Assembly (NCBI GenBank): GCA_025355995.1
Contig: JANXYQ010000105.1
Coordinates: 1 to 64,000 of the forward strand
Reading direction: 5' to 3'
DNA from: Spirochaetaceae bacterium
GTDB lineage: Bacteria > Spirochaetota > Spirochaetia > Treponematales > Rectinemataceae
Length of the DNA stretch: 64,000 bases
The notes beneath the pieces are model-generated. The model was not told the DNA's origin. It made no database searches and saw nothing but the letters and a program-made list of their open reading frames with translations. The translations under genes were made by a program, and so were the position numbers. Positions 1 to 64,000 of the stretch are shown one piece after another (position 1 is the first letter of the stretch; every line of letters begins with the position of its first letter).

Positions 1-2
1 CC

Positions 3-155
3 TGGTCCGCCTTCGACAACTTCGAGTGGGTCTCCGGCTACGGCCCTAAGTTCGGCATCATAGCCGTCGAAAGGGAGACGCAGCGACGAAGTCCGAAGCC
101 CAGCGCGCGGTGGCTCGGCGAGGTCGCCCGCGCCAATCGACTGGGCTTGGGCTAG
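3..155 (+). CDS. GH1 family glycosidase, C-terminal fragment
   Basis: Only the last 50 residues lie in the window; the gene begins upstream of base 1. The visible end contains [20 protein letters not shown], matching the conserved C-terminal DNFEW segment of family 1 glycosidases (beta-glucosidase or 6-phospho-beta-glucosidase type), where the Glu-Trp pair binds the sugar in subsite -1. The tail also has the usual pattern of basic residues and the [10 protein letters not shown] helix that ends these TIM barrels. Substrate and phosphate specificity cannot be judged from this fragment. The next gene has its own promoter, so the two are probably separate units. Confidence 0.85.
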
Positions 156-179
156 ACCGCTCGATGCGCGCGTAATTTT

Positions 180-208
180 TTGACTTCCGTCCGCGGTCGG
201 CCGATAAT
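180..208 (+). promoter_or_regulatory. sigma-70-like promoter for 232-1569
   Basis: TTGACT at 180-185 and GATAAT at 203-208 are separated by 17 bases. They stand about 24 bases before a clear ribosome site (GAGGAGGGA) and the start codon at 232. Confidence 0.6.
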
Positions 209-231
209 CCTTCAGTAACGAGGAGGGAACG

Positions 232-1569
232 ATGGCTGATGCGAGACTTACCGGCGGCGAGGTTCGGGCCTGGGTGGCCGCGGCCAACATGGGCTTGGGC
301 CACAAGAGGGCAATCCGGCCGCTGTGGGACATAGCGGAGGGCGGGCTCATCGTCGTCAACGACGCGGCGGTGGCTGATCCCGACGAGCTCAAGGTCTGGG
401 AGCAGCTCCTCTCGGTCTACGAGCGCCTGTCGCGCGCCAAACGCATTCCCCTGATCGGCAATTTCCTCTTCGGGCTCATGGATTACTTCCAGCAGATACA
501 GCCCGCCTATCCCCGCGTCGACCTCTCGAAGCCCTCGATCCAGACCAAATGGACGGAGTCGATGGTAAGGAAGGGCCTCTGCGCCGGGATGATCAAGCGG
601 ATCAATACCAAGCCCCTACCCCTCATCACCTCGTACTATGCGGCGGCGGTGGCCGCCGACATGGCCGGCTACGGCCGCATCTATTGCATCATCTGCGACG
701 CCGACATCAATCGGGTCTGGGTGGCCACGGATCCCCATAAGTCCAGGATCGAGTACCTCGTGCCCTGCGGCTCGGTGCTCCGCCGCCTCAAGCAGTACGG
801 CGTGCCCGACGAGCGCCTGTTCATGACGGGCTTCCCCCTACCCAAGGAGCTGCTGGGCGGGCCGGATCTCGGCCTCCTCAAGGCCGACCTCGGCCAACGC
901 CTGCGCTACCTGGATCCGCAGGATCGCTTCTGGCCCCTCCACGAGGCAAGCGTCGTACACTTCCTGGGCGAGGGCAACTGCCGGCCCAAGAAGAGCCGCA
1001 AACTGACCCTGGCCTTCGCCGTGGGCGGTGCCGGCGCGCAAAAGGAGATAGGCGCCGATGCGCTCGGCAGCCTCAAGGGCAAGATCCTCGCCGGCGAGCT
1101 GGCCATGAACCTGGTCTGCGGCGTCCGGGCCGAGATTCGGAACTACTACGAGGGCGTCGTGAAGGCCCAGGGCCTGGAGGGCTGCCCCGACGTGAGGATA
1201 ATCGGCGGCCAGGGAGACGAGGAGTACTTCGACTCCTTCAACGAGAGCCTGCGGACGACGGACATAATCTGGACCAAGCCCTCGGAGATGTCCTTCTACG
1301 TCGGCTTGGGCATCCCCCTGATCATGGCCCCGACCATCGGCGCGCAGGAGACCTTCAACCGCAACTGGCTCGACGAGATCCAGGCGGGGATCCCCCAGGA
1401 CGATCCGCGTTACGCGCACGAGTGGATCTTCGAGCTGCTGGAGCAGGGCCGCTTCGCCGAAGCCGCGTGGTCGGGCTTCCTGAAGGCGCGGAAGTACGGG
1501 ACCTACAAGATCCACGAGCTGATCGCCACGGGCACCATGGCCAGATCAGGGGATCCCCTGACCCGCTAG
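232..1569 (+). CDS. GT-B-like glycosyltransferase family protein (MurG/MGDG-synthase-like fold)
   Basis: The 445-residue protein has no signal peptide. Its N-terminus reads AAANMGLGHKRA, a form of the glycine-rich GGGH-type loop that opens MurG/MGDG-synthase-like GT-B enzymes. The second half has AFAVGGAGAQKE, then TKPSEMSFYVGLGIPLIMAP, which corresponds to the nucleotide-sugar binding segment (KPG.xxxE..) of family GT28. It is cytoplasmic or peripheral at the membrane by analogy, probably adding a sugar to a lipid or wall acceptor. The central region (residues about 60-200) is not one I recognise. The start is the ATG after GAGGAGGGA. The gene converges on another GT28-like gene (1566-2717), and the two share a CTAG, so each stop codon lies within the other gene. 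Acceptor and donor are unknown. Confidence 0.6.
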   Translation: MADARLTGGEVRAWVAAANMGLGHKRAIRPLWDIAEGGLIVVNDAAVADPDELKVWEQLLSVYERLSRAKRIPLIGNFLFGLMDYFQQIQPAYPRVDLSKPSIQTKWTESMVRKGLCAGMIKRINTKPLPLITSYYAAAVAADMAGYGRIYCIICDADINRVWVATDPHKSRIEYLVPCGSVLRRLKQYGVPDERLFMTGFPLPKELLGGPDLGLLKADLGQRLRYLDPQDRFWPLHEASVVHFLGEGNCRPKKSRKLTLAFAVGGAGAQKEIGADALGSLKGKILAGELAMNLVCGVRAEIRNYYEGVVKAQGLEGCPDVRIIGGQGDEEYFDSFNESLRTTDIIWTKPSEMSFYVGLGIPLIMAPTIGAQETFNRNWLDEIQAGIPQDDPRYAHEWIFELLEQGRFAEAAWSGFLKARKYGTYKIHELIATGTMARSGDPLTR

Positions 1570-2717
1570 CAGGACGAGTCTACGCCCGACGCGACGGAAT
1601 CCACGAAGGCGGCGACCTCGGCCGCCCCGTTGCGCAGGGCCAGCCTCTCGTAGCGCCGCCTCACTTCCTCCCGGACCTCGTCCTTGAGGAAGTGGCGGGC
1701 GGCTATCCCGAAGAGCATGGGGTTGCCGTCGGTGTACTTGGCGACGCCCCTGAAGACCGCGTAGTTGGCGTGCGCTTGCTCGCAGGGAGTGGCTGCGACG
1801 TTGAAGATGATGGGCTTGGCCGAGTGCATGCACTCCATCATGGTCGCGGGGCCGGGCTTGATGAAGCAGACGTCCGAGGCCTCGATGAGCTCGTTCATGT
1901 TGGTGGCGAAGCCCACCGGCACGATTCGAAGCTGCTGGAGGAGGCCGTTTTTCGCCGAAAGGCGCGCGCGGAGCGACTTGTTCAGCCCGGTGACGACGAT
2001 TACGTTGAGCGGCACCCCGAGGAGATCGAGGGCGATCAGATACTGCATGATCATGCCCGCGCCCTGGTTCCCGAAGCTGAACAGGAAAGTCTTGCGGCCC
2101 TGGTCGAGGCCGAGCTCCGCCGCCACGGCTCGGCTATCCCTCCTCGACGAGAGGAAGGCGGGGCGGATCGGGTAGGGGAAGGACTTGATCTTGTTCCATT
2201 TGATGCCGTGGTTCGCCGCCGATTGGGCTGCCCGATCGGAGGCGGTCAGGTACCAGTCGGTGTCCGGCACCTTCCACGGCGCGTGGAAGGTGAACATCTC
2301 GGTCTGGTAGGTGATGATCTTGAAGTCGATCCCCGTTCGGCGCCTGGCGTGGGTGAGGGCGGTCGTGCAGAAGAAGTGGGTGCTGAACACGACGTCGGGC
2401 CTCTCCCTCTGCAGGAAGCGCTCGGCGTCCTTGATGGCGGGGGCGACCATAGTGCGGAACAGGAAGGCCCGCGTCATGGGCGCCAGGGTGTTCTGCAGCT
2501 GGTACATTATGTGCGTGAACGTCGGGTACTCGAGGAACATCTTCCAGCTCCGCTTGTGCAGAGCGTCGACTTTCTCGCTGCCGATGTCCTTGATGAAGTC
2601 CATCATCCTCGCCTCGTAGCGGCCAGGGTAAGCCGCCTCGAGGGCTTCCATCACGGCTCGCGCCGGTGCCTTGTGCCCGCCGCCGGCCTCGATCATGGCG
2701 AAGATGATCTTCTTCAT
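1566..2717 (-). CDS. MGDG-synthase-like glycosyltransferase (GT28)
   Basis: The 383-residue protein begins with IIFAMIEAGGGHKAPARAV, the hallmark N-terminal loop of monogalactosyldiacylglycerol synthase-type enzymes. It ends with CFIKPGPATMMECMHSAKPI, the UDP-sugar binding segment with the essential Glu. Length is typical for bacterial processive or mono-glycosyl diacylglycerol synthases. The likely role is transfer of a hexose from UDP-sugar to diacylglycerol in the inner leaflet, making membrane glycolipid; glycolipids are major spirochaete lipids. The start ATG at 2717 has no ribosome site in front of it, and the predicted transcript begins almost at the ATG. It is convergent with a second GT-B-like gene. 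Exact sugar not determinable. Confidence 0.75.
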   Translation of the reverse strand: MKKIIFAMIEAGGGHKAPARAVMEALEAAYPGRYEARMMDFIKDIGSEKVDALHKRSWKMFLEYPTFTHIMYQLQNTLAPMTRAFLFRTMVAPAIKDAERFLQRERPDVVFSTHFFCTTALTHARRRTGIDFKIITYQTEMFTFHAPWKVPDTDWYLTASDRAAQSAANHGIKWNKIKSFPYPIRPAFLSSRRDSRAVAAELGLDQGRKTFLFSFGNQGAGMIMQYLIALDLLGVPLNVIVVTGLNKSLRARLSAKNGLLQQLRIVPVGFATNMNELIEASDVCFIKPGPATMMECMHSAKPIIFNVAATPCEQAHANYAVFRGVAKYTDGNPMLFGIAARHFLKDEVREEVRRRYERLALRNGAAEVAAFVDSVASGVDSSC

Positions 2718-2724
2718 TGGGTAT

Positions 2725-2753
2725 AAATTAACCGATTAACCGCCCCGAGGCAA
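2725..2753 (-). promoter_or_regulatory. promoter of the 1566-2717 gene, predicting a leaderless mRNA
   Basis: On the minus strand TTGCCT (2748-2753) is followed after 17 bases by TAATTT (2725-2730). A start site about 7 bases on would fall at about 2718, next to the ATG at 2717, and there is no Shine-Dalgarno sequence. Inference from sequence only. Confidence 0.4.
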
Positions 2754-2796
2754 GCATTGGGCGAAATCGACCCCGCGCCGGCCCCTCTCTCGGAGC

Positions 2797-2825
2797 TTGC
2801 CGGGCATCCTTCGCGGTGCTATACT
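2797..2825 (+). promoter_or_regulatory. sigma-70-like promoter of the ferredoxin gene
   Basis: TTGCCG (2797-2802), 17-base spacer, TATACT (2820-2825). The start codon at 2859 is preceded by AAGAGAGG. Confidence 0.6.
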
Positions 2826-2858
2826 CCTGGCCACACTACTTACAAGAGAGGTTCACCC

Positions 2859-3029
2859 ATGGCCTACAAGGTCACCGATGCCTGCGTAAACTGCGGAGCC
2901 TGCGAGCCCGAGTGCCCCGTCCAGGCGATCAGCGAGAAGAACGGCGTCCGTTGGATCGATCCGGTCAAGTGCATCGACTGCGGCAGCTGCGCCTCCGTCT
3001 GCCCGACCGAGGCGATAATAGCAGGCTGA
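2859..3029 (+). CDS. 2[4Fe-4S] ferredoxin
   Basis: This 56-residue protein is the classic clostridial-type small ferredoxin. It has CVNCGACEPECP near residue 8 and CIDCGSCASVCP near residue 37, giving two CxxCxxCxxxCP cluster sites. It should act as a soluble low-potential electron carrier, for example between pyruvate:ferredoxin oxidoreductase, hydrogenase or reductases in an anaerobe. I use the ATG at 2859 because it has a ribosome site and matches the family's usual N-terminus (MAYKVTDAC); longer in-frame starts upstream would add a non-conserved extension. It has its own promoter and a terminator-like hairpin downstream, so it is probably monocistronic. Confidence 0.95.
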   Translation: MAYKVTDACVNCGACEPECPVQAISEKNGVRWIDPVKCIDCGSCASVCPTEAIIAG

Positions 3030-3082
3030 TGGCCGGGCGACGGCGAGGCATTCGCCGAAGTCCTGGCTCAGCTTTCGTCGAC

Positions 3083-3121
3083 GGCCGCCCCCCCGAGTCG
3101 CGGATGGGCGGCCATTATTTT
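3083..3121 (+). terminator. terminator-like hairpin after ferredoxin
   Basis: Arms GGCCGCCC (3083-3090) and GGGCGGCC (3106-3113) pair perfectly and are followed by ATTATTTT. The loop is 15 bases and the T tract is interrupted, so it may be only partly efficient. Confidence 0.45.
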
Positions 3122-3134
3122 CCGGGAGCCATCG

Positions 3135-4028
3135 ATGAAGGGGAACACCGAGAGCGGGCTCGCTCGCGACGCAGTCGCGTGCGACGCGGTCGCGCAGGAT
3201 CGCGTGGCCATGGCCGTCGAGGGCGTCAAGCTCGAGCTCGTGGCCGAGGCGTACAGCATCCTCAAGTCAGCGATCCGCGTGAGCCACGACGAGATGCGCA
3301 CCGTGTTCTCCGAGTGGAACCGCGGCGAGCTCGCCGACCCCCTAGTCGCCGCAGCCGCCGACGCGCTCGGCTTGCGGGACGAGGACGGCGATCCCCTCCT
3401 CGAGAAGGTCCTCGACGTGTCGAGGGGAAGCGAGCCTTGCCGCGGAGCCGCCTCCCTGGCCCTCGAGCTCGGCATCCCCGCGCCCATGGCCTCCCAGGCC
3501 GCCTTTTCATCGTGGGTGTCCCGGCTCAAGGACGAGCGCGTCTACGCGAGCGCGGTCCTCAACGGGCCCAAATCGGCCCCGACCGGCGATCGCCACGTCA
3601 TGATCGAGGAACTCCGCAAAGCCCTTATAGCCGCCTTCATCATCGCCTACGCGGAGGCTCACTCCCTGCTCGCGGCCGCCGGCGGCGCTATCCCCGGCGC
3701 CCTCGCCGTCGGCCAGGGCTCGGCCCTCGCGGCCAGGGCGGCCGAGGCCCGCGGCCGCCTAGGCCCCAAGGAGAGCATCCTCCTGGACGCCAAGGTGAAG
3801 TCGGCGCTCGATCCCTCCCTGCTCAGCCTGCGGCGAATCTGCTCCCGCTGCGCCGAGGGGGGACTCCACGTTCCCGTCTTCTCCGCGGCCCTCGCCTATT
3901 ACGACGGTTACCGCAGCACCTGGCTGCCCTCCAACATGGTCGTCGCCCTCCGCGACGCCCTCGAGGGCTCGGGCTTCGAGCGCGTCGACAGGCCCCGCGG
4001 CGAGGTCTTCCACTCGGAATGGAAATAG
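3135..4028 (+). CDS. 6-phosphogluconate dehydrogenase C-terminal-domain protein lacking the NADP domain (probable pseudoenzyme)
   Basis: The 297 residues align along their whole length with the all-helical C-terminal domain of 6-phosphogluconate dehydrogenase: LELVAEAYSILK, VFSEWNRGELADPL and the final ALAYYDGYRSTWLPSNMV...FERVDRPRGEVFHSEW. The N-terminal Rossmann domain is absent. The segment that carries the catalytic Lys and substrate-binding Asn in the intact enzyme of this window (KMVHNGIEYGDMELIAETY in 35587-37041) is reduced to AVEGVKLELVAEAY, so both are gone, and the GKGTGKW-type loop is also lost. It is therefore unlikely to be a dehydrogenase. The reading frame is uninterrupted with normal codon use, arguing for selection. 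It follows ferredoxin by 105 bases. A structural or regulatory role is possible but unproven. Confidence 0.75.
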   Translation: MKGNTESGLARDAVACDAVAQDRVAMAVEGVKLELVAEAYSILKSAIRVSHDEMRTVFSEWNRGELADPLVAAAADALGLRDEDGDPLLEKVLDVSRGSEPCRGAASLALELGIPAPMASQAAFSSWVSRLKDERVYASAVLNGPKSAPTGDRHVMIEELRKALIAAFIIAYAEAHSLLAAAGGAIPGALAVGQGSALAARAAEARGRLGPKESILLDAKVKSALDPSLLSLRRICSRCAEGGLHVPVFSAALAYYDGYRSTWLPSNMVVALRDALEGSGFERVDRPRGEVFHSEWK

Positions 4029-4037
4029 CCCGAGCCT

Positions 4038-6599
4038 CTATTTCCCCCCCGCGTCCGTCCTCGACAGCTTACCCCACCTCCAATCGAAAAAGCCGAACCA
4101 TAGGGGCTTGCCCGCCTTGTCGAAGGCGATCGCGTCGGGTGCCCCGTAGCCGCAGGGCTCCGTCCCGGGGCCGTAGCCCTGCAGGGGGGCGACCAGGGCC
4201 CTCGCGAAATCGGCGGCCGCCTTCCCGCGCAGCTGGCTCGGGAAGGCGAGGAGCCCGAGGAGGCGCCCGGGGGCCTCGGGGTTGGGGCAGCAGAGGATGA
4301 GCCCCTCGCCGGTCTTGGCCTGTGCGCCGAGGCGCCCGGCCAGCCGCGACGCGACCTCGTTCTCCTCGGGCCCGCCGACGAGGAGGATGGAGCAGGAGGC
4401 TTCCATCGCCGGGCTCGCCGCGGTATCCGGGATGACTTCATAGCTTCCCGAAGGCCACTCGGCGAGGGCGCGCGCCGCCGCCAGGTTGTCCGCGGCCCGG
4501 CCCTTCGCCTTCGTGCCGTAGACGATGCGCAGAGGGCCGTCGAAGAGGGCGGCGTAGCCCGAGCCGCCGTTCCTGGGCGTCGCTCCGGGCCCCGCGCTCC
4601 GGACGGCGGCGAACCTCCCTCCGGGGCCGAGCTCGAAGCGCGCGGAGGCCGATCCCGAATCGGCGGTCAGGTTGAAGCCGTCGGCGAGGATCAGTATCCG
4701 GCCTCCCTTGGCGAGCCCGGGGTGGCGGAGGTCGAGCTCGAAGGCCGAGACGTTCTGGGTATCCACGGTCACGTGGCGCGAGTCCACGATCCTCGCGTCG
4801 AGCGCGGCGATCGAGAGGGGCCGGGCGAGGCCGAGAATGGACGCCCATGCGCCTTCGCCCGAGCGGGCCATGGTGGTCCTGACCTTGACCACGGCGGGCC
4901 AGGCGACTCGCCTGCGGGCCTTGAGCCAATCGAGGATCCTGGCCGGGCCGCCCTTCTCCGTCCAGGCCCCCATCGCGTCGTGGCCGATCCCCGGCAGGAC
5001 CTCGAGCCGCGCGTCGGCCCCGAGGGACTCGAGCCTGCGGACGGCCGCCTCGTCGGAATCGATGGGCACCGTCCCGTCGGCGTCGCCGTGGACGGCGAGT
5101 ACCGGGGTCGAGGAGAGGTTCTCCAGGCATTGCGCGTCGGTCCACCCCGCGAAGCTCGCGACGGCGGCGAACCGCTTCGGGTAGAGCCGCCCCAGCCTCC
5201 AGGCGCCGTAGCCGCCCATCGACCTGCCCGTGACATAGACGCGGTCAAGATCGATCGCATAACGCGCCAGGACCAGGTCGACGACGTCGAGGACGTCGCG
5301 CTCGCCCTGCCCCGTGTAGCAGAGGTCGCCGCGGCCGTAGGGAGCGACGATGAGCAGGTCCCCGCTCCTGGCCGAAGAGAGGCTCGCCGCCATCTCGTAG
5401 TCGTTGCCCCCGGCGCCGTGGAGGGCTACGACGAGGCCGTAGCGCCTGGCCGGGTCGTAGCGAGGGGGAAGGCAAAGGCTGAAGGGCTGGAGGCTGCCGT
5501 CCAGCACGGACCTGTAGGCGTAGCGCGCGAGCCCGGCGGGCCGGCGGGCCGGCGAGGCCGTCATGTCCGCTACCTCGGCCAGGGCGAGGACCGACATGTC
5601 GAAGCCGCCGAACGAGGGGGGCAGGCTTCCCTCCAGCGCCTTGGCGAGGAACTCGAGAGTCGGCGCGGCATCGGTCCCCGAGGAGGCTGCAGCTCGGGCC
5701 TTGGCGGCGGCCGACCTGGCCATCGCGGCCCCGTCGCCGAGCAGGATGGCCGTCTCCGGAGAGGCGAGGCCCGCCAGGGGGCCTCGGCCCTTGGCGCGCA
5801 GGCGGGCGGGCCCGGAGAAGCCCGGCGGGGCCTTGATCGAGAAGCGCCCGGCCGCGGGCGCCGGAGCGGAGGCGAGAATCTCGCCCCCGCTCCCCACGAG
5901 CTCGATTGTCGCGGCGCCCTCGACGCAAAACGCCGGCTTGGTCATCGCGACGCCGCGTATCGCCCCCCCCTGCGGGACTATCAGGTCGTCGGGGTAGGCG
6001 GCCAGCGCGGCGAGCTTGCCCGAGGCCCCGGCCCTGGCGTCGTCCTCGAGGGGAACGAGCCGCAGCGCGAAGCCCCAGGCGCCTTGGCCCTGGGTCACCT
6101 TGACGAGGACGCGGTTCCTACCCTTGGCGAGGGAGACGGGCGTCGCGTCCTCCTCGGCCGAGAGGGCGCGCCTAACGTGCCGGGCCAGGACGAGCTCGCC
6201 GTTCACCCACACCTTGACGCCGTCGTCCGAGCCGATTTTCATTGCGGCGCGTCTGGCGCTCGAGGAGAAGACGTCGTGATAGGCGTAGGCCACGCAGTCG
6301 GCGCCGGGACCGAGGAGGGCGATGAAATCCACTCCCTCGCCGGTTCCCGCCTCGCGCCAGGTCCTCGCTCCCGGCGCGGAGACGCGTAGCGGCGCGGTCG
6401 CCGCCTCTCCCCCGGCCGAGAGCCCCGATGAGACCAGGTAATCCTTGTCGAGACTGTCCTCGAAGCCCGCGAGCGCGCCTTGCTCGAAGGGGCCCGCAAC
6501 CAGCCACCCGCCGTCAGGGGGCGTCGCGACGTTAGTCGCGGCGCCGACGTCAGTCGCGGCGCCGGCCAGGAGGGCGGCGAGGAAGAGTATCCTATGCAT
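4038..6599 (-). CDS. secreted multidomain esterase (alpha/beta hydrolase, PHB-depolymerase/prolyl-oligopeptidase-like)
   Basis: The 853-residue protein starts with a signal peptide (MHRILFLAALLAGAATDVGA). Residues about 30-190 form a sugar-binding PA14-like sandwich domain (DDGVKVWVNGELV, KGRNRVLVKVTQG). From about residue 360 an alpha/beta hydrolase follows: LVVALHGAGGNDYE (oxyanion region), nucleophile elbow GRSMGGYGAW, acid near HGDADGTVPIDSD and catalytic His in GIGHDAMGAW. The 270-residue C-terminal part is not recognised. It should hydrolyse an ester or peptide bond in the periplasm or outside the cell. It is the last gene of the MoxR/VWA block and its start overlaps the preceding gene by 8 bases, so it is co-translated with it. 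The substrate is unknown. Confidence 0.7.
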   Translation of the reverse strand: MHRILFLAALLAGAATDVGAATNVATPPDGGWLVAGPFEQGALAGFEDSLDKDYLVSSGLSAGGEAATAPLRVSAPGARTWREAGTGEGVDFIALLGPGADCVAYAYHDVFSSSARRAAMKIGSDDGVKVWVNGELVLARHVRRALSAEEDATPVSLAKGRNRVLVKVTQGQGAWGFALRLVPLEDDARAGASGKLAALAAYPDDLIVPQGGAIRGVAMTKPAFCVEGAATIELVGSGGEILASAPAPAAGRFSIKAPPGFSGPARLRAKGRGPLAGLASPETAILLGDGAAMARSAAAKARAAASSGTDAAPTLEFLAKALEGSLPPSFGGFDMSVLALAEVADMTASPARRPAGLARYAYRSVLDGSLQPFSLCLPPRYDPARRYGLVVALHGAGGNDYEMAASLSSARSGDLLIVAPYGRGDLCYTGQGERDVLDVVDLVLARYAIDLDRVYVTGRSMGGYGAWRLGRLYPKRFAAVASFAGWTDAQCLENLSSTPVLAVHGDADGTVPIDSDEAAVRRLESLGADARLEVLPGIGHDAMGAWTEKGGPARILDWLKARRRVAWPAVVKVRTTMARSGEGAWASILGLARPLSIAALDARIVDSRHVTVDTQNVSAFELDLRHPGLAKGGRILILADGFNLTADSGSASARFELGPGGRFAAVRSAGPGATPRNGGSGYAALFDGPLRIVYGTKAKGRAADNLAAARALAEWPSGSYEVIPDTAASPAMEASCSILLVGGPEENEVASRLAGRLGAQAKTGEGLILCCPNPEAPGRLLGLLAFPSQLRGKAAADFARALVAPLQGYGPGTEPCGYGAPDAIAFDKAGKPLWFGFFDWRWGKLSRTDAGGK

Positions 6600-9291
6600 C
6601 TCCGGCCCCCGTCCTTTCCTTGGCTTGGCTGCGGCGAGAGACGTGCTCCGCGAGCTTGCGCTGCATCTCCATGAACCGAGCCTCGTTTTCCGCCTCGCTC
6701 CGGGTTTCGGCGACGGGCCAGCGCTTGGCGCGCGACGCTTCCGCCATCGCCCTCTGGCCCGCCCACCAGGCGGCCAAGGCAGCCATAGCCCTGGCGATCT
6801 GGCCGGTCATCGTGCTCCGCAGGTAGAGTTCGATGACGAGGAGGGCGGCGGCGAGGGCCAGGAGCGGCAGGCGTATGCTGGCGCTCTCCCAGCTCGCGGG
6901 GGCGGGGGGCGGCGCGATTCCCGCCCGGGACAGCAGCCTGCCGCCGGTCGACGACGCGATGAGCGAAAGAACCGCCTCGTCGGGACCCGCGCGCAGGGAC
7001 TCCGGTCCGGGAGGGCTCCATACCCAGGCGGAGGCCTCGGCGCCGGCGACGGGGTCGAGGACCTCGAAGCTCACGAGCCCCGGCCCCGAGAGCGCGGCGT
7101 ATCCCTCGTAGCGGCCGGGCGCGGTCTCGGCGAGGGGAAAGCCCGCGTCCGAGGCGGCGGAGGACCTGCCTACCAGGCGCAGTGAGGCCAGGGAGCGCCC
7201 GTCCGCGCCCATGGCCTCCACGACGACATGGGCATTGCCTCCCTCGACCGTCGCCCCGGCCCTGAGCCTGGCCTCGCTGCCGGCGCGCTCGACGGCTCGG
7301 ACGGCCTGGCTCCACAGGCGATTGTAGGCCCTTGTCCCCGACCAGGCCGAGAGCCAGCGCTTCCCGGAATCGCCGGCGAAGACGGCGACCTTCCCGTTCC
7401 CGTAGCGCCAGGAGGCGAGTAGGGGATCCCAGGGATTCGGCGAATCCGCGTTTCCCTGCGCCGCCCGCGCCTCGATCTCCACGGTCGCGAGGGCCTTAGC
7501 CTTGGTCAGGACGTAGCCGCCGAGCTCGGGCAGGGGATCGCCGAGTCCCTCAGTCATCGGCGAGGCGGAAGGCATCCGAGTGCCGACGCGACCCTCTTGG
7601 ATCAGGTCCCGGGTCATCCGGACCGTCTCCTTATCTATGATCGTGGGGATCTGGGCCTCGCTCGCGCGATAGTACCTGCCCCCGCACCATTCCGCGAAGC
7701 TCTTGAGGAGGGCCTCGTTGACCTCTTCTCCCACCGCTATCGTGGAAACGCTCACCCCTGCCGCCGTCAGCCTCGACGCGAGGCCGCGGAAATCGGCCTC
7801 CGGTGTCAGGCCGTCGGTCAGGACGATCGCATGGCGCTTGGTCGGTCCCGGCTCGCCGAAGCCCCTGAGCGCCTCCTCGACCGCGTTCGCGAGGTCGGTG
7901 CCCCCTCCCTCTCCAAGCCGCGACAGCGAGGATAGGATCTTCTCGCGCTCGGAGGCGGGCGTGAAGGGCAGGACCCAGGTGGGGTCCGAGTCGAAGCCGA
8001 GGATGCCTACCTCGTCGAGGGGATTGAGCTCCGCGATAGACGCCGCGACGCCGCGCATCGCGATCATCTGCTTGGACTCGCCACCGATGGTCTCCGACAT
8101 CGAGCCCGAGTGGTCTATCACGAAGAGGAGCTTCGCCCTGGTGAAGAGGAGTCGCTGGCGGCTGTCGGTCTCCACGGGAAGCAGGTCCTCGAGCGGGGTC
8201 GCGTAGTACTCGCCCCTGCCGAGCGAGGATTCGCCGCCGACCACGAGGAGGCCTCCTCCTCCCGCGACGTAGTCCTGGAGGCGGGCCTGCTGGCCCTCCG
8301 TCATCGCGAGGGCGGGCAGGTCGTCGAGCACGAGGGCCGCGAGGCCGGAATAGCCGGATGCATCCTCCGGCAGCGCCTCGGGGCCGCCCGCCTCGACCTC
8401 CATTCCCTGGGCCTTCAAGGCGCCGGCTATCGGCGACCTCGCGCTCGAGACGACGAGCACCCGAGCCTGCCCGCCGACGTCTAGATAGGCGCCCGAGAGC
8501 TGCGCGTCCTCGCCGGACGATCTTGCCGCGGGGAGGGTCCGGACCAGGATCGAGCGCCGCCCCGCCGTACCAGCATCGACGGCCAGGGGGACCTCGTTGT
8601 CGCCGGCGGCCAACGATGCCCTTCCCCTCGAGGCGACGGCGCCGTCCACGAGAAGCTCGTAGTCGATTTTACGCGCCTCCGATGCGTGGAGCTTCCAGGC
8701 GAGGGCGACCCGCTCCCCCGCATGGACGAGAGCGGGAGCCGAGAGGCCCTTCGCGAGGAGGTTCCCGGCCGGCTGGCCCGAGGGGACGGCATAGATCGCG
8801 ACCCGTGGCCGCCCGGGGGAGGTTCCGCCGGGCGAACCCTCGGCCACGGCGCTGCCCGCGTTCGACCTTCCGTCGCTGAAGAGGTAGACTGACTTGCTAC
8901 CCGGGCCCTTCGCGGCGAGGTCCGTCGCCGCCGCGAGCGCGGCCGCGAGGTCGGTGGAATCGGGGTAGGGCGCGCCGAGCTCGGCCGATTCGAGGAGGGA
9001 GACCGCCTTGTCGGGGGCGATCGGCGGAGTGACGACCCTCGGCTTCCCGGCGAAGACCATGATCGAGGCGCGGTCCCTCGGCTGGAGGCCGCGGATGAGG
9101 GCAAGGGCCGCTTCCCGCGAGGCTTCGGCGCCGTCTCGGCCGATCGAGTCGGATACGTCGATGAGGGCGGCGACGCTCCGCGAGCGCGTCGGGAAGGGGA
9201 GGGCGAGCCCGGCGAGGGCGAGGACGGCCGCGACGATCGAGCCGGCCCTGAGCGCGCCCATAGTCCTGTTGCGGCGTTGTATTTCTTTCAT
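6592..9291 (-). CDS. membrane protein with two VWA domains and an intervening glutamine-amidotransferase-like domain
   Basis: The 899-residue protein has an N-terminal membrane helix (about residues 14-32). The first VWA domain carries MIDAS motif DVSDS at about residue 45. A DJ-1/GATase1-like segment (LDDLPALAM...VAGGGGLLVVGG) follows, then a second VWA domain with DHSGSMS, and a membrane helix near the C-terminus (LLALAAALLVIELYL). The same architecture occurs in large VWA proteins of MoxR clusters. The VWA domains bind divalent metal and protein ligands, probably on the periplasmic side. I start at the ATG at 9291, which overlaps the upstream stop as ATGA; an open frame extends further but lies inside the previous gene. 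The gene overlaps 4038-6599 by 8 bases. Confidence 0.75.
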   Translation of the reverse strand: MKEIQRRNRTMGALRAGSIVAAVLALAGLALPFPTRSRSVAALIDVSDSIGRDGAEASREAALALIRGLQPRDRASIMVFAGKPRVVTPPIAPDKAVSLLESAELGAPYPDSTDLAAALAAATDLAAKGPGSKSVYLFSDGRSNAGSAVAEGSPGGTSPGRPRVAIYAVPSGQPAGNLLAKGLSAPALVHAGERVALAWKLHASEARKIDYELLVDGAVASRGRASLAAGDNEVPLAVDAGTAGRRSILVRTLPAARSSGEDAQLSGAYLDVGGQARVLVVSSARSPIAGALKAQGMEVEAGGPEALPEDASGYSGLAALVLDDLPALAMTEGQQARLQDYVAGGGGLLVVGGESSLGRGEYYATPLEDLLPVETDSRQRLLFTRAKLLFVIDHSGSMSETIGGESKQMIAMRGVAASIAELNPLDEVGILGFDSDPTWVLPFTPASEREKILSSLSRLGEGGGTDLANAVEEALRGFGEPGPTKRHAIVLTDGLTPEADFRGLASRLTAAGVSVSTIAVGEEVNEALLKSFAEWCGGRYYRASEAQIPTIIDKETVRMTRDLIQEGRVGTRMPSASPMTEGLGDPLPELGGYVLTKAKALATVEIEARAAQGNADSPNPWDPLLASWRYGNGKVAVFAGDSGKRWLSAWSGTRAYNRLWSQAVRAVERAGSEARLRAGATVEGGNAHVVVEAMGADGRSLASLRLVGRSSAASDAGFPLAETAPGRYEGYAALSGPGLVSFEVLDPVAGAEASAWVWSPPGPESLRAGPDEAVLSLIASSTGGRLLSRAGIAPPPAPASWESASIRLPLLALAAALLVIELYLRSTMTGQIARAMAALAAWWAGQRAMAEASRAKRWPVAETRSEAENEARFMEMQRKLAEHVSRRSQAKERTGAGDA

Positions 9292-11195
9292 GCCCCTGCC
9301 TCCCCGCGGCGGATCCGCCTCCGCGATGTCCCGCCCTTCCACGCGATCCACTCGCCGGCGAGACAGGCCGCGAGGAGGAGGGCCGCCCAGCCGCCGAGGG
9401 GCGCCGTTCGCGTCTGCTCGGAGGAGGCGAGCGCGGTAGCCGCGCCCCCCCCCGATTCGACGGCCTGAAGCGACCGTGGAGCCTCGTCGAGCTCGCCGGC
9501 CGGGACGTTGGCCGCGATGTATCCCTTCGAGGAGCCCTCGGCCCATTCGAAGATGCCCGCGTCGCGGGCGGTGAGGGATACGATCGGGCCCGTCCTCTCC
9601 ACCTCGACGCCACGGGCCTTGAAGGCATCGCCGCCGGCGGAGCCGGGGGCGGAACCGAGGGCCCTTCTCGCGGTCTCGCCGGCGACGAGGGTGAAGACGG
9701 ACTGGTCGTCTACCCTCGGGACGCACCATTGGAAGAAATTCTGCAAGAGCACGGGGAAGGCGCTCTTGAGGCCGAGGTCGGATCGCGCGAGATCGATGCC
9801 GCAGGCGAGGGAGCGGTAGCCTCCCTTCTCCCAGGCCACCAGGATCGGCGCTCCCCCGGCGGTCGCGAGGACCAGCGCCGCTCCTCGATCCGCGGCGGCG
9901 CGAAGGCCGTAGGCTCGGGCAGCCTCGGCCTTGGCGCCTTCCCAGGAGACGAAGCGCGAGAGCGGATGGGAGGGCTCCGCGGAGACTATCGGGCCGGAGG
10001 TCAGGCTCCTGGCGGCGAAGGGCGCGTCGGCCGGCGGTTTGCCGAAGACCAGGAGATTGCAGCGCGCTCCCGACGGCACCGGCGACGGGGCGTCGCCCGC
10101 CGAGTCGACGATCACGATATCCGCCTCGACCTTCTCGGGGAATTCCGGCGAGCTCGAAAAGGCGATCCCGCCGTAGGCGAGGGCCGCCTTGAGGAAGGGA
10201 TCGCTCCTCCCCACGAGGAGGACGGTAAGGGCGCGGCGGGCGCTCACCGAGAGGCGGTAGGCGTCGCCGGGGGCGGATGCGAGGTCCCCGCCTTCCCGCG
10301 CGACGCTAACCGTATAGGCGCCGTCCTCGAGCGCGCCCGGGAGATCGAGGCTGGCGACGCTCCAGCCGGGGGCGGCGATTACCGCTCCCGCCGCGAGCTC
10401 TTCCTTGCCCCTCGCGATGCGCAGCCTCGCGGTCCTCGCCGTAGGCCAGCCGTTCCAGACTGTGAAGCGTCCGATCAGGGGGCCGGAGCCCTCGCGCTCC
10501 AGCCTGAGACCCGTGACGCCGACGCTGCCGCCCTTCGATCCTACCGTGACGACGCCCAGGGAGCCGCCGAAGGCCGAGGCTATCCTGCGCCCGCCGAGGT
10601 CCAGCCCTCCGTCCGTGAATAGGCGGGCCTGCCAGGCTCCCTCGTTTCGCGCCGTCCAGGCCGAGACCGCGTCCGCGCAGGGAGACTCGGCGAAGGCTTC
10701 GGAGCCGGCCGAGACGGATCGAAGCGCGGCGGAGGCCTTGGCCTTGTCGAGCGTCGCCTCCCCGAGGAGGGGCCGAGCCGTCGAGGAGCAGGCGAAGGCC
10801 ATGATCGGAACGTCGTTGCCCAAGGCGGCGATCTCGAGACGCGCCGCCTCCACCGCCGCCTCGACGCGGCTCTTCGAGCCGTCGTCGCGCGCAGCCATCG
10901 AGGCCGATACGTCGATCAGGAAGGCGGTGCCCGGCCGGAGGACGCGGCGAGAGCTGAGGGCGGGCCCGGCCGCCGAGAAGGCGGCGAGGGCGATCGCCGC
11001 GGCCTGGAGGAGGAGCAGCAGGATGGACCTCCGCTTGAGCGCGTCCCCTCCGGAGGTCGCGGCGATCAGCGGCTTCCATAAATAGGTCGAGCCCACCGCC
11101 TTGCGCCGGAAGCGCATGCGCAGGAAGTACAGGAGCGCGACCGGGGCGATCGCCAGCGCTATCAGGAGCGCCGCGGGATTCGCGAAGCTCAGCAT
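9288..11195 (-). CDS. BatA-like VWA membrane protein
   Basis: The 635-residue protein begins with the BatA N-terminal signature (MLSFANPAALLIALAIAPVALLYFLRMR split over a first membrane helix at residues 7-25) and a second helix at about 56-76. A VWA domain follows with MIDAS motif DVSASM at residue 95. A middle region of beta-rich sequence leads to a GATase-like fold and a final membrane helix (WAALLLAACLAGEWIAW). The start at 11195 gives this canonical N-terminus; the longer frame upstream belongs to the DUF58 gene, which overlaps by 7 bases. Known Bat proteins work with MoxR ATPases in envelope stress or metal-centre assembly. Its partner here is probably the double-VWA protein encoded next. 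Confidence 0.8.
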   Translation of the reverse strand: MLSFANPAALLIALAIAPVALLYFLRMRFRRKAVGSTYLWKPLIAATSGGDALKRRSILLLLLQAAAIALAAFSAAGPALSSRRVLRPGTAFLIDVSASMAARDDGSKSRVEAAVEAARLEIAALGNDVPIMAFACSSTARPLLGEATLDKAKASAALRSVSAGSEAFAESPCADAVSAWTARNEGAWQARLFTDGGLDLGGRRIASAFGGSLGVVTVGSKGGSVGVTGLRLEREGSGPLIGRFTVWNGWPTARTARLRIARGKEELAAGAVIAAPGWSVASLDLPGALEDGAYTVSVAREGGDLASAPGDAYRLSVSARRALTVLLVGRSDPFLKAALAYGGIAFSSSPEFPEKVEADIVIVDSAGDAPSPVPSGARCNLLVFGKPPADAPFAARSLTSGPIVSAEPSHPLSRFVSWEGAKAEAARAYGLRAAADRGAALVLATAGGAPILVAWEKGGYRSLACGIDLARSDLGLKSAFPVLLQNFFQWCVPRVDDQSVFTLVAGETARRALGSAPGSAGGDAFKARGVEVERTGPIVSLTARDAGIFEWAEGSSKGYIAANVPAGELDEAPRSLQAVESGGGAATALASSEQTRTAPLGGWAALLLAACLAGEWIAWKGGTSRRRIRRGEAGA

Positions 11196-12061
11196 ACGAT
11201 TCCCGCCTTCTTGAAATCCTCGTTGAAGACCCGGGCGAGGGAGGCGTCGGACCTGACCAGGCAGTAGCCGAGGTCGCGCCTCGCGCACTCCGAGCGGACG
11301 CTCGCGAGGTAGGCGCCGAGGGCCGACGCGTAGCGGCCGGCCAGGGCGTCGTCGATGTGAGTCGGCGCCTCCGACGCGTCCTCCATGTCGACGAGGGTGA
11401 CCTCGCCCCTGTCGGAGGGCTCGAGCTCCTCGGGGGCCAGCAGCTGGACCACGTGGCACTCGCAGAGCGAGGAGGCGAGCGCGTCGAGCGAGCGCTGCCA
11501 TTCGGGATAGAGCAGGTCGGTCACGAGGACGGCCACGCACTTGCGGCCGTATCGCGAGGCGAACTGGCGCAGGCAGGCCTCGGGCGCCGAACGCGGCACG
11601 CTCTCGAGGGAGTGCACGGTCCGCCCTATGCCGGCCATCGTGAGCTTCCTCCGCTCGGGCCGTATCGGCTCGAGGAGGCCGGGGCCGAGGGCGGTCACCC
11701 CGGCGCGGTTGCCGCCGCGGAGGGCGATGCCCGCCAGGACGGACGCGATACGCTTCGCCAGCTCGAGCTTGGGCGGCTCCCCGAAGTCCATCGAGCGGCT
11801 GACGTCCAGGATGGCCACCATAGTCAGCTCCTTCTCCTCGGCGCAGAGCTTGACGAGGAGCTTGCGGGAGCGCAGGTAGACCGACCAGTCGAGGAGGCGC
11901 ACGTCGTCGCCGGGGACGTACTCGCGATAGTCGGCGAATTCGATCCCGCCGCCCGTCGCGGGGCTGCGCTGCTCCCCGGCGGCGAAGCCGGAGAGCCTGC
12001 GGCTCGCGCGTATGGAGAGGCCCTTCGCGAGTTCGTAATCCCCGGCGTAGGTCGGCTTCAT
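11189..12061 (-). CDS. DUF58 domain protein
   Basis: The 290-residue cytoplasmic protein has the DUF58 signature ADYREYVPGDDVRLLDW at about residues 45-62 and SRKLLVKL, then a VWA-like fold with DVSRSMDFG. DUF58 proteins accompany MoxR AAA+ ATPases almost invariably and are thought to be clients or adaptors. The ATG at 12061 overlaps the MoxR stop as ATGA, so the two are translationally coupled. The C-terminus overlaps the BatA-like start by 7 bases. Confidence 0.85.
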   Translation of the reverse strand: MKPTYAGDYELAKGLSIRASRRLSGFAAGEQRSPATGGGIEFADYREYVPGDDVRLLDWSVYLRSRKLLVKLCAEEKELTMVAILDVSRSMDFGEPPKLELAKRIASVLAGIALRGGNRAGVTALGPGLLEPIRPERRKLTMAGIGRTVHSLESVPRSAPEACLRQFASRYGRKCVAVLVTDLLYPEWQRSLDALASSLCECHVVQLLAPEELEPSDRGEVTLVDMEDASEAPTHIDDALAGRYASALGAYLASVRSECARRDLGYCLVRSDASLARVFNEDFKKAGIVC

Positions 12062-13092
12062 CTGGCTTGGCTGGCTATGGCCTCGTCGAAGGCGAGGGCG
12101 GCCCGGGCGGCGTCCGCCGCCTCCCCGATGAGGTCCTCGACGAGGATGCCCTCGCTCTGCCCCTCGAAGTTGAGGGCGATGCGGTGGCGCAGCGCCGGCG
12201 CGATCACGCTCTCGACGTCCGCCATGGTCGCGTTGTAGCGGCCGGCCAGCAGCGCCCTGGCCTTGGCGGCGAGGACGAGCGCCTGGGCGCCGCGGGGGCC
12301 GGCCCCGTAACGCACGAAGCGCCTGACCCGCTCCGGCGAGCCGGGCCGCTCGGGCTGGGTGCCGAGCACGATACGGGCCGCTGCCTGGAGCAGCTCGGTC
12401 GGGGCGACGACGTCGCGCGTCGCGCGCTGGAGCGCGAGGACGTCGACCTCTCGCATGACCTCCCGCGCGCCCGAGTCCGGCTGGCCGGAGGTGCGCTCGA
12501 GTATCCTCACGAGCTCGTCCTGGCCCGGATGGCCCACGATGATCTTGAAGAGGAAGCGGTCCACCTGGGCCTCGGGCAGGGGATAGGTGCCTTCCATCTC
12601 GAGCGGGTTCTGGGTCGCGAGCACCAGGAAGGGCCGGGGCAGGGGATAGGACCTGCCCCTCACCGTCACGATGCGCTCCTGCATCGCCTGGAGGAGGGCC
12701 GACTGGGTCTTGGGCGAGGCGCGGTTTATCTCGTCGGCGAGGACGAGGTTGGCGAACACGGGGCCGGGTTCGAAGCGCAGGCCGAGCTCTCCCCCGGAGC
12801 CCGCCCCCTCGCCCTGGGCGATCATGGTCGCGCCCACCACGTCCGAGGGCATCAGGTCGGGCGTGAACTGGATGCGCGAGAAGCGCATCATCAGGGTGTC
12901 GGCCAGGGTGCGCACGATCAGGGTCTTCCCGAGCCCCGGCACTCCCTCGAAGAGGACGTGCCCCTCGCACAGCAGGGCGACGAGCGCGAGGTCTATCACC
13001 TCGTCCTGGCCGACGATCACCCTCGCTATCTCCTCCCTCGCCCTGGCCATTCCGTCCACGCACGCCGCGATGGGCATCTCTTCGTCGTTCAT
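12058..13092 (-). CDS. MoxR family AAA+ ATPase
   Basis: The 344-residue protein has Walker A GVPGLGKT (residues 50-57), Walker B VLADEINRASPKTQSALL, sensor 1 LATQNPLEMEGTYPLPEAQ and an arginine-finger segment typical of MoxR. Residues 200-330 form the helical lid. These ATPases act as chaperones that mature or remodel VWA-containing complexes. It is flanked by DUF58 (ATGA overlap downstream) and by the 13089-14468 membrane protein (4-base overlap upstream). Length and motifs are intact, so the enzyme should be active. Confidence 0.92.
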   Translation of the reverse strand: MNDEEMPIAACVDGMARAREEIARVIVGQDEVIDLALVALLCEGHVLFEGVPGLGKTLIVRTLADTLMMRFSRIQFTPDLMPSDVVGATMIAQGEGAGSGGELGLRFEPGPVFANLVLADEINRASPKTQSALLQAMQERIVTVRGRSYPLPRPFLVLATQNPLEMEGTYPLPEAQVDRFLFKIIVGHPGQDELVRILERTSGQPDSGAREVMREVDVLALQRATRDVVAPTELLQAAARIVLGTQPERPGSPERVRRFVRYGAGPRGAQALVLAAKARALLAGRYNATMADVESVIAPALRHRIALNFEGQSEGILVEDLIGEAADAARAALAFDEAIASQAR

Positions 13093-14468
13093 CGTGACTC
13101 TCCTTTCGATAAAGCCATGAAATAGGAGCGGACGAATTCTTCGTACTCAAGCGGCACGCCCTCGCGCGACATCGCGGATTCGGCGCTGCGCCGCGAGTCG
13201 GGCACCAGTCTCGATATCGGCCTCGAGGCTGCCTGGTCGGGGAGCACTAGCTCGAAGAAGGAGGATTCCTTGGCGCTCTCGAGGTCCGCCCTTTCGGCGC
13301 CGGCGGAGGGCTCTATCCGTCCCCAGGCGCCCTCCGAGCCGGAGCCCGAGCCGTAATTCGAGCCGCCGTTCCCGCCCGCGCCACCGACGCCCCCGCCGCC
13401 CTTCCCGGGCTCGGAAGGGCCGCCGTCCGCGCCGTCGCCCGCATCGCCCGCGTTGGGCGACCGGCTTCCGCGCCCCGGCGCGGCGCCCTGGTCGCCGGGA
13501 GGCCCCGCCCCCCGGTTCCCTCCGGCGCCCGGCGCCGAGCCGCCGGCGGAGCCGCCGGCGTAGGGCTCGCTCTGTGCCGAGTCGCCCCTCGCCCTGCCGT
13601 CCTCTCCCGGATCGCCGCGGCTCTTGCCGCGCGCGCCGGCGGCGGCCGACGAGTTCGCCATCGCGATCGCCTTGGCCGCCTCCCGTATCCGCTCCCGCTC
13701 GCTCGCCAGCTTCTTCCTCTCGGGCTCGCTCACCGAGCGGGATAGCCGGGAGTCGTATTCGAGGTCGGCCGCCTTGAGCATTTCCCCGAGCTCGTCGATC
13801 CTGCCTTCGCGAAGAGCCCGCTCCGCGAGGGTGGCGCGCCTCTTGTCGTCGGGGAAGAGGGAGGCCGCGAAGGCGGCGGCCGAGGCGCTCCCCCCCGACG
13901 CGATCGCGTCCGCGGCCGCCGCTGCGGCGCCCTCGGGCGCCGCGCCGGGCGGGCCTCCGGCGCGGGGCGAGGCGGATGCCATGGACCCCGCGAGAGGAGA
14001 GGCCAGGAACACGAGGTAGGCGCCTACGGCGCAGGCCGCCGCGGCTATCGCGGCCCTCTTGGCGATGGGCCGCGAAGAGGCGCGGAGCCCCGCGGCGAAG
14101 GGCACGAGCCCTCGAGCCCTCTCGACGATCTCGGCGTCGAAGCGCTCGGAAGAGCCTCGAGCGAGGCAGACGAGGGCGGCGGAGAGCAGCTCCTTGTCCG
14201 AGAGCCTCTCGTCGAGCCAGCGCGCCGCCCCGGCTCGGGTGATCCTCGAGCGCCAGGCGGAAACCGCGCCGGCCGCCGCGCAGGCGGCGACGGCGGTGGC
14301 CCAGAGCGGGAGCCCCGCGGCGCCCACCCCGAGCGCCCTCAAGCCCGCTACGGCCAGCCCCGCCGCGACCGCCGCCGGTCCGGCCCAGGCAAGGGCGCGG
14401 TGGGCGACGATGGTCGCGTTCAGGCGCGCTCGCGCTTCGTCGAGGGCCCGGATCAGGCTATCGCCCAT
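13089..14468 (-). CDS. membrane protein with low-complexity linker (DUF4175-like), MoxR-operon associated
   Basis: The 459-residue protein has two N-terminal membrane helices (about residues 25-68), another near residues 135-160, then a helical region rich in Arg and Glu. A strongly low-complexity Gly/Ser/Pro/Ala stretch spans about residues 270-385. The conserved C-terminal tail (LVPDSRRSAES, VPLEYEEFVRSYF) is similar to the end of membrane proteins found beside MoxR-DUF58 pairs. I do not recognise a catalytic motif. It overlaps the ABC permease gene by 11 bases and the MoxR gene by 4. The family assignment is tentative. Confidence 0.5.
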   Translation of the reverse strand: MGDSLIRALDEARARLNATIVAHRALAWAGPAAVAAGLAVAGLRALGVGAAGLPLWATAVAACAAAGAVSAWRSRITRAGAARWLDERLSDKELLSAALVCLARGSSERFDAEIVERARGLVPFAAGLRASSRPIAKRAAIAAAACAVGAYLVFLASPLAGSMASASPRAGGPPGAAPEGAAAAAADAIASGGSASAAAFAASLFPDDKRRATLAERALREGRIDELGEMLKAADLEYDSRLSRSVSEPERKKLASERERIREAAKAIAMANSSAAAGARGKSRGDPGEDGRARGDSAQSEPYAGGSAGGSAPGAGGNRGAGPPGDQGAAPGRGSRSPNAGDAGDGADGGPSEPGKGGGGVGGAGGNGGSNYGSGSGSEGAWGRIEPSAGAERADLESAKESSFFELVLPDQAASRPISRLVPDSRRSAESAMSREGVPLEYEEFVRSYFMALSKGESR

Positions 14469-15123
14469 GCTGCCTCCTCCGTATGGCGGAAATCGCGATC
14501 GAGGCGGCCGCGAGGACGGCGGTCGCGACGAGGACGGTGGCTCCCATGCCGAGGAAGTAGCCTCTTCCGCTTTCGTCCTTCAATATCGCCAAGACCTGCG
14601 CGAAGGGATTCGAGGGGGCGAGCTGTTTCAGGAAGGCGGATGACGCGAGCCATAGGGCCGCGATGAAGGCTCCGGGAAGGCCGTCGGAGCCGGGGAAGAC
14701 GAGACTTGAGGCGAAACCCGCGCAGAGAGTGGCGTAATAGCAGGCTATCCACGAGAGGACGCAGGCCGCGGCCGCGGAGGGCCTCACTCCCCAGGCGATC
14801 GCCGAGAGGGCGAGGAGGGGCGCGGCGGCGAGGGCGACGAAGGCGAGGACCGCCAAGGCCGAGATGGCCTTGCCGGCCGCTATGGCGCGCGACGACAGGG
14901 GGAAGGAGAGGAGGATCCTCCGCGAGCTGAGGCTCGATTGGTATCGGTTGCCCTCGGTCCAGCCCAGCACTATGAAGGCTCCCGTCGCGGCCAGGGCGAG
15001 CGCCAGGGGCTGCAGGACGCTGACCGCCGAGACGGCCGCGAGGAGGAGGACAGTGGCGACCACGCTCTTCCTCATCCGGCGCTCGCGCCACTCGCGCAGC
15101 TCTTCCATCACGAAAGCCAGCAT
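14458..15123 (-). CDS. ABC-2-like membrane permease without adjacent ATPase
   Basis: The 221-residue protein has about six hydrophobic helices. A short basic N-terminal helix (FVMEELREWRERRMRKS) and the SSRRILLSFPLSSRAIAAGK segment before helix three resemble ABC-2-type exporter membrane subunits. No ATPase gene lies in the cluster, so it must borrow one or act differently. The ATG at 15123 is preceded by GGAGGCAGG; a longer upstream open frame lies inside the previous gene. Its start and the previous stop overlap by one base (TGATG), so it is translationally coupled. Confidence 0.55.
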   Translation of the reverse strand: MLAFVMEELREWRERRMRKSVVATVLLLAAVSAVSVLQPLALALAATGAFIVLGWTEGNRYQSSLSSRRILLSFPLSSRAIAAGKAISALAVLAFVALAAAPLLALSAIAWGVRPSAAAACVLSWIACYYATLCAGFASSLVFPGSDGLPGAFIAALWLASSAFLKQLAPSNPFAQVLAILKDESGRGYFLGMGATVLVATAVLAAASIAISAIRRRQHGR

Positions 15124-16721
15124 CACCTGCCTCCTTCCGCGAGGGGGCCCGCCAGCGCCCCCGCCAGGGGGACTGTCCAGCAGAGCTCTTGCAGCGGTCC
15201 GCCGGCGACGCTCAGGCCCAGCGAAGGCGCGTCTCCCTTCCCCACGACGAAGGAGAGCCCGGGCCTTCCCTCGCGGAGGCCCAGGAGCCACCGGGCCTCC
15301 TCCTGGAGCCAGGAGGGCGTCTCGGCTATCTTTTCCCATCGGGCGCCAGGCATTTTTATCCACCAGGGATTGGCGGCGCCCGCCTCGATGAAGGCCATGG
15401 CGTACGGCGAATCGATCAGGGGCGGAGCCGGCATCGTCGAACCGGCCATCGCCCGCCGCCCGAGGACGGCGCTCAGGGCCAGGTCGTCGCCCCCGGTAGA
15501 GAGGGGGCTGAAGGCGGCCCGGGGAAGGCCGTGCGCCCATTCGGCGCTCCCGCCCTCGCTTCCGGCGGCGTAGGCGACAGCGAGGGGAAGGCGGGCGCGG
15601 ATCGCCGTCCACGCGAAGGCCTCAGAGGGGACGGGACCCTTGACGCTCGCGGAGACGAGGACCGAGCCGGACTCTGGCAGGACTATCGCGACGGCGCGCG
15701 CCGTCGCTCCGCGCATGAGGGCCCGATCGAGGGCCGGCCTACCGGCGAGGACGAGGGCGAGGGATATCGCGGCGACGGTCGCTATCGCGAGGGCGCCGGA
15801 TCCGCGCCTGCCGCGCCCGAGGACGGCCGCCCCGGCCGTCGCCGCCAGCCAGGCGGCGACCGCTACCAGGAGCGCGAGCCGGGCCTTCCGCGCCGCCTCG
15901 TCGGGGTTTCCGCCTGCCCGCGAGCCTGTCGCGACCGAGCTTGCGCTGATGCGCGGCGCCCGGCCGTAGGGCTCGAGGGCCAGCAGGGGGCGCCAGGCCG
16001 CGACGCCGCCCTCCGCCGCCAAGTCGCGCGTTATTCGGACGATGCTGCCCAGCCCGTAGGAGGAGGCGGATTCGCCCAGGGAGAGCGAGCCCAGGAGGGA
16101 GTCCTTGCCGGGCCTCGCGGAGAAGACGACCAGTCTGCCGCCCCCGGCGATCCAGGCGAGGAGGGCTTCCCTCTGGGCCGGAGACAGCCCGGCGCCCGAG
16201 TCGCCGATAGCCGCGGCGCTGACGCCGTCGTAGTCCAGCCCGTTCGAAGGCAGGTCCCCCTCCGCCACGGCTACGGCTTGAAGGGGCTCCGAGGGCAGGA
16301 GGACGGAGGCGATCGCCAGGCGCGCCCGCGCCGACAGTCCGCAGGCGAGGACTAGGTGTCCCGGGAAGATCCTGGAGGTGGCGCTCAGCCTCAGCTCCGC
16401 GAGGATCCCGTCCGCCGAGGCCAGCCGCACCGACACCGACTCGAGCCCGTCGGCCGCCCACACGGGGCATTCGACGCGCCCGCCCGCCGGCAGGCCGAAG
16501 GACTCGCGGCCGATCGCGCGGCCGCCCGCCGTCTCCCTGACCACCAGCAGTTTCGCGGAGGCGGCCGCCCCGTCGCAGCGTATCCATAGCGGATTCCAGC
16601 GCCCGGGCACCGCGTAGCCGCCGAAGCCGAGCGTCGCCTCCAGCCGCGCCGCCGAGGCCGGCGGGCACAGCAGGGCGAGCAGGAGGGGCAGCGCAATCGA
16701 CAATAGAGTCCGCTCTCGCAT
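15123..16721 (-). CDS. exported membrane protein with GATase-like domain, first gene of the MoxR/VWA block
   Basis: The 532-residue protein has a signal peptide (residues 1-24), a beta-rich periplasmic domain, a Rossmann or GATase1-like segment (LSPAQREALLAWIAGGGRLVVFSA), and two membrane helices near residues 280-325. The GATase-like segment resembles those in the VWA proteins downstream, so the proteins may assemble together. No enzymatic residue is recognised. The start has a good ribosome site (GGGGAGG). It is separated by 72 bases from the two-component genes upstream on the same strand; no strong terminator is visible in that gap, so cotranscription is possible. Confidence 0.5.
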   Translation of the reverse strand: MRERTLLSIALPLLLALLCPPASAARLEATLGFGGYAVPGRWNPLWIRCDGAAASAKLLVVRETAGGRAIGRESFGLPAGGRVECPVWAADGLESVSVRLASADGILAELRLSATSRIFPGHLVLACGLSARARLAIASVLLPSEPLQAVAVAEGDLPSNGLDYDGVSAAAIGDSGAGLSPAQREALLAWIAGGGRLVVFSARPGKDSLLGSLSLGESASSYGLGSIVRITRDLAAEGGVAAWRPLLALEPYGRAPRISASSVATGSRAGGNPDEAARKARLALLVAVAAWLAATAGAAVLGRGRRGSGALAIATVAAISLALVLAGRPALDRALMRGATARAVAIVLPESGSVLVSASVKGPVPSEAFAWTAIRARLPLAVAYAAGSEGGSAEWAHGLPRAAFSPLSTGGDDLALSAVLGRRAMAGSTMPAPPLIDSPYAMAFIEAGAANPWWIKMPGARWEKIAETPSWLQEEARWLLGLREGRPGLSFVVGKGDAPSLGLSVAGGPLQELCWTVPLAGALAGPLAEGGR

Positions 16722-16793
16722 CGGCCCTGGCCTCCCCTGGGTACAGGATCGAGCCGATTCGCCGCGCGGTCTAGTTACGGAGGTACGGGGTTT

Positions 16794-17480
16794 TCAGGTT
16801 TTTTTCCGTGACAATTGTACCGGATCGACGAAGAGGGAGGGCATCTTGCTCGTCAGCTTGAGGAATTCCAGCCTGTCCTTGACCTCGAGCTTGAAGTAGA
16901 TCGAGCTGATGTAGTTTCGCGCCGTCTGCTCCGATAGGCCGAGGCACTCGGCGATCTCGCGATTCCCGTACGAGCGCGCCATCAGGGCCGCCACCTCGAG
17001 CTCCCTGCGGCTCAGGAGTTCGAGCGCGGACTCCGGGTCGGCGTCGCGTCCCTTCGACTTTCCCGAGAGCAGGGTCGCCACCTTCCCCGAGAAGAGGGTC
17101 GAGCCGCGCTGCACCGCGCGCACCGCCTCGAGGAGCTCATCGGGGCTCACGCTCTTGAGCAGGTAGCCCTTGGCTCCCCTCTCCAGGGAGGCGTGGAGGT
17201 AGTCCTCGTCGAGGAAGGTGCTCAGCATGATGATCTTCGTCTCGGGGAGCCTGGAGCCGATGAGCCTCGCGGCGTCGACGCCGTCCATCTCGGGCATGCG
17301 GACGTCCATCAGCACGACGTCGGGCCGCAGGGCCTCGGCCATCGAGACCGCCTGCGCGCCGTCCGGCGCGATCCCGAGGACCTCCATGTCGGGGGCGGAG
17401 CCGGTTATCACGTAGCTAAGGCTCATCGCGAAGAGCTGCTGGTCGTCCGCCAGGAGGAGGCCTATCTTTCCGTCCCTCAC
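16794..17480 (-). CDS. NarL/FixJ-type response regulator
   Basis: The 228-residue protein has a receiver domain with the acidic pocket ADD (11-13), phospho-acceptor Asp in VLMDVRMPEMDG (about residue 59) and conserved Lys in YLLKSV. A LuxR-type helix-turn-helix follows: LLSRRELEVAALMARSYGNREIAECLGLSEQ across about residues 155-185. It starts at the GTG at 17480, overlapping the kinase stop as GTGA. Its partner is the kinase 17477-18733. As the genes upstream of the MoxR/VWA block on the same strand, the pair may regulate it. Confidence 0.93.
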   Translation of the reverse strand: MRDGKIGLLLADDQQLFAMSLSYVITGSAPDMEVLGIAPDGAQAVSMAEALRPDVVLMDVRMPEMDGVDAARLIGSRLPETKIIMLSTFLDEDYLHASLERGAKGYLLKSVSPDELLEAVRAVQRGSTLFSGKVATLLSGKSKGRDADPESALELLSRRELEVAALMARSYGNREIAECLGLSEQTARNYISSIYFKLEVKDRLEFLKLTSKMPSLFVDPVQLSRKKT

Positions 17481-18733
17481 CCCGCGCCTCCGAGCGGGAG
17501 GCGCATCCTGATGTCGAAGCCGTGCTCCGAGGATCCGTACTCGAGGCGGCCGCCCAGCTTCTCGATCCTCTCCCTCATGCCGGCGATGCCGATGCCTTCC
17601 TGCACGGCCTTGGCGCCCCCGCCGTTGTCCTTGACCGCGACCGTGAGCCCCTCCTCGGAGGCGCGGAAGGATACGCGGATGGAGCTCGCCTTGCCGTGGC
17701 TGAACGCGTTGAGCATCCCCTCCTGGACGAAGTGGCTGGCGGCGAAGGCCGCCTGGTCCCCGCCGTCGCCGCCGCCGAAGAGGCCCCAGTCGAAGTTGCC
17801 GAAATCCAGGTCGACCTCCACGCCCGTCGCCGCCCTGAAGGCCCGGACGGCCTTCTCGATGGCGTTCGGGCCGGCCGCGCTCCGGATCTCCCTCGCCCTC
17901 AGGTCGCCGAGGATGGCGCGGACCTGGCTCAGCGCCTGGTCCGCGTCGGCCCGGGCGGAGTCGAGGAGGGCGGGCACCCGCTCGGGTTCCTTCCCGCACA
18001 TGATCGACGCCGCGCGCATCGTCATTATCGTGTTCGTGAGCGCGTAGCCCACCACGTCGTGGATGTCGCGCGTTAGGCGAAGCCGTTCCTCGAGCGCCGA
18101 TTTCTCCTCGACGCTCGCGCTATAGTCCTGGTACGAGAGGTTGAGCTTCGTGACTCCTAGCAGGGACTCGGCGAGCTTGTCCATCTCCGCCCTGAAGGCC
18201 GACAGCGCCGAGACCAGGGGGGATGCGACGAGGGGGGCCGCGACGAAGGCCAGGACGTCGCGGAACGAGGCCGACCTCTGTCCCAGGGCCTCGGGCGGGA
18301 GGAGGACGAACCTCGCGAGACAGGCGGCCGCCAGGGCGGCGGCCGCGGCGGCGATGCCCGCGGGGAAGGGCAGGTAGAGCGACAGGGGGACGGCGGCGAA
18401 GGCCAGGAAGGCCATGGTGGAGATCGGCGTGAGCGGGAAATAGACTATGAACGCGAGGCAGAGCGCGCAGTTGGCCCAGAGGAGGGGACGGAGGGTCGCC
18501 TTGCCCCTGAACGCGAAGGCGAGGGCGAGGAGGGCGCAGGAGACCGACGTTGAGGCGACGAATACCGCCTCGTCGGCGCTCGTGACGCACAGGCCGTCCG
18601 CGCCGGTCAACTCGGCCGCGATCAAGGCGATGCCCAGCGCCAGCGATGCCGCGAGGAAGGCGAGGTGCAGTCGCCCGCGATCGAGGCCGCGCGCGAGCCA
18701 TGCCAGTGCTTTCGAATTCGAGGTCGCCGCCAC
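17477..18733 (-). CDS. NarL-type sensor histidine kinase
   Basis: The 418-residue protein has about six N-terminal membrane helices with almost no periplasmic domain, so it probably senses a membrane or lipid signal. A linker coiled coil leads to the HisKA_3 dimerisation helix with phospho-His in RLTRDIHDVVGYALT (near residue 225). The HATPase domain has N-box QEGMLNAFSHGKAS, DNGGG and the G-box GIAGMRERIEKLGGRL. I start at the GTG at 18733, which follows GAGGAGG; an upstream ATG in frame at 18823 lacks a ribosome site. It is co-translated with the response regulator. Confidence 0.88.
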   Translation of the reverse strand: MAATSNSKALAWLARGLDRGRLHLAFLAASLALGIALIAAELTGADGLCVTSADEAVFVASTSVSCALLALAFAFRGKATLRPLLWANCALCLAFIVYFPLTPISTMAFLAFAAVPLSLYLPFPAGIAAAAAALAAACLARFVLLPPEALGQRSASFRDVLAFVAAPLVASPLVSALSAFRAEMDKLAESLLGVTKLNLSYQDYSASVEEKSALEERLRLTRDIHDVVGYALTNTIMTMRAASIMCGKEPERVPALLDSARADADQALSQVRAILGDLRAREIRSAAGPNAIEKAVRAFRAATGVEVDLDFGNFDWGLFGGGDGGDQAAFAASHFVQEGMLNAFSHGKASSIRVSFRASEEGLTVAVKDNGGGAKAVQEGIGIAGMRERIEKLGGRLEYGSSEHGFDIRMRLPLGGAG

Positions 18734-18810
18734 GCCCTTGCCTCCTCGGCAGAACAGTAACCCGTCCTCGCGCCTCTGTCGATAGATACCCGGGGTACTT
18801 CCAATTTCCA

Positions 18811-18839
18811 TTGCCCAGCGCATCGCGAGGGTCTATACT
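18811..18839 (+). promoter_or_regulatory. sigma-70-like promoter of the chemoreceptor gene
   Basis: TTGCCC (18811-18816), 17-base spacer and TATACT (18834-18839), 21 bases before the ATG at 18861. Confidence 0.55.
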
Positions 18840-18860
18840 CGTGCGCTGGATGGTTATGAG

Positions 18861-20747
18861 ATGAAGGTCAAGACCGAGCTGTTCTCCCTCGTGGCGGTCT
18901 CTTTCCTGGCCCTCGCGGCCGCCGTGGGCATTTACGCGATTTTCGTTTCCTCGATCACCGGCATCGAGCGCGAGCGGGCCGTCCTCACCGACCTCGCCGC
19001 GGGCACCAAGGATTTCCAGTCCTCTCTCGTCGGCCTCGTCGCGGACAGCATCGGCATTTCCCAGAAGGCCTTCGCCGCGGCCATCACCGCCTATCGGAAG
19101 AAATTCGAGAAGATCGACGGCCTCAAGCTGCTCGTTTCGACCAACGCGGATACGAAGAAGGCGGTCGACTCGGTCAAGGCCCTGCGCGCCCTCATCGATC
19201 CCGACATAGACTCCATCGCCGCGACCGTGGGCACGCTCGCCAAGTCCTCGATCTATCTCTACTACTCGACCTCCATCACCCCCACCCGATTCTACTCCGC
19301 CCCGCTTCGCAACGGCGTGAGCGAGGCCGAGATCGCGCTCTCGCACAGCCTGGTCAGCACCCTCGACACCCTGGTCCAGAAGCTCAACCAAGAGCTGGCG
19401 GTCACTTCCCAGTCCATCGCCAAGCAGGACGGCGTCATCGGGGCCGCGATAATCTCCATAAAGGCGCGCAGCCTCGCCGTGGCGGCGGCCATCGTCGCGG
19501 CCATCGTCGTGGCCTCCCTCGTCCTCTCGCTCCGGAGGGCGGCGCTCATCTCCGGCGCGATAGGCGCCATCGGCGCCGCGATCTCCGCGATGGCGGCGGG
19601 AGACCTGAGGATCAAGGTGAACGAGAGGCTCCTGCGCTCCGGCAACGAGATCGGCGAGCTCGCCGGGGACCTCTCCGGCCTCCTCGATTCGCTCAATGGC
19701 GCGATCTCGGGCATCAAGGCGGCGTCGAAGGAGAGCGGCGAGCTCGGCCGCGGCCTGCTCGGGGCGGCCGGCGAGGCCACCTCCTCCTCGGCCGAGATAG
19801 AGTCCGGCGCCAGGTCCATCAGCGCCCGGATGGAGGGCATGGACTCCCTCGTGGAGTCCTCCCGGGCCTCGGTCCAGGAGATGAGCCGGGGCATCTCGGC
19901 CTTCAATCGCCGGATCGAGGCACAGGATTCCATGGTCGAGTCGGCCGTCGGCTCCGTGGGCGAGATGATGTCCTCGATAGATCGCATAACGCGCATCATC
20001 GAGAGCGACCGCGGCTCGGCGGAGTCGCTCGTGGCCGAGTCCGACCAGGGGAGGGCCGTCTTCGTGACCGCCTTCGACCGGGTGTCGGAGATAGCCGCCA
20101 ACGTCGGCGATATCAGGGAGATGGCCTCGGTCATAGCCGGGATAGCCTCGCGCACGAACCTCCTCGCGATGAACGCCGCGATAGAGGCCGCGCACGCGGG
20201 CGAATACGGCAAGGGCTTCGCGGTGGTCGCGGACGAGATCAGGAAGCTCTCGGAAGCCTCCGGCGCGAGCTCCAAGGAGATCGCCAGGAAGATCCGGGAC
20301 GTGACCGCCAAGATAACCGAGGCCGCGGCCGGCAAGGCCGACACAGGGCAGGCCTTCGACGCCATCAGCTCGAGGATACGCGAGGTCTCCGCCTCGATCG
20401 CCGAGATCTACTCCAATATCGCCGGGATCCAGGCGGGGACGACGCGGATCGGCTCCGCCATGTCCGAGCTCCGCGGGCAGTCCTCGGGCGTGACGGCGGA
20501 GTCAAGGGCCATCGCAGGCGGCTCCGAGGCTATAGGCGGCACCATCGAGGAGCTGTCGCAGATCTCGCGCGAGGTCCTGGCCAGCATCGGCGAGATCGTG
20601 CGCGAGCTCGGGGGGATCGGCCTGTCCGTGGGCGGCGTATCCGAGCGCGCGACGAGGATAGGCCAGATCGGCGACGAGCTCGAATGCCTCATCGACCATT
20701 TCATGACCGAAGCCTGCGAGGACCCGGCGGAGCCGGAGGCGACTTGA
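18861..20747 (+). CDS. methyl-accepting chemotaxis protein
   Basis: The 628-residue receptor has a first membrane helix at residues 8-30, a periplasmic helical domain of about 170 residues, a second helix ([19 protein letters not shown], about 205-225), a HAMP domain and a long cytoplasmic coiled coil. The signalling tip is intact: [20 protein letters not shown] followed by [15 protein letters not shown]. It should pass periplasmic ligand signals to CheW/CheA. The C-terminus lacks a CheR-binding pentapeptide. A carrier gene follows 47 bases downstream on the same strand, so the receptor and transporter may share an mRNA and a ligand. Confidence 0.92.
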
Positions 20748-20794
20748 CCGGAGGGCCGCGACCTGTCACCCTGCCGCGAGCGGGGGGATGAGCC

Positions 20795-22267
20795 ATGAGC
20801 GACACGGCTGCCGACGGCGGTCCGGCCTTGCGCATTAGCGCCAGGGCCTTCGTCACCACTATCGCGATAATACTAGCGCTGATGATCGGTTCGGGGATCC
20901 TGACCTACCTGGTCCCCTCGGGGAGCTATCGGCACGTCGTCGAGGCGGGAGTGGACAAGGTCCTTCCCGGCACCTTCGCCTTCGCCCCGAGGCCCGACTA
21001 TCCCGCCTGGCGCTGGATCACGGCCCCCGTCGAAGTCCTCTGGTCCCCCGGCAACGTCCAGGTGATAACCATCATACTCCTCCTCGTCCTCATCGGGGGC
21101 TCCTTCACCGTGCTGGACAAGGGAGGCATCCTCAAGGTCGCCCTTTCCATGGTCGTCGCCCGCTTCAAGCGGAACAAGTACCTCCTCATGGCGGCCATCA
21201 TCTTCTTTTTCATGATCGCCTCCTCCGTCCTCGGCATCTACGAGGAGGCGGCGCCCCTGGTCGTATTCATCGTGCCCCTCGCTCTCTACCTGGGCTGGGA
21301 CAGCCTTACCGGCCTCGGCATGAGCCTGCTCTCCCTCGGCTTCGGCTTCGCCGCGGCGACCATGGATCCTTTCATGGTCACCATCGCCCAGTCCCTCGCC
21401 GGCTTGCCGCTCTACTCCGGCCTCTGGCTCAGGGCGATATTCTTCGCGGTCATGTTCTGCCTCGTCTTCTTCTTCGTGCGCCGCCACGCCCGCAAGGTCG
21501 AGCGCGACCCCGCCTCCTCCCTCGTCTACGAGGAAGACCTGCGCCTGCGCGCCACGATCGACGTATCGGGAGCGGTGGCCAGCGACGAGGCCGCCTCCGA
21601 GCCGCGGATGCGGGCGGCCGTCAAGTGGCTCGGCCTCTGGTTCCTCGCGGCGATCGCCTTCATCTTGGCCGCGACGCGCATCAAGGCGGTCGCGCCTTTC
21701 GCCTTCCCCCTCATGGGCCTCTTCTTCGTCGTCGCCTGCAACGGCGCCGCCCTCGTCTCGGGCGAGAGGCTCAAGACCCTGGGCAAGTGCTTCCTCGTGG
21801 GAATGAAATCGATACTACCCGCCATCGTCATGATCCTCATGGCGATGAGCGTCAAGCTCATCATCACCAAGGGCGGCATCCTCGACACGATCCTTTACGC
21901 GGCGGCGGGCAAGATAGGCGGGGTAGGGCCCTACGCGGCCGTCGCCTTCGTCTACCTCCTCACCCTCGTCTTCGAGTTCTTCATCCCCTCGGCCTCGGCC
22001 AAGGCCTTCCTGATCATCCCGATACTCGCGCCCCTCGCGGACCTCGTCGGCCTCACTCGCCAGACGGTGGTCTTCGCCTTCGACAACGGCGACGGCTTCG
22101 CCAACATCCTCTACCCGACCAACCCCTTCCTGATGATCTGCCTCGGGCTGACGGTAGTCAGCTACCCGAAGTGGGTGCGCTGGACCCTCCCCATCCAGGC
22201 GATCACGGTCCTGGTGTGCGCGGCCTTCATGGCCTTCGCGGTGGCGATCAAGTTCGGGCCCTTTTGA
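20795..22267 (+). CDS. yfcC: YfcC family (C4-dicarboxylate/basic amino-acid antiporter-like) membrane carrier
   Basis: The 490-residue protein has about 12 membrane helices and starts with TYLVPSGSYRH, the first-helix signature of the YfcC/DcuC-like anaerobic carrier family. It retains the conserved loop DNGDGFANILYPTNPFLMIC near residues 430-450. Family members are annotated as C4-dicarboxylate or basic amino-acid exchangers, but few have been tested. The polar cytoplasmic insert at about residues 225-275 is Glu/Arg-rich. It lies just after a chemoreceptor gene. A second arginine-linked gene (arginine deiminase) is in the window but 18 kb away. Substrate cannot be assigned. Confidence 0.8.
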   Translation: MSDTAADGGPALRISARAFVTTIAIILALMIGSGILTYLVPSGSYRHVVEAGVDKVLPGTFAFAPRPDYPAWRWITAPVEVLWSPGNVQVITIILLLVLIGGSFTVLDKGGILKVALSMVVARFKRNKYLLMAAIIFFFMIASSVLGIYEEAAPLVVFIVPLALYLGWDSLTGLGMSLLSLGFGFAAATMDPFMVTIAQSLAGLPLYSGLWLRAIFFAVMFCLVFFFVRRHARKVERDPASSLVYEEDLRLRATIDVSGAVASDEAASEPRMRAAVKWLGLWFLAAIAFILAATRIKAVAPFAFPLMGLFFVVACNGAALVSGERLKTLGKCFLVGMKSILPAIVMILMAMSVKLIITKGGILDTILYAAAGKIGGVGPYAAVAFVYLLTLVFEFFIPSASAKAFLIIPILAPLADLVGLTRQTVVFAFDNGDGFANILYPTNPFLMICLGLTVVSYPKWVRWTLPIQAITVLVCAAFMAFAVAIKFGPF

Positions 22268-22321
22268 GGGGGGAGCGCGATCGTTCTCGAAGAGGAATCC
22301 GCACGAGGATCACCGATGCTA

Positions 22322-22425
22322 GCGCGGGTCCCAGCTTCGAGAAAACCCGGACCTCGCTCGGTCCTCGCTCGCGCTCAGCGCTCGCTGCGGAAACGCTCGG
22401 CCCAGGTTTTCTCGGCGTCCCGCGC
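22322..22425. repeat. long imperfect inverted repeat
   Basis: Outer arms GCGCGGG (22322-22328) and CCCGCGC (22419-22425) enclose inner arms CGAGAAAACCCGG (22338-22350) and CCAGGTTTTCTCG (22402-22414), which pair at 12 of 13 positions. The central 51 bases are rich in CGCTCG. This is the form of a folded repetitive element or small non-autonomous element. Confidence 0.6.
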
Positions 22426-22498
22426 GTGCAACGGCAAAGACGTGCGGATTTCTCACGTCATCGGTAGCAGCTCCCCCTCGCTCCGGCGTCCTCGAAAT

Positions 22499-22520
22499 CG
22501 CACAACGCACGCGTTGTGCG
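22499..22520. repeat. 10-bp palindrome
   Basis: CGCACAACGC (22499-22508) and GCGTTGTGCG (22511-22520) are perfect inverted copies with a 2-base centre, just upstream of the broken methyltransferase. Confidence 0.7.
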
Positions 22521-22559
22521 AATTTTGCGGTCGCCTCCGCTACCCCCACTCTTGCGTAT

Positions 22560-23000
22560 CCCGGGCTTTACGGCCTTCAAGCCTGCAGAACCAAGTACAT
22601 CGACGTGGCCCTCGTCGCCGCTCTGGAGCGGGGGATGGACCAGGTCGTCATAGTGGGAGCGGGCTTCGACACGAGGGCGTATAGAATTCCCGGGATAGAT
22701 AGGGCCAGGGTATTCGAGATCGATCTGCCCCGGCTTCAAGAGCGAAAGCTTAAGGCTATCGACGCCCTCTTCGAGGCGCGGCTTCCGATGGTCGAGTACC
22801 TATCCGTCGATTTCGAGACCCAGGACCTCGCCGATGCCCTGAGGTCCCATGGCATGGATTTTTCCAGGCCCGCATTCTTCGTTTGGGAGGGCGTGACTCA
22901 ATATCTCCGCGCCACGGCGGTAGGCTAGACCCTCGCGCGATCGTGGAGGCCGGCAGGGGCGGGGAGCTCGTCTGCACCTATATAATCGCGGGCGCCTCGG
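22560..23000 (+). pseudogene. broken SAM-dependent methyltransferase (leucine carboxyl methyltransferase-like, TIGR00027 type)
   Basis: The frame from about 22569 reads YGLQACRTKYIDVALVAALERG, then VVIVGAGFDTRAYRI, the AdoMet-binding core of this family, then VFEIDLPRLQERK and FFVWEGVTQYL. The N-terminal 60 or so residues expected before RTKYID are missing or not in frame. After TQYL the frame reaches a stop at 22926-22928, while a different frame restores family-like sequence (AIVEAGRGGELVCTYIIAG). I read this as a 5'-truncated, frameshifted remnant. Downstream sequence to 23141 contains no further recognisable domain. A short expressed fragment from the GTG at 22605 (107 residues) is possible but would lack the C-terminal half. 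Confidence 0.75.
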
Positions 23001-23141
23001 GCGCTCCCGCCTCGAGCGCTATCTCCGTCCCCTGGGCCGGAGCCTCAGAGTCTCGGATCTGGAGCGAGTCTTTCGCGCGAAGATTCGTTGACATCCAATC
23101 CTTCGTCCGGCGCTCGGGATTCCAACCTGAAATTCGGAGGA

Positions 23142-24407
23142 CTAGAGCCTGGGCTCCCAGGCCTCGAGCAGGTATGCCTCCGCCTCGGCGCTCCAGAGGC
23201 CGTTGCGAGCCTTGCAGATCGCGTCGAGCCGCGCGAAGCGCGGGTCCGAGGCGGCCTTCGCCCCGAACTCGTCGATCGCGGTCAACTCCAGGTCGATGCC
23301 GGTGTAGATGAGCTTCTTGCCCGCGGGGCGGTCGGGCAGGTGGAGGGTGGCCTCGGCCGCGCTGTCCAGGCCTCCGACGTGCGTCACCATGACGGCGGGA
23401 TTTATGCGGCCGTCGGCCGTCATCTCGAGGGACTCGACCATGTCGGCCGTGTTGCCGCCCGAGGTGCCCACGTTGTGCGTTGAGCCGTAGTGGACGTTGT
23501 AGAAATTCACGGGAGCCGAGAGGCTCGGGTCGGTGGGGCCGGCGAAGAAGTTGAGGCAGCCGTCGCGGCCCAGGATCAGGTCCCCCTGCGTTATCACGGC
23601 CGCGACGGGCGCGAACACGAAGACGTCGTCGAAGCCCGAGCCGCCCGTCATTGCGCGCAGCTCGGTTACGGGATCGGCCATCGCGCCGGTGTCGGCGAAG
23701 CGCAGGTCGATGCCGGCTTTCCGCGCCTCGGCCTCCGGGAATATGGCTCGGGCCCGCTCCAGCCGCGACGCGTCGACGTCCGTGACCACTATCATGGCGG
23801 GACGGAGCTCGGCGTGGAGGGCGTAGTCGATCGCTCCGAGGCCCATGGGGCCGGCGCCGGCGAGTATGGCCATCCTTCCGCCGCGGACTATGCCCATCTT
23901 GTGCTCGTAGCTGCCGGCGCTCGTGTGATAGCTCGCGTGCGAGGCGCCGATGATGCAGGACATGGGCTCGGCCAGCGAGGCCTCGAAGAAGGCCTCGCCG
24001 GAGTAGTCGAGGAGGCAGCCGAGCTCCATCACCTCGTGGGGCATGATGGCGTAGGTTGCCGCCCCGCCGCAGAAGCGATAGGAGTAGCCGGGGGAGTCCA
24101 TGCTGCCCTTGTAGTTGAGGGCGGGCTGGATGGCGAATTTCGCGCCCGGCGAGTAGCGCGCCTTCCACGTGGCCCCCGCCTCGACTATGACGCCGGCCAT
24201 CTCGTGGCCGACTATCACCGGGTTCTTCGCCACGTCATTGGGCACGCGCTTGTGCTCGCTGCCGAGGGAGGCCGCCTTGTAGGTCGACATGCATATGCTG
24301 TCCGATATCACGCGCACGAGGATCTCGTCTTCGCGTATCGGCGGGAGTTCGAACTCCTCCAGCCTCAAGTCCTTCTTGCCGTACAGCCTGACCGCCCTAG
24401 TCTTCAT
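23142..24407 (-). CDS. zinc-type medium-chain dehydrogenase, L-sorbose-1-phosphate reductase (SorE)-like
   Basis: The 421-residue protein starts KTRAVRLYGKKDLRLEEFELP and contains GHEMAGVIVEAGATW and nucleotide loop AGAGPMGLGAIDYAL, as in the SorE branch of the zinc alcohol dehydrogenase superfamily. SorE reversibly reduces the carbonyl next to the phosphorylated carbon of L-sorbose-1-phosphate to give glucitol-6-phosphate, using NAD(P)H. The catalytic zinc ligands appear as C in DSICMSTYKA and HE in GHEM. It is the last gene of the mannitol-type PTS operon, 15 bases after the kinase gene, and the operon lacks mtlD. A hexitol-phosphate dehydrogenase role at the carbon adjacent to the phosphate is inferred from context. 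Confidence 0.75.
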   Translation of the reverse strand: MKTRAVRLYGKKDLRLEEFELPPIREDEILVRVISDSICMSTYKAASLGSEHKRVPNDVAKNPVIVGHEMAGVIVEAGATWKARYSPGAKFAIQPALNYKGSMDSPGYSYRFCGGAATYAIMPHEVMELGCLLDYSGEAFFEASLAEPMSCIIGASHASYHTSAGSYEHKMGIVRGGRMAILAGAGPMGLGAIDYALHAELRPAMIVVTDVDASRLERARAIFPEAEARKAGIDLRFADTGAMADPVTELRAMTGGSGFDDVFVFAPVAAVITQGDLILGRDGCLNFFAGPTDPSLSAPVNFYNVHYGSTHNVGTSGGNTADMVESLEMTADGRINPAVMVTHVGGLDSAAEATLHLPDRPAGKKLIYTGIDLELTAIDEFGAKAASDPRFARLDAICKARNGLWSAEAEAYLLEAWEPRL

Positions 24408-24422
24408 GCTCGTGCCCGCCTT

Positions 24423-25352
24423 TCATAGGATCTCGTATTTGACTCTCGCCAGATAGGCCGAGACGGCCGCGGCGTCGAAGGACACCGATCCCCCCCCGGC
24501 GACGGCCGCCGTTCCCGCCGCGACGGCCGGCGCGACCATGCCTTCGAGGCCCTCGCCCCTCTCCATGCACAGGACCGCGGCCGCGAGCATGGAGTCGCCC
24601 GCCCCCACCGTGCTCCGCGCCTCGACATCTATGCCGCCGGCGAGGAGGGCGACAGTCTCGTCCACGAAGAGCGCGCCCTCCGAACCGAGGGAGAGGACCA
24701 CGGTCCGGGCCCCCCGGCGCAGTAGGTCCCGGGCGGCCGAGGCCATCGCCCGCGCGTCGGGGAGGACTCTCCCGACCAGCCGCTCGAGCTCCTGGAGGTT
24801 CGGCTTCAATAGGGTAGGGCCCGCCTCCGCGCCCCTCCGGAGCAACTCCCCGTCGGCGTCGAGGACGGTCCTGGCTCCCGCGGCCTTGGCCCGGGCGATC
24901 CATGCAGCGTAGATGCCGGGATCGCAGGCCTCCGGCGCGCTGCCAGAGAACACGAATATGTCGTCCCTCCCCGCGCCCGCGAAGAGCTCCGCCTCGAGGG
25001 CGGCCAGGGAGGCCGCGTCGACGCGGGGGCCGCTCTCGTTGATGTCGGTATGCGTGCCACCGACGGGGTCAACGATCTTGAGGTTCGTCCTCGTCTCGCC
25101 CGGGGCCCATGTCAGCGCGGCGTCGATGCCCCTCGCGTCCAGCCAGGCGCGGATGAACTCGCCCGCGTTGCCCGCGATCATCCCGTAGGCCCTGCTCTTC
25201 CCGCCGAGGGCCGCTATTGCCTTGGAGACGTTGATGCCCTTGCCGCCCGCGTCCACTCGCGCGGAGGCGACTCGATTGACCTTGTCCAGCGCGAAGCCCG
25301 CGATCACGACGGTCCGGTCGACCGCGGGGTTCAGTGTCACGGTCCGTATCAT
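24423..25352 (-). CDS. fruK: PfkB family kinase, 1-phosphofructokinase-like
   Basis: The 309-residue protein starts with IRTVTLNPAVDRTVVI and has KGINVSKAIAALGG, the signature of the 1-phosphofructokinase/tagatose-6-phosphate kinase branch. The catalytic segment is STVGAGDSMLAAAV near residue 245, with the base Asp. It should phosphorylate fructose-1-phosphate (or tagatose-6-phosphate) to the bisphosphate in the cytosol. The start codon lies 3 bases after the stop that the HPr frame would reach if its internal amber codon were read through. It sits between the HPr and SorE-like genes; with a mannitol PTS and no MtlD this points to fructose-1-phosphate as the pathway intermediate. Confidence 0.82.
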   Translation of the reverse strand: MIRTVTLNPAVDRTVVIAGFALDKVNRVASARVDAGGKGINVSKAIAALGGKSRAYGMIAGNAGEFIRAWLDARGIDAALTWAPGETRTNLKIVDPVGGTHTDINESGPRVDAASLAALEAELFAGAGRDDIFVFSGSAPEACDPGIYAAWIARAKAAGARTVLDADGELLRRGAEAGPTLLKPNLQELERLVGRVLPDARAMASAARDLLRRGARTVVLSLGSEGALFVDETVALLAGGIDVEARSTVGAGDSMLAAAVLCMERGEGLEGMVAPAVAAGTAAVAGGGSVSFDAAAVSAYLARVKYEIL

Positions 25353-25403
25353 GCTCTATTCTTTATAGACCAGCTCGAGGATCCCGCCGAGCTCGCGGAC
25401 CGC

Positions 25404-25625
25404 CTAGGCCTCGCCCTCGCCCGAGACCTCGACCGTCACCACGTCGCCGAACTTCACCCCGAGGGTCAGCATGCCCAGCACGCTTTTGCCGTTGATGACC
25501 CGGTCGCCCTTGAGGACCTTCACCTCGCAGGCCGGATATTTGTCGTTGGCCGTGTCCACGAGGAGGCGGGCGGGCCTGGTGTGAAATCCCGTGGGATTCT
25601 TGATGGTGAATTGATCGGAAACCAC
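25404..25625 (-). CDS. ptsH: HPr phosphocarrier, truncated by an in-frame amber codon
   Basis: The 73-residue product has active-site His15 in NPTGFHTRPA and the regulatory Ser in NGKSVLGMLTLG. HPr accepts phosphate from enzyme I and passes it to EIIA. The frame stops at TAG (complement of 25404-25406) after EVSGEGEA. Beyond it the same frame continues AVRELGGILELVYKE and stops at 25356-25358. That extension matches the final helix of HPr and would give 89 residues, the normal family length, ending 3 bases before the fruK ATG. So the gene is either a recent nonsense mutant, a sequencing error, or read through. The start is a GTG after AGAGAGG. Confidence 0.85.
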   Translation of the reverse strand: MVSDQFTIKNPTGFHTRPARLLVDTANDKYPACEVKVLKGDRVINGKSVLGMLTLGVKFGDVVTVEVSGEGEA

Positions 25626-25653
25626 GATGTACCTCTCTTCTGGCTTGGCGTGC

Positions 25654-27372
25654 TTAGGTCGAAGCGCTCGCGCGCGATAGGTCCCTGACTTCGTCGGCGG
25701 TCTCGAGATCCCTAGCGCGCTCGTAGAGCCGGCGGGCCTCGCCGCAGTCTATGCCGGCCACGATCTCCCTGGCCCTCGGTATGGCGGCGGCGCTCATGCT
25801 CAGCTCCCGGAGGCCCATGCCCACCAGTAGGGGCAGGGCGAGGGGGTCGGCGGCCATCTCGCCGCAGATGCCGACCCAGCGGCCCCGCTTGGCCGCGGCC
25901 TCGGCGACCGAGCCGAGCACGCGCAGGATAGCCGGATGCAGGGGGCGGTTGAGATAGGCAAGCTTCGGGTTCATGCGGTCGGCGGCCATCGAGTACTGCA
26001 CCAGGTCGTTGGTCCCCACGCTGAAGAAGTCCGCCTCGCGCGCGAGCTGGTCGGCCATGGTGGCCGCCGCGGGTATCTCGATCATCAGGCCAATCTCGAT
26101 GCCCGCGGGGACTTCGGTTCCGCCCGCCTCTAGGCCGCGCCTCTCCTCTTCGAGGATCCCCCTAGCCGCGCGGAATTCCTCGAGGGTGGCGATCATGGGG
26201 AACATGATCCGGAGCTGCCCGGCGGAGGCCGCCCGGAGCAGGGCCCGGAGCTGCGTGCGGAAAATATCCTCCCTGGCGAAGCAGAGCCGGATGGCCCGCA
26301 CGCCGAGGAAGGGATTCGACTCCTTGTCGAGCTCGAGGCACTCGACGCCCTTGTCCCCGCCTATGTCCAGGGTGCGGATGACGACCGGCCGGGGAGCCAT
26401 CCGCTCGAGCACCTCGCGGTAGGTCGCGTACTGCTCTTCCTCGCTGGGCAGGCTCGGGCGGTCCATGTAGAGGAATTCGGTGCGGAACAGGCCGATGCCC
26501 TCGGCCCCGTTCCTGAGCGCCGAGTCCAGGTCGGCGGCCCCGGCGATGTTCGCGGCGAGCTCGATGGCCGTCCCGTCGCGGGTCCTCGTCGCCAGGGAGG
26601 CGAAGCGCAGGGCCGCGGCCTTGGCCCGGGCCCGGTCCGCCTGGGCGCGGCGGTAGGACGCGAGCTGCTCGGCGTCGGGGTCCGCTATCACGAGTCCCTC
26701 GCCGCCGTCGACGATCAGGAGGCTCCCGCGCTCGAAGGCGCCCTCCAGGGGTCCGAGCCCCACGACTGCCGGTATCTCCATGGACCTGGCCAGGATCGAG
26801 GAGTGGGAGCTGGCGCTCCCGGAGGCAGTGACGAAGGCCTTGACGAGGCGTCTGTCGAACTGCGTCGTCTCCGAGGGGGTCAGGTCCTGCGCGGCCACGA
26901 CCGCCTCGCCCTCGAGCTCGAGCCGGCCCGACCCCGGGCCGCCGGCCAGGTGGGAGAGGATGCGCGAGCAGAGGTCGCGGATGTCGTCGATCCGGGCGGC
27001 GAAGAGCTGGCCCTCCACCTCGGAGAGCAGGTCGATGAAGACCTTCGCGGCCGCCTCGAGGGCGGCGCCGGCCGCCATCCCTTCCTCCCGCACGTTGCGC
27101 GATACCGCGGCATCGAGGTCCGGGTCCTTGAGTATCGACAGGTGGGCGTCGAAGATCTCCGCCTTCAGGTCGCCGAGCTCGGCCTTGGTCTTGTCCCGCA
27201 GGGCCTGGAGCTCGGCCTTGCTGGCCGCCACCGCTCGGGCGTAGCGCTCCCACTCGAGCTCGGGCGACGCCGCGGCGGCCTCGCCGGCCGAGGTCGCCCT
27301 GGGGGCGAGGAGGAAGGCGGGGGCGATCGCGATGCCGGGCGAGGCGGCGATGCCCTTCAGGATGCGCGGCAT
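25654..27372 (-). CDS. ptsI: PTS enzyme I
   Basis: The 572-residue protein is a full-length phosphoenolpyruvate-protein phosphotransferase. Its N-terminus ILKGIAASPGIAIAPAF is standard. The phospho-His lies in GSASSHSSILARSMEIPAVVG and the PEP-binding C-terminal barrel has GICGEMAADPLALPLL with the active-site Cys. It transfers phosphate from PEP to HPr in the cytosol. It lies within the operon between mtlF (5 bases upstream) and ptsH (29 bases downstream), so this operon carries its own general PTS proteins. Confidence 0.96.
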   Translation of the reverse strand: MPRILKGIAASPGIAIAPAFLLAPRATSAGEAAAASPELEWERYARAVAASKAELQALRDKTKAELGDLKAEIFDAHLSILKDPDLDAAVSRNVREEGMAAGAALEAAAKVFIDLLSEVEGQLFAARIDDIRDLCSRILSHLAGGPGSGRLELEGEAVVAAQDLTPSETTQFDRRLVKAFVTASGSASSHSSILARSMEIPAVVGLGPLEGAFERGSLLIVDGGEGLVIADPDAEQLASYRRAQADRARAKAAALRFASLATRTRDGTAIELAANIAGAADLDSALRNGAEGIGLFRTEFLYMDRPSLPSEEEQYATYREVLERMAPRPVVIRTLDIGGDKGVECLELDKESNPFLGVRAIRLCFAREDIFRTQLRALLRAASAGQLRIMFPMIATLEEFRAARGILEEERRGLEAGGTEVPAGIEIGLMIEIPAAATMADQLAREADFFSVGTNDLVQYSMAADRMNPKLAYLNRPLHPAILRVLGSVAEAAAKRGRWVGICGEMAADPLALPLLVGMGLRELSMSAAAIPRAREIVAGIDCGEARRLYERARDLETADEVRDLSRASAST

Positions 27373-27376
27373 GGCC

Positions 27377-27829
27377 TCACCTGCCCTCGGCCGGCGCGAT
27401 CACCTCGAGCAGGTCGCGGGGGGTGGCGGCCTCGAGGAGCCCCGCGAGCCTCCCGTCGTCGGCGCAGATCTCGGCTATCTCGGTGAGGATGTCCATGTGC
27501 TCCTCGCCGCGCGCGGCGAGCCCCACCAATATGCGCGCGACGTTTCCGCCGCCGAAATCGACGCCGGCGGGAACCTGGACCACTGCGATGCCGGTACTCC
27601 TTACGAAGCGGCCCGAGGCCTTGGTGCCGTGGGGCACGGCCACTCCGTTGCCTACGTACACCGTCGAGAGCCTGTCGCGTTCCACCATCAGGTCGATATA
27701 TTCCTCTTCGATATGGCCGGCGTCGGCGAGCAGCCGTCCGCAGGCCCTGATGGCCTCTTCCTTGCCCGAGAACGCGGCGTTCACCCGGATGGTCCGCTCG
27801 GATAGCATCGATGAATCCATGACGGTCAT
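27377..27829 (-). CDS. mtlF: PTS EIIA component, mannitol/fructose type
   Basis: The 150-residue protein carries the EIIA active-site segment YVGNGVAVPHGTKAS with phospho-His near residue 66 and the usual alpha/beta fold of the mannitol-fructose family. It relays phosphate from HPr to the EIIB domain of MtlA. The ATG at 27829 is preceded by AAGGAG and overlaps the mtlR stop as ATGA, so the two are coupled. ptsI starts 5 bases after its stop. Confidence 0.93.
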   Translation of the reverse strand: MTVMDSSMLSERTIRVNAAFSGKEEAIRACGRLLADAGHIEEEYIDLMVERDRLSTVYVGNGVAVPHGTKASGRFVRSTGIAVVQVPAGVDFGGGNVARILVGLAARGEEHMDILTEIAEICADDGRLAGLLEAATPRDLLEVIAPAEGR

Positions 27830-29967
27830 GCTCCTTGTTGGGATAGGGAACGCGCGTAGCGGTCCAGGTGTCGGGAGTAGTGCGTGCGGATCTCAGACTC
27901 GTCCCCCGTCTCCAGGACCTCCACGGTCCGGGGGTCGAGGAAGGAGCTGGAGATCTCGTTCAGTATATCCTGGTCGGGGCTGTCGAGCCCCGGGGGCGCG
28001 AGCATCAGCACGAGCATCGTCGGCTGGGCCGCCCAGGCCGCGCCCTCCGCGCTCGGCGTCCCGGACAGCACGTGGAGGCTCAGGGAGGGGCGGGCCAGGC
28101 CGGAGGTCCGCGCGTGCAGGAAGAGGATGGCGCTGCCCGGCAGGACCATGCCGCGGTCCCTCGAGCGGAGCTCCAGGTCGCGGAGGGCCGCCGCAGGGTC
28201 CGCGAGGAGGCCCGCGCCGGCGCAGCGCTCGATCGACTCCGCGAGTAAGTCCTCCCACCAGGCCTGCCCCGGCCGCGCCGAGCCCGCCTCGGCCCCCTGG
28301 GGCGCGGGGCCGAAGACGCGAAAGCCCTCGAGTATCCCGATGGCGGCCGAGAGGTGCCCGCTCATCTGCTTCAGGTCCTGAAGGCTCGCCCGGGCCCCGT
28401 TGCGGTCCGCGGACTCGTCGGCCGCGGAGACGTCCGCCGCCCTGATGAGGTGGCGTCGGCGATCCATGTAGCCGCGCAAGGCGCGTATGCCGTCCTCGCT
28501 CAGGAGGGGGCTCACCAATATATAGTCCGATTCCGGCAGGGGGAGGCGGATGGTGGAGACCAGGATGTCCCAGGTGTCGCGGGACCGGTCGTCGATGTCG
28601 AACCAGGAGAGGCTGGCGACGATGTCGATCTCGGGGAGTTCTGCCCGGATGCGGCTCGCGAGCATATGCGCGCTGCCGATCCCCGCGGAGCAGACCACCA
28701 GGGCCCGGAAGCGCTGTCCCGTCTTGGCCCGCCGCTCGAGCGAGGAGCCGAAGTGGAGGACGAGATAGCCCACCTCGTCGTCGGGCACCCTCAGCTCGGG
28801 GAAGACGCGGTCCGAGGCCTTCCTGATGGCCGCGAACAGCCCGACGTACTCGGTCCGAATCTGCTGCAGGAGGGGATTGCGGATCGGCAGCCGGTTCCTG
28901 ATCCGGTAGAGGGCCGGGGCCCAGTGGGACGCGAGGCCGTCTCGCAGCACCCGGTCCTCGACGAAGGAGGCGTCGTAGAGCTCCTCGCAGGCTTGGATGA
29001 GGGCCTTCAGCCCCGCGAGGGCCGCCATGTCGATCTCGCCCAGGCCCGGGCCTCCCGAGCGCTCGGGCTTGGCGCCGCGCAGATAGCTTTCGACGGACAG
29101 GGTCTCCGCTCGTTCGCCCTCGAGGCCCGAGGCGGACGCCATCCCCTCGGCTATGAGGGTGGCCGCGCGAGATTCCTTCGTCGAGGCCGCCTCTTCGAGG
29201 GGGGTGCCGGCTATCTCGCCCAGCGGGAAGCCGCGCCTGCGCCTTTCGGCGCCCACTGCCAGGTGGGTGACCAGGCCCAGGTAATCGCGCGGCGCGAGGG
29301 CCAGGGCGCAGTCCCTGGGAAGCCCCGAGAGGACAGCCTCGGCCGCGCGGAAGCCCTGGGCGGGCACCATGCGCAGGAGGATGTCCGCTACCGGGTCCAG
29401 GGTCTCGTCGGGCGTCGTCTCGTCGTTGATCAGGCCGAGGAGGCCCGCCTCGCCGAACTGCTCCATCACCAGGGAGGAGATGGCCTGGCGCCTGCCCCAC
29501 TCGGGGCCCTCGAGCGTTACGCCTATGCCTCGGCGAAGGCTCAAGGCCAGGCCGTTTCCCTCGAGCCAGGAGCGCATCTCCTCGAGGTCTCGGCGCACGG
29601 CGACGATGCCGGAGCCGAGGTCGGCCTCGAGGGAGAGGAGCTTCACGACGTCCCCGGCCTCGAGGAGGAGGGCTACGAGCAGGCGCTTGCGCTCCTCCGG
29701 AGAGCGTTCGCGCGCCCGGGCCTCGGCGAGATCGCCCAGGCAGGCCTCGATCCGCTCGGGGCTTCCGAGCACCCGAAGGCCCTGCCCTGATTTGGCCGAC
29801 AGCACGAGGCCATAGTTCTGGGAGAGGGCGGGGGCGATGCGGGTCAATTCCCGGTGGATAGTCTTGGCGCTGACGCCCAGGCGCGCGGCGATCTGGCCGA
29901 GCGTGAGCTCGCCGTAGCCGCGCAGCAGGCAATCGAGCGCCACTATCTGCCTCGTTGAGAATTCCAT
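27826..29967 (-). CDS. mtlR: PRD-containing transcriptional activator (MtlR/BglG family)
   Basis: The 713-residue regulator has an N-terminal helix-turn-helix (LTLGQIAARLGVSAKTIHREL), a Mga-like helical region, two PTS regulation domains (PRD2 with DEVGYLVLHFGSSLERR), an EIIB-like domain with the phospho-Cys in VVCSAGIGSAHML, and a C-terminal EIIA-like domain (residues about 570-700). Such regulators are switched by phosphorylation from HPr and from the cognate EIIB, tying operon expression to mannitol transport. It lies second in the operon after mtlA, separated by a strong stem-loop (29994-30017). Confidence 0.92.
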   Translation of the reverse strand: MEFSTRQIVALDCLLRGYGELTLGQIAARLGVSAKTIHRELTRIAPALSQNYGLVLSAKSGQGLRVLGSPERIEACLGDLAEARARERSPEERKRLLVALLLEAGDVVKLLSLEADLGSGIVAVRRDLEEMRSWLEGNGLALSLRRGIGVTLEGPEWGRRQAISSLVMEQFGEAGLLGLINDETTPDETLDPVADILLRMVPAQGFRAAEAVLSGLPRDCALALAPRDYLGLVTHLAVGAERRRRGFPLGEIAGTPLEEAASTKESRAATLIAEGMASASGLEGERAETLSVESYLRGAKPERSGGPGLGEIDMAALAGLKALIQACEELYDASFVEDRVLRDGLASHWAPALYRIRNRLPIRNPLLQQIRTEYVGLFAAIRKASDRVFPELRVPDDEVGYLVLHFGSSLERRAKTGQRFRALVVCSAGIGSAHMLASRIRAELPEIDIVASLSWFDIDDRSRDTWDILVSTIRLPLPESDYILVSPLLSEDGIRALRGYMDRRRHLIRAADVSAADESADRNGARASLQDLKQMSGHLSAAIGILEGFRVFGPAPQGAEAGSARPGQAWWEDLLAESIERCAGAGLLADPAAALRDLELRSRDRGMVLPGSAILFLHARTSGLARPSLSLHVLSGTPSAEGAAWAAQPTMLVLMLAPPGLDSPDQDILNEISSSFLDPRTVEVLETGDESEIRTHYSRHLDRYARSLSQQGA

Positions 29968-29993
29968 CGCCTCGCACCCCTGGTAGAAAGACT

Positions 29994-30017
29994 CTCCCCC
30001 GGGTCGCCCCGGGGGAG
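29994..30017 (-). terminator. intercistronic stem-loop between mtlA and mtlR
   Basis: CTCCCCCGGG and CCCGGGGGAG pair over 10 bp around a 4-base loop. On the minus strand it is followed by only a broken T tract (AGAGTCTTTCT). It may be a partial terminator that lowers downstream expression, or an mRNA end-stabiliser for mtlA. Confidence 0.5.
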
Positions 30018-30037
30018 ATATCTCGGGAAAGAAGTCT

Positions 30038-31474
30038 TTAGCCCTTGAGCTTCGCCACTAGTTTGTCGTATTCGGGGCTCTTGAGGAAGTCATCGATCGA
30101 GATGTGGTGGGCGTTCGGCGCGGCGCGCCGGGCCCGGTCGGTCAGCGACTTGTGGGAGACGACGATGTCGGCGTCGGCCGGAATCTCGTTGATCGCCGTG
30201 TTGGTGACGGTGATCTGGAGCCCGGCTTCCTTCACCTTCTTGCGCAGGATGGAGGCGCCCATGGCGCTGGAGCCCATGCCCGCGTCGCAGGAGAAGATGA
30301 TCTTTTTGACCGAGGAGGGGTCGAGGGTCGCGGTGGAGGTCGCGAGGTTCGCCGTCGCCGCGTTGAGCTTCGAGCCCTTGGCCGCCGCGGTCTTCGCGAC
30401 CGCTTCGCTGAGGCCGTCGGCGCTCTCGTTCTGCTTGCCGAGTTTGAGGAGGAGGTAGGCTACCACGAAGGACGCGGCCGTCGCGGCGGTGACGCCCGCT
30501 AGCATCGGGAGGAGTCCGCCCTTCGGGGTCATCGCGAAGTAGGCGAAGATCGATCCGGGGGAGGGGGTCGCCACCAGGCCTGCGCCGGTGATCACGAAGG
30601 TGAAGGTGCCGACTACGCCGCCCGCCATCGTGGCGAGGATGAGCTTCGGGTTCATGAGGATGTAGGGGAAGTATATCTCGTGGATGCCGCCGAAGAAGTG
30701 GATGATGATGGCGGAGGGAGCGGACTCCTTGGCCAGGCCCTTTCCGGCGACCCAGTAGGCGAGGAGGAGCCCGAGTCCGGGACCGGGGTTGGACTCGAGC
30801 ATGAAGATGATGGACTTGCCGGCGCTGGCGGACTGCTGGATGCCGATGGGCCCGAGGACGCCGTGGTTGATCGCGTTGTTCAGGAATAAGACCTTGCCCG
30901 GCTCGATGAAGATGTTGGCCAGGGGGAGGATGTTCCAGCTGACGATGGCCTTGACGCCCCCCGCGAGGAAGTTGCTGACCGCGGCCATGACGGGGCCGAT
31001 GACGAGGTAGGCGAGGATGGCGAGGAGGCCGCCGAGGATGCCCAGGGAGAAGTTGTTGACCAGCATCTCGAAACCGGAGCGGATCCGGCCCTCGACGAGC
31101 TCGTCGAACTTCTTCATGCACCAGCCCGCAGCGGGGCCGACGATCATGGCGCCGAGGAACATCGGGATGCTGGCGCCGACGATTACGCCGAGCGTCGTGA
31201 GGGCGCCGATGACGCCGCCGCGAACCCCGTGGACCGCCTTGCCGCCCGTGTAGCCGATGAGGAGGGGAAGGAGATAGGTGATCATGGGTCCGACGAGCTT
31301 GGCGAGCGTCTCGTTGGGAATCCATCCCGTCGGGATGAAGAAGGCGGTGATCAATCCCCAGGCGATGAACGCGCCGATATTGGGGAGGACCATCCCGCTC
31401 ACGAAACTGCCAAACCGCTGCAAGCCGACTCTGGCGCCGACTGCGCCCTTGGGCGCGAGAAAAGCATCACTCAT
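30038..31474 (-). CDS. mtlA: PTS mannitol transporter subunit EIICB
   Basis: The 478-residue protein has a membrane EIIC domain (residues about 20-345) with the mannitol-family signatures GRFGSFVSGMVLPNIGAFI-like start, GGIHEIYFPYILMNP and LESNPGPGLGLLLAYW. An EIIB domain follows at about 385-478 with phospho-Cys in IIFSCDAGMGSSAMG. The EIIA domain found in enterobacterial MtlA is absent and is supplied by mtlF. It takes up and phosphorylates mannitol or a related hexitol to the 1-phosphate. The start at 31474 is preceded by GGAGG; an upstream ATG would extend into the promoter. It is the first gene of the operon. Confidence 0.95.
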   Translation of the reverse strand: MSDAFLAPKGAVGARVGLQRFGSFVSGMVLPNIGAFIAWGLITAFFIPTGWIPNETLAKLVGPMITYLLPLLIGYTGGKAVHGVRGGVIGALTTLGVIVGASIPMFLGAMIVGPAAGWCMKKFDELVEGRIRSGFEMLVNNFSLGILGGLLAILAYLVIGPVMAAVSNFLAGGVKAIVSWNILPLANIFIEPGKVLFLNNAINHGVLGPIGIQQSASAGKSIIFMLESNPGPGLGLLLAYWVAGKGLAKESAPSAIIIHFFGGIHEIYFPYILMNPKLILATMAGGVVGTFTFVITGAGLVATPSPGSIFAYFAMTPKGGLLPMLAGVTAATAASFVVAYLLLKLGKQNESADGLSEAVAKTAAAKGSKLNAATANLATSTATLDPSSVKKIIFSCDAGMGSSAMGASILRKKVKEAGLQITVTNTAINEIPADADIVVSHKSLTDRARRAAPNAHHISIDDFLKSPEYDKLVAKLKG

Positions 31475-31518
31475 GCAAGACCTCCGTTTCAGTGTACCCT
31501 GCGAAAAATCGCTTGCGC

Positions 31519-31548
31519 ATGATAAGGGCCGTTTCCCGATTCGGTAAA
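31519..31548 (-). promoter_or_regulatory. mtlA: candidate mtlA promoter
   Basis: On the minus strand TTTACC (31543-31548) and TATCAT (31519-31524) are 18 bases apart, ending 45 bases before the mtlA ATG. The -35 box lies inside the palindrome at 31531-31549. Confidence 0.45.
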
Positions 31549-31549
31549 C
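31531..31549. promoter_or_regulatory. 19-bp palindromic operator over the mtlA promoter
   Basis: The sequence GTTTCCCGA-T-TCGGTAAAC is an inverted repeat with one mismatched pair. Symmetric sites of this size are typical LacI-family operators, and the divergent gene is a LacI-type repressor. It covers the -35 box, so binding would block mtlA transcription. Confidence 0.55.
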
Positions 31550-31893
31550 GAAATGAAGATGCGCCTGAGTCGCGAAGGTTGCGGACAAAAATAATTTGTA
31601 ATCGCCGACCGCCTCGCGCGCCTTTCCGCCCGACGCGCCTAATCGGGAGCGATATGCGAAACAGCAAAGAGAATAAAATAATTACAAAACGGCTCGGGGA
31701 AACCGATTTTGTCATGGGTGGACCCTCGCGCGCTCGTCCCCGCTAGGTCAAGGGAAACGCTATCTCTTTCTGCACAATACTAATTTTAATTATATTTAAC
31801 ATAATGGAATATTATGATTCAATAAATATTTCGGCCCTGCCTCATCGAAAAAGTGTTCGTTAAAAAACGGTTTCGTGATACTATTAAGTTCGA

Positions 31894-32883
31894 ATGAAGT
31901 TGACGATCAATGAAATCGCGGAATTGGCCCAAGTCGCCAAGAGCACGGTCTCAAAAGCCTTGAATGGACAAAAAGGCGTCAGCGAGGGAAAGCGCAAGTT
32001 CATCCTCAAGCTCGCGGAGCAACTCGACTATCATCCGAACGCCTCCGCCCAAGCCTTAGCCTCCAATCGATCCGGCTCGGTAGGCCTTGTCCTGCCTCAT
32101 CAAGCCGTATATAGCCTGGCTGGCGCCTACTGGTCCTCGGTTATCACGGCCGTGGCCCTGGAAGCGCGCTCCCACAATTACAATCTCATGATCCTCTCCC
32201 CCGGCCTCGACGACGATATGGCTGGCCCCATTGAGTCGGTGCTCAAGCGACGCAACGTGGACGGGCTGATACTCAGCGCCGAGCACCTCGACGCCAGGAC
32301 CGTTTCGACCCTCATACTGGAGGACGTTCCCTTCGTCTTTATTGGAAGGAGCCCCAGCGTCCAGCATTACTCGGTCGATGTCGATAACGAGGCGGGAGCC
32401 CGTTGCCTAACCGCGCATATGGCCTCGAAGGGCAGGAAGCGGATCGCCTGCCTCGCCGGACCGGCGGATTATCTATACACCCAGCAGCGGATCTCCGGTT
32501 ATCGGCAGGCACTGCGAGACGCCGGCCTCGAGTGGTCCGCCATCGAGTACTCGTCCTACCTGAGCGAAGAGATCTCCGTCGCCCTAATTCGCCTCCTGGC
32601 TCAGCACCCCAACATCGACGCGCTTTTTATTACCGCGGGGGGGGAATTCGTCCTCGACGCGATCGACGCCCTTCGCAGGCAAAAGTCCGATCTTTCCGAT
32701 TTCGGAATTTCTGTGTTCGATGACTACCGCTTCTTCGATTATCTCGGTATACCTATCTCTAGGATTCGCCAGCCGCTAAGCCAGATCGGCACTACGGCGG
32801 CTTCGACGCTTTTCTCCCTTATAGAAGGAGAGAAGCCGGAGCGACTCGATTGGGTTCTCGATACCGAGGCCGTACTTTATTAG
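31894..32883 (+). CDS. LacI family transcriptional regulator
   Basis: The 329-residue protein has the LacI N-terminal DNA-binding domain (TINEIAELAQVAKSTVSKAL, hinge helix near ASAQALASNRSGSVGLVLP) followed by a periplasmic-binding-protein-like effector domain (VDGLILSAEH, FVFIGRSP, VFDDYRFFDYLGIPISRIRQP). It should bind a sugar or sugar phosphate and repress. It is divergent from the mannitol-type PTS operon, with a LacI-size palindrome over the mtlA promoter. Upstream DNA is AT-rich and its own codons are somewhat less GC-rich than neighbours, which may indicate a different origin. The ATG has no strong ribosome site. Confidence 0.9.
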   Translation: MKLTINEIAELAQVAKSTVSKALNGQKGVSEGKRKFILKLAEQLDYHPNASAQALASNRSGSVGLVLPHQAVYSLAGAYWSSVITAVALEARSHNYNLMILSPGLDDDMAGPIESVLKRRNVDGLILSAEHLDARTVSTLILEDVPFVFIGRSPSVQHYSVDVDNEAGARCLTAHMASKGRKRIACLAGPADYLYTQQRISGYRQALRDAGLEWSAIEYSSYLSEEISVALIRLLAQHPNIDALFITAGGEFVLDAIDALRRQKSDLSDFGISVFDDYRFFDYLGIPISRIRQPLSQIGTTAASTLFSLIEGEKPERLDWVLDTEAVLY

Positions 32884-33185
32884 CTTTTTTGGCCCCGGCG
32901 AAGGCGGTAAAAAAAAAACGTAAAAGAATACGATTTCCCGATATTATTTTTTCGTATTGTGGTATAGTCGGCATAGAGCAAAGCTACTAAAGGAATCGTA
33001 CGAAAGACTATTCCATCTTTGTACAGGCTAAAACCAGTGCAGGGAAGAAGATACCACACCCGGTACCGTAAGTCGCTCCGCTCCTGCTACATCTTATGCC
33101 GGCTTTGCCGATATATGATGGAGCCAGCTTATCATGGATAAGCTACTATAAAGTCCCGGCAAAAACCGGGCAAAGGAAGTCCCCC
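32884..33185 (+). other. promoter and long structured 5' leader of the RRM gene
   Basis: No protein gene is seen. A TATAGT -10-like hexamer at 32963-32968 lacks a good -35 box. It would give a leader of roughly 210 bases. Two hairpins lie close to the start codon: AGCTTATC/GATAAGCT at 33126-33144 and CCCGG/CCGGG at 33155-33170, the second directly before the ribosome site AAAGGAAG. Confidence 0.4.
33126..33170 (+). promoter_or_regulatory. paired leader hairpins before the RRM start
   Basis: Hairpin 1 is an 8-bp perfect stem with a 3-base loop (33126-33144). Hairpin 2 is a 5-bp stem with a 6-base loop (33155-33170) ending a few bases before the Shine-Dalgarno. The arrangement could gate translation, for example with temperature, as in other RNA-binding-protein leaders. 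Confidence 0.45.
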
Positions 33186-33458
33186 ATGGGCAAGAAAATT
33201 TACGTCGGAAACCTCAGCTACAACACGTACGAGGACGGGCTCCGCGCCCTCTTCCAGAACTACGGCACTGTAGCTTCCGCTAAGATCATCACTGATCGCG
33301 ATTCCGGCCAGTCGAAGGGTTTCGGCTTCGTCGAGATGGGCTCGGACGATGAGGCTCGCGCCGCCATCTCCGCCCTCAACGGCCAGGACCTCGATGGCCG
33401 CGCCCTCAAGGTCAACGAGGCTATGGACAAGCCCCGCCGCGACGACAATCGCTGGTAA
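33186..33458 (+). CDS. RRM-type RNA-binding protein
   Basis: The 90-residue protein is a single RNA recognition motif with RNP2 IYVGNLSY at the N-terminus and RNP1 KGFGFVEM at about residue 45, and a short basic tail (KPRRDDNRW). Bacterial single-RRM proteins of this type bind single-stranded RNA and are often cold-induced. I use the ATG at 33186, which has AAAGGAAG and gives the canonical N-terminus. It has a long structured leader and a perfect terminator, so it is a one-gene unit. Confidence 0.93.
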   Translation: MGKKIYVGNLSYNTYEDGLRALFQNYGTVASAKIITDRDSGQSKGFGFVEMGSDDEARAAISALNGQDLDGRALKVNEAMDKPRRDDNRW

Positions 33459-33484
33459 TTAAACCATTCGCCTAATGGCGAGAA

Positions 33485-33515
33485 AGCCCCCGCGGTTAAC
33501 CGCGGGGGCTTTTTG
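33485..33515 (+). terminator. intrinsic terminator of the RRM gene
   Basis: A perfect 26-base palindrome (AGCCCCCGCGGTT and its complement, 33485-33510) is followed by a run of T residues. Confidence 0.92.
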
Positions 33516-33579
33516 TTGCCCCTGCACCGCCCGGAATTAGCTACATGGTCTTTGCCATTGAAAAAGAAATATCTTTTTA

Positions 33580-33608
33580 TTGAAAGAAATATTCTTTCAA
33601 TGTACAAT
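33580..33608 (+). promoter_or_regulatory. RpiR operator palindrome overlapping a sigma-70 promoter
   Basis: TTGAAAGAA (33580-33588) and TTCTTTCAA (33592-33600) form a perfect inverted repeat with a 3-base centre. The same first arm supplies TTGAAA (33580-33585), which is 17 bases from TACAAT (33603-33608). A weaker imperfect copy (AAAAAGA/TCTTTTT) lies just upstream at 33561-33578. Binding would occlude the promoter. Confidence 0.65.
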
Positions 33609-33618
33609 GCCATCGAAT

Positions 33619-34473
33619 ATGGTAATGGAAGGGAAAAGCTGCCTCGTCCAGATACACGAACTCTACGGCTCCATGAGCGAGAAAGAGCGGAGCATCGCCG
33701 ACGTAATCCTGGCGGCGCCCCGCGAAGCGGTGCACCCGAGCATAGATGAGCTCTCCGACCGCATAGGCGTCTCGGTCTCCACTTTATTCAGGTTCGTTCG
33801 CAAGCTCGGATTCGAGGGCTACCAGCAGTTCCGCATATCTCTCGCCACGGAGACCGTGGAATCGAGCTCCCACTTTTACGAAGCGCCGGTGTGCTCGGCC
33901 GACGGCGACACCGCGGTCTCGGTAGTATTCAAGACGGCGATCGCCGCCCTGGAGCTCACGATGGAGCGGCTCGACCGAGGCGCCCTCGAGAAGGCCGCAG
34001 CCCTCGCGATACGGGCGAGGGGCCTATTCCTCTTCGGCCTCGGCGGCTCTGGCATCGTCGCCAAGGACGCCTACCACAAGCTGCTGCGCGCGGGCATCCG
34101 CTGCTCGGCCCCCGAGGACTTCCATCTCCAGCTCATGGCGGCCTCCCAGGCGGGGCCGGAAGACGCCGCCATCCTCGTATCGCATACGGGAGTCAACAAG
34201 GACGCGCTCGCCGTCGCGGCCGAGCTCAAGCGCTGCGGGGTGCCTCTCATCGCGATCAGCACCTATCCGCGGACGCCGCTGACCAAGCTCGCGGACCTGC
34301 TCCTTCTGTCCGCGGCCCCCTCCTCGCCCTACGCGAGCGAGGCCTTCTCCGCGCGGATCGCCCAGCTGGCCATCGTCGACTCGCTGTACGTCGAGGTGAT
34401 GGAGCTTCTCGGGGAGGGCGGAGTGGGCAACCTGGAATCCATGCGTTCGGTAATAGCGAAGCGAAGGACATAA
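33619..34473 (+). CDS. RpiR/MurR family transcriptional regulator
   Basis: The protein (284 residues from the ATG at 33619) has an N-terminal helix-turn-helix (LSDRIGVSVSTLFRFVRKLGF) and a C-terminal SIS sugar-phosphate isomerase fold (LFLFGLGGSGIVAKDAYHKL, ILVSHTGVNKDAL). It probably binds a phosphorylated sugar. It precedes a PfkB sugar kinase by 9 bases and 6-phosphogluconate dehydrogenase, so it likely controls a sugar-acid pathway and itself. The start is uncertain: an upstream ATG at 33607 overlaps the promoter -10 box, whereas 33619 or 33625 lies just after the predicted transcript start, implying a very short leader. Confidence 0.88.
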   Translation: MVMEGKSCLVQIHELYGSMSEKERSIADVILAAPREAVHPSIDELSDRIGVSVSTLFRFVRKLGFEGYQQFRISLATETVESSSHFYEAPVCSADGDTAVSVVFKTAIAALELTMERLDRGALEKAAALAIRARGLFLFGLGGSGIVAKDAYHKLLRAGIRCSAPEDFHLQLMAASQAGPEDAAILVSHTGVNKDALAVAAELKRCGVPLIAISTYPRTPLTKLADLLLLSAAPSSPYASEAFSARIAQLAIVDSLYVEVMELLGEGGVGNLESMRSVIAKRRT

Positions 34474-34482
34474 GGAGGATAT

Positions 34483-35562
34483 ATGGCTCGATTGCGTATC
34501 TCTGGCGCCGGGGCTGCGAAGCACGATTTCCTCGCCCTGGGCGCGCTCGTCACGAGGCTGGATCCCGGGATCGTCCCCTTCTCGCATGCGGACTCCTACG
34601 ATCTCCACGTCTCGGGAGGGGAGTACAACGTCGCCGCCAACCTCGCCTCCTGCTTCGGCCTGCGTACGGCCGTCGCCAGCGCGATGGTCGAATATCCCAT
34701 CGGCCTGAGGGTGGAAAGGGCGGTCCGGGCTGCGGGCGTGCACCCCTACTACGCGCGATTCGCGCACGACGGCGTCCGCGGTCCCAACATCGCGCAGGTC
34801 TGGAGCGATCGCGGACAGGGCATGCGCGCCCCCGTCGTGTTCTACAACCGGGCCAACGAGGCGGCCGCCCTCTTGGAGCCCGGCAGCTTCGACTGGAAGT
34901 CCATCCTCTCCGGCGGCCTGCGCTGGTTCCATTCGGGGGGCATCTTCTCCGCCCTGTCCGCGACTACGCCCGAGCTGGTGATCGAGGCGATGAAGGCGGC
35001 GCGCGCCGCGGGCGCCGTCGTGTCCTTCGACCTGAACTATAGGGCGAAGCTATGGGGAGGCGGAAGCGCCGCCGCCAGGGCGGTCCTCGAGAGGATCGTG
35101 GAGAACGTGGACGTGCTCGTCGGGAACGAGGAGGACCTCCAGATGGGCCTCGGCCTCAAGGGACCTTCGGTGGAGTCGAGCTCCAAGCTGGACCCCTCGG
35201 CCTTCCTCGGCGCCATGGAGGAAGTGGCGAAGCGCTTCCCCGGCATTTCGGCGGTCGCCACTACCCTGAGGGAGGTGAGGTCGACCAATCGCCACGGCTG
35301 GAGCGCCGTGCTCTGGATGGACGGCGAGAGCTGGACCGCCCCGAGCTGCGAGCTCGACGTCCACGATAGGGTCGGAGGCGGGGACGGCTTCGCGGCCGGC
35401 CTCTTCTATGGCCTGCTCGCCGGGCGCTCGCCCGAGGAGGCCCTGCGGCTCGGCTGGGCTCACGGAGCCCTGCTCACGACCTTCCCGGGGGATACGACGA
35501 TGGCCTCGATCGATCAGGTAGAGTCCCTCGCCAAGGGCGGCTCGGCCCGCATACAGCGCTGA
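34483..35562 (+). CDS. PfkB family sugar kinase (2-keto-3-deoxygluconate kinase-like)
   Basis: The 359-residue protein has the ribokinase-fold signatures: N-terminal FLALGALVTRLDP, substrate segment HVSGGEYNVAANLASCFGL, and catalytic segment HDRVGGGDGFAAGLFYGLL with the base Asp near residue 300. The length and SGGE...NVA pattern fit the KDG kinase branch, which phosphorylates 2-keto-3-deoxygluconate. With an adjacent 6-phosphogluconate dehydrogenase, gluconate or ketogluconate are alternatives. It has a strong ribosome site (GGAGGATAT) and is cotranscribed with the RpiR regulator. Confidence 0.78.
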   Translation: MARLRISGAGAAKHDFLALGALVTRLDPGIVPFSHADSYDLHVSGGEYNVAANLASCFGLRTAVASAMVEYPIGLRVERAVRAAGVHPYYARFAHDGVRGPNIAQVWSDRGQGMRAPVVFYNRANEAAALLEPGSFDWKSILSGGLRWFHSGGIFSALSATTPELVIEAMKAARAAGAVVSFDLNYRAKLWGGGSAAARAVLERIVENVDVLVGNEEDLQMGLGLKGPSVESSSKLDPSAFLGAMEEVAKRFPGISAVATTLREVRSTNRHGWSAVLWMDGESWTAPSCELDVHDRVGGGDGFAAGLFYGLLAGRSPEEALRLGWAHGALLTTFPGDTTMASIDQVESLAKGGSARIQR

Positions 35563-35586
35563 AGCCTCTATAATACAGGAGAAGAC

Positions 35587-37041
35587 ATGAAAGCCGACAT
35601 CGGACTGATAGGCCTCGCGGTGATGGGCCAGAATCTCGTCCTCAACATGAACGACCACGGCTTCGCCGTGGCGGTCTACAACCGGTCGCCCGATGTGACC
35701 GATTCCTTCCTCGCGACGGCGGCGGCGGGGCGGAGGACGATCACGGGGACGAAGAGCCTCGAGGCCCTCGTCGCCTCCCTCGCACGGCCCCGCAAGATAA
35801 TGCTCCTGATCAAGGCCGGCGCGGCGGTCGACGACACGATCTCCAAGCTCTCGCCCTACCTCGAGGCGGGCGACTGCATAATCGACGGGGGCAACTCCAA
35901 CTTCGAGGACACGGTCAGGCGCTCGAGGGAGCTCTCCACCCGCGGCCTCCTCTTCGTCGGCTCGGGCGTCTCGGGCGGCGAGGAGGGAGCGCGCCACGGC
36001 CCCTCGATGATGCCCGGCGGGGACGCCGCCGCCTGGCCCCTCATCCGGCCGATCTTCGAGGCCATCACCGCCAAGACCGCCTCCGGCGAGCCCTGCTGCG
36101 CCTGGATGGGGCCGGAAGGCTCCGGCCACTTCGTGAAGATGGTGCATAACGGCATCGAGTACGGAGACATGGAGCTCATCGCTGAGACTTACCAGCTCCT
36201 CCGCGACGCCTATTCCCAGGAGGCCGGAGAAATGGCCCGGACCTTCTCGGCCTGGAACCGGACCGAGCTGGACTCGTACTTGGTCGAGATAACCGCCGCC
36301 ATCCTGGCTGCCAAGGACGCCGACGGCTCCCCGCTGGTAGAGAAGATCCTCGACGCCGCCGGCCAAAAGGGAACCGGCAAGTGGGCCAGCCAGTCGGCCC
36401 TCGACGCCGGCATCCCCCTTACCCTCATCTCGGAGGCCGTCTTCGCTCGGGCCCTCTCGGCCCTGGTCGACGAGCGCGCCGCCGCGTCGGCCATCCTCAA
36501 GGGACCCGCTTCGACGGTCCCGCGGCAAGCGACGCCCGCCGCGCTCGAGGATTTGCGCAAGGCCCTCCTCGCCGCCAAGGTCGTCTCCTACGCCCAGGGC
36601 TTCATGCTGATGCGGGAGGTCGGCTCCGAGCGGGGATGGAGGCTCGACCACGGGGCGATCGCGCGCACCTGGCGCGGCGGCTGCATCATTCGCTCGGCGT
36701 TCCTCGACCGCATCAAGGAGGCCTTCGACCGAGACGCCGACCTGGCCTGCCTGCTCGTCGATCCCTACTTCGCCGGGCTTCTCGCCGATTGCCAGCTCTC
36801 CCTGCGGCGCGTCATCGCCCTCGCCGCCGAGAGCGGGACTCCGGCGCCCGCGCTCTCCGCGGCCCTCGCCTTCTACGATGGATATCGCTGCGCGAGGCTT
36901 CCCGCCAACCTCCTACAGGCTCAGCGCGACTATTTCGGCGCCCATACCTACGAGCGGGTCGACCGCCCGAGGGGCGAGTTCCATCATACGGACTGGACGG
37001 GTTCGGGGGGGAGCGCCACGTCGAAGGCCTACAACGCCTAG
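35587..37041 (+). CDS. gnd: 6-phosphogluconate dehydrogenase, decarboxylating
   Basis: The 484-residue protein is complete: Rossmann NADP domain with GLIGLAVMGQNLVLNMNDHG and YNRSPD, then the helical domain with catalytic Lys and Asn in HFVKMVHNGIEYGDMELIAE, GKGTGKW-like GQKGTGKWASQSALD, RGGCIIRS, and the tail ERVDRPRGEFHHTDW. It oxidises 6-phosphogluconate to ribulose-5-phosphate, CO2 and NADPH. It has ribosome site GGAGAAG and follows the PfkB kinase by 24 bases, ending the RpiR-controlled operon. It is the intact counterpart of the domain-only gene at 3135-4028. Confidence 0.96.
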   Translation: MKADIGLIGLAVMGQNLVLNMNDHGFAVAVYNRSPDVTDSFLATAAAGRRTITGTKSLEALVASLARPRKIMLLIKAGAAVDDTISKLSPYLEAGDCIIDGGNSNFEDTVRRSRELSTRGLLFVGSGVSGGEEGARHGPSMMPGGDAAAWPLIRPIFEAITAKTASGEPCCAWMGPEGSGHFVKMVHNGIEYGDMELIAETYQLLRDAYSQEAGEMARTFSAWNRTELDSYLVEITAAILAAKDADGSPLVEKILDAAGQKGTGKWASQSALDAGIPLTLISEAVFARALSALVDERAAASAILKGPASTVPRQATPAALEDLRKALLAAKVVSYAQGFMLMREVGSERGWRLDHGAIARTWRGGCIIRSAFLDRIKEAFDRDADLACLLVDPYFAGLLADCQLSLRRVIALAAESGTPAPALSAALAFYDGYRCARLPANLLQAQRDYFGAHTYERVDRPRGEFHHTDWTGSGGSATSKAYNA

Positions 37042-37043
37042 TG

Positions 37044-37076
37044 GGTTGTTGAAATGCTTCGAGTATTTCAACAACC
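37044..37076. terminator. stem-loop between convergent gnd and DUF1456 genes
   Basis: GGTTGTTGAAAT (37044-37055) and ATTTCAACAACC (37065-37076) form a perfect 12-bp stem with a 9-base loop. There is no T tract on either side, so it may protect mRNA ends or act as a weak bidirectional terminator. Confidence 0.5.
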
Positions 37077-37078
37077 TG

Positions 37079-37549
37079 TTAGGCCCTGTATTTCGCCGTG
37101 AGGCCGACGAGGAAATTCCTGAGGAACTGGTCGCCGCAGGCCCGGAAATTGGGATGCCCCTGCTTCCTGAAGAGGGCGGTGAGCTCCGGTTTCGAGAGCT
37201 CGACTCCCGCGAGGGCCATGATCGATATGATGTCCTCGTCCTTCAATTCCAGCGCTATCCGTATGCTCTTCAGGATGTCGTTGTTGCCGAGTCGCGGGGC
37301 GTGGGGCTTCGCCGCCGGCTGGCCTTTGCCCTCCCTCCTGCCGCGGCGGCTTATCACGAGGCCTTCGAGGAATCGGGCCGCCACGGCGTCGCCGCACTCC
37401 GCATAGCCCTCCACGTCCTCTTTCTTGAAAATGCTCTCGAGCTCGCCCTTCGGGATATCGTAGCCGGCCAGCTTGAACAGCTCCGCGACCCTGAGGTCAG
37501 TGATGTTGAGCGCGTACCTGAGCCTTCTCAGGACGTCGTTATTGATCAT
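37079..37549 (-). CDS. DUF1456 family protein (YehS-like)
   Basis: The 156-residue protein has two similar 65-residue repeats. The first contains NNDVLRRLRYALNITDLRVAEL and the second NNDILKSIRIALELKDEDIISI, each ending in a CGD...FL motif (ECGDAVAARFL; ACGDQFLRNFL). This two-repeat pattern is characteristic of the DUF1456 family, of unknown function. It follows rsmH on the same strand by 15 bases. A strong ribosome site (GGAGAAAAC) supports the ATG at 37549. Confidence 0.88.
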   Translation of the reverse strand: MINNDVLRRLRYALNITDLRVAELFKLAGYDIPKGELESIFKKEDVEGYAECGDAVAARFLEGLVISRRGRREGKGQPAAKPHAPRLGNNDILKSIRIALELKDEDIISIMALAGVELSKPELTALFRKQGHPNFRACGDQFLRNFLVGLTAKYRA

Positions 37550-37564
37550 GTTTTCTCCATCGTC

Positions 37565-38662
37565 TTACGCGGAATGGATGTTACGCGAACGTTCGGCGTC
37601 GGCAGACCGAATGGCAGGCGAAGCCGACCGTACTGCCCAGCGGAGCTTGGCCGAGGTCGAGCGCGGGTTACCGTACTGCTCCTCGCGGCTCGCCCGGATG
37701 GGCTCCTGGGCTACCGACGCATAGAGGCCCGCCTCGAGGCCCGAGCGAAAGGCGGCCTCCACTCGCCGGTCCTCCCCCGAGTGGAAGCAGAGGATCGCCG
37801 CCCTGGCGCCGGCCTTGAGGCAGGAGGGGAGGTCGGCGAGGAGGCGATCGAGGGAGGCGAACTCGCCGTTCACTTCGATGCGTATGGCCTGGAAGGCCCG
37901 GCGGAGCGTCCGCTGCATGGCGGGATCCTTGAAGGAGGGGGAGGGGAAGGCCGAGAGGATCGCCTCGGCCAGGTCGCGCGTCGTGGCGAGAGCGCCGCGG
38001 CGAAGCGAAACGGCCCGGGCGATCTCCGCCGCCGCCGACTCGTCCGCGTTCGCCTTCAGTATGTCGCATAACGCGCCTTCGCCGATCCGCGCCAGGTAGT
38101 CGCGCGCCGATTCTCCGCCCTCCCGATCCATCCGCATGTCCAGCGGGCCTCGGCGCTTGAAGCTGAAGCCGCGGTCGGGATCGTCTATCTGCATCGAGGA
38201 GACGCCGAGGTCGGCCAGGAACAGGTCGACGCCGGCCAGCCCCGCGTCCTCGACGACCTCCGCGAGGCGGGAGAAATTGGCGTGCACGGGAACGAAGGCG
38301 CCCTCGGGGATGCCCGCGTCAGCGAGCCTGCGCGCCGTCCTCGGAAGCTCGTCCGAGTCGAGGTCGAAGCCGAATAGGCGGCCTCCGGGCAGGACCGCCC
38401 TGAGCAGTTCCCGGGCGTGGCCGCCGTAGCCGAGCGTGGCATCGACCACGATCTCGCCGGGCTTCGGGCAGAGGGCCTCGAGCACTTCCTTGACGCAGAT
38501 GGACCTGTGGCTCCCGGCCGGGGTGTCGCCGCGGGCGAGCACCTTCTCGACGTCGCCGCGGTAGGCCTCGGGGTTCCGTTCCTTGTATTTCTCGGAAAAG
38601 CTCCGGGGATGGTTGCCCCGGTAGCGCTTGCGGCGGACGTGCCGCCCCGCGTCGTCGCTCAT
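37565..38662 (-). CDS. rsmH: 16S rRNA (cytosine-1402 N4) methyltransferase
   Basis: The 365-residue enzyme has an AdoMet site in VVDATLGYGGHARELLRAV, LFGFDLDSDEL, LADLGVSSMQIDDPDRGFSF and the C-terminal SFHSGEDRRVE-like FHSGEDRRVEAAF. It methylates C1402 in the decoding centre of the 30S subunit. There is a basic N-terminal extension of about 50 residues (RRKRYRGNHPRSFSEKYKERN) not found in most RsmH proteins. The gene is outside the usual division-wall cluster and is paired with a DUF1456 gene. Confidence 0.93.
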   Translation of the reverse strand: MSDDAGRHVRRKRYRGNHPRSFSEKYKERNPEAYRGDVEKVLARGDTPAGSHRSICVKEVLEALCPKPGEIVVDATLGYGGHARELLRAVLPGGRLFGFDLDSDELPRTARRLADAGIPEGAFVPVHANFSRLAEVVEDAGLAGVDLFLADLGVSSMQIDDPDRGFSFKRRGPLDMRMDREGGESARDYLARIGEGALCDILKANADESAAAEIARAVSLRRGALATTRDLAEAILSAFPSPSFKDPAMQRTLRRAFQAIRIEVNGEFASLDRLLADLPSCLKAGARAAILCFHSGEDRRVEAAFRSGLEAGLYASVAQEPIRASREEQYGNPRSTSAKLRWAVRSASPAIRSADAERSRNIHSA

Positions 38663-39017
38663 GGTCCCTCGTTTTCCCCTCTAGGATAGCCGAAGGCCCT
38701 CGAAATTCCTAGGCATTCGCGGCCGGCGGATTGATGGCGGGAGTCGGGGTAGTACTATTAGGCTCGGGGGAGAAAAGGGAGGTAGCGCTGCGAAGACCAT
38801 CCTCCTTAGGGGGTATCGGGTACTGTGCGCGCGCAGCGACGACGAGGCGGTGTCGGCGGCGCGGGCCGCCGCCGCCCTCCGGGACGCGGCGGTCCGGATC
38901 GAGAGCGACGGGGGGACGAGGGTATCGCTGGCCTTCGAGCGCTAGGGCGCCTTCGCGCGTGGATAGAAAAAGCCGCCCGGGTTACCCCGGGCGGCCGCGA
39001 TGGCGAGCCGGCCCGCC
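38663..39017. other. intergenic stretch with coding-like segment but no identified gene
   Basis: On the plus strand a promoter-like TTGATG (38733-38738), 16 bases, TACTAT precedes GGGAGG at 38778. A frame running to a stop at 38943-38945 encodes TILLRGYRVLCARSDDEAVS and more acidic/basic sequence ending in VSLAFER, but it has no ATG, GTG or TTG start. A different frame uses an ATG at 38731 but becomes arginine-rich junk. The terminator of 39018-40349 lies at 38967-38995. Confidence 0.3.
38967..38995 (-). terminator. intrinsic terminator of the 39018-40349 gene
   Basis: GCCGCCCGGG and CCCGGGCGGC pair over 10 bp with a 4-base loop, and on the minus strand a TTTTT run follows. It starts 22 bases after the stop codon. 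Confidence 0.9.
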
Positions 39018-40349
39018 TTATTTCAGCTTGAACTTCTTGCAGAAATCGTCCAGCACCTCGACCAGGTCGGGCTTGCCGATCTCCTGGAGGTCGTAGCCGA
39101 CCTTGACCGTGGGCTTGTTGATCTTGACGATGCGGTTGAGGTCTATCGGCGTGGCGATCACCACGGTGTCGCAGTCGGTCGCGTTGATCGTGGCCTCGAG
39201 GTCCTTCACCTGCTGGTCGCCGTAGCCCATCGCGGGCAACAGCGTGCCTATGTTCGGGTAAGTGGCGAAGGTCTCCTTGAGGCGGCCTACGGTGTAGGGG
39301 CGGGGATCGACGAGCTGCTTGGCGCCGAACTTGCGCGCCGCCACGACGCCGGCCCCGATCTTCATGTGGCCGTGGGTGAGCGTCGGGCCGTCCTCGACAA
39401 CCAGCACCCGCTTGCCCTTGATCAGCTCGGGATGGTCCACGCTGATGGGGGAGGCGCCGTCTATCACGATGGCCTTGGGATTTATGCGCTCGATGCTCTC
39501 GCGGACGGTCTGGATGCCCTCAGGGGAAGCCGAGTCGATCTTGTTGATGACGATGACGTCGGCCATCCGCAGCGTGCACTCGCCGGGATAGAAGGACGTC
39601 TCGTTGCCGGGGCGGTGGGGGTCGGCCACGGTGATCATCAGGTCCTGCTTGTAGAAGGGGAAGTCGTTGTTGCCGCCGTCCCAGAGGATGACATCGGCCT
39701 CCTTCTCGGCCTCGCGGAGGATGGCCTCGTAGTCGACGCCCGCGTAGATCACGTTGCCGCGCACGACGTGGGGCTCGTACTCCTCCATCTCCTCGATGGT
39801 GCACTTGTGCTTCTTGAGGTCCTCGACCGTGGCGAAGCGCTGCACCTTCTGAGCGACGAGGTCGCCGTAGGGCATCGGATGGCGGATGGCGACGACCTTG
39901 AGTCCCCTGGCCATCAGCATCTGCGCGATCTTGCGCGAGGTCTGGGACTTGCCCGCGCCCGTGCGGACGGCGCCGACCGCGATCACCGGCTTGGTGGACT
40001 TGATCTGCGTGTCCTTGGGCCCGAGGAGGGTGAAGGAGGCACCCGCCGCGTTGACGATCGCGGAAACGCCCATGACATGGGAGTAGGGCACGTCGGAATA
40101 GGAGAAGACGCACTCGTCGACCCCGAGCTCCCTGATGAGCCTCGGGAGATCGGCCTCGAGATGGATGGGGATGCCGGCGGGGTAGAGCTTGCCCGCGAGC
40201 TCGGCCGGGTACTTGCGGCCGGCGATGTCCGGAATCTGCGCCGCGGTGAAGGCCACGACCTCGTACGCCTCGTTGTCCCGGTAGCGCGTGTTGAAATTGT
40301 GGAAATCGCGGCCCGCCGCCCCGATGATGATGATCTTTCTCTTCGCCAT
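39018..40349 (-). CDS. cyclic 2,3-diphosphoglycerate synthase-like GTPase
   Basis: The 443-residue protein starts KIIIIGAAGRDFHNFNTRY and has a P-loop VGAVRTGAGKSQTSRK near residue 130, GNNDFPFYKQDLMITVADP and VIVINKIDSASPEG (guanine-binding NKID). These match proteins annotated as cyclic 2,3-diphosphoglycerate synthase. In methanogens that enzyme makes an osmolyte; the bacterial role is uncertain. It is divergent from arginine deiminase; bacterial members often sit with arginine deiminase pathway or carbamate kinase genes, so a role near carbamoyl-phosphate metabolism is possible. It has a strong terminator and probably forms a single-gene unit. Confidence 0.82.
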   Translation of the reverse strand: MAKRKIIIIGAAGRDFHNFNTRYRDNEAYEVVAFTAAQIPDIAGRKYPAELAGKLYPAGIPIHLEADLPRLIRELGVDECVFSYSDVPYSHVMGVSAIVNAAGASFTLLGPKDTQIKSTKPVIAVGAVRTGAGKSQTSRKIAQMLMARGLKVVAIRHPMPYGDLVAQKVQRFATVEDLKKHKCTIEEMEEYEPHVVRGNVIYAGVDYEAILREAEKEADVILWDGGNNDFPFYKQDLMITVADPHRPGNETSFYPGECTLRMADVIVINKIDSASPEGIQTVRESIERINPKAIVIDGASPISVDHPELIKGKRVLVVEDGPTLTHGHMKIGAGVVAARKFGAKQLVDPRPYTVGRLKETFATYPNIGTLLPAMGYGDQQVKDLEATINATDCDTVVIATPIDLNRIVKINKPTVKVGYDLQEIGKPDLVEVLDDFCKKFKLK

Positions 40350-40583
40350 TCGCGTCCCCCGTTATGTGCTGGATCCACGGGTTCACTGACCCGTCCGGGT
40401 CAATATGGCCCTAGGGAACGAGAATAGGAACTCCTTCGGAGGGCTGTCAAGAATGGTTTTTCCGGCGGGGGAGGCCCGCCATAACGCGTTTTGGATGAGT
40501 ATGCACCGATCGTCCCGCTAACCTGAATATTATGCGCGAAGGCGAGGCAGGAACCGATTTATATGCATATATCGACCGGATGC

Positions 40584-40602
40584 GAATTATTTCAAATAAT
40601 TC
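40584..40602. promoter_or_regulatory. 19-bp perfect palindrome upstream of arcA
   Basis: GAATTATTT and AAATAATTC flank a single C. Size, AT-rich arms and position are those of a regulator operator, possibly an ArgR-type box. Confidence 0.55.
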
Positions 40603-40605
40603 TCC

Positions 40606-40637
40606 CGGGCCCCCGATCTGTTGCAGGGCGGGGCCCG
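40606..40637 (+). promoter_or_regulatory. GC-rich hairpin abutting an arcA start codon
   Basis: CGGGCCCC (40606-40613) and GGGGCCCG (40630-40637) pair perfectly around a 16-base loop; the next base begins an in-frame ATG at 40638. Confidence 0.5.
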
Positions 40638-40658
40638 ATGCGGTACATTCGCGGGACG

Positions 40659-41909
40659 ATGGCTGGCCTCAACGTAACGAGCGAGATAGGGACGCTGAAG
40701 CGCGTCATAGTGCATAGCCCCGGCCCGGAGGTCGAGGCCATGACCCCGAAAGAGGCCGAGGCGGACCTCTACAACGACATCATCCCCCTCCCTGCGATGC
40801 TGGGGGAATTCGATGTGCTCAAGTCCTTCCTCGGGACGGTCGCGGAGGTGCTCGAGCTCAAGGATCTCCTCGCCCAGGCCCTCGCCGACCCGGGCGACCG
40901 CTACGAATTCCTCGACGGCCTCGCCCAGCTCTGCCCCATCCGCGGGCGCATGGAGGAACTGATGGCCATGGCGCCCCCGGAGCTCTCCCGCGTCGTCATC
41001 GAGGGCCTCCCCGCCCTCCCGGGCAGCCTCGCCGGCAACTTGAGCCAGCGGAGCTTCTCCCTGAGGCCCCTGCCGAACGCCTATTTCATGCGCGACTCGG
41101 CCGCGGTGGTCAGGGACTGGGCGATCTCCTCGGCGACCGCCTTCGACGTCCGCCTCGTCGAGTCGATAGTGACGCGCTTCCTGTTCCGCAGGCACCCCGA
41201 TTTCCACGCGAAGGGGCTGCTCATCGACGGGCCGAGGGAGCGCAGCCGCTTCATCACCATAGAGGGCGGCGATGTCCTGATACTGTCGCACAACGTGCTG
41301 GCGGTCGGCGTCTCGGAGCGGACGACGCCCGACTCGGTGGAAAGGCTGGCCGCCAACGCCGCGAGGGCCTTCGGCGAGGACATCACGGTCTTCGCCGTCG
41401 TCCTTCCCCGCGAGCGGGCCTGCATCCACCTCGACATGGTATTCACCGCGGTGGATCGCGACGCCTGCCTCGTCTACGCCCCCATCGTCACCGGCCGCAA
41501 CCGGGCCAGGGTCGTCCGCATAGACGCCGGCGCGAAGGGCGCCCTCCGCTTCGGCGAGGAGGAGGGCCTGATCCAGGGCCTGTGGGGCGCGGGCATAGAC
41601 CTCGAGCCCCTGCCCTGCGGAGGCGGGGATACCCTTTTCCAGGAGCGCGAGCAGTGGTGGTCCGGCGCCAACTCCTTCGCCTTCGCCCCTGGCAAGATCA
41701 TCATGTACTCCTGCAACGCGAAGACCCTCGATCGGCTCTCCTCGGCCGGCTTCGCGATCAGGGACGCGCGGGTCTTCATCGAGGGGAAGGAAAGAGTCGA
41801 GGATTTCGAGCGCCTGGCGGTGCGCTTCGACGGCATCGAGCTCGCGCGGGGCGGCGGCGGCGCGCGCTGCATGACCATGCCAGTGGAGAGGGAAGAAGCC
41901 TTTTTTTAA
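40659..41909 (+). CDS. arcA: arginine deiminase
   Basis: The enzyme (416 residues from 40659) hydrolyses arginine to citrulline and ammonia, the first step of anaerobic arginine fermentation. It keeps the family N-terminus NVTSEIGTLKRVIVHSPGPE, the FMRDSAAVV segment with substrate-binding Asp, the EGGDVLILSHNVLAVGVSERT segment with the catalytic Glu and Asp, catalytic His in HLDMVFTAVDRDAC, and the nucleophile Cys in GGGARCMTMPVER. Start choice: an ATG at 40638 would add seven residues. Neither site has a strong ribosome sequence; 40659 matches the family length. The arcB and arcC partners are not in the window. Confidence 0.92.
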   Translation: MAGLNVTSEIGTLKRVIVHSPGPEVEAMTPKEAEADLYNDIIPLPAMLGEFDVLKSFLGTVAEVLELKDLLAQALADPGDRYEFLDGLAQLCPIRGRMEELMAMAPPELSRVVIEGLPALPGSLAGNLSQRSFSLRPLPNAYFMRDSAAVVRDWAISSATAFDVRLVESIVTRFLFRRHPDFHAKGLLIDGPRERSRFITIEGGDVLILSHNVLAVGVSERTTPDSVERLAANAARAFGEDITVFAVVLPRERACIHLDMVFTAVDRDACLVYAPIVTGRNRARVVRIDAGAKGALRFGEEEGLIQGLWGAGIDLEPLPCGGGDTLFQEREQWWSGANSFAFAPGKIIMYSCNAKTLDRLSSAGFAIRDARVFIEGKERVEDFERLAVRFDGIELARGGGGARCMTMPVEREEAFF

Positions 41910-41928
41910 CATTTACCCCGTACTGGCC

Positions 41929-41956
41929 TTGCGCGCCCGACCGGGGCGGCTATCTT
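41929..41956 (+). promoter_or_regulatory. candidate promoter of the small coiled-coil gene
   Basis: TTGCGC (41929-41934), 16-base spacer, TATCTT (41951-41956); the start codon is at 42032. Confidence 0.35.
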
Positions 41957-42031
41957 TTAATTCGGACGGGACCGGACCCGAAACGCTCATCGGTCGAGCT
42001 AAAAACGCGCGATTTAAAAGGCAGGTGGCGA

Positions 42032-42238
42032 ATGAAAGCCAAGTTCGACTGCGAAGAGGCCGAGCTCCTCAAGGAACGACTCATTCGCGTCGAGAACGCG
42101 CTTTTTTGCCTCAGGGCGAAGTCGAAATGCTTCCCCGATTGGGATAACAGCGAGGTGGAGAGGCTAGAGCGCCTCAGATCCGAGCTGCGCTCCCGCTGCG
42201 AGGAGCTGGCGCAGCGGGGCGAGTTGGTCGCGGGCTGA
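42032..42238 (+). CDS. small coiled-coil protein of unknown function
   Basis: The 68-residue protein is predicted almost entirely helical, with heptad-like spacing of Leu/Val in AELLKERLIRVENALFCLR and EVERLERLRSELRSRCEEL, and a short CFPDW break between the helices. It has three or four Cys residues. The ATG follows AGGTGG. The helix-turn-helix-hairpin form suggests a dimeric or adaptor protein; I do not recognise the family. It has a candidate promoter of its own. Confidence 0.55.
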   Translation: MKAKFDCEEAELLKERLIRVENALFCLRAKSKCFPDWDNSEVERLERLRSELRSRCEELAQRGELVAG

Positions 42239-42364
42239 TGCCGACCGCCTCGTAGCCCGCCTCCCCGACCTTGCGGGCACCTCGACTCCATCTACGCGCG
42301 CTTGAATCCTCAACGCGCCTCGTCGTCGGCAGTTACGCTTGAAGCGCGAATCGTGGCCGCTCAG

Positions 42365-45300
42365 CTAGCTGCAGCCGGTAGTCGACCCGCACGTTTCGCA
42401 CTTCAAGCAGGTTCCGTTGCGGACGAGGGTCAGGTGGCCGCAGACGGGACAGGGATCGCCCTCGTAGCCCTTCAGCCTCGCGACGCGGCTGCCCTCGCGG
42501 GCCGCCTTGAAGCGCGCCCCCGACTCGTTGTCCGTTCGCGCCATGCGCGCAGCCTTGCCGGTTTCCGGCGGGCGGTGGGAGGGCGAGGCTCCCGCGTGGG
42601 TCGCCGCCGTCCTGTGGCCCGCGACGCCGTTCGGGGAGCGCGAGTCCTGGGCCGTGGTGGACTCGAGGTCCTCCGGCTTCACCTGGCCGAGCTCGTGCCG
42701 CTCCAAATAGGCTATCGCGAGGTCCCGGAATATGTAGTCGAGCACCGAGGTGGCCATCTTGATGTAGTCGTGGCCCTGGACCATGCCGTTGGGCTCGAAG
42801 CGGGTGAAGGTGAAGGCGTCGACGTACTCCTCGAGGGGGACGCCGTATTGGAGTCCGAGCGAGACCGCGATCGCGAAGGAGTTGAGGATCGATCGGAAGG
42901 CCGCCCCTTCCTTGTGCATGTCCAGGAAGATCTCGCCGATCGCCCCGTCGTCGTACTCCCCGGTGCGGACGAAGACCGAATGGCCCCCGATTTTGGCCTT
43001 CTGCGTATATCCCGAGCGGCGGTTGGGCAAGGCGCGGCGCACGCCTCGAGGGGCGGCGGGCATGCCGGGAAGGTCCTGCGCGTGGGCCTCCCTGGAGCCG
43101 CCCGCGTCGCGCGCGACGCCCGCGTCGCGAGAGGCCCGGGGCTCATCCTCCTCGTCCTCGTAATCGTCGAGGCCCCCCGATTCGAGGGCTACGATCGAGT
43201 CGGCGATGACGTCGGCGCCGGGCGCGAGGGCCGATAGGGGCTGCGAGAGCTTCGAGCCGTCCCTGTAGAGGGCGATGGACTTGAGCATCGAGCGCCAGGC
43301 GAGCATATAAGCGCCCTTGACGTCCTCGTAAGTGGCGGTGTTGGGCATGTTGATCGTCTTCGAGATCGCGCCGGAGACGAAGGGCTGCACGGCGGCCATC
43401 ATCGCGATGTGGGCCGTCCAGCTGATCGAGCGCGTGCCCTTCTTTCCCGAGGCCGTCGCGGTATCGAATACGCAGAGGTGGTCGTCCCGGAGGCCGGGAG
43501 CGCCCTCGAGTCCCATAGAGCCGCAGGCGTAGAGCTCCGCCACCTCTATCTCCTCCTCGGAGAAGCCGAGGTGCCTGAGGAGATTGAAGCCCTGCAGGCC
43601 GTAGGTAGCCTCCGGCAGGCCCAGCCCCTCGAGGGCGTCGCCGCCGATGACGAAGGGGGCGAAGGATCCCTCGAGCGAGATCGCGTCCTTGAGCGCGGCC
43701 TCCACCTTGTCTAGGGAGGCCGATGGGAGTCCCCTGGCCTCGAGCGATGCGTAGGAGAGCCTCCCGGGCGCGCCCTTGAGCGTGCCGCGGCCGAGCGCGT
43801 AGGCCTCTATCTCGCCGATGTCCGATTCGGAGTAGCCGAGGGCCCGCAGGGCCGGCGGGACGGACTGGTTGATGATCTTGAAATAGCCTCCGCCTGCGAG
43901 TTTCTTGAACTTGACGAGGGCGAAGTCGGGCTCGACGCCGGTAGTATCGCAGTCCATGAGGAGGCCGATGGTGCCGGTCGGCGCGATGGCGCTCACCTGG
44001 GCGTTCCTGTAGCCGTGCTTCTCGCCTAGCGCGAGGGCCTGGTCCCAGGAGTCGCGCGCGGCCGCGACCAGGTTGGCGGGGCAGGCGGAGCCGTCCAGCC
44101 CCGTCGGGACGACGGTGAGGCCTTCGTATTCGGCGACCGGGGCGGCGTAGGCCGTCCTGCGGTGGTTTCGGATGACTCGGAGCATGGAATCGCGGTTGGC
44201 CGCGTAGCGGGCGAAGGGACCCCAGGCCGCCGCCATGCGGCTGGACTGGGCGTAGGCCTCGCCCGTCAGTATCGCCGAGAGCGCGGCGGACACGGACCGG
44301 CCCTGCTCCGAGTCGTAGGCGAGGCCCATCACCATGAGTAGCGACCCCAGGTTGGCGTAGCCGAGGCCGAGGGTGCGGTAGTCGTAGCTCCGGCGCGCTA
44401 TCTCCTTCGAGGGGAACTGCGCCATGACCACCGAGATCTCGAGGACGGTCGTCCAGATCCTCACGGCGTGCCGGTAGGCCTCATCGTCGAAGCGCTTGGC
44501 CTTCTCGTCGTAGAAGGCGAGGAGGTTGAGCGAGGCGAGGTTGCAGGCGGTGTCGTCGAGGAACATGTATTCGGAGCAGGGGTTGGAGCCGCGTATCTCG
44601 CCGTCGGCGGGGCAGGTATGCCACTCGTTCACGGTGCCGTGGTACTGCAGTCCCGGGTCTGCGCACTTCCAAGCGGCGCGCGCGATCTCGTCCCAGAGCT
44701 CGCGGGCCTTGAGCTTCTTCATCACCTTGCCCGTCGTGCGCGCGATAAGCTTCCAGTCGCCGTCGTCCTGCACCGCCTGCATGAAGGCGTTGTCCAGGCG
44801 CACGGAGTTGTTCGAGGACTGGCCGGATACCGAGTTGTAGGCCTCTCCCTCCCAAGCGGTGTCGTAGCGGGGGAGTGGCGCCCGTAGGGCGCCCGCGGAG
44901 CTTCGCTCGGCGCTAAAATCCACTGACGAGTAGTCGCCCTGGCGGAACATCGAGAGCAGCTGGTGCAGGAAGGGCGCGGGCACTCCCGCACGGAGGGCGG
45001 ACTTGGCCTCGCGGCGTAGGGTCGGATTGAGCTCGAAGGAGAAGCGCTCCTCCTCGCTCGCACCCTCGGGCGCGCCGGAGCGGGCCGCCTCGGCGAGGGC
45101 GGCCGCCCGGGCCCGCAGCAGCCCCGAGCCCGCGGCGAGGCAGGCGACCTTGTACTCCTCCTCGGCCTTCCAATTCGTGTAGGACTCGATATCCGGGTGG
45201 TCCGCGTCGAGTATCACCATCTTGGCCGCGCGCCGAGTCGTGCCGCCCGACTTGATGGCGGAGGCCGAGCGGTCGGCTATCTTGAGGAAGGAGAGGAGTC

Positions 45301-46045
45301 CGCTCGATACGCCGCCCCCCGAGAGCCCTTCCCTCTGGCCGCGTATCTTGGAGAAGTTGGAGCCCGTGCCGGAGCCATACTTGAAGAGCCTCGCCTCGCG
45401 GGTGACGAGGTCCATGATCCCGCCATCGTTGACTAGGTCGTCCTCTATATTAAGGATGAAGCAGGCATGGGGCTGGGGACGCTCATAGGCCGAGAGGCTC
45501 TTGGTCACCTCGCCGGTGGCCGGGTCCACGTAGAAATGCCCCTGGGCGGGACCCTCGATGCCGTATACCGCATGGAGCCCCGTATTGAACCACTGAGGGC
45601 TGTTGGGAGCCGCCATCTGCCGGCTGAGCATGAACAAGAGCTCGTCGTAGAAGGCTGAGGCGTCGTCCTCGGAATCGAAATAGCCGGCCTTTTTCCCCCA
45701 CTCGGCCCAGGTATAGGCGAGCCGATGGAAGACCTGGCGAGCATCCGTCTCGCCGCTGCTCGACGCGGTTTCTCCCCCCGAGCCCGTGCTCGAGGGGGAA
45801 CGCTGGGCCTTTGGGACGAAAGCGGTCCAGGCCTCCGCCTTGTCAGCGGGTATTCCCGCCTTGCGAAAATATTTTTGCGCTATAATGTCAGTCGCTATCT
45901 GGCTCCAGGTCGAGGGAACGATCGCTCCCTCCATATTGAAGACGGCTTTACCGTCGGGATTGCGAATTTCGCTTTTTCGCGCGACCCACTCGATTCCATC
46001 GTAGGGTCCGGCGCCCTTTTTTGTAAATATTCGCTCGAATTTCAC
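42365..46045 (-). CDS. nrdJ: adenosylcobalamin-dependent (class II) ribonucleotide reductase
   Basis: The 1226-residue enzyme reduces ribonucleotides to deoxyribonucleotides with B12, without oxygen. It contains [48 protein letters not shown] with the catalytic Cys and the Asn/Glu pair, and [20 protein letters not shown]. The C-terminus has a zinc ribbon [13 protein letters not shown]...[11 protein letters not shown] with a redox Cys pair. A charged low-complexity linker ([17 protein letters not shown]) joins the core to the C-terminal part. The start is a GTG preceded by GGAGG. An NrdR-type box stands about 65 bases upstream. Confidence 0.95.
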
Positions 46046-46110
46046 AGCTCGCCTCCGTCACATTAGTGAATTAATATATCGAATAAACTTAATAAATAAA
46101 TCAACGGTGG

Positions 46111-46126
46111 ACACTATATATTGGGG
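46111..46126. promoter_or_regulatory. NrdR box upstream of nrdJ
   Basis: ACACTATATATTGGGG (CCCCAATATATAGTGT on the nrdJ strand) fits the 16-base NrdR consensus ACACWATATNTNGTGT closely on its outer half. The usual second box at an integral number of helical turns is not clear. Confidence 0.6.
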
Positions 46127-46263
46127 CTATTCGATTTGCAAGCGCAACAGCTAGGAAAAAAAGAAAAAATTCCTGTTCGCGCGGCGAAGCGGATATCATC
46201 GAGCCAGAGATCTTCGTCCATGCTAAGGGGGGCCAGGTTTATTCCCGATAATCGAAGGAGCCT

Positions 46264-47856
46264 ATGAAATTAGCCGCAGTCATCTATGCAGGATCCTTGT
46301 CGCCCCACGCGCTCAAGCCTATCGCCGGCGGCGATTCGGCCTACGAACGCTGTCTTGGCTTCGTTCGCCGGCTTCCGGGCCTCGAGCGCGCCGTCGTCGC
46401 GGAGGGGATGCTGGCCCTGCCCGAGGGAGGTTTCCCCAAGGTACGACGGGAGCGCTGGACCCTCGACCTCCTCCTCGAGGAAATGGCGGCGGTCGGCCAG
46501 GGCGTCGACGCGGTCCTCCTCGCCTGGGCGGACCAGCCCTTCCTCGACTCGGTACTCGCCGCCAAGATGCTGGAGGATTTCCGGCGATACAGGGCCGAGT
46601 ACGGTTTTGCCGACGGCTATCCCGTAGGTCTCTCCGCCGAGCTGCTTTCGCCCCGGGTGATCCAGGCGGTCCGGGGCCTCGCCTCGTCGCTACCTCCCGG
46701 AACCGGGCCCGGGACCGGTTCCCAGATCGAGAGGGACTCCCTGTTTACCGCGATACAGAAGGACATCAACGCCTTCGATATCGAGACCGACATATCCCCG
46801 GTCGACCTCCGCGACTTGAGGCTCACCCTCGCCTGCGACACGAAGCGGAACGGATTGCTCGTCGAGAGGCTCGCCTCCGCAGGCGTTTCCGACGCCGCGA
46901 GCGCCCTGGCGTCGATACCCGAGAATCTCGGCCTCCTGCGGACCCTGCCCGCCTTCGTGCAAGTGCAGGTCGCGTCGGGTTGCCCCCAATCCTGCAAGCT
47001 TTGCGCCTACCCGGCCTTCGGCCCCCGATTCGCGGGCGGCGGAGGGAGCGTGCTCGAGCTGAAGCGGGAAATGCCGCGCGAGGATTTCGCCTCCGTCCTC
47101 GACCAGGTCGTCGACCTCAGCGAGGATGCCGTCATCGACATTTCCCTCTGGGGGGAGCCGAGCCTCCACTCGGATATCCAGGGCCTCGTCGGCGAGGTCA
47201 TGGCGCGGCCCACGCTCTCCCTCATCGTCGAGACTTCCGGGCTCGGTTGGATCCGCGGTTCCGGCGAGGGCGCCGCCGATCCGATCCGGGCGCTGGCCGG
47301 CCGCTATGCCTCGGAGGGACGCATCGATTGGATCGTCTCCCTGGACGCGGCGAGCCCCGAGCTCTACGCGGAGCTCCGCGGGCCGGGCTTCGAGGAGGCG
47401 ACGGCTTTCGCCGAGAGGCTCATCGATCTCTTCCCCGGCCGCGCCCACGTGCAGATGGTCAGGTCGAGGGAGAACGAGGCCGAGCTCGAGGCTTTCTGGC
47501 GAGGATGGAAGAAGAAGACGGACAAGGTGATCGTGCAGAAGTACTCGCGCTCCGCCGGCCTCCTGCCCGAGCGGAAGGTCTCGGACCTCTCGCCCCTGAC
47601 GCGGCGGCCCTGCTGGCACCTCAAGCGGGACCTCTCCGTGCTCGTCGACGGGACCGTGGCCCTCTGCCGCGATTATTCGCAGGGCGACACGAGGCTGGGC
47701 GGCGCCTTCGGGCCCGGCTCGGCGGGCCTGGCGGCCGCCTGGGCCGCCGGCGAGAGCTTCCACGCGGCCCACATCGCGGCCTGCCGCTCGGGCGACGGCG
47801 CCCTCTTCCCCCGACCCTGCGAGGCTTGCGATGAATACTATACCTACAACGCTTGA
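46264..47856 (+). CDS. spiro-SPASM radical SAM protein with nucleotidyltransferase-like N-terminus
   Basis: The 530-residue protein has two parts. Residues 1-200 resemble a sugar nucleotidyltransferase fold (LAAVIYAGSLSPHALKPIAGGDSAYER) but the G-x-G...R...K loop is degenerate, so activity is doubtful. From about residue 235 is a radical SAM domain with cluster motif GCPQSCKLCAYP, and ISLWGEPSLHSDI. The C-terminus has the SPASM-type Cys pattern (RRPCWHLKRDLSV...VALCRDY, PCEACDEYY) for auxiliary iron-sulfur clusters. This architecture is the spirochaete-restricted spiro-SPASM family, whose substrate is unknown. It begins the cluster 46264-54620 and its end overlaps the GT gene by 26 bases. Confidence 0.85.
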   Translation: MKLAAVIYAGSLSPHALKPIAGGDSAYERCLGFVRRLPGLERAVVAEGMLALPEGGFPKVRRERWTLDLLLEEMAAVGQGVDAVLLAWADQPFLDSVLAAKMLEDFRRYRAEYGFADGYPVGLSAELLSPRVIQAVRGLASSLPPGTGPGTGSQIERDSLFTAIQKDINAFDIETDISPVDLRDLRLTLACDTKRNGLLVERLASAGVSDAASALASIPENLGLLRTLPAFVQVQVASGCPQSCKLCAYPAFGPRFAGGGGSVLELKREMPREDFASVLDQVVDLSEDAVIDISLWGEPSLHSDIQGLVGEVMARPTLSLIVETSGLGWIRGSGEGAADPIRALAGRYASEGRIDWIVSLDAASPELYAELRGPGFEEATAFAERLIDLFPGRAHVQMVRSRENEAELEAFWRGWKKKTDKVIVQKYSRSAGLLPERKVSDLSPLTRRPCWHLKRDLSVLVDGTVALCRDYSQGDTRLGGAFGPGSAGLAAAWAAGESFHAAHIAACRSGDGALFPRPCEACDEYYTYNA

Positions 47857-48790
47857 CGCCGGGACCGTACCGTATACGGTCGTAGGCGCCCCGAAGCCCG
47901 GCGGGGGAGGGGAAGCTCCCGCCCTTTCGGTAGTCCTCCTCAACCGCGGCTCGAGGCTCTACAGGGGCGACCCTATCGCGGAGCTCGAGCGGGTCGGGCT
48001 CGGCTCGGTCGTCTCCGTCGAGCCGAAGCCCGAGTCCCTCGACCTCGAAGCCCTCTCCGCGCGTCACCCCGGCGCGCGCTTCCTCCTCCTCTCCGAGCCC
48101 GCCTCCCCCGGCGCGCAGATCAACCTGGCGATCCGGGAATCGCGCGGGCCTTACGTCTTCGTGCTATGGAGCGACATGGCCCTCGCGGCCCAGGGCCTCT
48201 CGAGCCGCTTCTTCGAGCGGCTGGCCGAGCGCGACATCCTATGCCAGGCCCCCGACCTCTTCGCCAGGGGAGGGGAGCAGGTCCCGGCGGCGGCCTCGCC
48301 GGCCTTCAACCGCTCGAGCCTCAAGGTGCTGAGCCTCCCCCCCGCCAAGGACGGCACGAGGAGCCTCTTCCCCTTCGACTACGCGGGAATCTACTCGCGC
48401 GAAAAATTCGTGCTGACGGGCGGCTTCGACGCGAGGCTCTCCAATCCCTACTGGCAGAAGCTCGATTTCGGTTTCCGCGCCTGGCTCTGGGGCGAGGAGA
48501 TCCGCATCGCCCAGGCGCTCAAGGTTTCCTACGCGGACGCCCCGACGAGCGAGGACGAGACTCCCGACGAGTGCTATAAATGGTTTTGGCTCAAGAACCT
48601 CGCGCCCAGCTTCCGCGGGGACTGCGGGGCCATAGGGCCTTCCCGCTTCTGGTCCTACCTCAGGAGCAGGGGAGGCGGCGCCCCCTCGGCCCTCGGCGAA
48701 TTCCGCGCGGCTCGCGAATGGGTCCGGAAGAACCGCTTCCGCTTCCGCACCGACGCCGCCAGCCTCGTCGACCTCTGGGAGGAGTCGTGA
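47831..48790 (+). CDS. glycosyltransferase family 2-like protein
   Basis: The 319-residue protein has a GT-A fold: SVVLLNRGSRLYRGDPIAELER, a degenerate metal motif (VFVLWSDMAL) and an acceptor region with FDYAGIYSREKFVLTGGFD, common to family 2 transferases. Residues 240-280 contain a Trp-rich stretch (YKWFWLKNL). It is overlapped by 26 bases at its start by spiro-SPASM and ends as GTGA with the cytidylyltransferase. It probably adds a sugar to a lipid or protein carrier within the same pathway. Confidence 0.65.
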   Translation: MNTIPTTLDAGTVPYTVVGAPKPGGGGEAPALSVVLLNRGSRLYRGDPIAELERVGLGSVVSVEPKPESLDLEALSARHPGARFLLLSEPASPGAQINLAIRESRGPYVFVLWSDMALAAQGLSSRFFERLAERDILCQAPDLFARGGEQVPAAASPAFNRSSLKVLSLPPAKDGTRSLFPFDYAGIYSREKFVLTGGFDARLSNPYWQKLDFGFRAWLWGEEIRIAQALKVSYADAPTSEDETPDECYKWFWLKNLAPSFRGDCGAIGPSRFWSYLRSRGGGAPSALGEFRAAREWVRKNRFRFRTDAASLVDLWEES

Positions 48791-49464
48791 GCGTGACCGC
48801 GATAGTCCTGCAGGCCCGGATGGGCTCGACCCGCCTGCCCGGCAAGGCCCTCCTTCCCCTCGGAGGCTCGACCCTCGTCGAGCAGGCGATGGCGCGCCTG
48901 GCCCTCGTGGAGGCCGACGCCCGCGTCCTCGCCACCGACCATGCGAGCGCGCTGGCCCTGGCCCCCGCGGCCGAGCGGCGAGGCTTCGATCTCCTCGTCG
49001 GCCCCTCCGAGGACGTTCTCGCGCGCTATTGCCTCGCGGTCAAGCGCTTCGGCATCGATCTGGTCCTGCGCGCCACCGGTGACAATCCCCTGGTCTCCCA
49101 CGAGCTCGCGAGCCTCCTCCTGGAGCGCCGAGCCTCCTCGCCCTCGGACTACTCCGGGTACAGGGGGATGCCGACCGGGATGGGCGTAGAGCTCGTCGCC
49201 GCCGACGCCCTCCTCAGGGCCGAGGCCGAGGCCAAGGACCCTTCCGAGCGCGAGCACGTCTGCCCCTATCTCTACGGCCACCCCGAGCTCTTCCGCGTGG
49301 ACCGCCCAGAAGCCCCGAGCGAATACCTCGCAGGCGGCGCGAGCGTCACGGTGGATACGGAGGCGGACTACGAGGCCGTCCTGAGGATCTACGGCGCGTT
49401 GTACGCCGGCATCCCGATACCCAGCGTCGCCGTCCTCGTCTATATTAGGAGCGGGAGAAAATGA
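48787..49464 (+). CDS. SpsF-like cytidylyltransferase (CMP-sugar synthetase family)
   Basis: The 225-residue protein begins TAIVLQARMGSTRLPGKALL, the nucleotide-binding signature of spore-coat polysaccharide SpsF and CMP-NeuAc/KDO synthetases, and has LRATGDNPLVS with metal-binding Asp. It should activate an acidic sugar, such as a nonulosonic acid, as its CMP derivative. I start at the GTG at 48787, which follows GGAGGA and overlaps the upstream stop as GTGA. It overlaps the SpsG-like gene by four bases. Confidence 0.8.
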   Translation: MSVTAIVLQARMGSTRLPGKALLPLGGSTLVEQAMARLALVEADARVLATDHASALALAPAAERRGFDLLVGPSEDVLARYCLAVKRFGIDLVLRATGDNPLVSHELASLLLERRASSPSDYSGYRGMPTGMGVELVAADALLRAEAEAKDPSEREHVCPYLYGHPELFRVDRPEAPSEYLAGGASVTVDTEADYEAVLRIYGALYAGIPIPSVAVLVYIRSGRK

Positions 49465-51359
49465 GCCGATCGATACTGCTGGTCCCTTCGGTCTCGAAGG
49501 GCAACGGCTCGGGACACCTCGTGCGCTGCCTGTCCCTGGCGCGCGCCCTCGGCGCGCGCGCCTCCGTCTACGTTCCCGAGAGCCCCGAGGAGGGCTCCCG
49601 CGGGGCTTGCTGGACAGCCGCCGAGCTCTCGCTGTCCTATGCCCGCGAGCTCGCGGGCGCCAGCCTGCTGACCGCTCTCCCGAGCGCCTCGCGGCGCAGC
49701 CCCTGGGACCTCATCGTGCTCGACCGGCGCGCGACGAGCCTGCCCGAGCTCGCCGCCTGGGAGCGCTATGCCCCTGTCCTCTCGATAGACGAGGGGGGGG
49801 AGGCCAGGCAGCGCGCGCAGTATCTCCTCGACATCCTGCCGCGCCATCCCCGCGCGGGAGGGGGCGAGCCCAACCGCGCGAGCCGCGGCCTCCTCGACCT
49901 TCCGCGCAACCGCCGCGCCAAGCCCCGGGAATTCAGGCGGATCCTCGTCTCCTTCGGCGGCGAGGACGGCTACGGCCTCACGCTGAGCCTGGCACGCATC
50001 CTGCTCGCCGAGGGCCTCGCCCTGCCCGAGGACCTCACGATCGTATCCGGGGCCCTTAGGAGGGGAGCGCCTCCCCTCGGCCTCGACGGGGTCACCGTCC
50101 TGGGTCCCGTGCAGGACCTGAAGGAGCACCTGGCCCGCTACGACCTCGTGCTCACGCAGTTCGGCCTCACCGCCTTCGAGGCAGCCTGGGCCGGCTGCGG
50201 CGTGATGCTCCTCAACCCGACGCGCTATCACAGGGACCTCGCGCGGGTCGCCGGCTTCCCGGAGCTCGGGGTCCTGAGCCCCGACCGCGCGGCGCTGAGG
50301 CGCCTGATCCGCTCTCCCGCGGAAGTCCTCGCCGCGCTCGAGCGCCTCGTGCCGGAGGAGCCCGAGTCACTCGCGGATTTCATCGCCGGCCTCGAGCCCG
50401 CGGGAAGCCGCGATTGCCCGAGCTGCGCGAGCGCGTCCCGGCGCGCCCTATACCGCGATCCGGCGAAAAGCTATTTCCGCTGCTCGGCTTGCGGAACGGT
50501 CTATATGGTTCGATTCTCCCGCGGAAGGGAGAATCCCTACAAGAAAAGCTATTTCTTCGAAGAATATCGAAACCAATACGGCAGGACCTATCTAGAGGAT
50601 TGGCCGGCCCTGACGGCGCTGGCCGAGCCCCGCCTCGAGATAGTCGAGGCCCTCGCCTCCGCCAGCCTGGGCAGGAGCAGGGGGCTCTCGGTTCTCGACG
50701 TCGGCTGCGCCTACGGCCCCTTCCTCGCGGCGGCCAAGGCGCGCGGCCAGGAGCCCTACGGCCTCGACGCCGCCGAGGAGGCGGCCGCTTACGTGCGCCG
50801 CGAGCTGGGCATACCCGCCGCCGTCGGCGATTTCATCGACCCGGCCGCCGCGTCGACCTTTGGAGGGCCCTTCGACGTCCTGTCCATGTGGTACGTGGTC
50901 GAACACTTCGATCGCCTCGACAAGGCCCTGAGGAACGCCGCCGCCCTCGTGAGGCCGGGCGGGATCCTCGCCCTCTCCACGCCTTCGATGGAAGGGGCGT
51001 CCGGGCGCTTCGGCGGGCGAGGCTTCTTCGAGAAGAGCCCCGAGGACCACTTCACCCTATGGGAGCCCTCGAGGGCGAGGGCCCTTCTCAAGGCCTACGG
51101 ATTCCGGATCGAGCGCATGCGCATCACCGGCCACCATCCCGAGCGCCTGCCGGGGCTGCGCTTCCTCGCGTCGCGCGTGCGCCCGGGGCCTTTCGACCGC
51201 TTGCTCGCGGGGCTCGGCCGCCTAGTATCGCGCGCCTTCGCCCTCGGCGACACCTTCGAGATCTATGCCGTCCGCGAGGGCCCCATCCCCCTGGGCCTCT
51301 CCGCCGCCAGGGGCGGAACGGCCCCCGACGTCAGGGCCGAGCGGGGCGCGCCGCGATGA
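49461..51359 (+). CDS. SpsG/PseG-like protein fused to a zinc-ribbon SAM methyltransferase
   Basis: The 632-residue protein is a fusion. Residues 1-310 are a GT-B fold of the SpsG/PseG nucleotide-sugar hydrolase type (GNGSGHLVRCLSLARAL, ILVSFGGEDGYG, QFGLTAFEAAWAGC). Residues about 318-350 form a zinc ribbon (DCPSCASAS...RCSACGTVY). From about residue 400 a class I methyltransferase follows (SVLDVGCAYGPFLAAAKARG, DVLSMWYVVEHFD, FTLWEPSRARALLKAYGF). A sugar or lipid head group made by the cluster may be processed and methylated by one polypeptide. It overlaps its neighbours by four bases each side. Confidence 0.78.
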   Translation: MSRSILLVPSVSKGNGSGHLVRCLSLARALGARASVYVPESPEEGSRGACWTAAELSLSYARELAGASLLTALPSASRRSPWDLIVLDRRATSLPELAAWERYAPVLSIDEGGEARQRAQYLLDILPRHPRAGGGEPNRASRGLLDLPRNRRAKPREFRRILVSFGGEDGYGLTLSLARILLAEGLALPEDLTIVSGALRRGAPPLGLDGVTVLGPVQDLKEHLARYDLVLTQFGLTAFEAAWAGCGVMLLNPTRYHRDLARVAGFPELGVLSPDRAALRRLIRSPAEVLAALERLVPEEPESLADFIAGLEPAGSRDCPSCASASRRALYRDPAKSYFRCSACGTVYMVRFSRGRENPYKKSYFFEEYRNQYGRTYLEDWPALTALAEPRLEIVEALASASLGRSRGLSVLDVGCAYGPFLAAAKARGQEPYGLDAAEEAAAYVRRELGIPAAVGDFIDPAAASTFGGPFDVLSMWYVVEHFDRLDKALRNAAALVRPGGILALSTPSMEGASGRFGGRGFFEKSPEDHFTLWEPSRARALLKAYGFRIERMRITGHHPERLPGLRFLASRVRPGPFDRLLAGLGRLVSRAFALGDTFEIYAVREGPIPLGLSAARGGTAPDVRAERGAPR

Positions 51360-52924
51360 CCGTTTTCATCCTCGGGGCCGGAGTAATGCAGATACCCGCC
51401 ATACGCTCTGCGAAGGAGCTCGGCTGGACGGTCGTCGCGGCGGACGCCAATCCCTCCTCGCCCGGCGCCGCCCTGGCGAACCGCTTCCTCCCCGTCGACC
51501 TGAAGGACAGGGATGGCTTGGCGGCCGCCGCCCGCGGAATCCGCGATGAGCTGGGGCTCGGCGGCGTCTTCACCGCCGGGACCGATTTCTCGGCCTCCGT
51601 CGCTTGGGTGGCCCAGGAGCTCGGCCTTCCCGGCATCTCCTTCGAGACGGCCCTCAAGGCCTCGGACAAGCTCATGATGCGCGCCTCCCTGGCCGCCGCC
51701 GGCGTGAACTCTCCCCGCTTCGCCTCCGCTTCAGCCGTCGACGATCCCTCCCTCGCCGCCGCGGGGCTCGATTTCCCCCTCGTCGTGAAGCCGGCCGACA
51801 GCATGGGCGCCCGCGGCTGCCGCGCCGTCCGCGACCGGCGCGAGCTCGCGGAGGCGATAGCGGCGGCCCTCCCGCATAGCCGATCGGGCAGGGCCATCGT
51901 CGAGGAATACCTGGAGGGCCCCGAATTCTCCATCGACGCCCTCGTCGACGGGGACGAGGTACGGATCCGCGGGGTCGCCGACAGGCATATCTCATTCGCC
52001 CCGTATTTCGTGGAGCTGGGCCATACGATGCCCAGCTCCTATCCTCCCGAGGTCATCGCGGAGGTCCTGCGCGTCTTCCGCGAGGGAGTCGCCGCCCTGG
52101 GCATTCGCCTCGGCGCCGCCAAGGGCGATATCAAGTACTGCCCCTCGCGCGGCCGGGCCGTGGTCGGCGAGATAGCCGCCCGCCTCTCGGGCGGCTTCAT
52201 GTCGGGCTGGACCTACCCCTACGCGAGCGGAATAGACGTCACCGGGGAGGCCTTGCGGCTCTGCGTCGGCCAGCGCCTCGATCCCGAGCCAGCCGCGGAC
52301 AGGGGCTGGGTATCGGCCGAGAGAGCCTTCATTTCGATACCGGGAACAGTGGCCTCCGTCCTCGGCTGCGTGGAAGCCGAGAGGCTGCCTTATGTAAAGC
52401 AGCTCTTCCTGCGAGCGGCGCCCGGGGATAGCGTCGTCTTTCCCTCGAATAACGTGGAGAAGTGCGGCAACGTCATCAGCCAGGCTCCGACCAGGGAGGC
52501 CGCCGTCCAGGCCGCCGAGAGCGCGGCCAGGGCGGTGATCCTGCGCCTCGTTCCCTCCGATCCCCGGACCGAGGCCTACCTCGCGGACGAAGGCTCCTGG
52601 CCACCCCCCGCCTTCGCGCTCGAAGGCGCCGCTGCGCGCGAGCTGGCCGAGCTGCCCGAGTACCTGGACGGCGGCGCCGGCGTCCAGGGCGGTGTCGCTC
52701 CCTTCGCCCCGGCCGCCGCCGTCGAGGGACGCGATTGGAGCGGCCGCGGCTTCGCTGAATCGGCGGCCCTCGCGGCGAGCCTCGCCGGGACCCCCGGCTC
52801 AAGGGTGCTAGCCGGCCGTTTTTGGCGCGCCCTCGCGCGCGGCGGCCTCCAAGGCGCCCTCTATGTCCTCGATACGGCCGCGCCGGCGGCCAAGGCTCCA
52901 GGGGAAGCGAGAGCTCGGCGATGA
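51356..52924 (+). CDS. ATP-grasp family ligase
   Basis: The 522-residue protein has a Rossmann N-terminus (TVFILGAGVMQIPAIRSAK), the ATP-grasp core (FPLVVKPADSMGARGCR, VEEYLEGPEFSIDALVDG) and the metal-binding segment VGEIAARLSGGFMSGWTYPYASG. Family members join an amino group to a carboxylate using ATP; the layout resembles carbamoyl-phosphate synthase-like and PylC-type ligases. It likely adds an amino acid to the sugar, or couples a carboxylated product, in the cluster. The last 150 residues are alanine-rich and not conserved. It overlaps the previous stop as ATGA, and the amidase start likewise. Confidence 0.75.
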   Translation: MTVFILGAGVMQIPAIRSAKELGWTVVAADANPSSPGAALANRFLPVDLKDRDGLAAAARGIRDELGLGGVFTAGTDFSASVAWVAQELGLPGISFETALKASDKLMMRASLAAAGVNSPRFASASAVDDPSLAAAGLDFPLVVKPADSMGARGCRAVRDRRELAEAIAAALPHSRSGRAIVEEYLEGPEFSIDALVDGDEVRIRGVADRHISFAPYFVELGHTMPSSYPPEVIAEVLRVFREGVAALGIRLGAAKGDIKYCPSRGRAVVGEIAARLSGGFMSGWTYPYASGIDVTGEALRLCVGQRLDPEPAADRGWVSAERAFISIPGTVASVLGCVEAERLPYVKQLFLRAAPGDSVVFPSNNVEKCGNVISQAPTREAAVQAAESAARAVILRLVPSDPRTEAYLADEGSWPPPAFALEGAAARELAELPEYLDGGAGVQGGVAPFAPAAAVEGRDWSGRGFAESAALAASLAGTPGSRVLAGRFWRALARGGLQGALYVLDTAAPAAKAPGEARARR

Positions 52925-54033
52925 GCTCGCCCTATGTGAGGGCGGCGGCGTTCTGCGCCTGCCTCGCGCTCGCCCGGCCTCTGCCTGCCGCCCCGATATC
53001 GGCCGGGACAGCGCCGCCAGCGCCGGCGACGCCAGCGCCGGCGACGCCCGCGTCGGTGACGCCTCAGGCGGCGGGGCAGATCGCTGGCCGCCTGAAGGCC
53101 CGGCTTTCCTACGATCCCCTCACCGGATACGGCGTTTTCGAGAAATCGGGGAACAGGCTGGCCTTCGCTCGCGGAGTGCCCTGGGCGATATTCGATTGGA
53201 ACAGGTCCCTCCCCCTCGACCCTCCGTCCGACGCCGAGGGCGGCCTTTCCTTCACGGCCGCGTCGGGAGCGGCCATCGAGAAGGCCTTCGCGGAGGCCGA
53301 AGCCGTCGCTCGCTCTCATTTTTCCGTCGCGGCCATACTCATAGACCCGGGCCACGGCGGCAAGGATCCCGGGGCCATAGGCGAGCAGGCCGCGGGCGGC
53401 AAGAAGCTGCGGGTGGTCGAGAAGGACGTCACCCTCGATATCTCCCGAAAGCTCTTCGACCTGCTCAAGGCCAGGTTTCCCGACAAGCGGATCCTGATAA
53501 CGAGGGAGGGGGACAGTTACCCCAGCCTGGAGGATCGCGTCGACATGGCCAATTCCGTCGAGCTCGCAGCGAACGAGGCGATCATATACGTGTCGATCCA
53601 CGCCAATTCCTCGTTCAACAAGAACGCGAAGGGCTTCGAGGTCTGGTACCTCAACCCGGAATACCGGCGTACCCTCGTCGACGCCAAGAAGCCGGGAGGG
53701 CCCGGGCAGGAGATCGCCCCGATACTGAATGCGATGCTCGAGGAGGAGTTCACGACCGAGAGCATTATCCTCGCCCGCGACATCATGTCCGGGCTCCAGT
53801 CCGAAATCGGGGCGGAGAGCCCCAACAGGGGCATCCGCGCCGACGAGTGGTTCGTCGTCCGCAACGCCCGGATGCCCTCGGTCCTCATCGAGGCCGGCTT
53901 CGTGACCAATCCAGACGAAGGGAAGCTACTCGCGCGGGACGATTACTTGCTCCGCGTGGCGGACGGCGTGTATACTGGGCTCGTGGATTTCGTCGGCTAC
54001 TTCGAGAGCATGAGAGGCGCACCTTCCCAATGA
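52921..54033 (+). CDS. N-acetylmuramoyl-L-alanine amidase (Amidase_3)
   Basis: The 370-residue protein has a signal peptide and an N-terminal Pro/Ala/Thr-rich tract encoded by a 15-bp tandem repeat. The amidase core has zinc ligands DPGHGGKDPGA and E in VEKDVTLD, then SIHANSSFNKNAKGFEVWYL and catalytic Glu in SVLIEAGFVTNPDEGKLL. It cleaves the amide between N-acetylmuramic acid and the stem peptide in the periplasm, as in cell separation. It starts at the ATG overlapping the ATP-grasp stop, so it is translationally linked to the glycan cluster. Confidence 0.9.
   Translation: MSSPYVRAAAFCACLALARPLPAAPISAGTAPPAPATPAPATPASVTPQAAGQIAGRLKARLSYDPLTGYGVFEKSGNRLAFARGVPWAIFDWNRSLPLDPPSDAEGGLSFTAASGAAIEKAFAEAEAVARSHFSVAAILIDPGHGGKDPGAIGEQAAGGKKLRVVEKDVTLDISRKLFDLLKARFPDKRILITREGDSYPSLEDRVDMANSVELAANEAIIYVSIHANSSFNKNAKGFEVWYLNPEYRRTLVDAKKPGGPGQEIAPILNAMLEEEFTTESIILARDIMSGLQSEIGAESPNRGIRADEWFVVRNARMPSVLIEAGFVTNPDEGKLLARDDYLLRVADGVYTGLVDFVGYFESMRGAPSQ
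53016..53045 (+). repeat. two tandem 15-bp repeats within the amidase gene
   Basis: Two identical copies of GCCAGCGCCGGCGAC encode alternating Pro-Ala-Thr residues in a linker; copy number may vary between strains. Confidence 0.6.
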
Positions 54034-54620
54034 AACGATTCCTGGACGCGCTGCGTCGATTCCTGCTAGCCTCCGGCCGAGCTCTCGCCGCGGCCTGGGA
54101 GGCGTCCCTAAAATGGCTTTCCGTGCCGGTGAACCTCTGCCTGGCCGTGCTAGGACTCGTCTTCGTCGTGTCCTTCGGCTCCTGGGCCATAGGCGACCGC
54201 TTCGAGGAAGCGGTCCTCTTCTTCCCGGACAAGCTGGACAAGCTCCGAGGCGAGATTCGCGATATCCCGCATACCTCCGGCCCAGAGGCGCGGGCCGAGC
54301 TCATCGCCTCCGAGTTCCTCCTCGGCCCCAAGGACGCCTCGCTTTTCTCCGCCTTCCCCCCCGGAGTGAGGGTAGAGTCTGTCCTTTATCGCAAGGGAAG
54401 GCTTTTCGTCGATATATCCTCCGATGCCGCCTTCGCCGACCCGGCCGACCCGAATACGCTGAAAACGCGAATCCTGACCGGAATCGCAGCCATGGATCGA
54501 AGTTTAAAGGCCGCGTTGCCCGGCCTAAAGCGCCTATCGCTCACGATAGGCGGCAAAGAACCCTATGCTGTCGGCCTCAAGGCCGAAGGGGGGAAGGGGA
54601 TAAAAAAAACCGGAAAATAA
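54030..54620 (+). CDS. GerMN-domain lipoprotein-like or membrane-anchored protein
   Basis: The 196-residue protein has one N-terminal membrane helix (PVNLCLAVLGLVFVVSFGSWA), then a GerMN domain (ASLFSAFPPGVRVESVLYRKGRLFVDISSD). GerMN domains occur in spore germination and in envelope proteins that bind wall or lipoglycan, and commonly accompany amidases. It follows the amidase with a four-base ATGA overlap. Its final lysine-rich tail (GIKKTGK) ends at the flaA promoter. Confidence 0.8.
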   Translation: MKRFLDALRRFLLASGRALAAAWEASLKWLSVPVNLCLAVLGLVFVVSFGSWAIGDRFEEAVLFFPDKLDKLRGEIRDIPHTSGPEARAELIASEFLLGPKDASLFSAFPPGVRVESVLYRKGRLFVDISSDAAFADPADPNTLKTRILTGIAAMDRSLKAALPGLKRLSLTIGGKEPYAVGLKAEGGKGIKKTGK

Positions 54621-54648
54621 TTGACAAAGGTTTACGGCAGCGTATACT
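54621..54648 (+). promoter_or_regulatory. flaA: strong promoter of flaA
   Basis: TTGACA (54621-54626), 16-base spacer and TATACT (54643-54648), starting directly after the previous stop codon. A second TATAAT occurs at 54679-54684. The ATG is at 54709 after AAAGGAG. Confidence 0.8.
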
Positions 54649-54708
54649 TCCTTACTAAATAGTGGATAACCGGCACTGTATAATGTGTGCAATGAAAGGA
54701 GTTATTGC

Positions 54709-55794
54709 ATGAAAAGCAAACTAATCGTCGTCGCACTGGCGCTTTTCCTCGTGGGCGCGTTCACCGCGATCTCTGCCGACGAGGCAGTGCTCATCGATTT
54801 CTCTCTCCTCAAGGCCGACATCAAGGCCGATCCGCTCAACCAGGGCAAATTCCTAGAGAACAGGGCCACCATGATGGACTTCTCGGGAACCGCCGGCGCG
54901 AGTTACACGGAAGAGCAGAAGGCTCAGATGCGCACCTCCCTCGCGATCAGGAACTGGGACGTACTTCTCGCCTCCTCCTCGAGGAGCAACCTGAACCAGT
55001 CCCTGTCCCTCACCGCCGAGGCCCAGATCGCGTCCGACGCCAAGCAGTTCGCGGGCAAGCCCGTCATGGGCTTCCGCGTCCGCTTCCCCGTGGCGGAATT
55101 CAATAGCTGGGCCAAGATCGCCCCGCCCTTCGAGATCCCCGCGTTCGAGCCCAAGGCGAGCGTGGACGACCAGGGCGTCATCTCTCCCGCCAAGGACCAG
55201 GGCACCGATCCGGCTAACGCGCGGCTCACCCGGTTCGAGGGCAGCTACGACGCGAACACGAAGATCACGACCGCCCTAGGCATCGTGAAGAACGTCGGCG
55301 TCATCAAGTCGGTAGCTGTCACGGTCAAGGGACTCAATTTCCCCCATGGCCTCTCGGTCGTCCTGCTCGATTCCGACGGCAACGCCCAGAACGTTTTCAT
55401 GGGCTACCTGAACTTCGACGGCTGGAAGGAGCTCCGCTGGGATAATCCCGCCTACGTGCAGGACGTCCGCAATCGCGAGCTCCGCGTATTCCCGCTATAT
55501 CCCAAGACCACTCCGATGGTCAAGTTCGACGGATTCGTGGTAACCCGCGATGCGGCGAACGAGGGCGGGGATTTCGTGGCCTACATAAAGGACGTCAAGA
55601 TCCTTTACGACAAGGCCGTTCTCGAGCCGGTGCGCGACATCGACGACGAGGCTCTGTGGGGCATCGTCGGCAAGAAGGAATCCGAGCGCAAGAGCATGGA
55701 GTCCAAGCGCTTCGGTTCCCAGCAGGTGCTGCGCTACCTAGAGAAGATGAAGCAAGAGAACAAGAGCGACTTCACTCCTCCCGCCACTAAGTAA
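54709..55794 (+). CDS. flaA: flagellar filament outer layer (sheath) protein FlaA
   Basis: The 361-residue protein has a signal peptide (MKSKLIVVALALFLVGAFTA, cleaved near ISAD) and the spirochaete FlaA opening VLIDFSLLKADIKADPLNQG. The C-terminal region has WDNPAYVQDVRNRELRVFPL and AYIKDVKILYDKAV. FlaA proteins form the sheath of the periplasmic flagella of spirochaetes. It has its own strong promoter and a perfect terminator, suited to high expression. It lies right after the spiro-SPASM cluster, so its glycosylation by that cluster is a reasonable hypothesis. Confidence 0.93.
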   Translation: MKSKLIVVALALFLVGAFTAISADEAVLIDFSLLKADIKADPLNQGKFLENRATMMDFSGTAGASYTEEQKAQMRTSLAIRNWDVLLASSSRSNLNQSLSLTAEAQIASDAKQFAGKPVMGFRVRFPVAEFNSWAKIAPPFEIPAFEPKASVDDQGVISPAKDQGTDPANARLTRFEGSYDANTKITTALGIVKNVGVIKSVAVTVKGLNFPHGLSVVLLDSDGNAQNVFMGYLNFDGWKELRWDNPAYVQDVRNRELRVFPLYPKTTPMVKFDGFVVTRDAANEGGDFVAYIKDVKILYDKAVLEPVRDIDDEALWGIVGKKESERKSMESKRFGSQQVLRYLEKMKQENKSDFTPPATK

Positions 55795-55824
55795 CGCGAG
55801 TTTTCGCCTTCACCTGAGAGCGAT

Positions 55825-55854
55825 GGCCGGGACGAGAGTCCCGGCCCTTTTTTT
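55825..55854 (+). terminator. intrinsic terminator of flaA
   Basis: GGCCGGGAC and GTCCCGGCC (9 bp, 4-base GAGA loop) followed by a run of T residues. Confidence 0.95.
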
Positions 55855-55886
55855 GCCCGCGATGCGCGGAGGGAGAGCTGCCGATC

Positions 55887-57155
55887 GTGACCGCGAAGGG
55901 AGAGGGACTCGAGGCGATACCCGATAGGGGCGCGCTGAAATGCGACTACGAGGAGCGAAAGCCGGGCTACGGGCGGCTCCTCTCCGACTTGGAGGGGCGG
56001 ATACGCTGCGCCCTGGAGAAGGATTCCCTCGGGCCGATCATCAAGGGCAGGGTGAAATCCTTCGACTCATGGTACTCCAAGCGCATCCGCCTGCTCAGGA
56101 GCGCCCGCTCCTCGGGCCAGGAGCCTATACCCATCGCCGATATCGTCGCACTGAGGGTGGTCTGTCCCTTCCTGGGCGACCTGACGATGGCGGAATCCGC
56201 GATCTGCGCCTCCTTCAAGGTCCTGGAGGTCGAGCGAAAGGGCTCGGAGCGCTCATTCAGGGAATTCGGCTACGAGTCGATCCACCTCCTCGTCGAGTTG
56301 CCGGCGGACCTTCGCCAAGACGCCAAGGGCTTCGACAGCCCCGCCTTCGAGGTGCAGCTCAGGACCATCCTCCAGGAGGCCTGGGCGGAGGTGGAGCACG
56401 AGCTGGTCTACAAGGCCGAATTCACTCCCTTCGACGAGCCGATGAAACGCAAGTTAGCCGCTCTCAACGCCAATCTCTCCCTCTCGGATATCATCTTCCA
56501 GGAAATCCTCGATTATCAGCGAAGGCTCACCTCTGCGCTGGAGCGCAGGAGATCGGCCTTTTACGGGAAGATCGAGGACGCGATGGACAAGCCCCTCGAT
56601 CTCGATAAAGAGGGCGCAGGTACCCCCCGGGACAAGGCGGTCGCGGAGAGGCGGGCCCTCGGCCTGGAGAGGGGCAGGATCGCGAGCATGGACGATCTAC
56701 TGTTGTCCGCCTTGACCGCGCACAACGGAGAGGATTACGAGGCCGCCTCGCGCATCTACAGCGCGATCCTGGCGCAAAAGCCGGAGAAGGACATAGCTGC
56801 GGTCGTCTTCAAGCATAGGGGCATGGCCTTTTTCTCCCAATCCCTCTATCAGGAAGCCATCGCGGATTTCAGCTCGAGCCTCGAGCTGGCTCCAGGCGAC
56901 CACAAAGCGGCGTATTACCGGGGCGTGGTGCGGAGCGTGCTCCAGGATTTTGCCGGCGCGATAGGCGATTTCGACTTAGCCCTCTCGATTCATCCCTACC
57001 ACTTCTTCTCCCTTTATCGGCGAGCGATGGCCTATTGGCATCTCGGCGACTTCGCTCAGGCGCTCGCGGATTCGGAATCCGCGCTCAAGCTTGAGCCCGA
57101 TAACGCCTCCGCGATCCTGCTCAAGGCTATGGCCATGCGTAGCCTAAAGATGTAG
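55887..57155 (+). CDS. RelA/SpoT (p)ppGpp synthetase domain fused to TPR repeats
   Basis: The 422-residue protein has a RelA/SpoT nucleotidyltransferase domain at about residues 30-220: GRVKSFDSWYSKRIR, ADIVALRVVC, FGYESIHLLVEL, FEVQLRTILQEAWAEVEHEL. This is the synthetase part; the hydrolase (HD) and TGS/ACT domains are absent, as in small alarmone synthetases. Residues about 280-420 hold about four tetratricopeptide repeats (AVVFKHRGMAFFSQSLYQEA, AAYYRGVVRSVLQDFAGAI). The TPR part may dock the enzyme on a partner. Start is a GTG preceded by GGAGGGAG; no promoter is clear after the flaA terminator. Confidence 0.85.
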   Translation: MTAKGEGLEAIPDRGALKCDYEERKPGYGRLLSDLEGRIRCALEKDSLGPIIKGRVKSFDSWYSKRIRLLRSARSSGQEPIPIADIVALRVVCPFLGDLTMAESAICASFKVLEVERKGSERSFREFGYESIHLLVELPADLRQDAKGFDSPAFEVQLRTILQEAWAEVEHELVYKAEFTPFDEPMKRKLAALNANLSLSDIIFQEILDYQRRLTSALERRRSAFYGKIEDAMDKPLDLDKEGAGTPRDKAVAERRALGLERGRIASMDDLLLSALTAHNGEDYEAASRIYSAILAQKPEKDIAAVVFKHRGMAFFSQSLYQEAIADFSSSLELAPGDHKAAYYRGVVRSVLQDFAGAIGDFDLALSIHPYHFFSLYRRAMAYWHLGDFAQALADSESALKLEPDNASAILLKAMAMRSLKM

Positions 57156-57215
57156 TCCGAGAGTCCGAAAGCCTTTATGGATAACGAATAAGTGAAATTC
57201 ATAAAAGCCGGCGGC

Positions 57216-57245
57216 TTGACATGCCGAGGCTCTTGCGACTATATT
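57216..57245 (+). promoter_or_regulatory. tRNA promoter
   Basis: TTGACA (57216-57221), 18-base spacer, TATATT (57240-57245), 11 bases before the tRNA 5' end. Confidence 0.7.
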
Positions 57246-57255
57246 CAGGCCCTGC

Positions 57256-57327
57256 GTCCCCATCGTCTAGAGGTTAGGACAGCGGGTTTTCATCCCGCCA
57301 ACAGGAGTTCGATTCTCCTTGGGGATA
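57256..57327 (+). tRNA. tRNA-Glu (UUC anticodon)
   Basis: The cloverleaf folds with acceptor arms GTCCCCA and TGGGGAT, a 4-bp D stem (GTCT/GGAC), a GCGGG/CCCGC anticodon stem with loop TTTTCAT (anticodon TTC) and an AGGAG/CTCCT T stem with loop TTCGATT. Position 1-72 is a G-U wobble rather than G-C. CCA is not encoded. A terminator follows at 57331. Confidence 0.9.
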
Positions 57328-57330
57328 TAT

Positions 57331-57362
57331 GAGGCTGTCCATACGGGCAGCTTCTTTTTTTT
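57331..57362 (+). terminator. intrinsic terminator after tRNA-Glu
   Basis: GAGGCTGTCC and GGGCAGCTTC form a 10-bp stem with two wobble pairs and an ATAC loop, followed by a T-rich tract. Confidence 0.85.
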
Positions 57363-57481
57363 CGAAGAACCCTGCTCGTCCTGCCGCGCGTCGAAATAAG
57401 GCGCATTGGCTAAGCCGAATCATGATAGGATAATGGGCTCTGTAAATCTACGCTGACCGCGGTTTGTCCCTGGAGGATAGC

Positions 57482-59326
57482 ATGAAGATTCGGTCGAGGA
57501 TGCTTCTATTGCTCGTCGTGACGCTGCCCGCGCTCGTAGTGAGCGTTTCGATGTTCTTCGTATATAAGAACGTGAACGGAGAGCTCCAGCGCATGAGGGC
57601 CGATTCCCTGGTCCTCGGAAAGGAGATATTCCGGTTCAGGTACCTGAGCGACGAGCTCCTGACTTCCTCGACCTACAAAGGCACGTACGAGGCGTGGAAA
57701 GCCTGCTTCGCTGCGACGGACGCCCTCATCAAGGCCTACTCCTCCGATCCCGTCATAGCTCGCACGATGAATTCCAACGCGGACGTGACGCAGCGGAACG
57801 CGCTGAAGAACGTGTGGGCCCTCACCGTGGAGCAGGGCACGAACGTCGGGGAGGCCGCCGAGAAGCTGATGAAAACCGGCGTCTCGTCGCGGGTCTTAAG
57901 CCTCTCCAGCGGCGGCTCCTTCTCCCTCGATGCTTTCATGCTGGACAATCGGCTGCCCCAGCTCATCACTACCCTCGACACATATATGGATGGGGCTCTC
58001 GTGAAGCTCTCGGCCTCCGTGGCCAAGAAGGCCGATGCCACCGATCGCGCCCTCACCCTGATCATCGTCTGCCTCTCGCTCTTCGCCTTCGTCGCCGCGG
58101 GGATCCTCAATGTCAGCTTCGCGCGGGCCTTGAGCGGCTCCCTCGCGAGCTTCGGCTCCGCCATTGAGACCTGGAACGCCCAGGATTTCTCGGTGAAGGC
58201 GGCGCTCGGGGGCAAGGACGAGCTCTCCGCGCTGGCCGCGCAGATCAACGGCACGATAGACGATTTCGCCGGGCTCATACGGCGGGTGTCGGGCATGGCG
58301 GAGGCCGCGACCGTCGTCCGGGAGGAGATCCTATCGGCCTCGAGCGAGACCGCGGCGTCGATCGAGCAGATCGCCGCCAACATCAGCTCGATACGGGGGC
58401 GCATAGACGAGATGGTCTCGGGGATGGGCTCCTCGAGCGACGCTTCCGCGGCGATAGGGTTTAGCGTCGGGTCCCTGGACGAGAGGCTGGCCGAGCAGAG
58501 CGCCGCGCTCGCCCGCTCGAGCTACAGGGCCGACGAGATGAAGGCCGCCGCGTCGCGGGCGGACGCGATTGCGAGGCGCCAGGGAGAGGAATCCTCGAGG
58601 CTCGAAGCTCTCGCCTCGGTGGAGCTGGAGCGGCTCGGCTCGATCAACGCGGCCATCGCGGGCGCGGTGGAGGACGTGGGGAAGGTGAAAGAGGTCGTGG
58701 AGATCATCAACGCGGTCGCCGAGCAGACCAACATCCTCGCGATGAACGCGGCGATAGAGGCGGCGCACGCGGGGGAGGCAGGGCGCGGCTTCGCCGTCGT
58801 CGCCGAGGAGATACGCAAGCTGGCGGAATCCACGAACGAGAACGCGATAATAATCGGCGACACGATAGGCGACATGGCCGGGAGGATCGGCGAGGTATCG
58901 GGCGCGAGCGTCCAGACCGACAGCGACTTCAAGGAAATCGGGGGTTTGACCCGCGAGGCGCGCTCGAGCATGGAGGAGCTGCAGGGCATCATCCGGGAGC
59001 TGTCGGAGTCGGCCTCCGGGGTCGCCGAGGACCTGGAGTCGGTCGCGGGCAACTCGAGGGAGGTCAAGGAGCGATCCGGGGAGATCCTCGCGAGCTCGCG
59101 CAGCGCCGCCGAGGCCGCCGAGATCGTCACCGGGCTCGGCGAGGAGATCAAGGGCGGGATGGGGGAGATCGAGGCCGGGTCGAGGGACACCGGCGCTGCG
59201 ATGCAGCACCTGCGAGACCTGAGTTGGAGGATAGCCGAGTCGGTGAAGGAGCTCCACGCGAGCGTCGCGGGATACAAGACTGCGAGCGAGGCCGCGGATG
59301 CGGACGGCTTGACAGAAATCGCATAG
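57482..59326 (+). CDS. methyl-accepting chemotaxis protein
   Basis: The 614-residue receptor has an N-terminal membrane helix (residues about 6-28), a helical periplasmic domain of about 170 residues, a second helix ([19 protein letters not shown]), and a cytoplasmic signalling coiled coil with the tip [20 protein letters not shown] and [18 protein letters not shown]. The tip is intact for CheA/CheW contact. The ATG at 57482 is preceded by GGAGGA; a TTG in frame upstream is unlikely. No CheR pentapeptide is seen. Its promoter was not identified beyond the tRNA terminator. Confidence 0.92.
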
Positions 59327-59336
59327 CAAGTACGAT
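59309..59336 (+). promoter_or_regulatory. promoter of the barrel-protein gene, inside the chemoreceptor tail
   Basis: TTGACA (59309-59314), 16 bases, TACGAT (59331-59336); a second -10-like TATAAT lies at 59346-59351. Either would serve the ATG at 59373. Confidence 0.5.
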
Positions 59337-59372
59337 ATCATTCGATATAATACTTCTGCCCATGGAGGATAC

Positions 59373-59840
59373 ATGAAAAAGAAAGCGCTTGTACTCGCGC
59401 TCGCCCTCACGCTATTCAGCGTATTCAGCGCCTCTGCCTACACAGCCGCGATAGGCGGGGAATTCTCCCTCAAGGTCGGCTCGGGGCTCCCGAACTCGGC
59501 TCTCCTCTCCTTCCGGCTGCCGAAATTCCCGGCGGTCTTCGGCCTCGGCGTCTCCGTGGGAAACGGGAATTCCTCCTTCGTCCTCCTCGCCGACTGGTGG
59601 CTGGCCCAGGGCAACTTGGTCAGCTTCGTCAATTATTACGTCGGTCCCGGCCTCTTCGTCGGAATTTCCGATTCGGCGGTCCTGGGTATCCGCGTGCCCG
59701 TGGGATTGAACGCCTTCCCGATCAAGCCCCTCGAGCTCTTCATCGAATTCGCCCCGGCGATCACCCTTCTCGATAAGGCTGCCATAAACATCCCCGAATG
59801 GGGCCTCCAGGCGGGCTTCGGCTTCCGCTTCTGGTTCTAG
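59373..59840 (+). CDS. small outer-membrane beta-barrel-like protein
   Basis: The 155-residue protein has a clear signal peptide (residues 1-22, ending FSASA), then alternating hydrophobic/polar strands (SLKVGSGLPNSALLSFRL, LVSFVNYYVGPGLFVGIS) and a C-terminal WGLQAGFGFRFWF with terminal Phe, as recognised by outer-membrane assembly machinery. About eight strands would suit a small barrel or spirochaete surface protein. The function is unknown. Strong ribosome site GGAGGATAC and own terminator. Confidence 0.75.
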   Translation: MKKKALVLALALTLFSVFSASAYTAAIGGEFSLKVGSGLPNSALLSFRLPKFPAVFGLGVSVGNGNSSFVLLADWWLAQGNLVSFVNYYVGPGLFVGISDSAVLGIRVPVGLNAFPIKPLELFIEFAPAITLLDKAAINIPEWGLQAGFGFRFWF

Positions 59841-59915
59841 GCCCGCCCGGGAGCGCCAGCCAGCAATATACGTTGAGGGCGCGAAGCCAGATAGTAGAGC
59901 GCGCGAAGGCAATCG

Positions 59916-59953
59916 AAGGAGATGAGGTTGGAAACCCCCATCTCCTTTTTTTT
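59916..59953 (+). terminator. intrinsic terminator of the barrel-protein gene
   Basis: AAGGAGATG and CATCTCCTT form a perfect 9-bp stem (15-base loop) and run into eight T residues on the plus strand. Confidence 0.85.
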
Positions 59954-59965
59954 CGTCCTTGGCGC

Positions 59966-60352
59966 TTATTTCTCGGATTTCTGCTCTTTCTCGGTGTCCT
60001 GTACTTCTTCCCACCTCGCCGCAGCCCTGCGAAGGTGCGGTATGACTATCGAGCCTCCCACGACGAGACCGACCGCGCAGGCCTCCTGGAATTCCTCAGT
60101 CGACACCTTCTCTTCCTTGCAGCGGATAGTATGGTACAGGATGCAATCGTCGCAGCGCAGCACCATCGAGGCGACGAGTCCCAGGAGTTCCTTCGTCTTC
60201 GCGCTCAAGGCGCCGTCTCGGTAGGTCTGTCCGTCGAGGCTGAAGAAACGCTTTATCTCCAGGCCGGCGATCGCGAGCACCTTCTCGTTCAGAGCCTCGC
60301 GCTGTTCCCGCCACTCGCCGACGCTCTGGTCGAATATTCCCTTTTCCGGCAT
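59966..60352 (-). CDS. carboxymuconolactone decarboxylase/AhpD-like protein
   Basis: The 128-residue protein has the AhpD/CMD core with a CxxC redox pair and downstream His: VLRCDDCILYHTIRC. AhpD-like proteins reduce peroxiredoxins or act as decarboxylases; the Cys pair points to a redox role. I start at the ATG at 60352, preceded by GGAGGCGAGC, not the upstream in-frame ATG at 60412. It is divergent from a thioredoxin gene with about 107 bases between the starts. Confidence 0.8.
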   Translation of the reverse strand: MPEKGIFDQSVGEWREQREALNEKVLAIAGLEIKRFFSLDGQTYRDGALSAKTKELLGLVASMVLRCDDCILYHTIRCKEEKVSTEEFQEACAVGLVVGGSIVIPHLRRAAARWEEVQDTEKEQKSEK

Positions 60353-60459
60353 GCTCGCCTCCGCTCGCAGGGTAGCCTCATTGGCGGCGCCGGACAAGGC
60401 TATACGGAGCATGCAAAAAATGCTATATTAACGATAAGCTAGTCGAAGAGGAGCCTGCG

Positions 60460-60813
60460 ATGACCGAGCATCTGGATGGCGTGAGTTTCAAGAAGAAAGT
60501 ATTCGATTGGGACAAGAGCGAGGAATGGAAATATGAGGGCGCCCTTCCCGCGATAGTGGATTTCTATGCCGAGTGGTGCGGACCTTGCAAGGCGCTCGGG
60601 CCCGTCCTCGAGGAGCTCTCCGGGAAGTACGAGGGCAAGCTTCAGGTTTTCAAGGTCGATATCGACAAGGAGCCAGACTTGGCGAGCCTCTTCGGAGTGC
60701 AGAGCGTTCCCACACTCCTCTTCATTCCCAAGGAAGGCAAGCCGAGCATGGCGCTGGGCGCCCTGCCGAAGCCCCAGCTGGAGAAGGTCATCTCCGAGGT
60801 CCTCTTCGTCTAG
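60460..60813 (+). CDS. trxA: thioredoxin
   Basis: The 117-residue protein has the thioredoxin fold with active site YAEWCGPCKALGPVL and cis-Pro in QSVPTLLFIP. It should reduce disulfides in the cytosol; no signal peptide is present. The ATG is preceded by GAGGAG. With the AhpD-like gene divergent and glutaredoxin/FTR nearby, this end of the window is rich in thiol redox genes. Confidence 0.93.
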   Translation: MTEHLDGVSFKKKVFDWDKSEEWKYEGALPAIVDFYAEWCGPCKALGPVLEELSGKYEGKLQVFKVDIDKEPDLASLFGVQSVPTLLFIPKEGKPSMALGALPKPQLEKVISEVLFV

Positions 60814-60897
60814 GGCCGTCCGCTAAGTCGCGCGAAGGGTCGCCAAGCTCAATCAAATTGATTCTGAAATGGATTATTCCGACTTGATGTGCCTTCC

Positions 60898-62064
60898 TTA
60901 GCGGAGGACGATCCGCTCCGCCTTCTGCAGGGCGTCGGCTATGAGCGGCTCCAGTCCGAGGGCTTCGTAGGACGCCCTCTCTCTTTCGAGCTTCGCCTTG
61001 AGCAGGGGGTGCTTGGGAGAGAAGAGCACGCAGCAGTCCTCGTAGGGCAGGATCGAGATGTCGAAGCTGCCGATCTTCTTCGCGAGCAGTATCGTGTCTT
61101 CCTTGTCCATGCCGACGAGGGGCCGCAGTACCGGAAAGTCGCTGAGGCTCTGGGTAAGCCGGAGGTTCTCCGCGGTTTGGCTGGAAACCTGCCCGAGGCT
61201 CTCGCCCGTCACGAGGCAGTTGGCGCCGACGCGAACCGCGAGCAGATGGGCCGCCCTCATCATCGCCGCCCTCATCATGAGGGTGGTGAGGTCTTCCCGC
61301 GCGTCCTTCTTGATCTTGAGCTGGGTCTCGGTGAAGGGCACGATCCAGAGGGAGAGGGCGCCCGTGAAGGAAGCGACGACCTTGGCCAGGCTCACGACCT
61401 TGGCCTGGGCCTCCATCGACGTGTAGGGATAGGCGTGGAAGTACACCGCCTCCAGGGCGAGTCCTCTTCTCGCCATCATGTAGCCGGCCACGGGGGAGTC
61501 GATGCCGCCGGACAGGAGCAGCAGGCCCTTGCCCCCCGACCCCGCCGGCAGGCCGCGGAGGCCTGGCTCGGGATCCCCGAAGACGTAGGCCCTCTCCCGT
61601 ATCTCGGCGTTGATCGTGAACTCGGGGCGATGGAGATCGACCCTCGACTCCGGGAAGGCCTCGAGGACTACCTGGCCGATGCGCGCGGAGAGCTCGAATG
61701 ATCCGAGCGGGAAGCTCTTGTCCGAGCGCCGCGACTCCGCCTTGAAGCTCCTCTTGCCGGCGGCTATGCGGCTTCCAGCGACCTCGACGGAGGCGGCGAG
61801 GACGGCCTCGACGGTTTTCTGCGTCTTGGTCGCGCGCGCGTAGCCGTTGACCCCGGGCGTCCGCGAGAGGATGAGTTCCGTCTCGGCCGCCCTCTCCTCG
61901 GGCACGGTCGCGAAATAGCGGCCGGGGAAAACCTCGATCTTGCGGGGTATCCCCGCCGATTCCAGGCGCTTATTCAGGTCCGAGCGAAGTCTATCCACGA
62001 ATTCCTTGCGGTTTCCGAGCTTGAGCAGGATTTCGCCTATCTTGATCAGGTACAGGGCGTCCAT
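60898..62064 (-). CDS. thiI: tRNA 4-thiouridine synthetase ThiI
   Basis: The 388-residue enzyme has an N-terminal NFLD and THUMP domain (residues about 1-170) and the adenylation loop LLLLSGGIDSPVAGYMMARRG, then NCLVTGESLGQVSSQT and the sulfur-accepting segment with CC (YEDCCVLFSPKHP). It transfers sulfur from a cysteine desulfurase to tRNA U8 (and ThiS for thiamine in some bacteria). No C-terminal rhodanese domain, as in many non-enterobacterial forms. Adjacent cysteine desulfurase is 8 bases away. Confidence 0.95.
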   Translation of the reverse strand: MDALYLIKIGEILLKLGNRKEFVDRLRSDLNKRLESAGIPRKIEVFPGRYFATVPEERAAETELILSRTPGVNGYARATKTQKTVEAVLAASVEVAGSRIAAGKRSFKAESRRSDKSFPLGSFELSARIGQVVLEAFPESRVDLHRPEFTINAEIRERAYVFGDPEPGLRGLPAGSGGKGLLLLSGGIDSPVAGYMMARRGLALEAVYFHAYPYTSMEAQAKVVSLAKVVASFTGALSLWIVPFTETQLKIKKDAREDLTTLMMRAAMMRAAHLLAVRVGANCLVTGESLGQVSSQTAENLRLTQSLSDFPVLRPLVGMDKEDTILLAKKIGSFDISILPYEDCCVLFSPKHPLLKAKLERERASYEALGLEPLIADALQKAERIVLR

Positions 62065-62072
62065 GGCTTCCT

Positions 62073-63281
62073 TTAGGTCTTCAGGGCGCGATAGGCGGTT
62101 CCGGCTGCCTCGAGGAAGGAGTCTATGTCGGATTCCGAGCTGAGGTCTCCGGTGGAGACGCGTATCGCCGAGGCGGCGAGCTCCTCCGGCAGGCCCATCG
62201 CGAGGAGGACCCTGCGTCCCGCGCGCTTCAGGTTACCAGAACAGGCGGATCCAGTCGACACCGCGACGCCAGCGTCCGAAAGCGCGCGGGCGAGGACCTC
62301 CCCGGAGAGGCCCGGGAAGGCAGAGCTCACGATGAAGGGCGAGTAGCGCTCGTCGCCGGGCGTCCTCCCCAGCGGAAGGGCCTGGGCGCCGGGGATCGAG
62401 GCGAGCCCGGACAGCAGCCTCGCCTCGAGGGCGCGTGCGCGGGCGACGCGTTGCGCAAAATCGGAAGCCGCGGCGCCCGCGGCCGCCGCGAAGGCCCAGG
62501 CGCCCTGGAGGCTCTCGGTGCCCGGCCGCCGGGCGCCTTCCTGCCCTCCGCCGACGGATAGGGGCTCGAGCGGGCCCGAGCCGGGGAGGGCCTCGGCCAC
62601 CCACAGCGCGCCTACGCCTCGGGGGCCGCGGAGCTTGTGCGCGGAGTAGGCCGCGGTGCTCGCGCCGGAGGCGGCAGGGTCGAAGGCCACCTTGCCGAGG
62701 GCCTGGACGGCGTCGACGTGGAGGCGGGGAGGCGCGCGCCCGAGGGCCGCCGCGGCCGCGGCTATTGACCTCGCTATCTCGGCTATCGGCTGCACCGCTC
62801 CCGTCTCGTTGTTCACGGCCATCACCGCGACCAAGGCGGTCTCTCGCTCCACGGCCGCCCCTATCTTGAGCGGGTCGAGGCGCCCGTCGCTCTCGCTCGC
62901 AACGAAGGTCAGGCCGAGGCCGAGGGACCTGAGCAGCTGCGCCTCCTCGTAGACGGCCGCGTGCTCGATTTCCGCGACGACGAGGTGGAGGCGCTTGATG
63001 CTCCCGTCGCGCTTGGCGTTCAGGGCCGCGCGCAGGACAGCGAGGAGGGGTATCGCGTCGGATTCGGTGCCCCCGCCCGTGAAGGCGATGCGGCCCTTGG
63101 CGGAAGCGGCCGTCACGGCCCGCACGAGGCGCCCGCGCGCGTCCTCGAGGGCGGCCTTGGCCGCGGCGCCGAGGGCGTGCTTGCTCGAGGGGTTGCCGTA
63201 GTTCGCCGCGGCGACGAGCGCGGCGTCCGCGAGGATCGCGCCATCGGGCGGCGAGGTGGCCGCCCAGTCGAGGTAGGTCAT
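62073..63281 (-). CDS. cysteine desulfurase (NifS/IscS family)
   Basis: The 402-residue protein has the aminotransferase class V core: start TYLDWAATSPP, PSSKHALG, FTGGGTESDAIPLL, LHVDAVQALGKV, SAHKLRGPRGVGALWV with the PLP Lys, and SACSGNLKRAGRRVLLAMG with active-site Cys near residue 345. It yields alanine and persulfide sulfur for ThiI and clusters. The ATG at 63281 gives a canonical N-terminus and lies 2 bases from the FTR stop. It is cotranscribed with grx, ftr and thiI. Confidence 0.92.
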   Translation of the reverse strand: MTYLDWAATSPPDGAILADAALVAAANYGNPSSKHALGAAAKAALEDARGRLVRAVTAASAKGRIAFTGGGTESDAIPLLAVLRAALNAKRDGSIKRLHLVVAEIEHAAVYEEAQLLRSLGLGLTFVASESDGRLDPLKIGAAVERETALVAVMAVNNETGAVQPIAEIARSIAAAAAALGRAPPRLHVDAVQALGKVAFDPAASGASTAAYSAHKLRGPRGVGALWVAEALPGSGPLEPLSVGGGQEGARRPGTESLQGAWAFAAAAGAAASDFAQRVARARALEARLLSGLASIPGAQALPLGRTPGDERYSPFIVSSAFPGLSGEVLARALSDAGVAVSTGSACSGNLKRAGRRVLLAMGLPEELAASAIRVSTGDLSSESDIDSFLEAAGTAYRALKT

Positions 63282-63283
63282 GG

Positions 63284-63613
63284 CTAGAATTGCGATCTTC
63301 TGTCGGGGATGCTCGCGGGCGTCTTGCCCGCGGAGGCGAAGGCCGGATCGAGGTAGAGGGCGCAAAAGCAGTGGCCCCGCTCCTCGATGTCCTTCCACGA
63401 GGGGGCGCAGGGGCAAATCACCTTCGCATCCGCCTCCCTGGACCCGTCCGTGTCGCGGCAGGGGCATAGAAAGTAGCCGTAGCGATTCCAGTTGGTCGCG
63501 AGCCCCTCGACCAGGTCCTTCGTGAACTCCGCGTCGGGGTTGAGGGCCCAGCCCTGTTTTTTCGCGACCATCGAGGCGAAGGTCATCGTCTGATCGAAGC
63601 TCTTGGGCATCAT
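63284..63613 (-). CDS. ferredoxin-thioredoxin reductase catalytic subunit
   Basis: The 109-residue protein has the FTR-beta signature: CPCRDTDG, ICPCAPSWK, and GHCFCALY, which is the CPC...CPC...CHC-like pattern (third motif is CFC) of the [4Fe-4S]/disulfide active site. It reduces thioredoxin-like disulfides using ferredoxin. Its variable partner subunit is absent, which is usual in non-photosynthetic bacteria. It lies between glutaredoxin and cysteine desulfurase, and ferredoxin is available elsewhere in the window. Confidence 0.92.
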   Translation of the reverse strand: MMPKSFDQTMTFASMVAKKQGWALNPDAEFTKDLVEGLATNWNRYGYFLCPCRDTDGSREADAKVICPCAPSWKDIEERGHCFCALYLDPAFASAGKTPASIPDRRSQF

Positions 63614-63621
63614 GCTTACCT

Positions 63622-63921
63622 CTAGAGGCCGAGGGTCTTGGTCCAGTCGGGCTCGATGAACCCCACGAGGTGCTGGTCGCCGTCGATTACCGCGAAGGGG
63701 AAGGCTATGTCCGCCTTGAAGCGCTCCTTCAGGACCTTCTTGGTCTCGTTCTTCGTCTCGAGGGGGACTCGGTCCATATAAATATATCGATAGGTCACGC
63801 CCTTCCCGTTGAGGAAGGCCATCGCCCGCTTGCAGAAGCCGCAGGTGGACAACGCGTAGACGACGATATCATGTTCGGAGCTGGAGCCGGGAACTTCCGT
63901 ATAGCTCAGGGTTTCGAGCAT
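63622..63921 (-). CDS. glutaredoxin-like protein
   Basis: The 99-residue protein has a thioredoxin fold with active site STCGFCKRAM and a TxxP-like cis-Pro region (AFPFAVIDGDQHLVGF). It is the first gene of the operon, with a clear ribosome site (AAGGAGG) and promoter. The N-terminal 17 residues are an extension. It may serve as substrate for the adjacent FTR rather than glutathione, since no glutathione genes are seen here. Confidence 0.88.
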   Translation of the reverse strand: MLETLSYTEVPGSSSEHDIVVYALSTCGFCKRAMAFLNGKGVTYRYIYMDRVPLETKNETKKVLKERFKADIAFPFAVIDGDQHLVGFIEPDWTKTLGL

Positions 63922-63942
63922 GCTTCCTCCTTGATATGGCCT

Positions 63943-63971
63943 AGTATACCAAATTCGCGGCCCCGGGTAAA
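63943..63971 (-). promoter_or_regulatory. promoter of the glutaredoxin/FTR/desulfurase/thiI operon
   Basis: On the minus strand TTTACC (63966-63971), 17-base spacer and TATACT (63943-63948); the ATG is at 63921. Confidence 0.7.
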
Positions 63972-64000
63972 CGCAATGGCCGGCTCCGTCTCTGTTGCTG

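Follow-up and report, generated by a model that had tools for sequence, protein, structure and literature searches.

The DNA analyzed here (the window, i.e., the entire stretch of 64,000 nucleotides) carries on its reverse strand, at 23142-31588, a self-contained operon for a mannitol-type PTS, which brings along its own ptsI and HPr as well as a 1-phosphofructokinase and a zinc-type dehydrogenase. The genes are transcribed in the order EIICB, PRD regulator, EIIA, ptsI, HPr, fruK and dehydrogenase, and the features are listed below in the same direction.

30038-31588, reverse strand: mannitol-type EIICB, by ORF and profile match (the ORF is listed from a TTG; 30038-31405 is the part that was scanned)
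27826-29967, reverse strand: PRD-domain regulator, by ORF and profile match
27377-27829, reverse strand: PTS EIIA of the fructose/mannitol class, intact open frame, by ORF and profile match
25654-27372, reverse strand: operon-borne ptsI (enzyme I), intact open frame, by ORF and profile match
25404-25625, reverse strand: truncated HPr frame with a GTG start at 25625, 73 amino acids and a TAG
25404-25406, reverse strand: the in-frame amber codon, where all 9 relatives have a sense codon
25356-25403, reverse strand: tail of 15 codons, AVRELGGILELVYKE, resembling the C-terminal end of HPr and followed by a second TAG at 25356-25358, by translation and alignment
24423-25352, reverse strand: fruK-like 1-phosphofructokinase, intact open frame starting 51 nt past the amber codon, by ORF and profile match
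23142-24407, reverse strand: zinc-type dehydrogenase, the last gene of the conserved order, by profile match and gene order

The locus is corrected here to the mannitol type, as opposed to a plain fructose operon, since EIICB scored 694 bits against the PTS mannitol IICBA model. The full gene order was identical in all four relatives with enough flanking contig (L097-L100), and the ptsI-HPr-fruK order was kept in all nine relatives that carry this operon-type HPr. Among the 30 genomes of the family that were searched, ptsI adjoined an HPr of the operon type, as judged by contig and position, only in the genome of the window and in its nearest relative, G015. When the nine sequences were read by eye, the fruK start was found either to overlap the HPr stop or to fall within a few bases of it in every one of them, and thus HPr and fruK are probably translationally coupled. 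In the window, the second TAG of the HPr frame lies 3 bases ahead of the fruK ATG at 25352 and shares the reading frame of fruK. Folding predicts a small hairpin at this second stop, right before the fruK ATG (25354-25370, reverse strand), which could mask the fruK start unless ribosomes get there; the fold as a whole was no better than those of shuffled sequences.

Rereading of the sequence bore out the earlier account of the HPr frame itself, namely that it meets a TAG at 25404-25406 directly after the residues SGEGEA, continues in the same frame, and ends at a second stop just short of fruK. Read across the TAG, the frame matched PTS-HPr (PF00381) of Pfam with 80.2 bits over profile positions 2-79 of 81, whereas the 73-residue part alone matched with 71.1 bits over positions 2-68; the family cut-off of 23 bits was exceeded with and without the tail. 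The standard translation therefore lacks the C-terminal end of the domain, stopping at position 68 of 81, and the missing portion is the last helix of HPr. In a phmmer comparison with solved HPr structures, the read-through frame aligned as far as residue 86. The phosphorylatable His-15-type and Ser-46-type sites are both present in the translation, as GFHTRPA and NGKSVLG, respectively. The tail also aligned without gaps to the nine intact relatives, and considering that this alignment runs to the normal length, a chance origin of the 15 codons can be discounted; the claim that the tail matches the HPr end and restores a normal length of 89 residues was thus upheld. Overall, the window protein agrees with the HPr phosphocarrier (PF00381 / TIGR01003) in its near-whole profile match, its phosphorylation-site motifs and, if read to the second stop, its normal length, but differs from it in that an in-frame TAG cuts this operon-borne paralogue off at residue 73.

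The amber codon was compared with the corresponding position in other genomes. Nine of them (G015, G068, G038, G046, G054, G037, G114, G128 and G132) encode an intact HPr of this operon type, with 43-69% identity to the window protein, and all nine have a sense codon where the window has TAG: glutamate in seven, lysine in one and glycine in one. The nearest relative, G015 (69% identity), has glutamate at this site, with a codon that differs from TAG by a single base, and its adjoining codons are identical to those of the window. The stop was likewise absent from every wider collection. A search of 78 genomes, that of the window included, gave 103 HPr matches by hand count of the match column, and none of the other 102 had an internal stop. 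Among 390 genomes of the order, ten had a strong match (E <= 1e-16), i.e., that of the window and nine others, and the nine were free of internal stops; among 392 genomes of the phylum, five had a strong match, every one known from the earlier searches, and the four other than the window's were equally uninterrupted. A plasmid DNA search returned distant ptsI and fruK matches only, and a protein scan of genome contigs for HPr returned only four distant HPrs. A comparison for relaxed constraint in the tail gave no clear signal. Between the window protein and its nearest relative, 7 of 15 tail residues and 15 of 64 body residues differ (Fisher p 0.107); one of the nine pairs that include the window protein gave p 0.017, and the intact G015 protein itself gave p 0.038 against each of four others, showing the same tendency.

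The genome encodes related functions elsewhere. The search for another ptsH, recommended in the preliminary description, retrieved an intact copy on contig C59, which scored 108.1 bits to PTS-HPr and lies directly after an HPr kinase/phosphorylase gene in which both Hpr_kinase_N and Hpr_kinase_C were matched. A second ptsI was found on contig C96. It is to be noted that the source genome, probably a metagenome bin, is a draft of 138 contigs that is 95% complete.

Taken together, the stop in this spare HPr copy most likely stems from a recent nonsense mutation or from an error in the assembly, both being favored over readthrough. Of the three options originally offered, nonsense change and base error were thus retained, while readthrough was set aside because of the sense codons in relatives, the common use of TAG as a stop, the lack of a suppressor tRNA among the 40 tRNA genes found and of a PylS match, and the absence of the stop from other HPr genes. 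We lean toward a real and recent single-base nonsense allele of an operon-borne HPr whose function is redundant, and hold this to be somewhat better than an even bet. It is supported by the single-base difference from the glutamate codon of G015 amid identical adjoining codons, and by the sense codon in all nine relatives; a tail that is in frame, of full length and without further damage points to a recent event, and the intact second HPr beside the HPr kinase gene, along with the second ptsI, indicates that the loss could be tolerated. Some findings count against it. Every other gene of the operon has an intact frame, which a decaying operon need not retain for long; the tail keeps the conserved residues of the family, as a functional tail also would; and the draft state of the genome, in 138 contigs, leaves an error plausible. 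Pseudogenes with a single recent nonsense codon are a general kind in bacteria, and the window HPr, as assembled, resembles them in having one stop, no other damage, and a related function encoded elsewhere.

The closest competitor is an error in the consensus or base calling of the draft assembly, such that the organism itself would carry an uninterrupted HPr gene here. We give it a substantial chance, though one short of even, and the split between error and nonsense allele is a matter of judgement. The proximity to G015, only one base away with identical neighboring codons, speaks for an error just as it does for a recent mutation, and so do the intact remainder of HPr and of the operon and the fragmented state of the draft. 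The earlier expectation that a sense codon in relatives would make the TAG an error therefore held in its observation, as the sense codon was seen in all nine, but its conclusion does not follow from this alone, since a recent real mutation looks identical. Conversely, errors that create a nonsense codon should be rare per genome, and a 464-kb sample (the 64-kb window plus 400 kb) showed no general surplus of interrupted genes, although such a test would miss many errors. In this sample, 309 genes had at least 12 open codons past the stop, and the tail started in a coding-like manner in 16 of them; 13 of the 16 overlapped a neighboring predicted gene and three were free. Of these three, only the tail of HPr was short, with 15 codons, while the remaining free tails, of 89 and 96 codons, had low or negative total coding scores (12.5 and -14.4 bits); the long free tail that follows a TAG on contig C46 did not, on reading by eye, resemble an interrupted gene.

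A second interrupted gene was noticed in the window itself. At 22590-22928, forward strand, lies a fragment of an LCM-type SAM methyltransferase that covers positions 65-174 of 259 of TIGR00027 (126.3 bits), with start and end missing and with the region past its TAG appearing by eye to be frame-shifted. It had no match in any of the 29 other genomes searched, and for this reason looks like an acquired, decayed gene. Since it lies about 2.5 kb from HPr, gene decay does happen on this contig, in keeping with a real nonsense allele.

Functional readthrough of the TAG, programmed or tolerated, in which some ribosomes would read UAG as Gln or Tyr to produce full-length HPr, is unlikely, and we assign it only a slim chance. 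The complete, in-frame tail would suit it, and so would the context of the site, which has no T just upstream and a G at +4. An E. coli reporter study (PMC11126739) places such contexts among the leakier ones, readthrough being raised by a G and the lack of a T just before the stop and by a G just after it, and gives the order of readthrough as TGA > TAG > TAA. However, this context is commonplace, as a G at +4 follows the TAG in 65 of the 159 other TAG-ended genes, and the RNA fold around the codon is unremarkable (z -0.90); none of these features lends positive support to a function. The stop is also unconserved, being found in none of the relatives or of the other HPr matches above. Furthermore, TAG is an ordinary stop in this genome: of the 403 genes predicted by codon usage in the 464-kb sample, 172 end in TGA, 160 in TAG and 71 in TAA, and the HPr frame itself has TAG as its own end. 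The amber-suppressor tRNA suggested earlier was not found either, as a CUA anticodon was present in none of 40 tRNA genes, a set that is incomplete in that genes for Ile and Cys tRNAs are missing from it. All 40 matches fell within the stretches read with ARAGORN (30 loci and 7 stretches). Two pattern matches to a suppressor lay in the 5' part of tRNA-Ser(tga) and tRNA-Trp(cca), away from the anticodon, and the candidate was rejected for the tRNAs found. A general suppressor would, moreover, also run on into fruK, given that the second stop is likewise a TAG in frame with it. The tetranucleotide CTAG occurs 425 times in the 464 kb, against 843 expected from trinucleotides, i.e., about half; such depletion fits a recent or erroneous base at the TAG, but proves nothing.

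A variant of this idea, that the amber is real and leaky, so that readthrough yields a little full-length HPr while some ribosomes reach the fruK start, thereby tuning the operon, is more doubtful still; if it were so, double readthrough would even give an HPr-FruK fusion, as no shift of frame separates the second TAG from fruK. Reassignment of the amber codon, to pyrrolysine or otherwise, has only the open frame across the TAG in its favor and was rejected as exceedingly improbable, since PylS had no match in the 95% complete genome, RF1 is present at 496.6 bits (cut-off 423.25), TAG is a frequent stop, and the relatives have ordinary residues at the site.

In the favored scenario of a recent nonsense allele, a single base change would have converted a probable glutamate codon to TAG in the HPr of a self-contained mannitol-type PTS. 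Translation would then halt after 73 of 89 residues, short of the C-terminal helix, and the product would probably be unstable or inactive. With either enzyme I as donor, the housekeeping HPr whose gene adjoins that of the HPr kinase can probably relay phosphate to the operon EIIA, and the loss of the operon HPr may be tolerated for this reason. FruK may also be made in smaller amounts, with fewer ribosomes running up to its start.

If it is no more than a single nonsense codon in a redundant HPr, the change is of little import beyond annotation, where the gene should be flagged as interrupted. The TAG would matter more only if it were both real and read through, which the evidence does not favor. 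The surrounding operon, a mannitol-type PTS supplied with an enzyme I and an HPr of its own, is a conserved unit that deserves a note in annotation.

Follow-up and report, generated by a model that had tools for sequence, protein, structure and literature searches.

What does a row of seven overlapping genes running up to flaA make, and for which target? In the window, the whole 64,000-nucleotide stretch of DNA analysed, recomputed coordinates place all seven genes as first described, each overlapping the next by 26 or 4 bases, with flaA following after 88 bases (Table 1). The first-pass annotation had taken the row for one pathway that makes an unusual acidic, methylated or amino-acid-substituted sugar for the flagellar sheath or the wall. 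The best reading of the stretch is two interleaved modules plus flaA, with module 1 comprising spiro-SPASM, SpsF, the SpsG-methyltransferase and the ATP-grasp ligase, and module 2 comprising GT2, the amidase and the GerMN protein. Judging from the sequences, module 1, including spiro-SPASM, probably makes and activates a nonulosonic acid, N-acylated and methylated, for O-linkage to Ser/Thr of FlaB, while module 2 would serve the cell envelope and flaA would stand apart. Synteny, co-occurrence, domain relationships, motif loss and the acceptor-site pattern were all computed here.

Table 1. Features of the gene row and its flanks, with positions in the window
Feature	Positions	Strand	Basis or remark
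Spiro-SPASM protein (TIGR04321)	46264..47856	+	Profile match, motif and domain comparison
GT-A-fold glycosyltransferase-like protein ("GT2")	47831..48790	+	26-base overlap with spiro-SPASM
SpsF, CMP-sugar synthetase (CTP_transf_3)	48787..49464	+	GTGA link to GT2
SpsG/PseG-like domain fused to SAM methyltransferase	49461..51359	+	ATGA link to SpsF
ATP-grasp amide ligase (LAL_C2 type)	51356..52924	+	ATGA link to SpsG-methyltransferase
N-acetylmuramoyl-L-alanine amidase (Amidase_3), envelope module	52921..54033	+	ATGA link to ATP-grasp
GerMN ("Germane") domain protein, envelope module	54030..54620	+	ATGA link to amidase; N-terminal hydrophobic stretch
Sigma-70-type promoter-like site TTGACA-16-TATACT, just 5' of flaA	54621..54648	+	11/12 matching
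flaA, flagellar sheath protein	54709..55794	+	ATG at 54709; 88 bases past GerMN
Intrinsic-terminator-like hairpin and T run, 3' of flaA	55825..55846	+	

The row is not a chance arrangement, because the complete set through flaA lies on one strand in 35 of 43 same-class loci, spanning 10 families; the expectation that these genes are associated across spirochaetes was thus borne out. The spiro-SPASM and SpsF genes are also adjacent in 28 of 37 loci from other classes, and SpsF, SpsG and methyltransferase form a single protein in 22 Treponema-like (f2) loci. The tight overlaps, and a row that so often ends at flaA, speak for a single pathway of all seven genes decorating the FlaA sheath or the cell wall. 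However, this is quite improbable. In T. denticola, T. pallidum and one further genome (G276), spiro-SPASM, GT2 and the SpsF-SpsG-methyltransferase fusion are separated from amidase-GerMN-flaA, and flaA, whose product matches the FlaA family at 2e-70, has a promoter-like site of its own (three such sites occur across the region, versus 1.0 in shuffles). With this site in the intergenic gap and a terminator-like hairpin downstream, flaA is probably a neighbouring separate unit outside the operon with its own transcription.

The persistence of GT2 and the amidase without the sugar genes, even in flagella-less genomes, means that the seven genes are not one pathway, contrary to the first proposal. 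The GT2-like protein had no match in Pfam or NCBIfam and is predicted to adopt a GT-A fold that most resembles those of ppGalNAc transferases. We assign it to the envelope module because, in Borrelia-like genomes and in those without flagella, a close homologue adjoins the amidase. The two other members were recognised by their domains (Amidase_3, 6e-45; Germane, 1e-7). GT2 was also considered as the FlaB transferase and rejected, since it is retained without NeuB and flagella and every genome with spiro-SPASM has a Maf-type gene.

If not with the sheath, with what does module 1 travel? Spiro-SPASM was found in 63 of 80 genomes, all 63 of which carry a strong NeuB match and a Maf-type (PF01973) gene, versus NeuB in three and Maf in three of the 17 genomes without it (Fisher p about 5e-13, uncorrected for relatedness); these counts are not independent events. 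Among the exceptions are one genome with NeuB (G227) and two incomplete genomes with NeuB and Maf (G109 and G217), all without spiro-SPASM. The window's genome (G000) has a NeuB match (E=5e-53) with NeuB and SAF domains and four PF01973 matches. NeuB and Maf genes sit outside the cluster, and NeuB gene neighbourhoods had no partner genes conserved between families. Six Borrelia-like genomes lack spiro-SPASM, NeuB and Maf altogether while encoding both flagellin and FlaA. FlaA as the target is therefore unsupported, because spiro-SPASM follows NeuB and Maf and not FlaA; together with the flagella-less genomes, these six led us to reject the single seven-gene sheath pathway. Furthermore, the sheath proteins of treponemes are not glycosylated while their flagellins are, according to Wyss 1998 as listed in PMC13144727. 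What stands of the original proposal is the link to flagellar glycosylation and an acidic, probably methylated, amide-substituted sugar; the sheath or wall as its destination was not supported.

The distribution of acceptor sites points to FlaB. Its glycosylated serines lie in the motifs VEVSQL and DRIAS (PMC7431986). Three FlaBs of the window's genome carry VEVSQL and DRIAS/NRIAS, both serines are substituted in 4/4 Borrelia-like FlaBs, and the serines follow the same pattern as spiro-SPASM, NeuB and Maf. Alternatively, the nonulosonic acid or related sugar made by module 1 might go into a surface polysaccharide or lipid and not onto flagellin; SpsF and SpsG take their names from spore-coat polysaccharide genes, and the amidase and GT2 share the row with module 1. 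This is unlikely, as module 1 was missing from all flagella-less groups tested (f9 and f12) and Maf-type transferases and FlaB acceptor serines show the same distribution. Most likely, the product is an unusual nine-carbon sugar acid that would be attached to the flagellar core protein.

The remaining members of module 1 are consistent with FlaB glycosylation by such a sugar. SpsF (CTP_transf_3, 5e-26) has an intact catalytic loop, GSTRLPGK. The next protein combines an SpsG/PseG-like part (about aa 1-325; weak PseG match, 1e-6) with a SAM methyltransferase part (about aa 326-632; Methyltransf_23, 6e-19). For the ATP-grasp protein, with LAL_C2 and ATP-grasp matches, each of the 24 spiro-SPASM genomes tested had an orthologue (E below 1e-79), versus weak unrelated matches or none in six genomes without spiro-SPASM. 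T. denticola and T. pallidum carry orthologues at other loci. In other classes the ATP-grasp protein has an FMN-dependent hydroxyacid dehydrogenase domain as fusion partner; despite this fusion, FMN_dh was dropped as a pathway marker because PF01070 is too widespread. The best matches to PseB (E=8e-55) and PseC (3e-103) in the window's genome fall under the equivalog cut-offs, as do those in T. pallidum, and because of this we call them only PseB-like and PseC-like and leave the sugar configuration unassigned.

All catalytic steps of the following scheme, and a complex with SpsF, we infer: a PseB-like dehydratase and a PseC-like aminotransferase, encoded elsewhere, would form a diamino sugar; the SpsG domain would release it from UDP; NeuB would condense it with phosphoenolpyruvate; the ATP-grasp enzyme would form an amide between an amine and a small hydroxy acid; the product would be methylated by the methyltransferase domain; SpsF would load CMP on the sugar; and a Maf-type transferase would place it on FlaB. 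The N7 acyl group of the T. denticola glycan is reportedly 2-methoxy-trihydroxyhexanoyl.

What, then, does spiro-SPASM contribute? A search for "spiro-SPASM" or TIGR04321 in the literature collection used found no publication, and the predicted domain make-up and the motif loss pattern described here are new. The window's protein matches TIGR04321 over aa 5-530 with 454 bits versus a cut-off of 250, and scores 28.7 on the Pfam radical SAM profile PF04055 versus a gathering cut-off of 29.5. The earlier statement that the family is confined to spirochaetes fits the TIGR04321 cut-off, but several spirochaete groups lack it. Its N-terminal domain (about aa 1-225) is SpsF-like without the SxRLPGK catalytic loop. 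The radical SAM barrel keeps CxxxCxxC as CPQSCKLC (aa 240-247), and the C-terminus is Twitch-like (C450, C468, C519 and C522), with only four near-invariant cysteines as against the two auxiliary clusters and seven C-terminal cysteines of a SPASM domain. Among solved structures, BtrN (4m7t, E=1.6e-18) is the closest to the C-terminal half in sequence.

The genes of the cluster cannot have radical SAM chemistry as their common purpose, because CxxxCxxC is absent from 45 of 79 homologues, T. denticola's included, and other residues occupy that position. The motif changed in at least 11 events on the tree, and motif-less proteins are still under purifying selection; such repeated loss with the rest of the protein under selection is, to our knowledge, unusual. 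When scored, the family comes out as radical SAM/SPASM, and it retains the barrel, as it would if the enzyme were active everywhere and the missing motif an artefact of gene models or alignment. This is scarcely credible, as the four C-terminal cysteines align in 79/79 homologues (L055 and L066 each with one changed residue), yet CxxxCxxC is replaced in 45, complete genomes among them. Most likely, spiro-SPASM joins the decayed remnant of a sugar-loading enzyme to a radical enzyme, the latter having apparently been switched off in many lineages.

We suggest tentatively that it may act as a non-catalytic partner, in which the dead cytidylyltransferase domain and an auxiliary iron-sulphur (or zinc) site control or scaffold CMP-nonulosonate formation by SpsF, with radical function an optional sugar tailoring in some lineages that was repeatedly and independently lost. 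The N-terminal domain would bind the CMP-sugar or pair with SpsF. Where CxxxCxxC survives, as it does in the window's protein, the BtrN-like barrel may also oxidise or deoxygenate the sugar or its acyl group; in other lineages, spiro-SPASM would work without radical chemistry. It is very doubtful that spiro-SPASM is itself the FlaB glycosyltransferase, acting through a CMP-sugar-binding N-terminal domain, even though it is the phylum-wide member of the module with a nucleotide-sugar-type domain, as Maf-type genes occur in every spiro-SPASM genome among the 80 and its fold is unlike that of any known transferase.

Several known systems resemble parts of this proposal. BtrN, a radical SAM 2-deoxy-scyllo-inosamine dehydrogenase, shares the CxxxCxxC barrel and Twitch-type cysteines with spiro-SPASM, but has no SpsF-like domain, and many spiro-SPASM homologues have lost CxxxCxxC. 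The N-terminal fold is that of the Leptospira borgpetersenii cytidylyltransferase (6oew) and SpsF (TM 0.70-0.73 by target), with DxPFLD, ADGYPxG and RLxL elements in common, whereas the SxRLPGK loop is missing from spiro-SPASM. Human GMPPA/GMPPB (7d72), in which a dead nucleotidyltransferase paralogue regulates a live one, is a possible analogy, although the sugar and nucleotide differ and the corresponding SpsF complex is only conjectured. Flagellin glycosylation with pseudaminic or legionaminic acid and Maf (Campylobacter, Helicobacter, Aeromonas, Clostridium) likewise uses a dehydratase, aminotransferase, PseG-like hydrolase, NeuB, CMP-synthetase and Maf; the spirochaete system adds spiro-SPASM, the ATP-grasp ligase and the methyltransferase domain, and spreads its genes over several loci. 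The closest parallel is the T. denticola FlaB O-glycan system (Kurniyati 2017, as cited in PMC9481697), with FlaB as target, NeuB, PseB/PseC-like genes and ATP-grasp in common. Both have the row spiro-SPASM, GT2, SpsF-SpsG-methyltransferase; in T. denticola, however, SpsF-SpsG-methyltransferase is encoded as a fusion, ATP-grasp and flaA are located at other places and the radical SAM motif has been lost. In T. denticola ATCC 35405, spiro-SPASM lies at about 1,938,412-1,939,971 on the minus strand and ATP-grasp at 2,247,687-2,249,369. PMC9481697 states that T. denticola FlaB carries a glycan of 450.2 Da that is essential for filament assembly. The module, now located in T. denticola and T. pallidum and set apart from the envelope module and flaA, would tie spiro-SPASM to a FlaB glycosylation needed for T. 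denticola filament assembly.

The first-pass annotation had described seven overlapping reading frames ahead of flaA, and both frames and overlaps were recovered exactly. Domain searches bore out the gene names, though two assignments call for caution: the GT2-like protein matched no family and is identified by its predicted GT-A fold alone, and the SpsG part is PseG-like by a weak match. The GT-A protein carries a candidate metal motif, WNDM/WSDM rather than a DxD, which is not kept in several homologues (alignment A3). Because a near-consensus sigma-70-type site precedes flaA and a terminator-like hairpin follows it (see table), flaA looks like a unit of its own. Next after flaA lies a RelA/SpoT-domain protein with TPR repeats, an order that many loci share; at the row's other end a class II ribonucleotide reductase carrying a TSCPD domain is encoded divergently, as it also is beside the row in L050, L052 and L056.

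Coordinates of features in the window and in other spirochaete loci
Feature	Sequence	Position	Strand	Remark
Class II ribonucleotide reductase, TSCPD domain	window	42365-46045	-	divergent
GT-A protein	window	47831-48790		WNDM/WSDM
Sigma-70-type site, near-consensus	window	54621-54648	+	in 88-base gap 5' of flaA
Intrinsic-terminator-like hairpin	window	55825-55846	+	3' of flaA
RelA/SpoT-domain protein, TPR repeats	window	55887-57155		next after flaA
NeuB and following genes	L112	10660-13034		Treponema-like
NeuB and following genes	L113	10732-13178		Treponema-like
ATP-grasp/PF01070 fusion	L237	670-2841		
ATP-grasp/PF01070 fusion	L239	327-2585		
ATP-grasp/PF01070 fusion	L240	317-2650		

The spiro-SPASM protein (TIGR04321) scored above cut-off in 228 of 296 genomes from the phylum. 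The predicted conservation of gene order among spirochaetes held when 43 same-class loci from 11 families were compared, as the complete row through flaA was present in 35 of them (10 families). GT2 follows spiro-SPASM in all 43, and SpsF, SpsG and the methyltransferase do so in 41; ATP-grasp and amidase are in the row in 36, and flaA in 35. Among 37 loci of other classes, SpsF (28/37) and SpsG (19/37) follow spiro-SPASM whereas GT2 and ATP-grasp are not next to it, so the phylum-wide core is spiro-SPASM, SpsF and SpsG. Fusion of SpsF, SpsG and methyltransferase into a single protein in 22 loci of the Treponema-like family f2 supports the notion that they share a pathway.

The row appears to consist of two modules. 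GT2, amidase, a 173-residue frame and flaA form the Borrelia-like locus, and GT2, amidase and GerMN that of family f9, while GT2 and amidase occur in 3/4 genomes of family f12, all without spiro-SPASM. The reverse split is seen in T. denticola, T. pallidum and G276, with spiro-SPASM, GT2 and the fusion protein at one site and amidase, GerMN and flaA at another. The T. pallidum locus agrees with the published annotations of TPASS_0285 (SPASM protein), TPASS_0289 (methyltransferase) and TPASS_0291 (FMN-dependent dehydrogenase) (PMC4403809).

Across 80 genomes (raw counts, not adjusted for relatedness), spiro-SPASM was present in 63, all 63 with strong matches to NeuB, Maf-type PF01973, flagellin and FlaA. 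The 17 genomes without it comprise eight flagella-less ones (families f9 and f12, taken as Sphaerochaeta-like), six Borrelia-like ones and three incomplete ones; the family names are assigned from gene content and genome size. The six Borrelia-like genomes have flagellin and FlaA, and NeuB, Maf and spiro-SPASM are absent from them. A Maf-type gene is present in each of the incomplete genomes (G109, G164, G217), accompanied by NeuB in G109 and G217. The flagella-less G227 (f12) has a strong NeuB match without spiro-SPASM or Maf; there, nonulosonate may be used outside flagella. ATP-grasp orthologues were found in 24/24 spiro-SPASM genomes tested; six genomes without spiro-SPASM gave weak unrelated matches (three) or none (three). 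The window's genome, an assembly from an uncultured organism, has PseB-like and PseC-like genes, as do almost all of the other spiro-SPASM genomes compared, although G003 had no PseB-like gene at the threshold used; both are present in G224 and absent from the Borrelia-like family, G149, G226 and G281. Downstream of NeuB in two Treponema-like loci (L112, L113) lie genes for a 137-residue protein with a weak match to DnaJ and for a 650-680-residue protein, which in L112 has no Pfam match.

The radical SAM motif CxxxCxxC is intact in 34 of 79 spiro-SPASM homologues and absent from 45, including L057, which has an extra residue inside the motif and was scored as absent. On a quick tree with two long branches, built without the motif columns, its state changes at least 11 times, six of these forced by starred branches; given an intact ancestor and midpoint root, there are 16 losses. 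All 79 retain the four Twitch-like cysteines of the C-terminus, save for the related L055 and L066 proteins (f2, genus g7), in which a serine replaces the fourth. Pairs of motif-less proteins have overall dN/dS values of 0.09-0.25, an intact pair 0.21, and their barrel is likewise constrained, so motif-less proteins are functional.

As to the target, all three T. denticola FlaBs bear a 450.2 Da glycan essential to filament assembly (PMC9481697, whose T. denticola FlaA agrees with the 349-residue FlaA of G165, the genome taken as T. denticola ATCC 35405), and Leptospira FlaB1 carries putative glycans at the core-sheath interface (PMC13144727). The title of Wyss 1998, cited by the latter, states that T. 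pallidum flagellins are glycosylated and sheath proteins are not. The motifs VEVSQL and DRIAS have been named, both serines being replaced in B. burgdorferi FlaB (PMC7431986). Both occur in all three FlaBs of the window's genome (VEVSQL; DRIAS or NRIAS), in T. pallidum and in most other FlaBs compared; in 4/4 Borrelia-like FlaBs, E and D replace the two serines. Exceptions are one FlaB paralogue in G138 (VEINQL, DRIAD), without either serine, and one in G078, without the first.

From the module, its partners and the motif states observed here, a mechanism can be proposed whose step order we infer. Amides are the products of LAL-type ATP-grasp enzymes, and in other classes ATP-grasp orthologues carry a fused FMN-dependent hydroxyacid dehydrogenase domain (PF01070), pointing to an alpha-hydroxy acid as the acid joined. 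Such an acid would fit the acyl group of the T. denticola glycan, which we take to be 2-methoxy-4,5,6-trihydroxyhexanoyl; by our own arithmetic, the glycan would then be 274.117 + 176.068 = 450.185 Da. The methoxy group would come from the methyltransferase domain. As T. denticola spiro-SPASM lacks CxxxCxxC, its 450.2 Da glycan needs no radical step, and lineages with the motif intact, including the window's, might perform an additional oxidation or deoxygenation, given the relationship of spiro-SPASM to BtrN.

The predicted spiro-SPASM structure (pLDDT 93) has a nucleotidyltransferase-like domain followed by a radical SAM barrel. The SpsF profile matches the N-terminal domain of some homologues at about 1e-9; this domain keeps the DxPFLD, ADGYPxG and RLxL elements of SpsF but not its SxRLPGK loop. 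The closest solved sequence relatives are a Leptospira cytidylyltransferase for the N-terminal half (1e-9) and BtrN for the C-terminal half (1.6e-18), and the closest folds to the model are SuiB, the Leptospira cytidylyltransferase, BlsE and BtrN.
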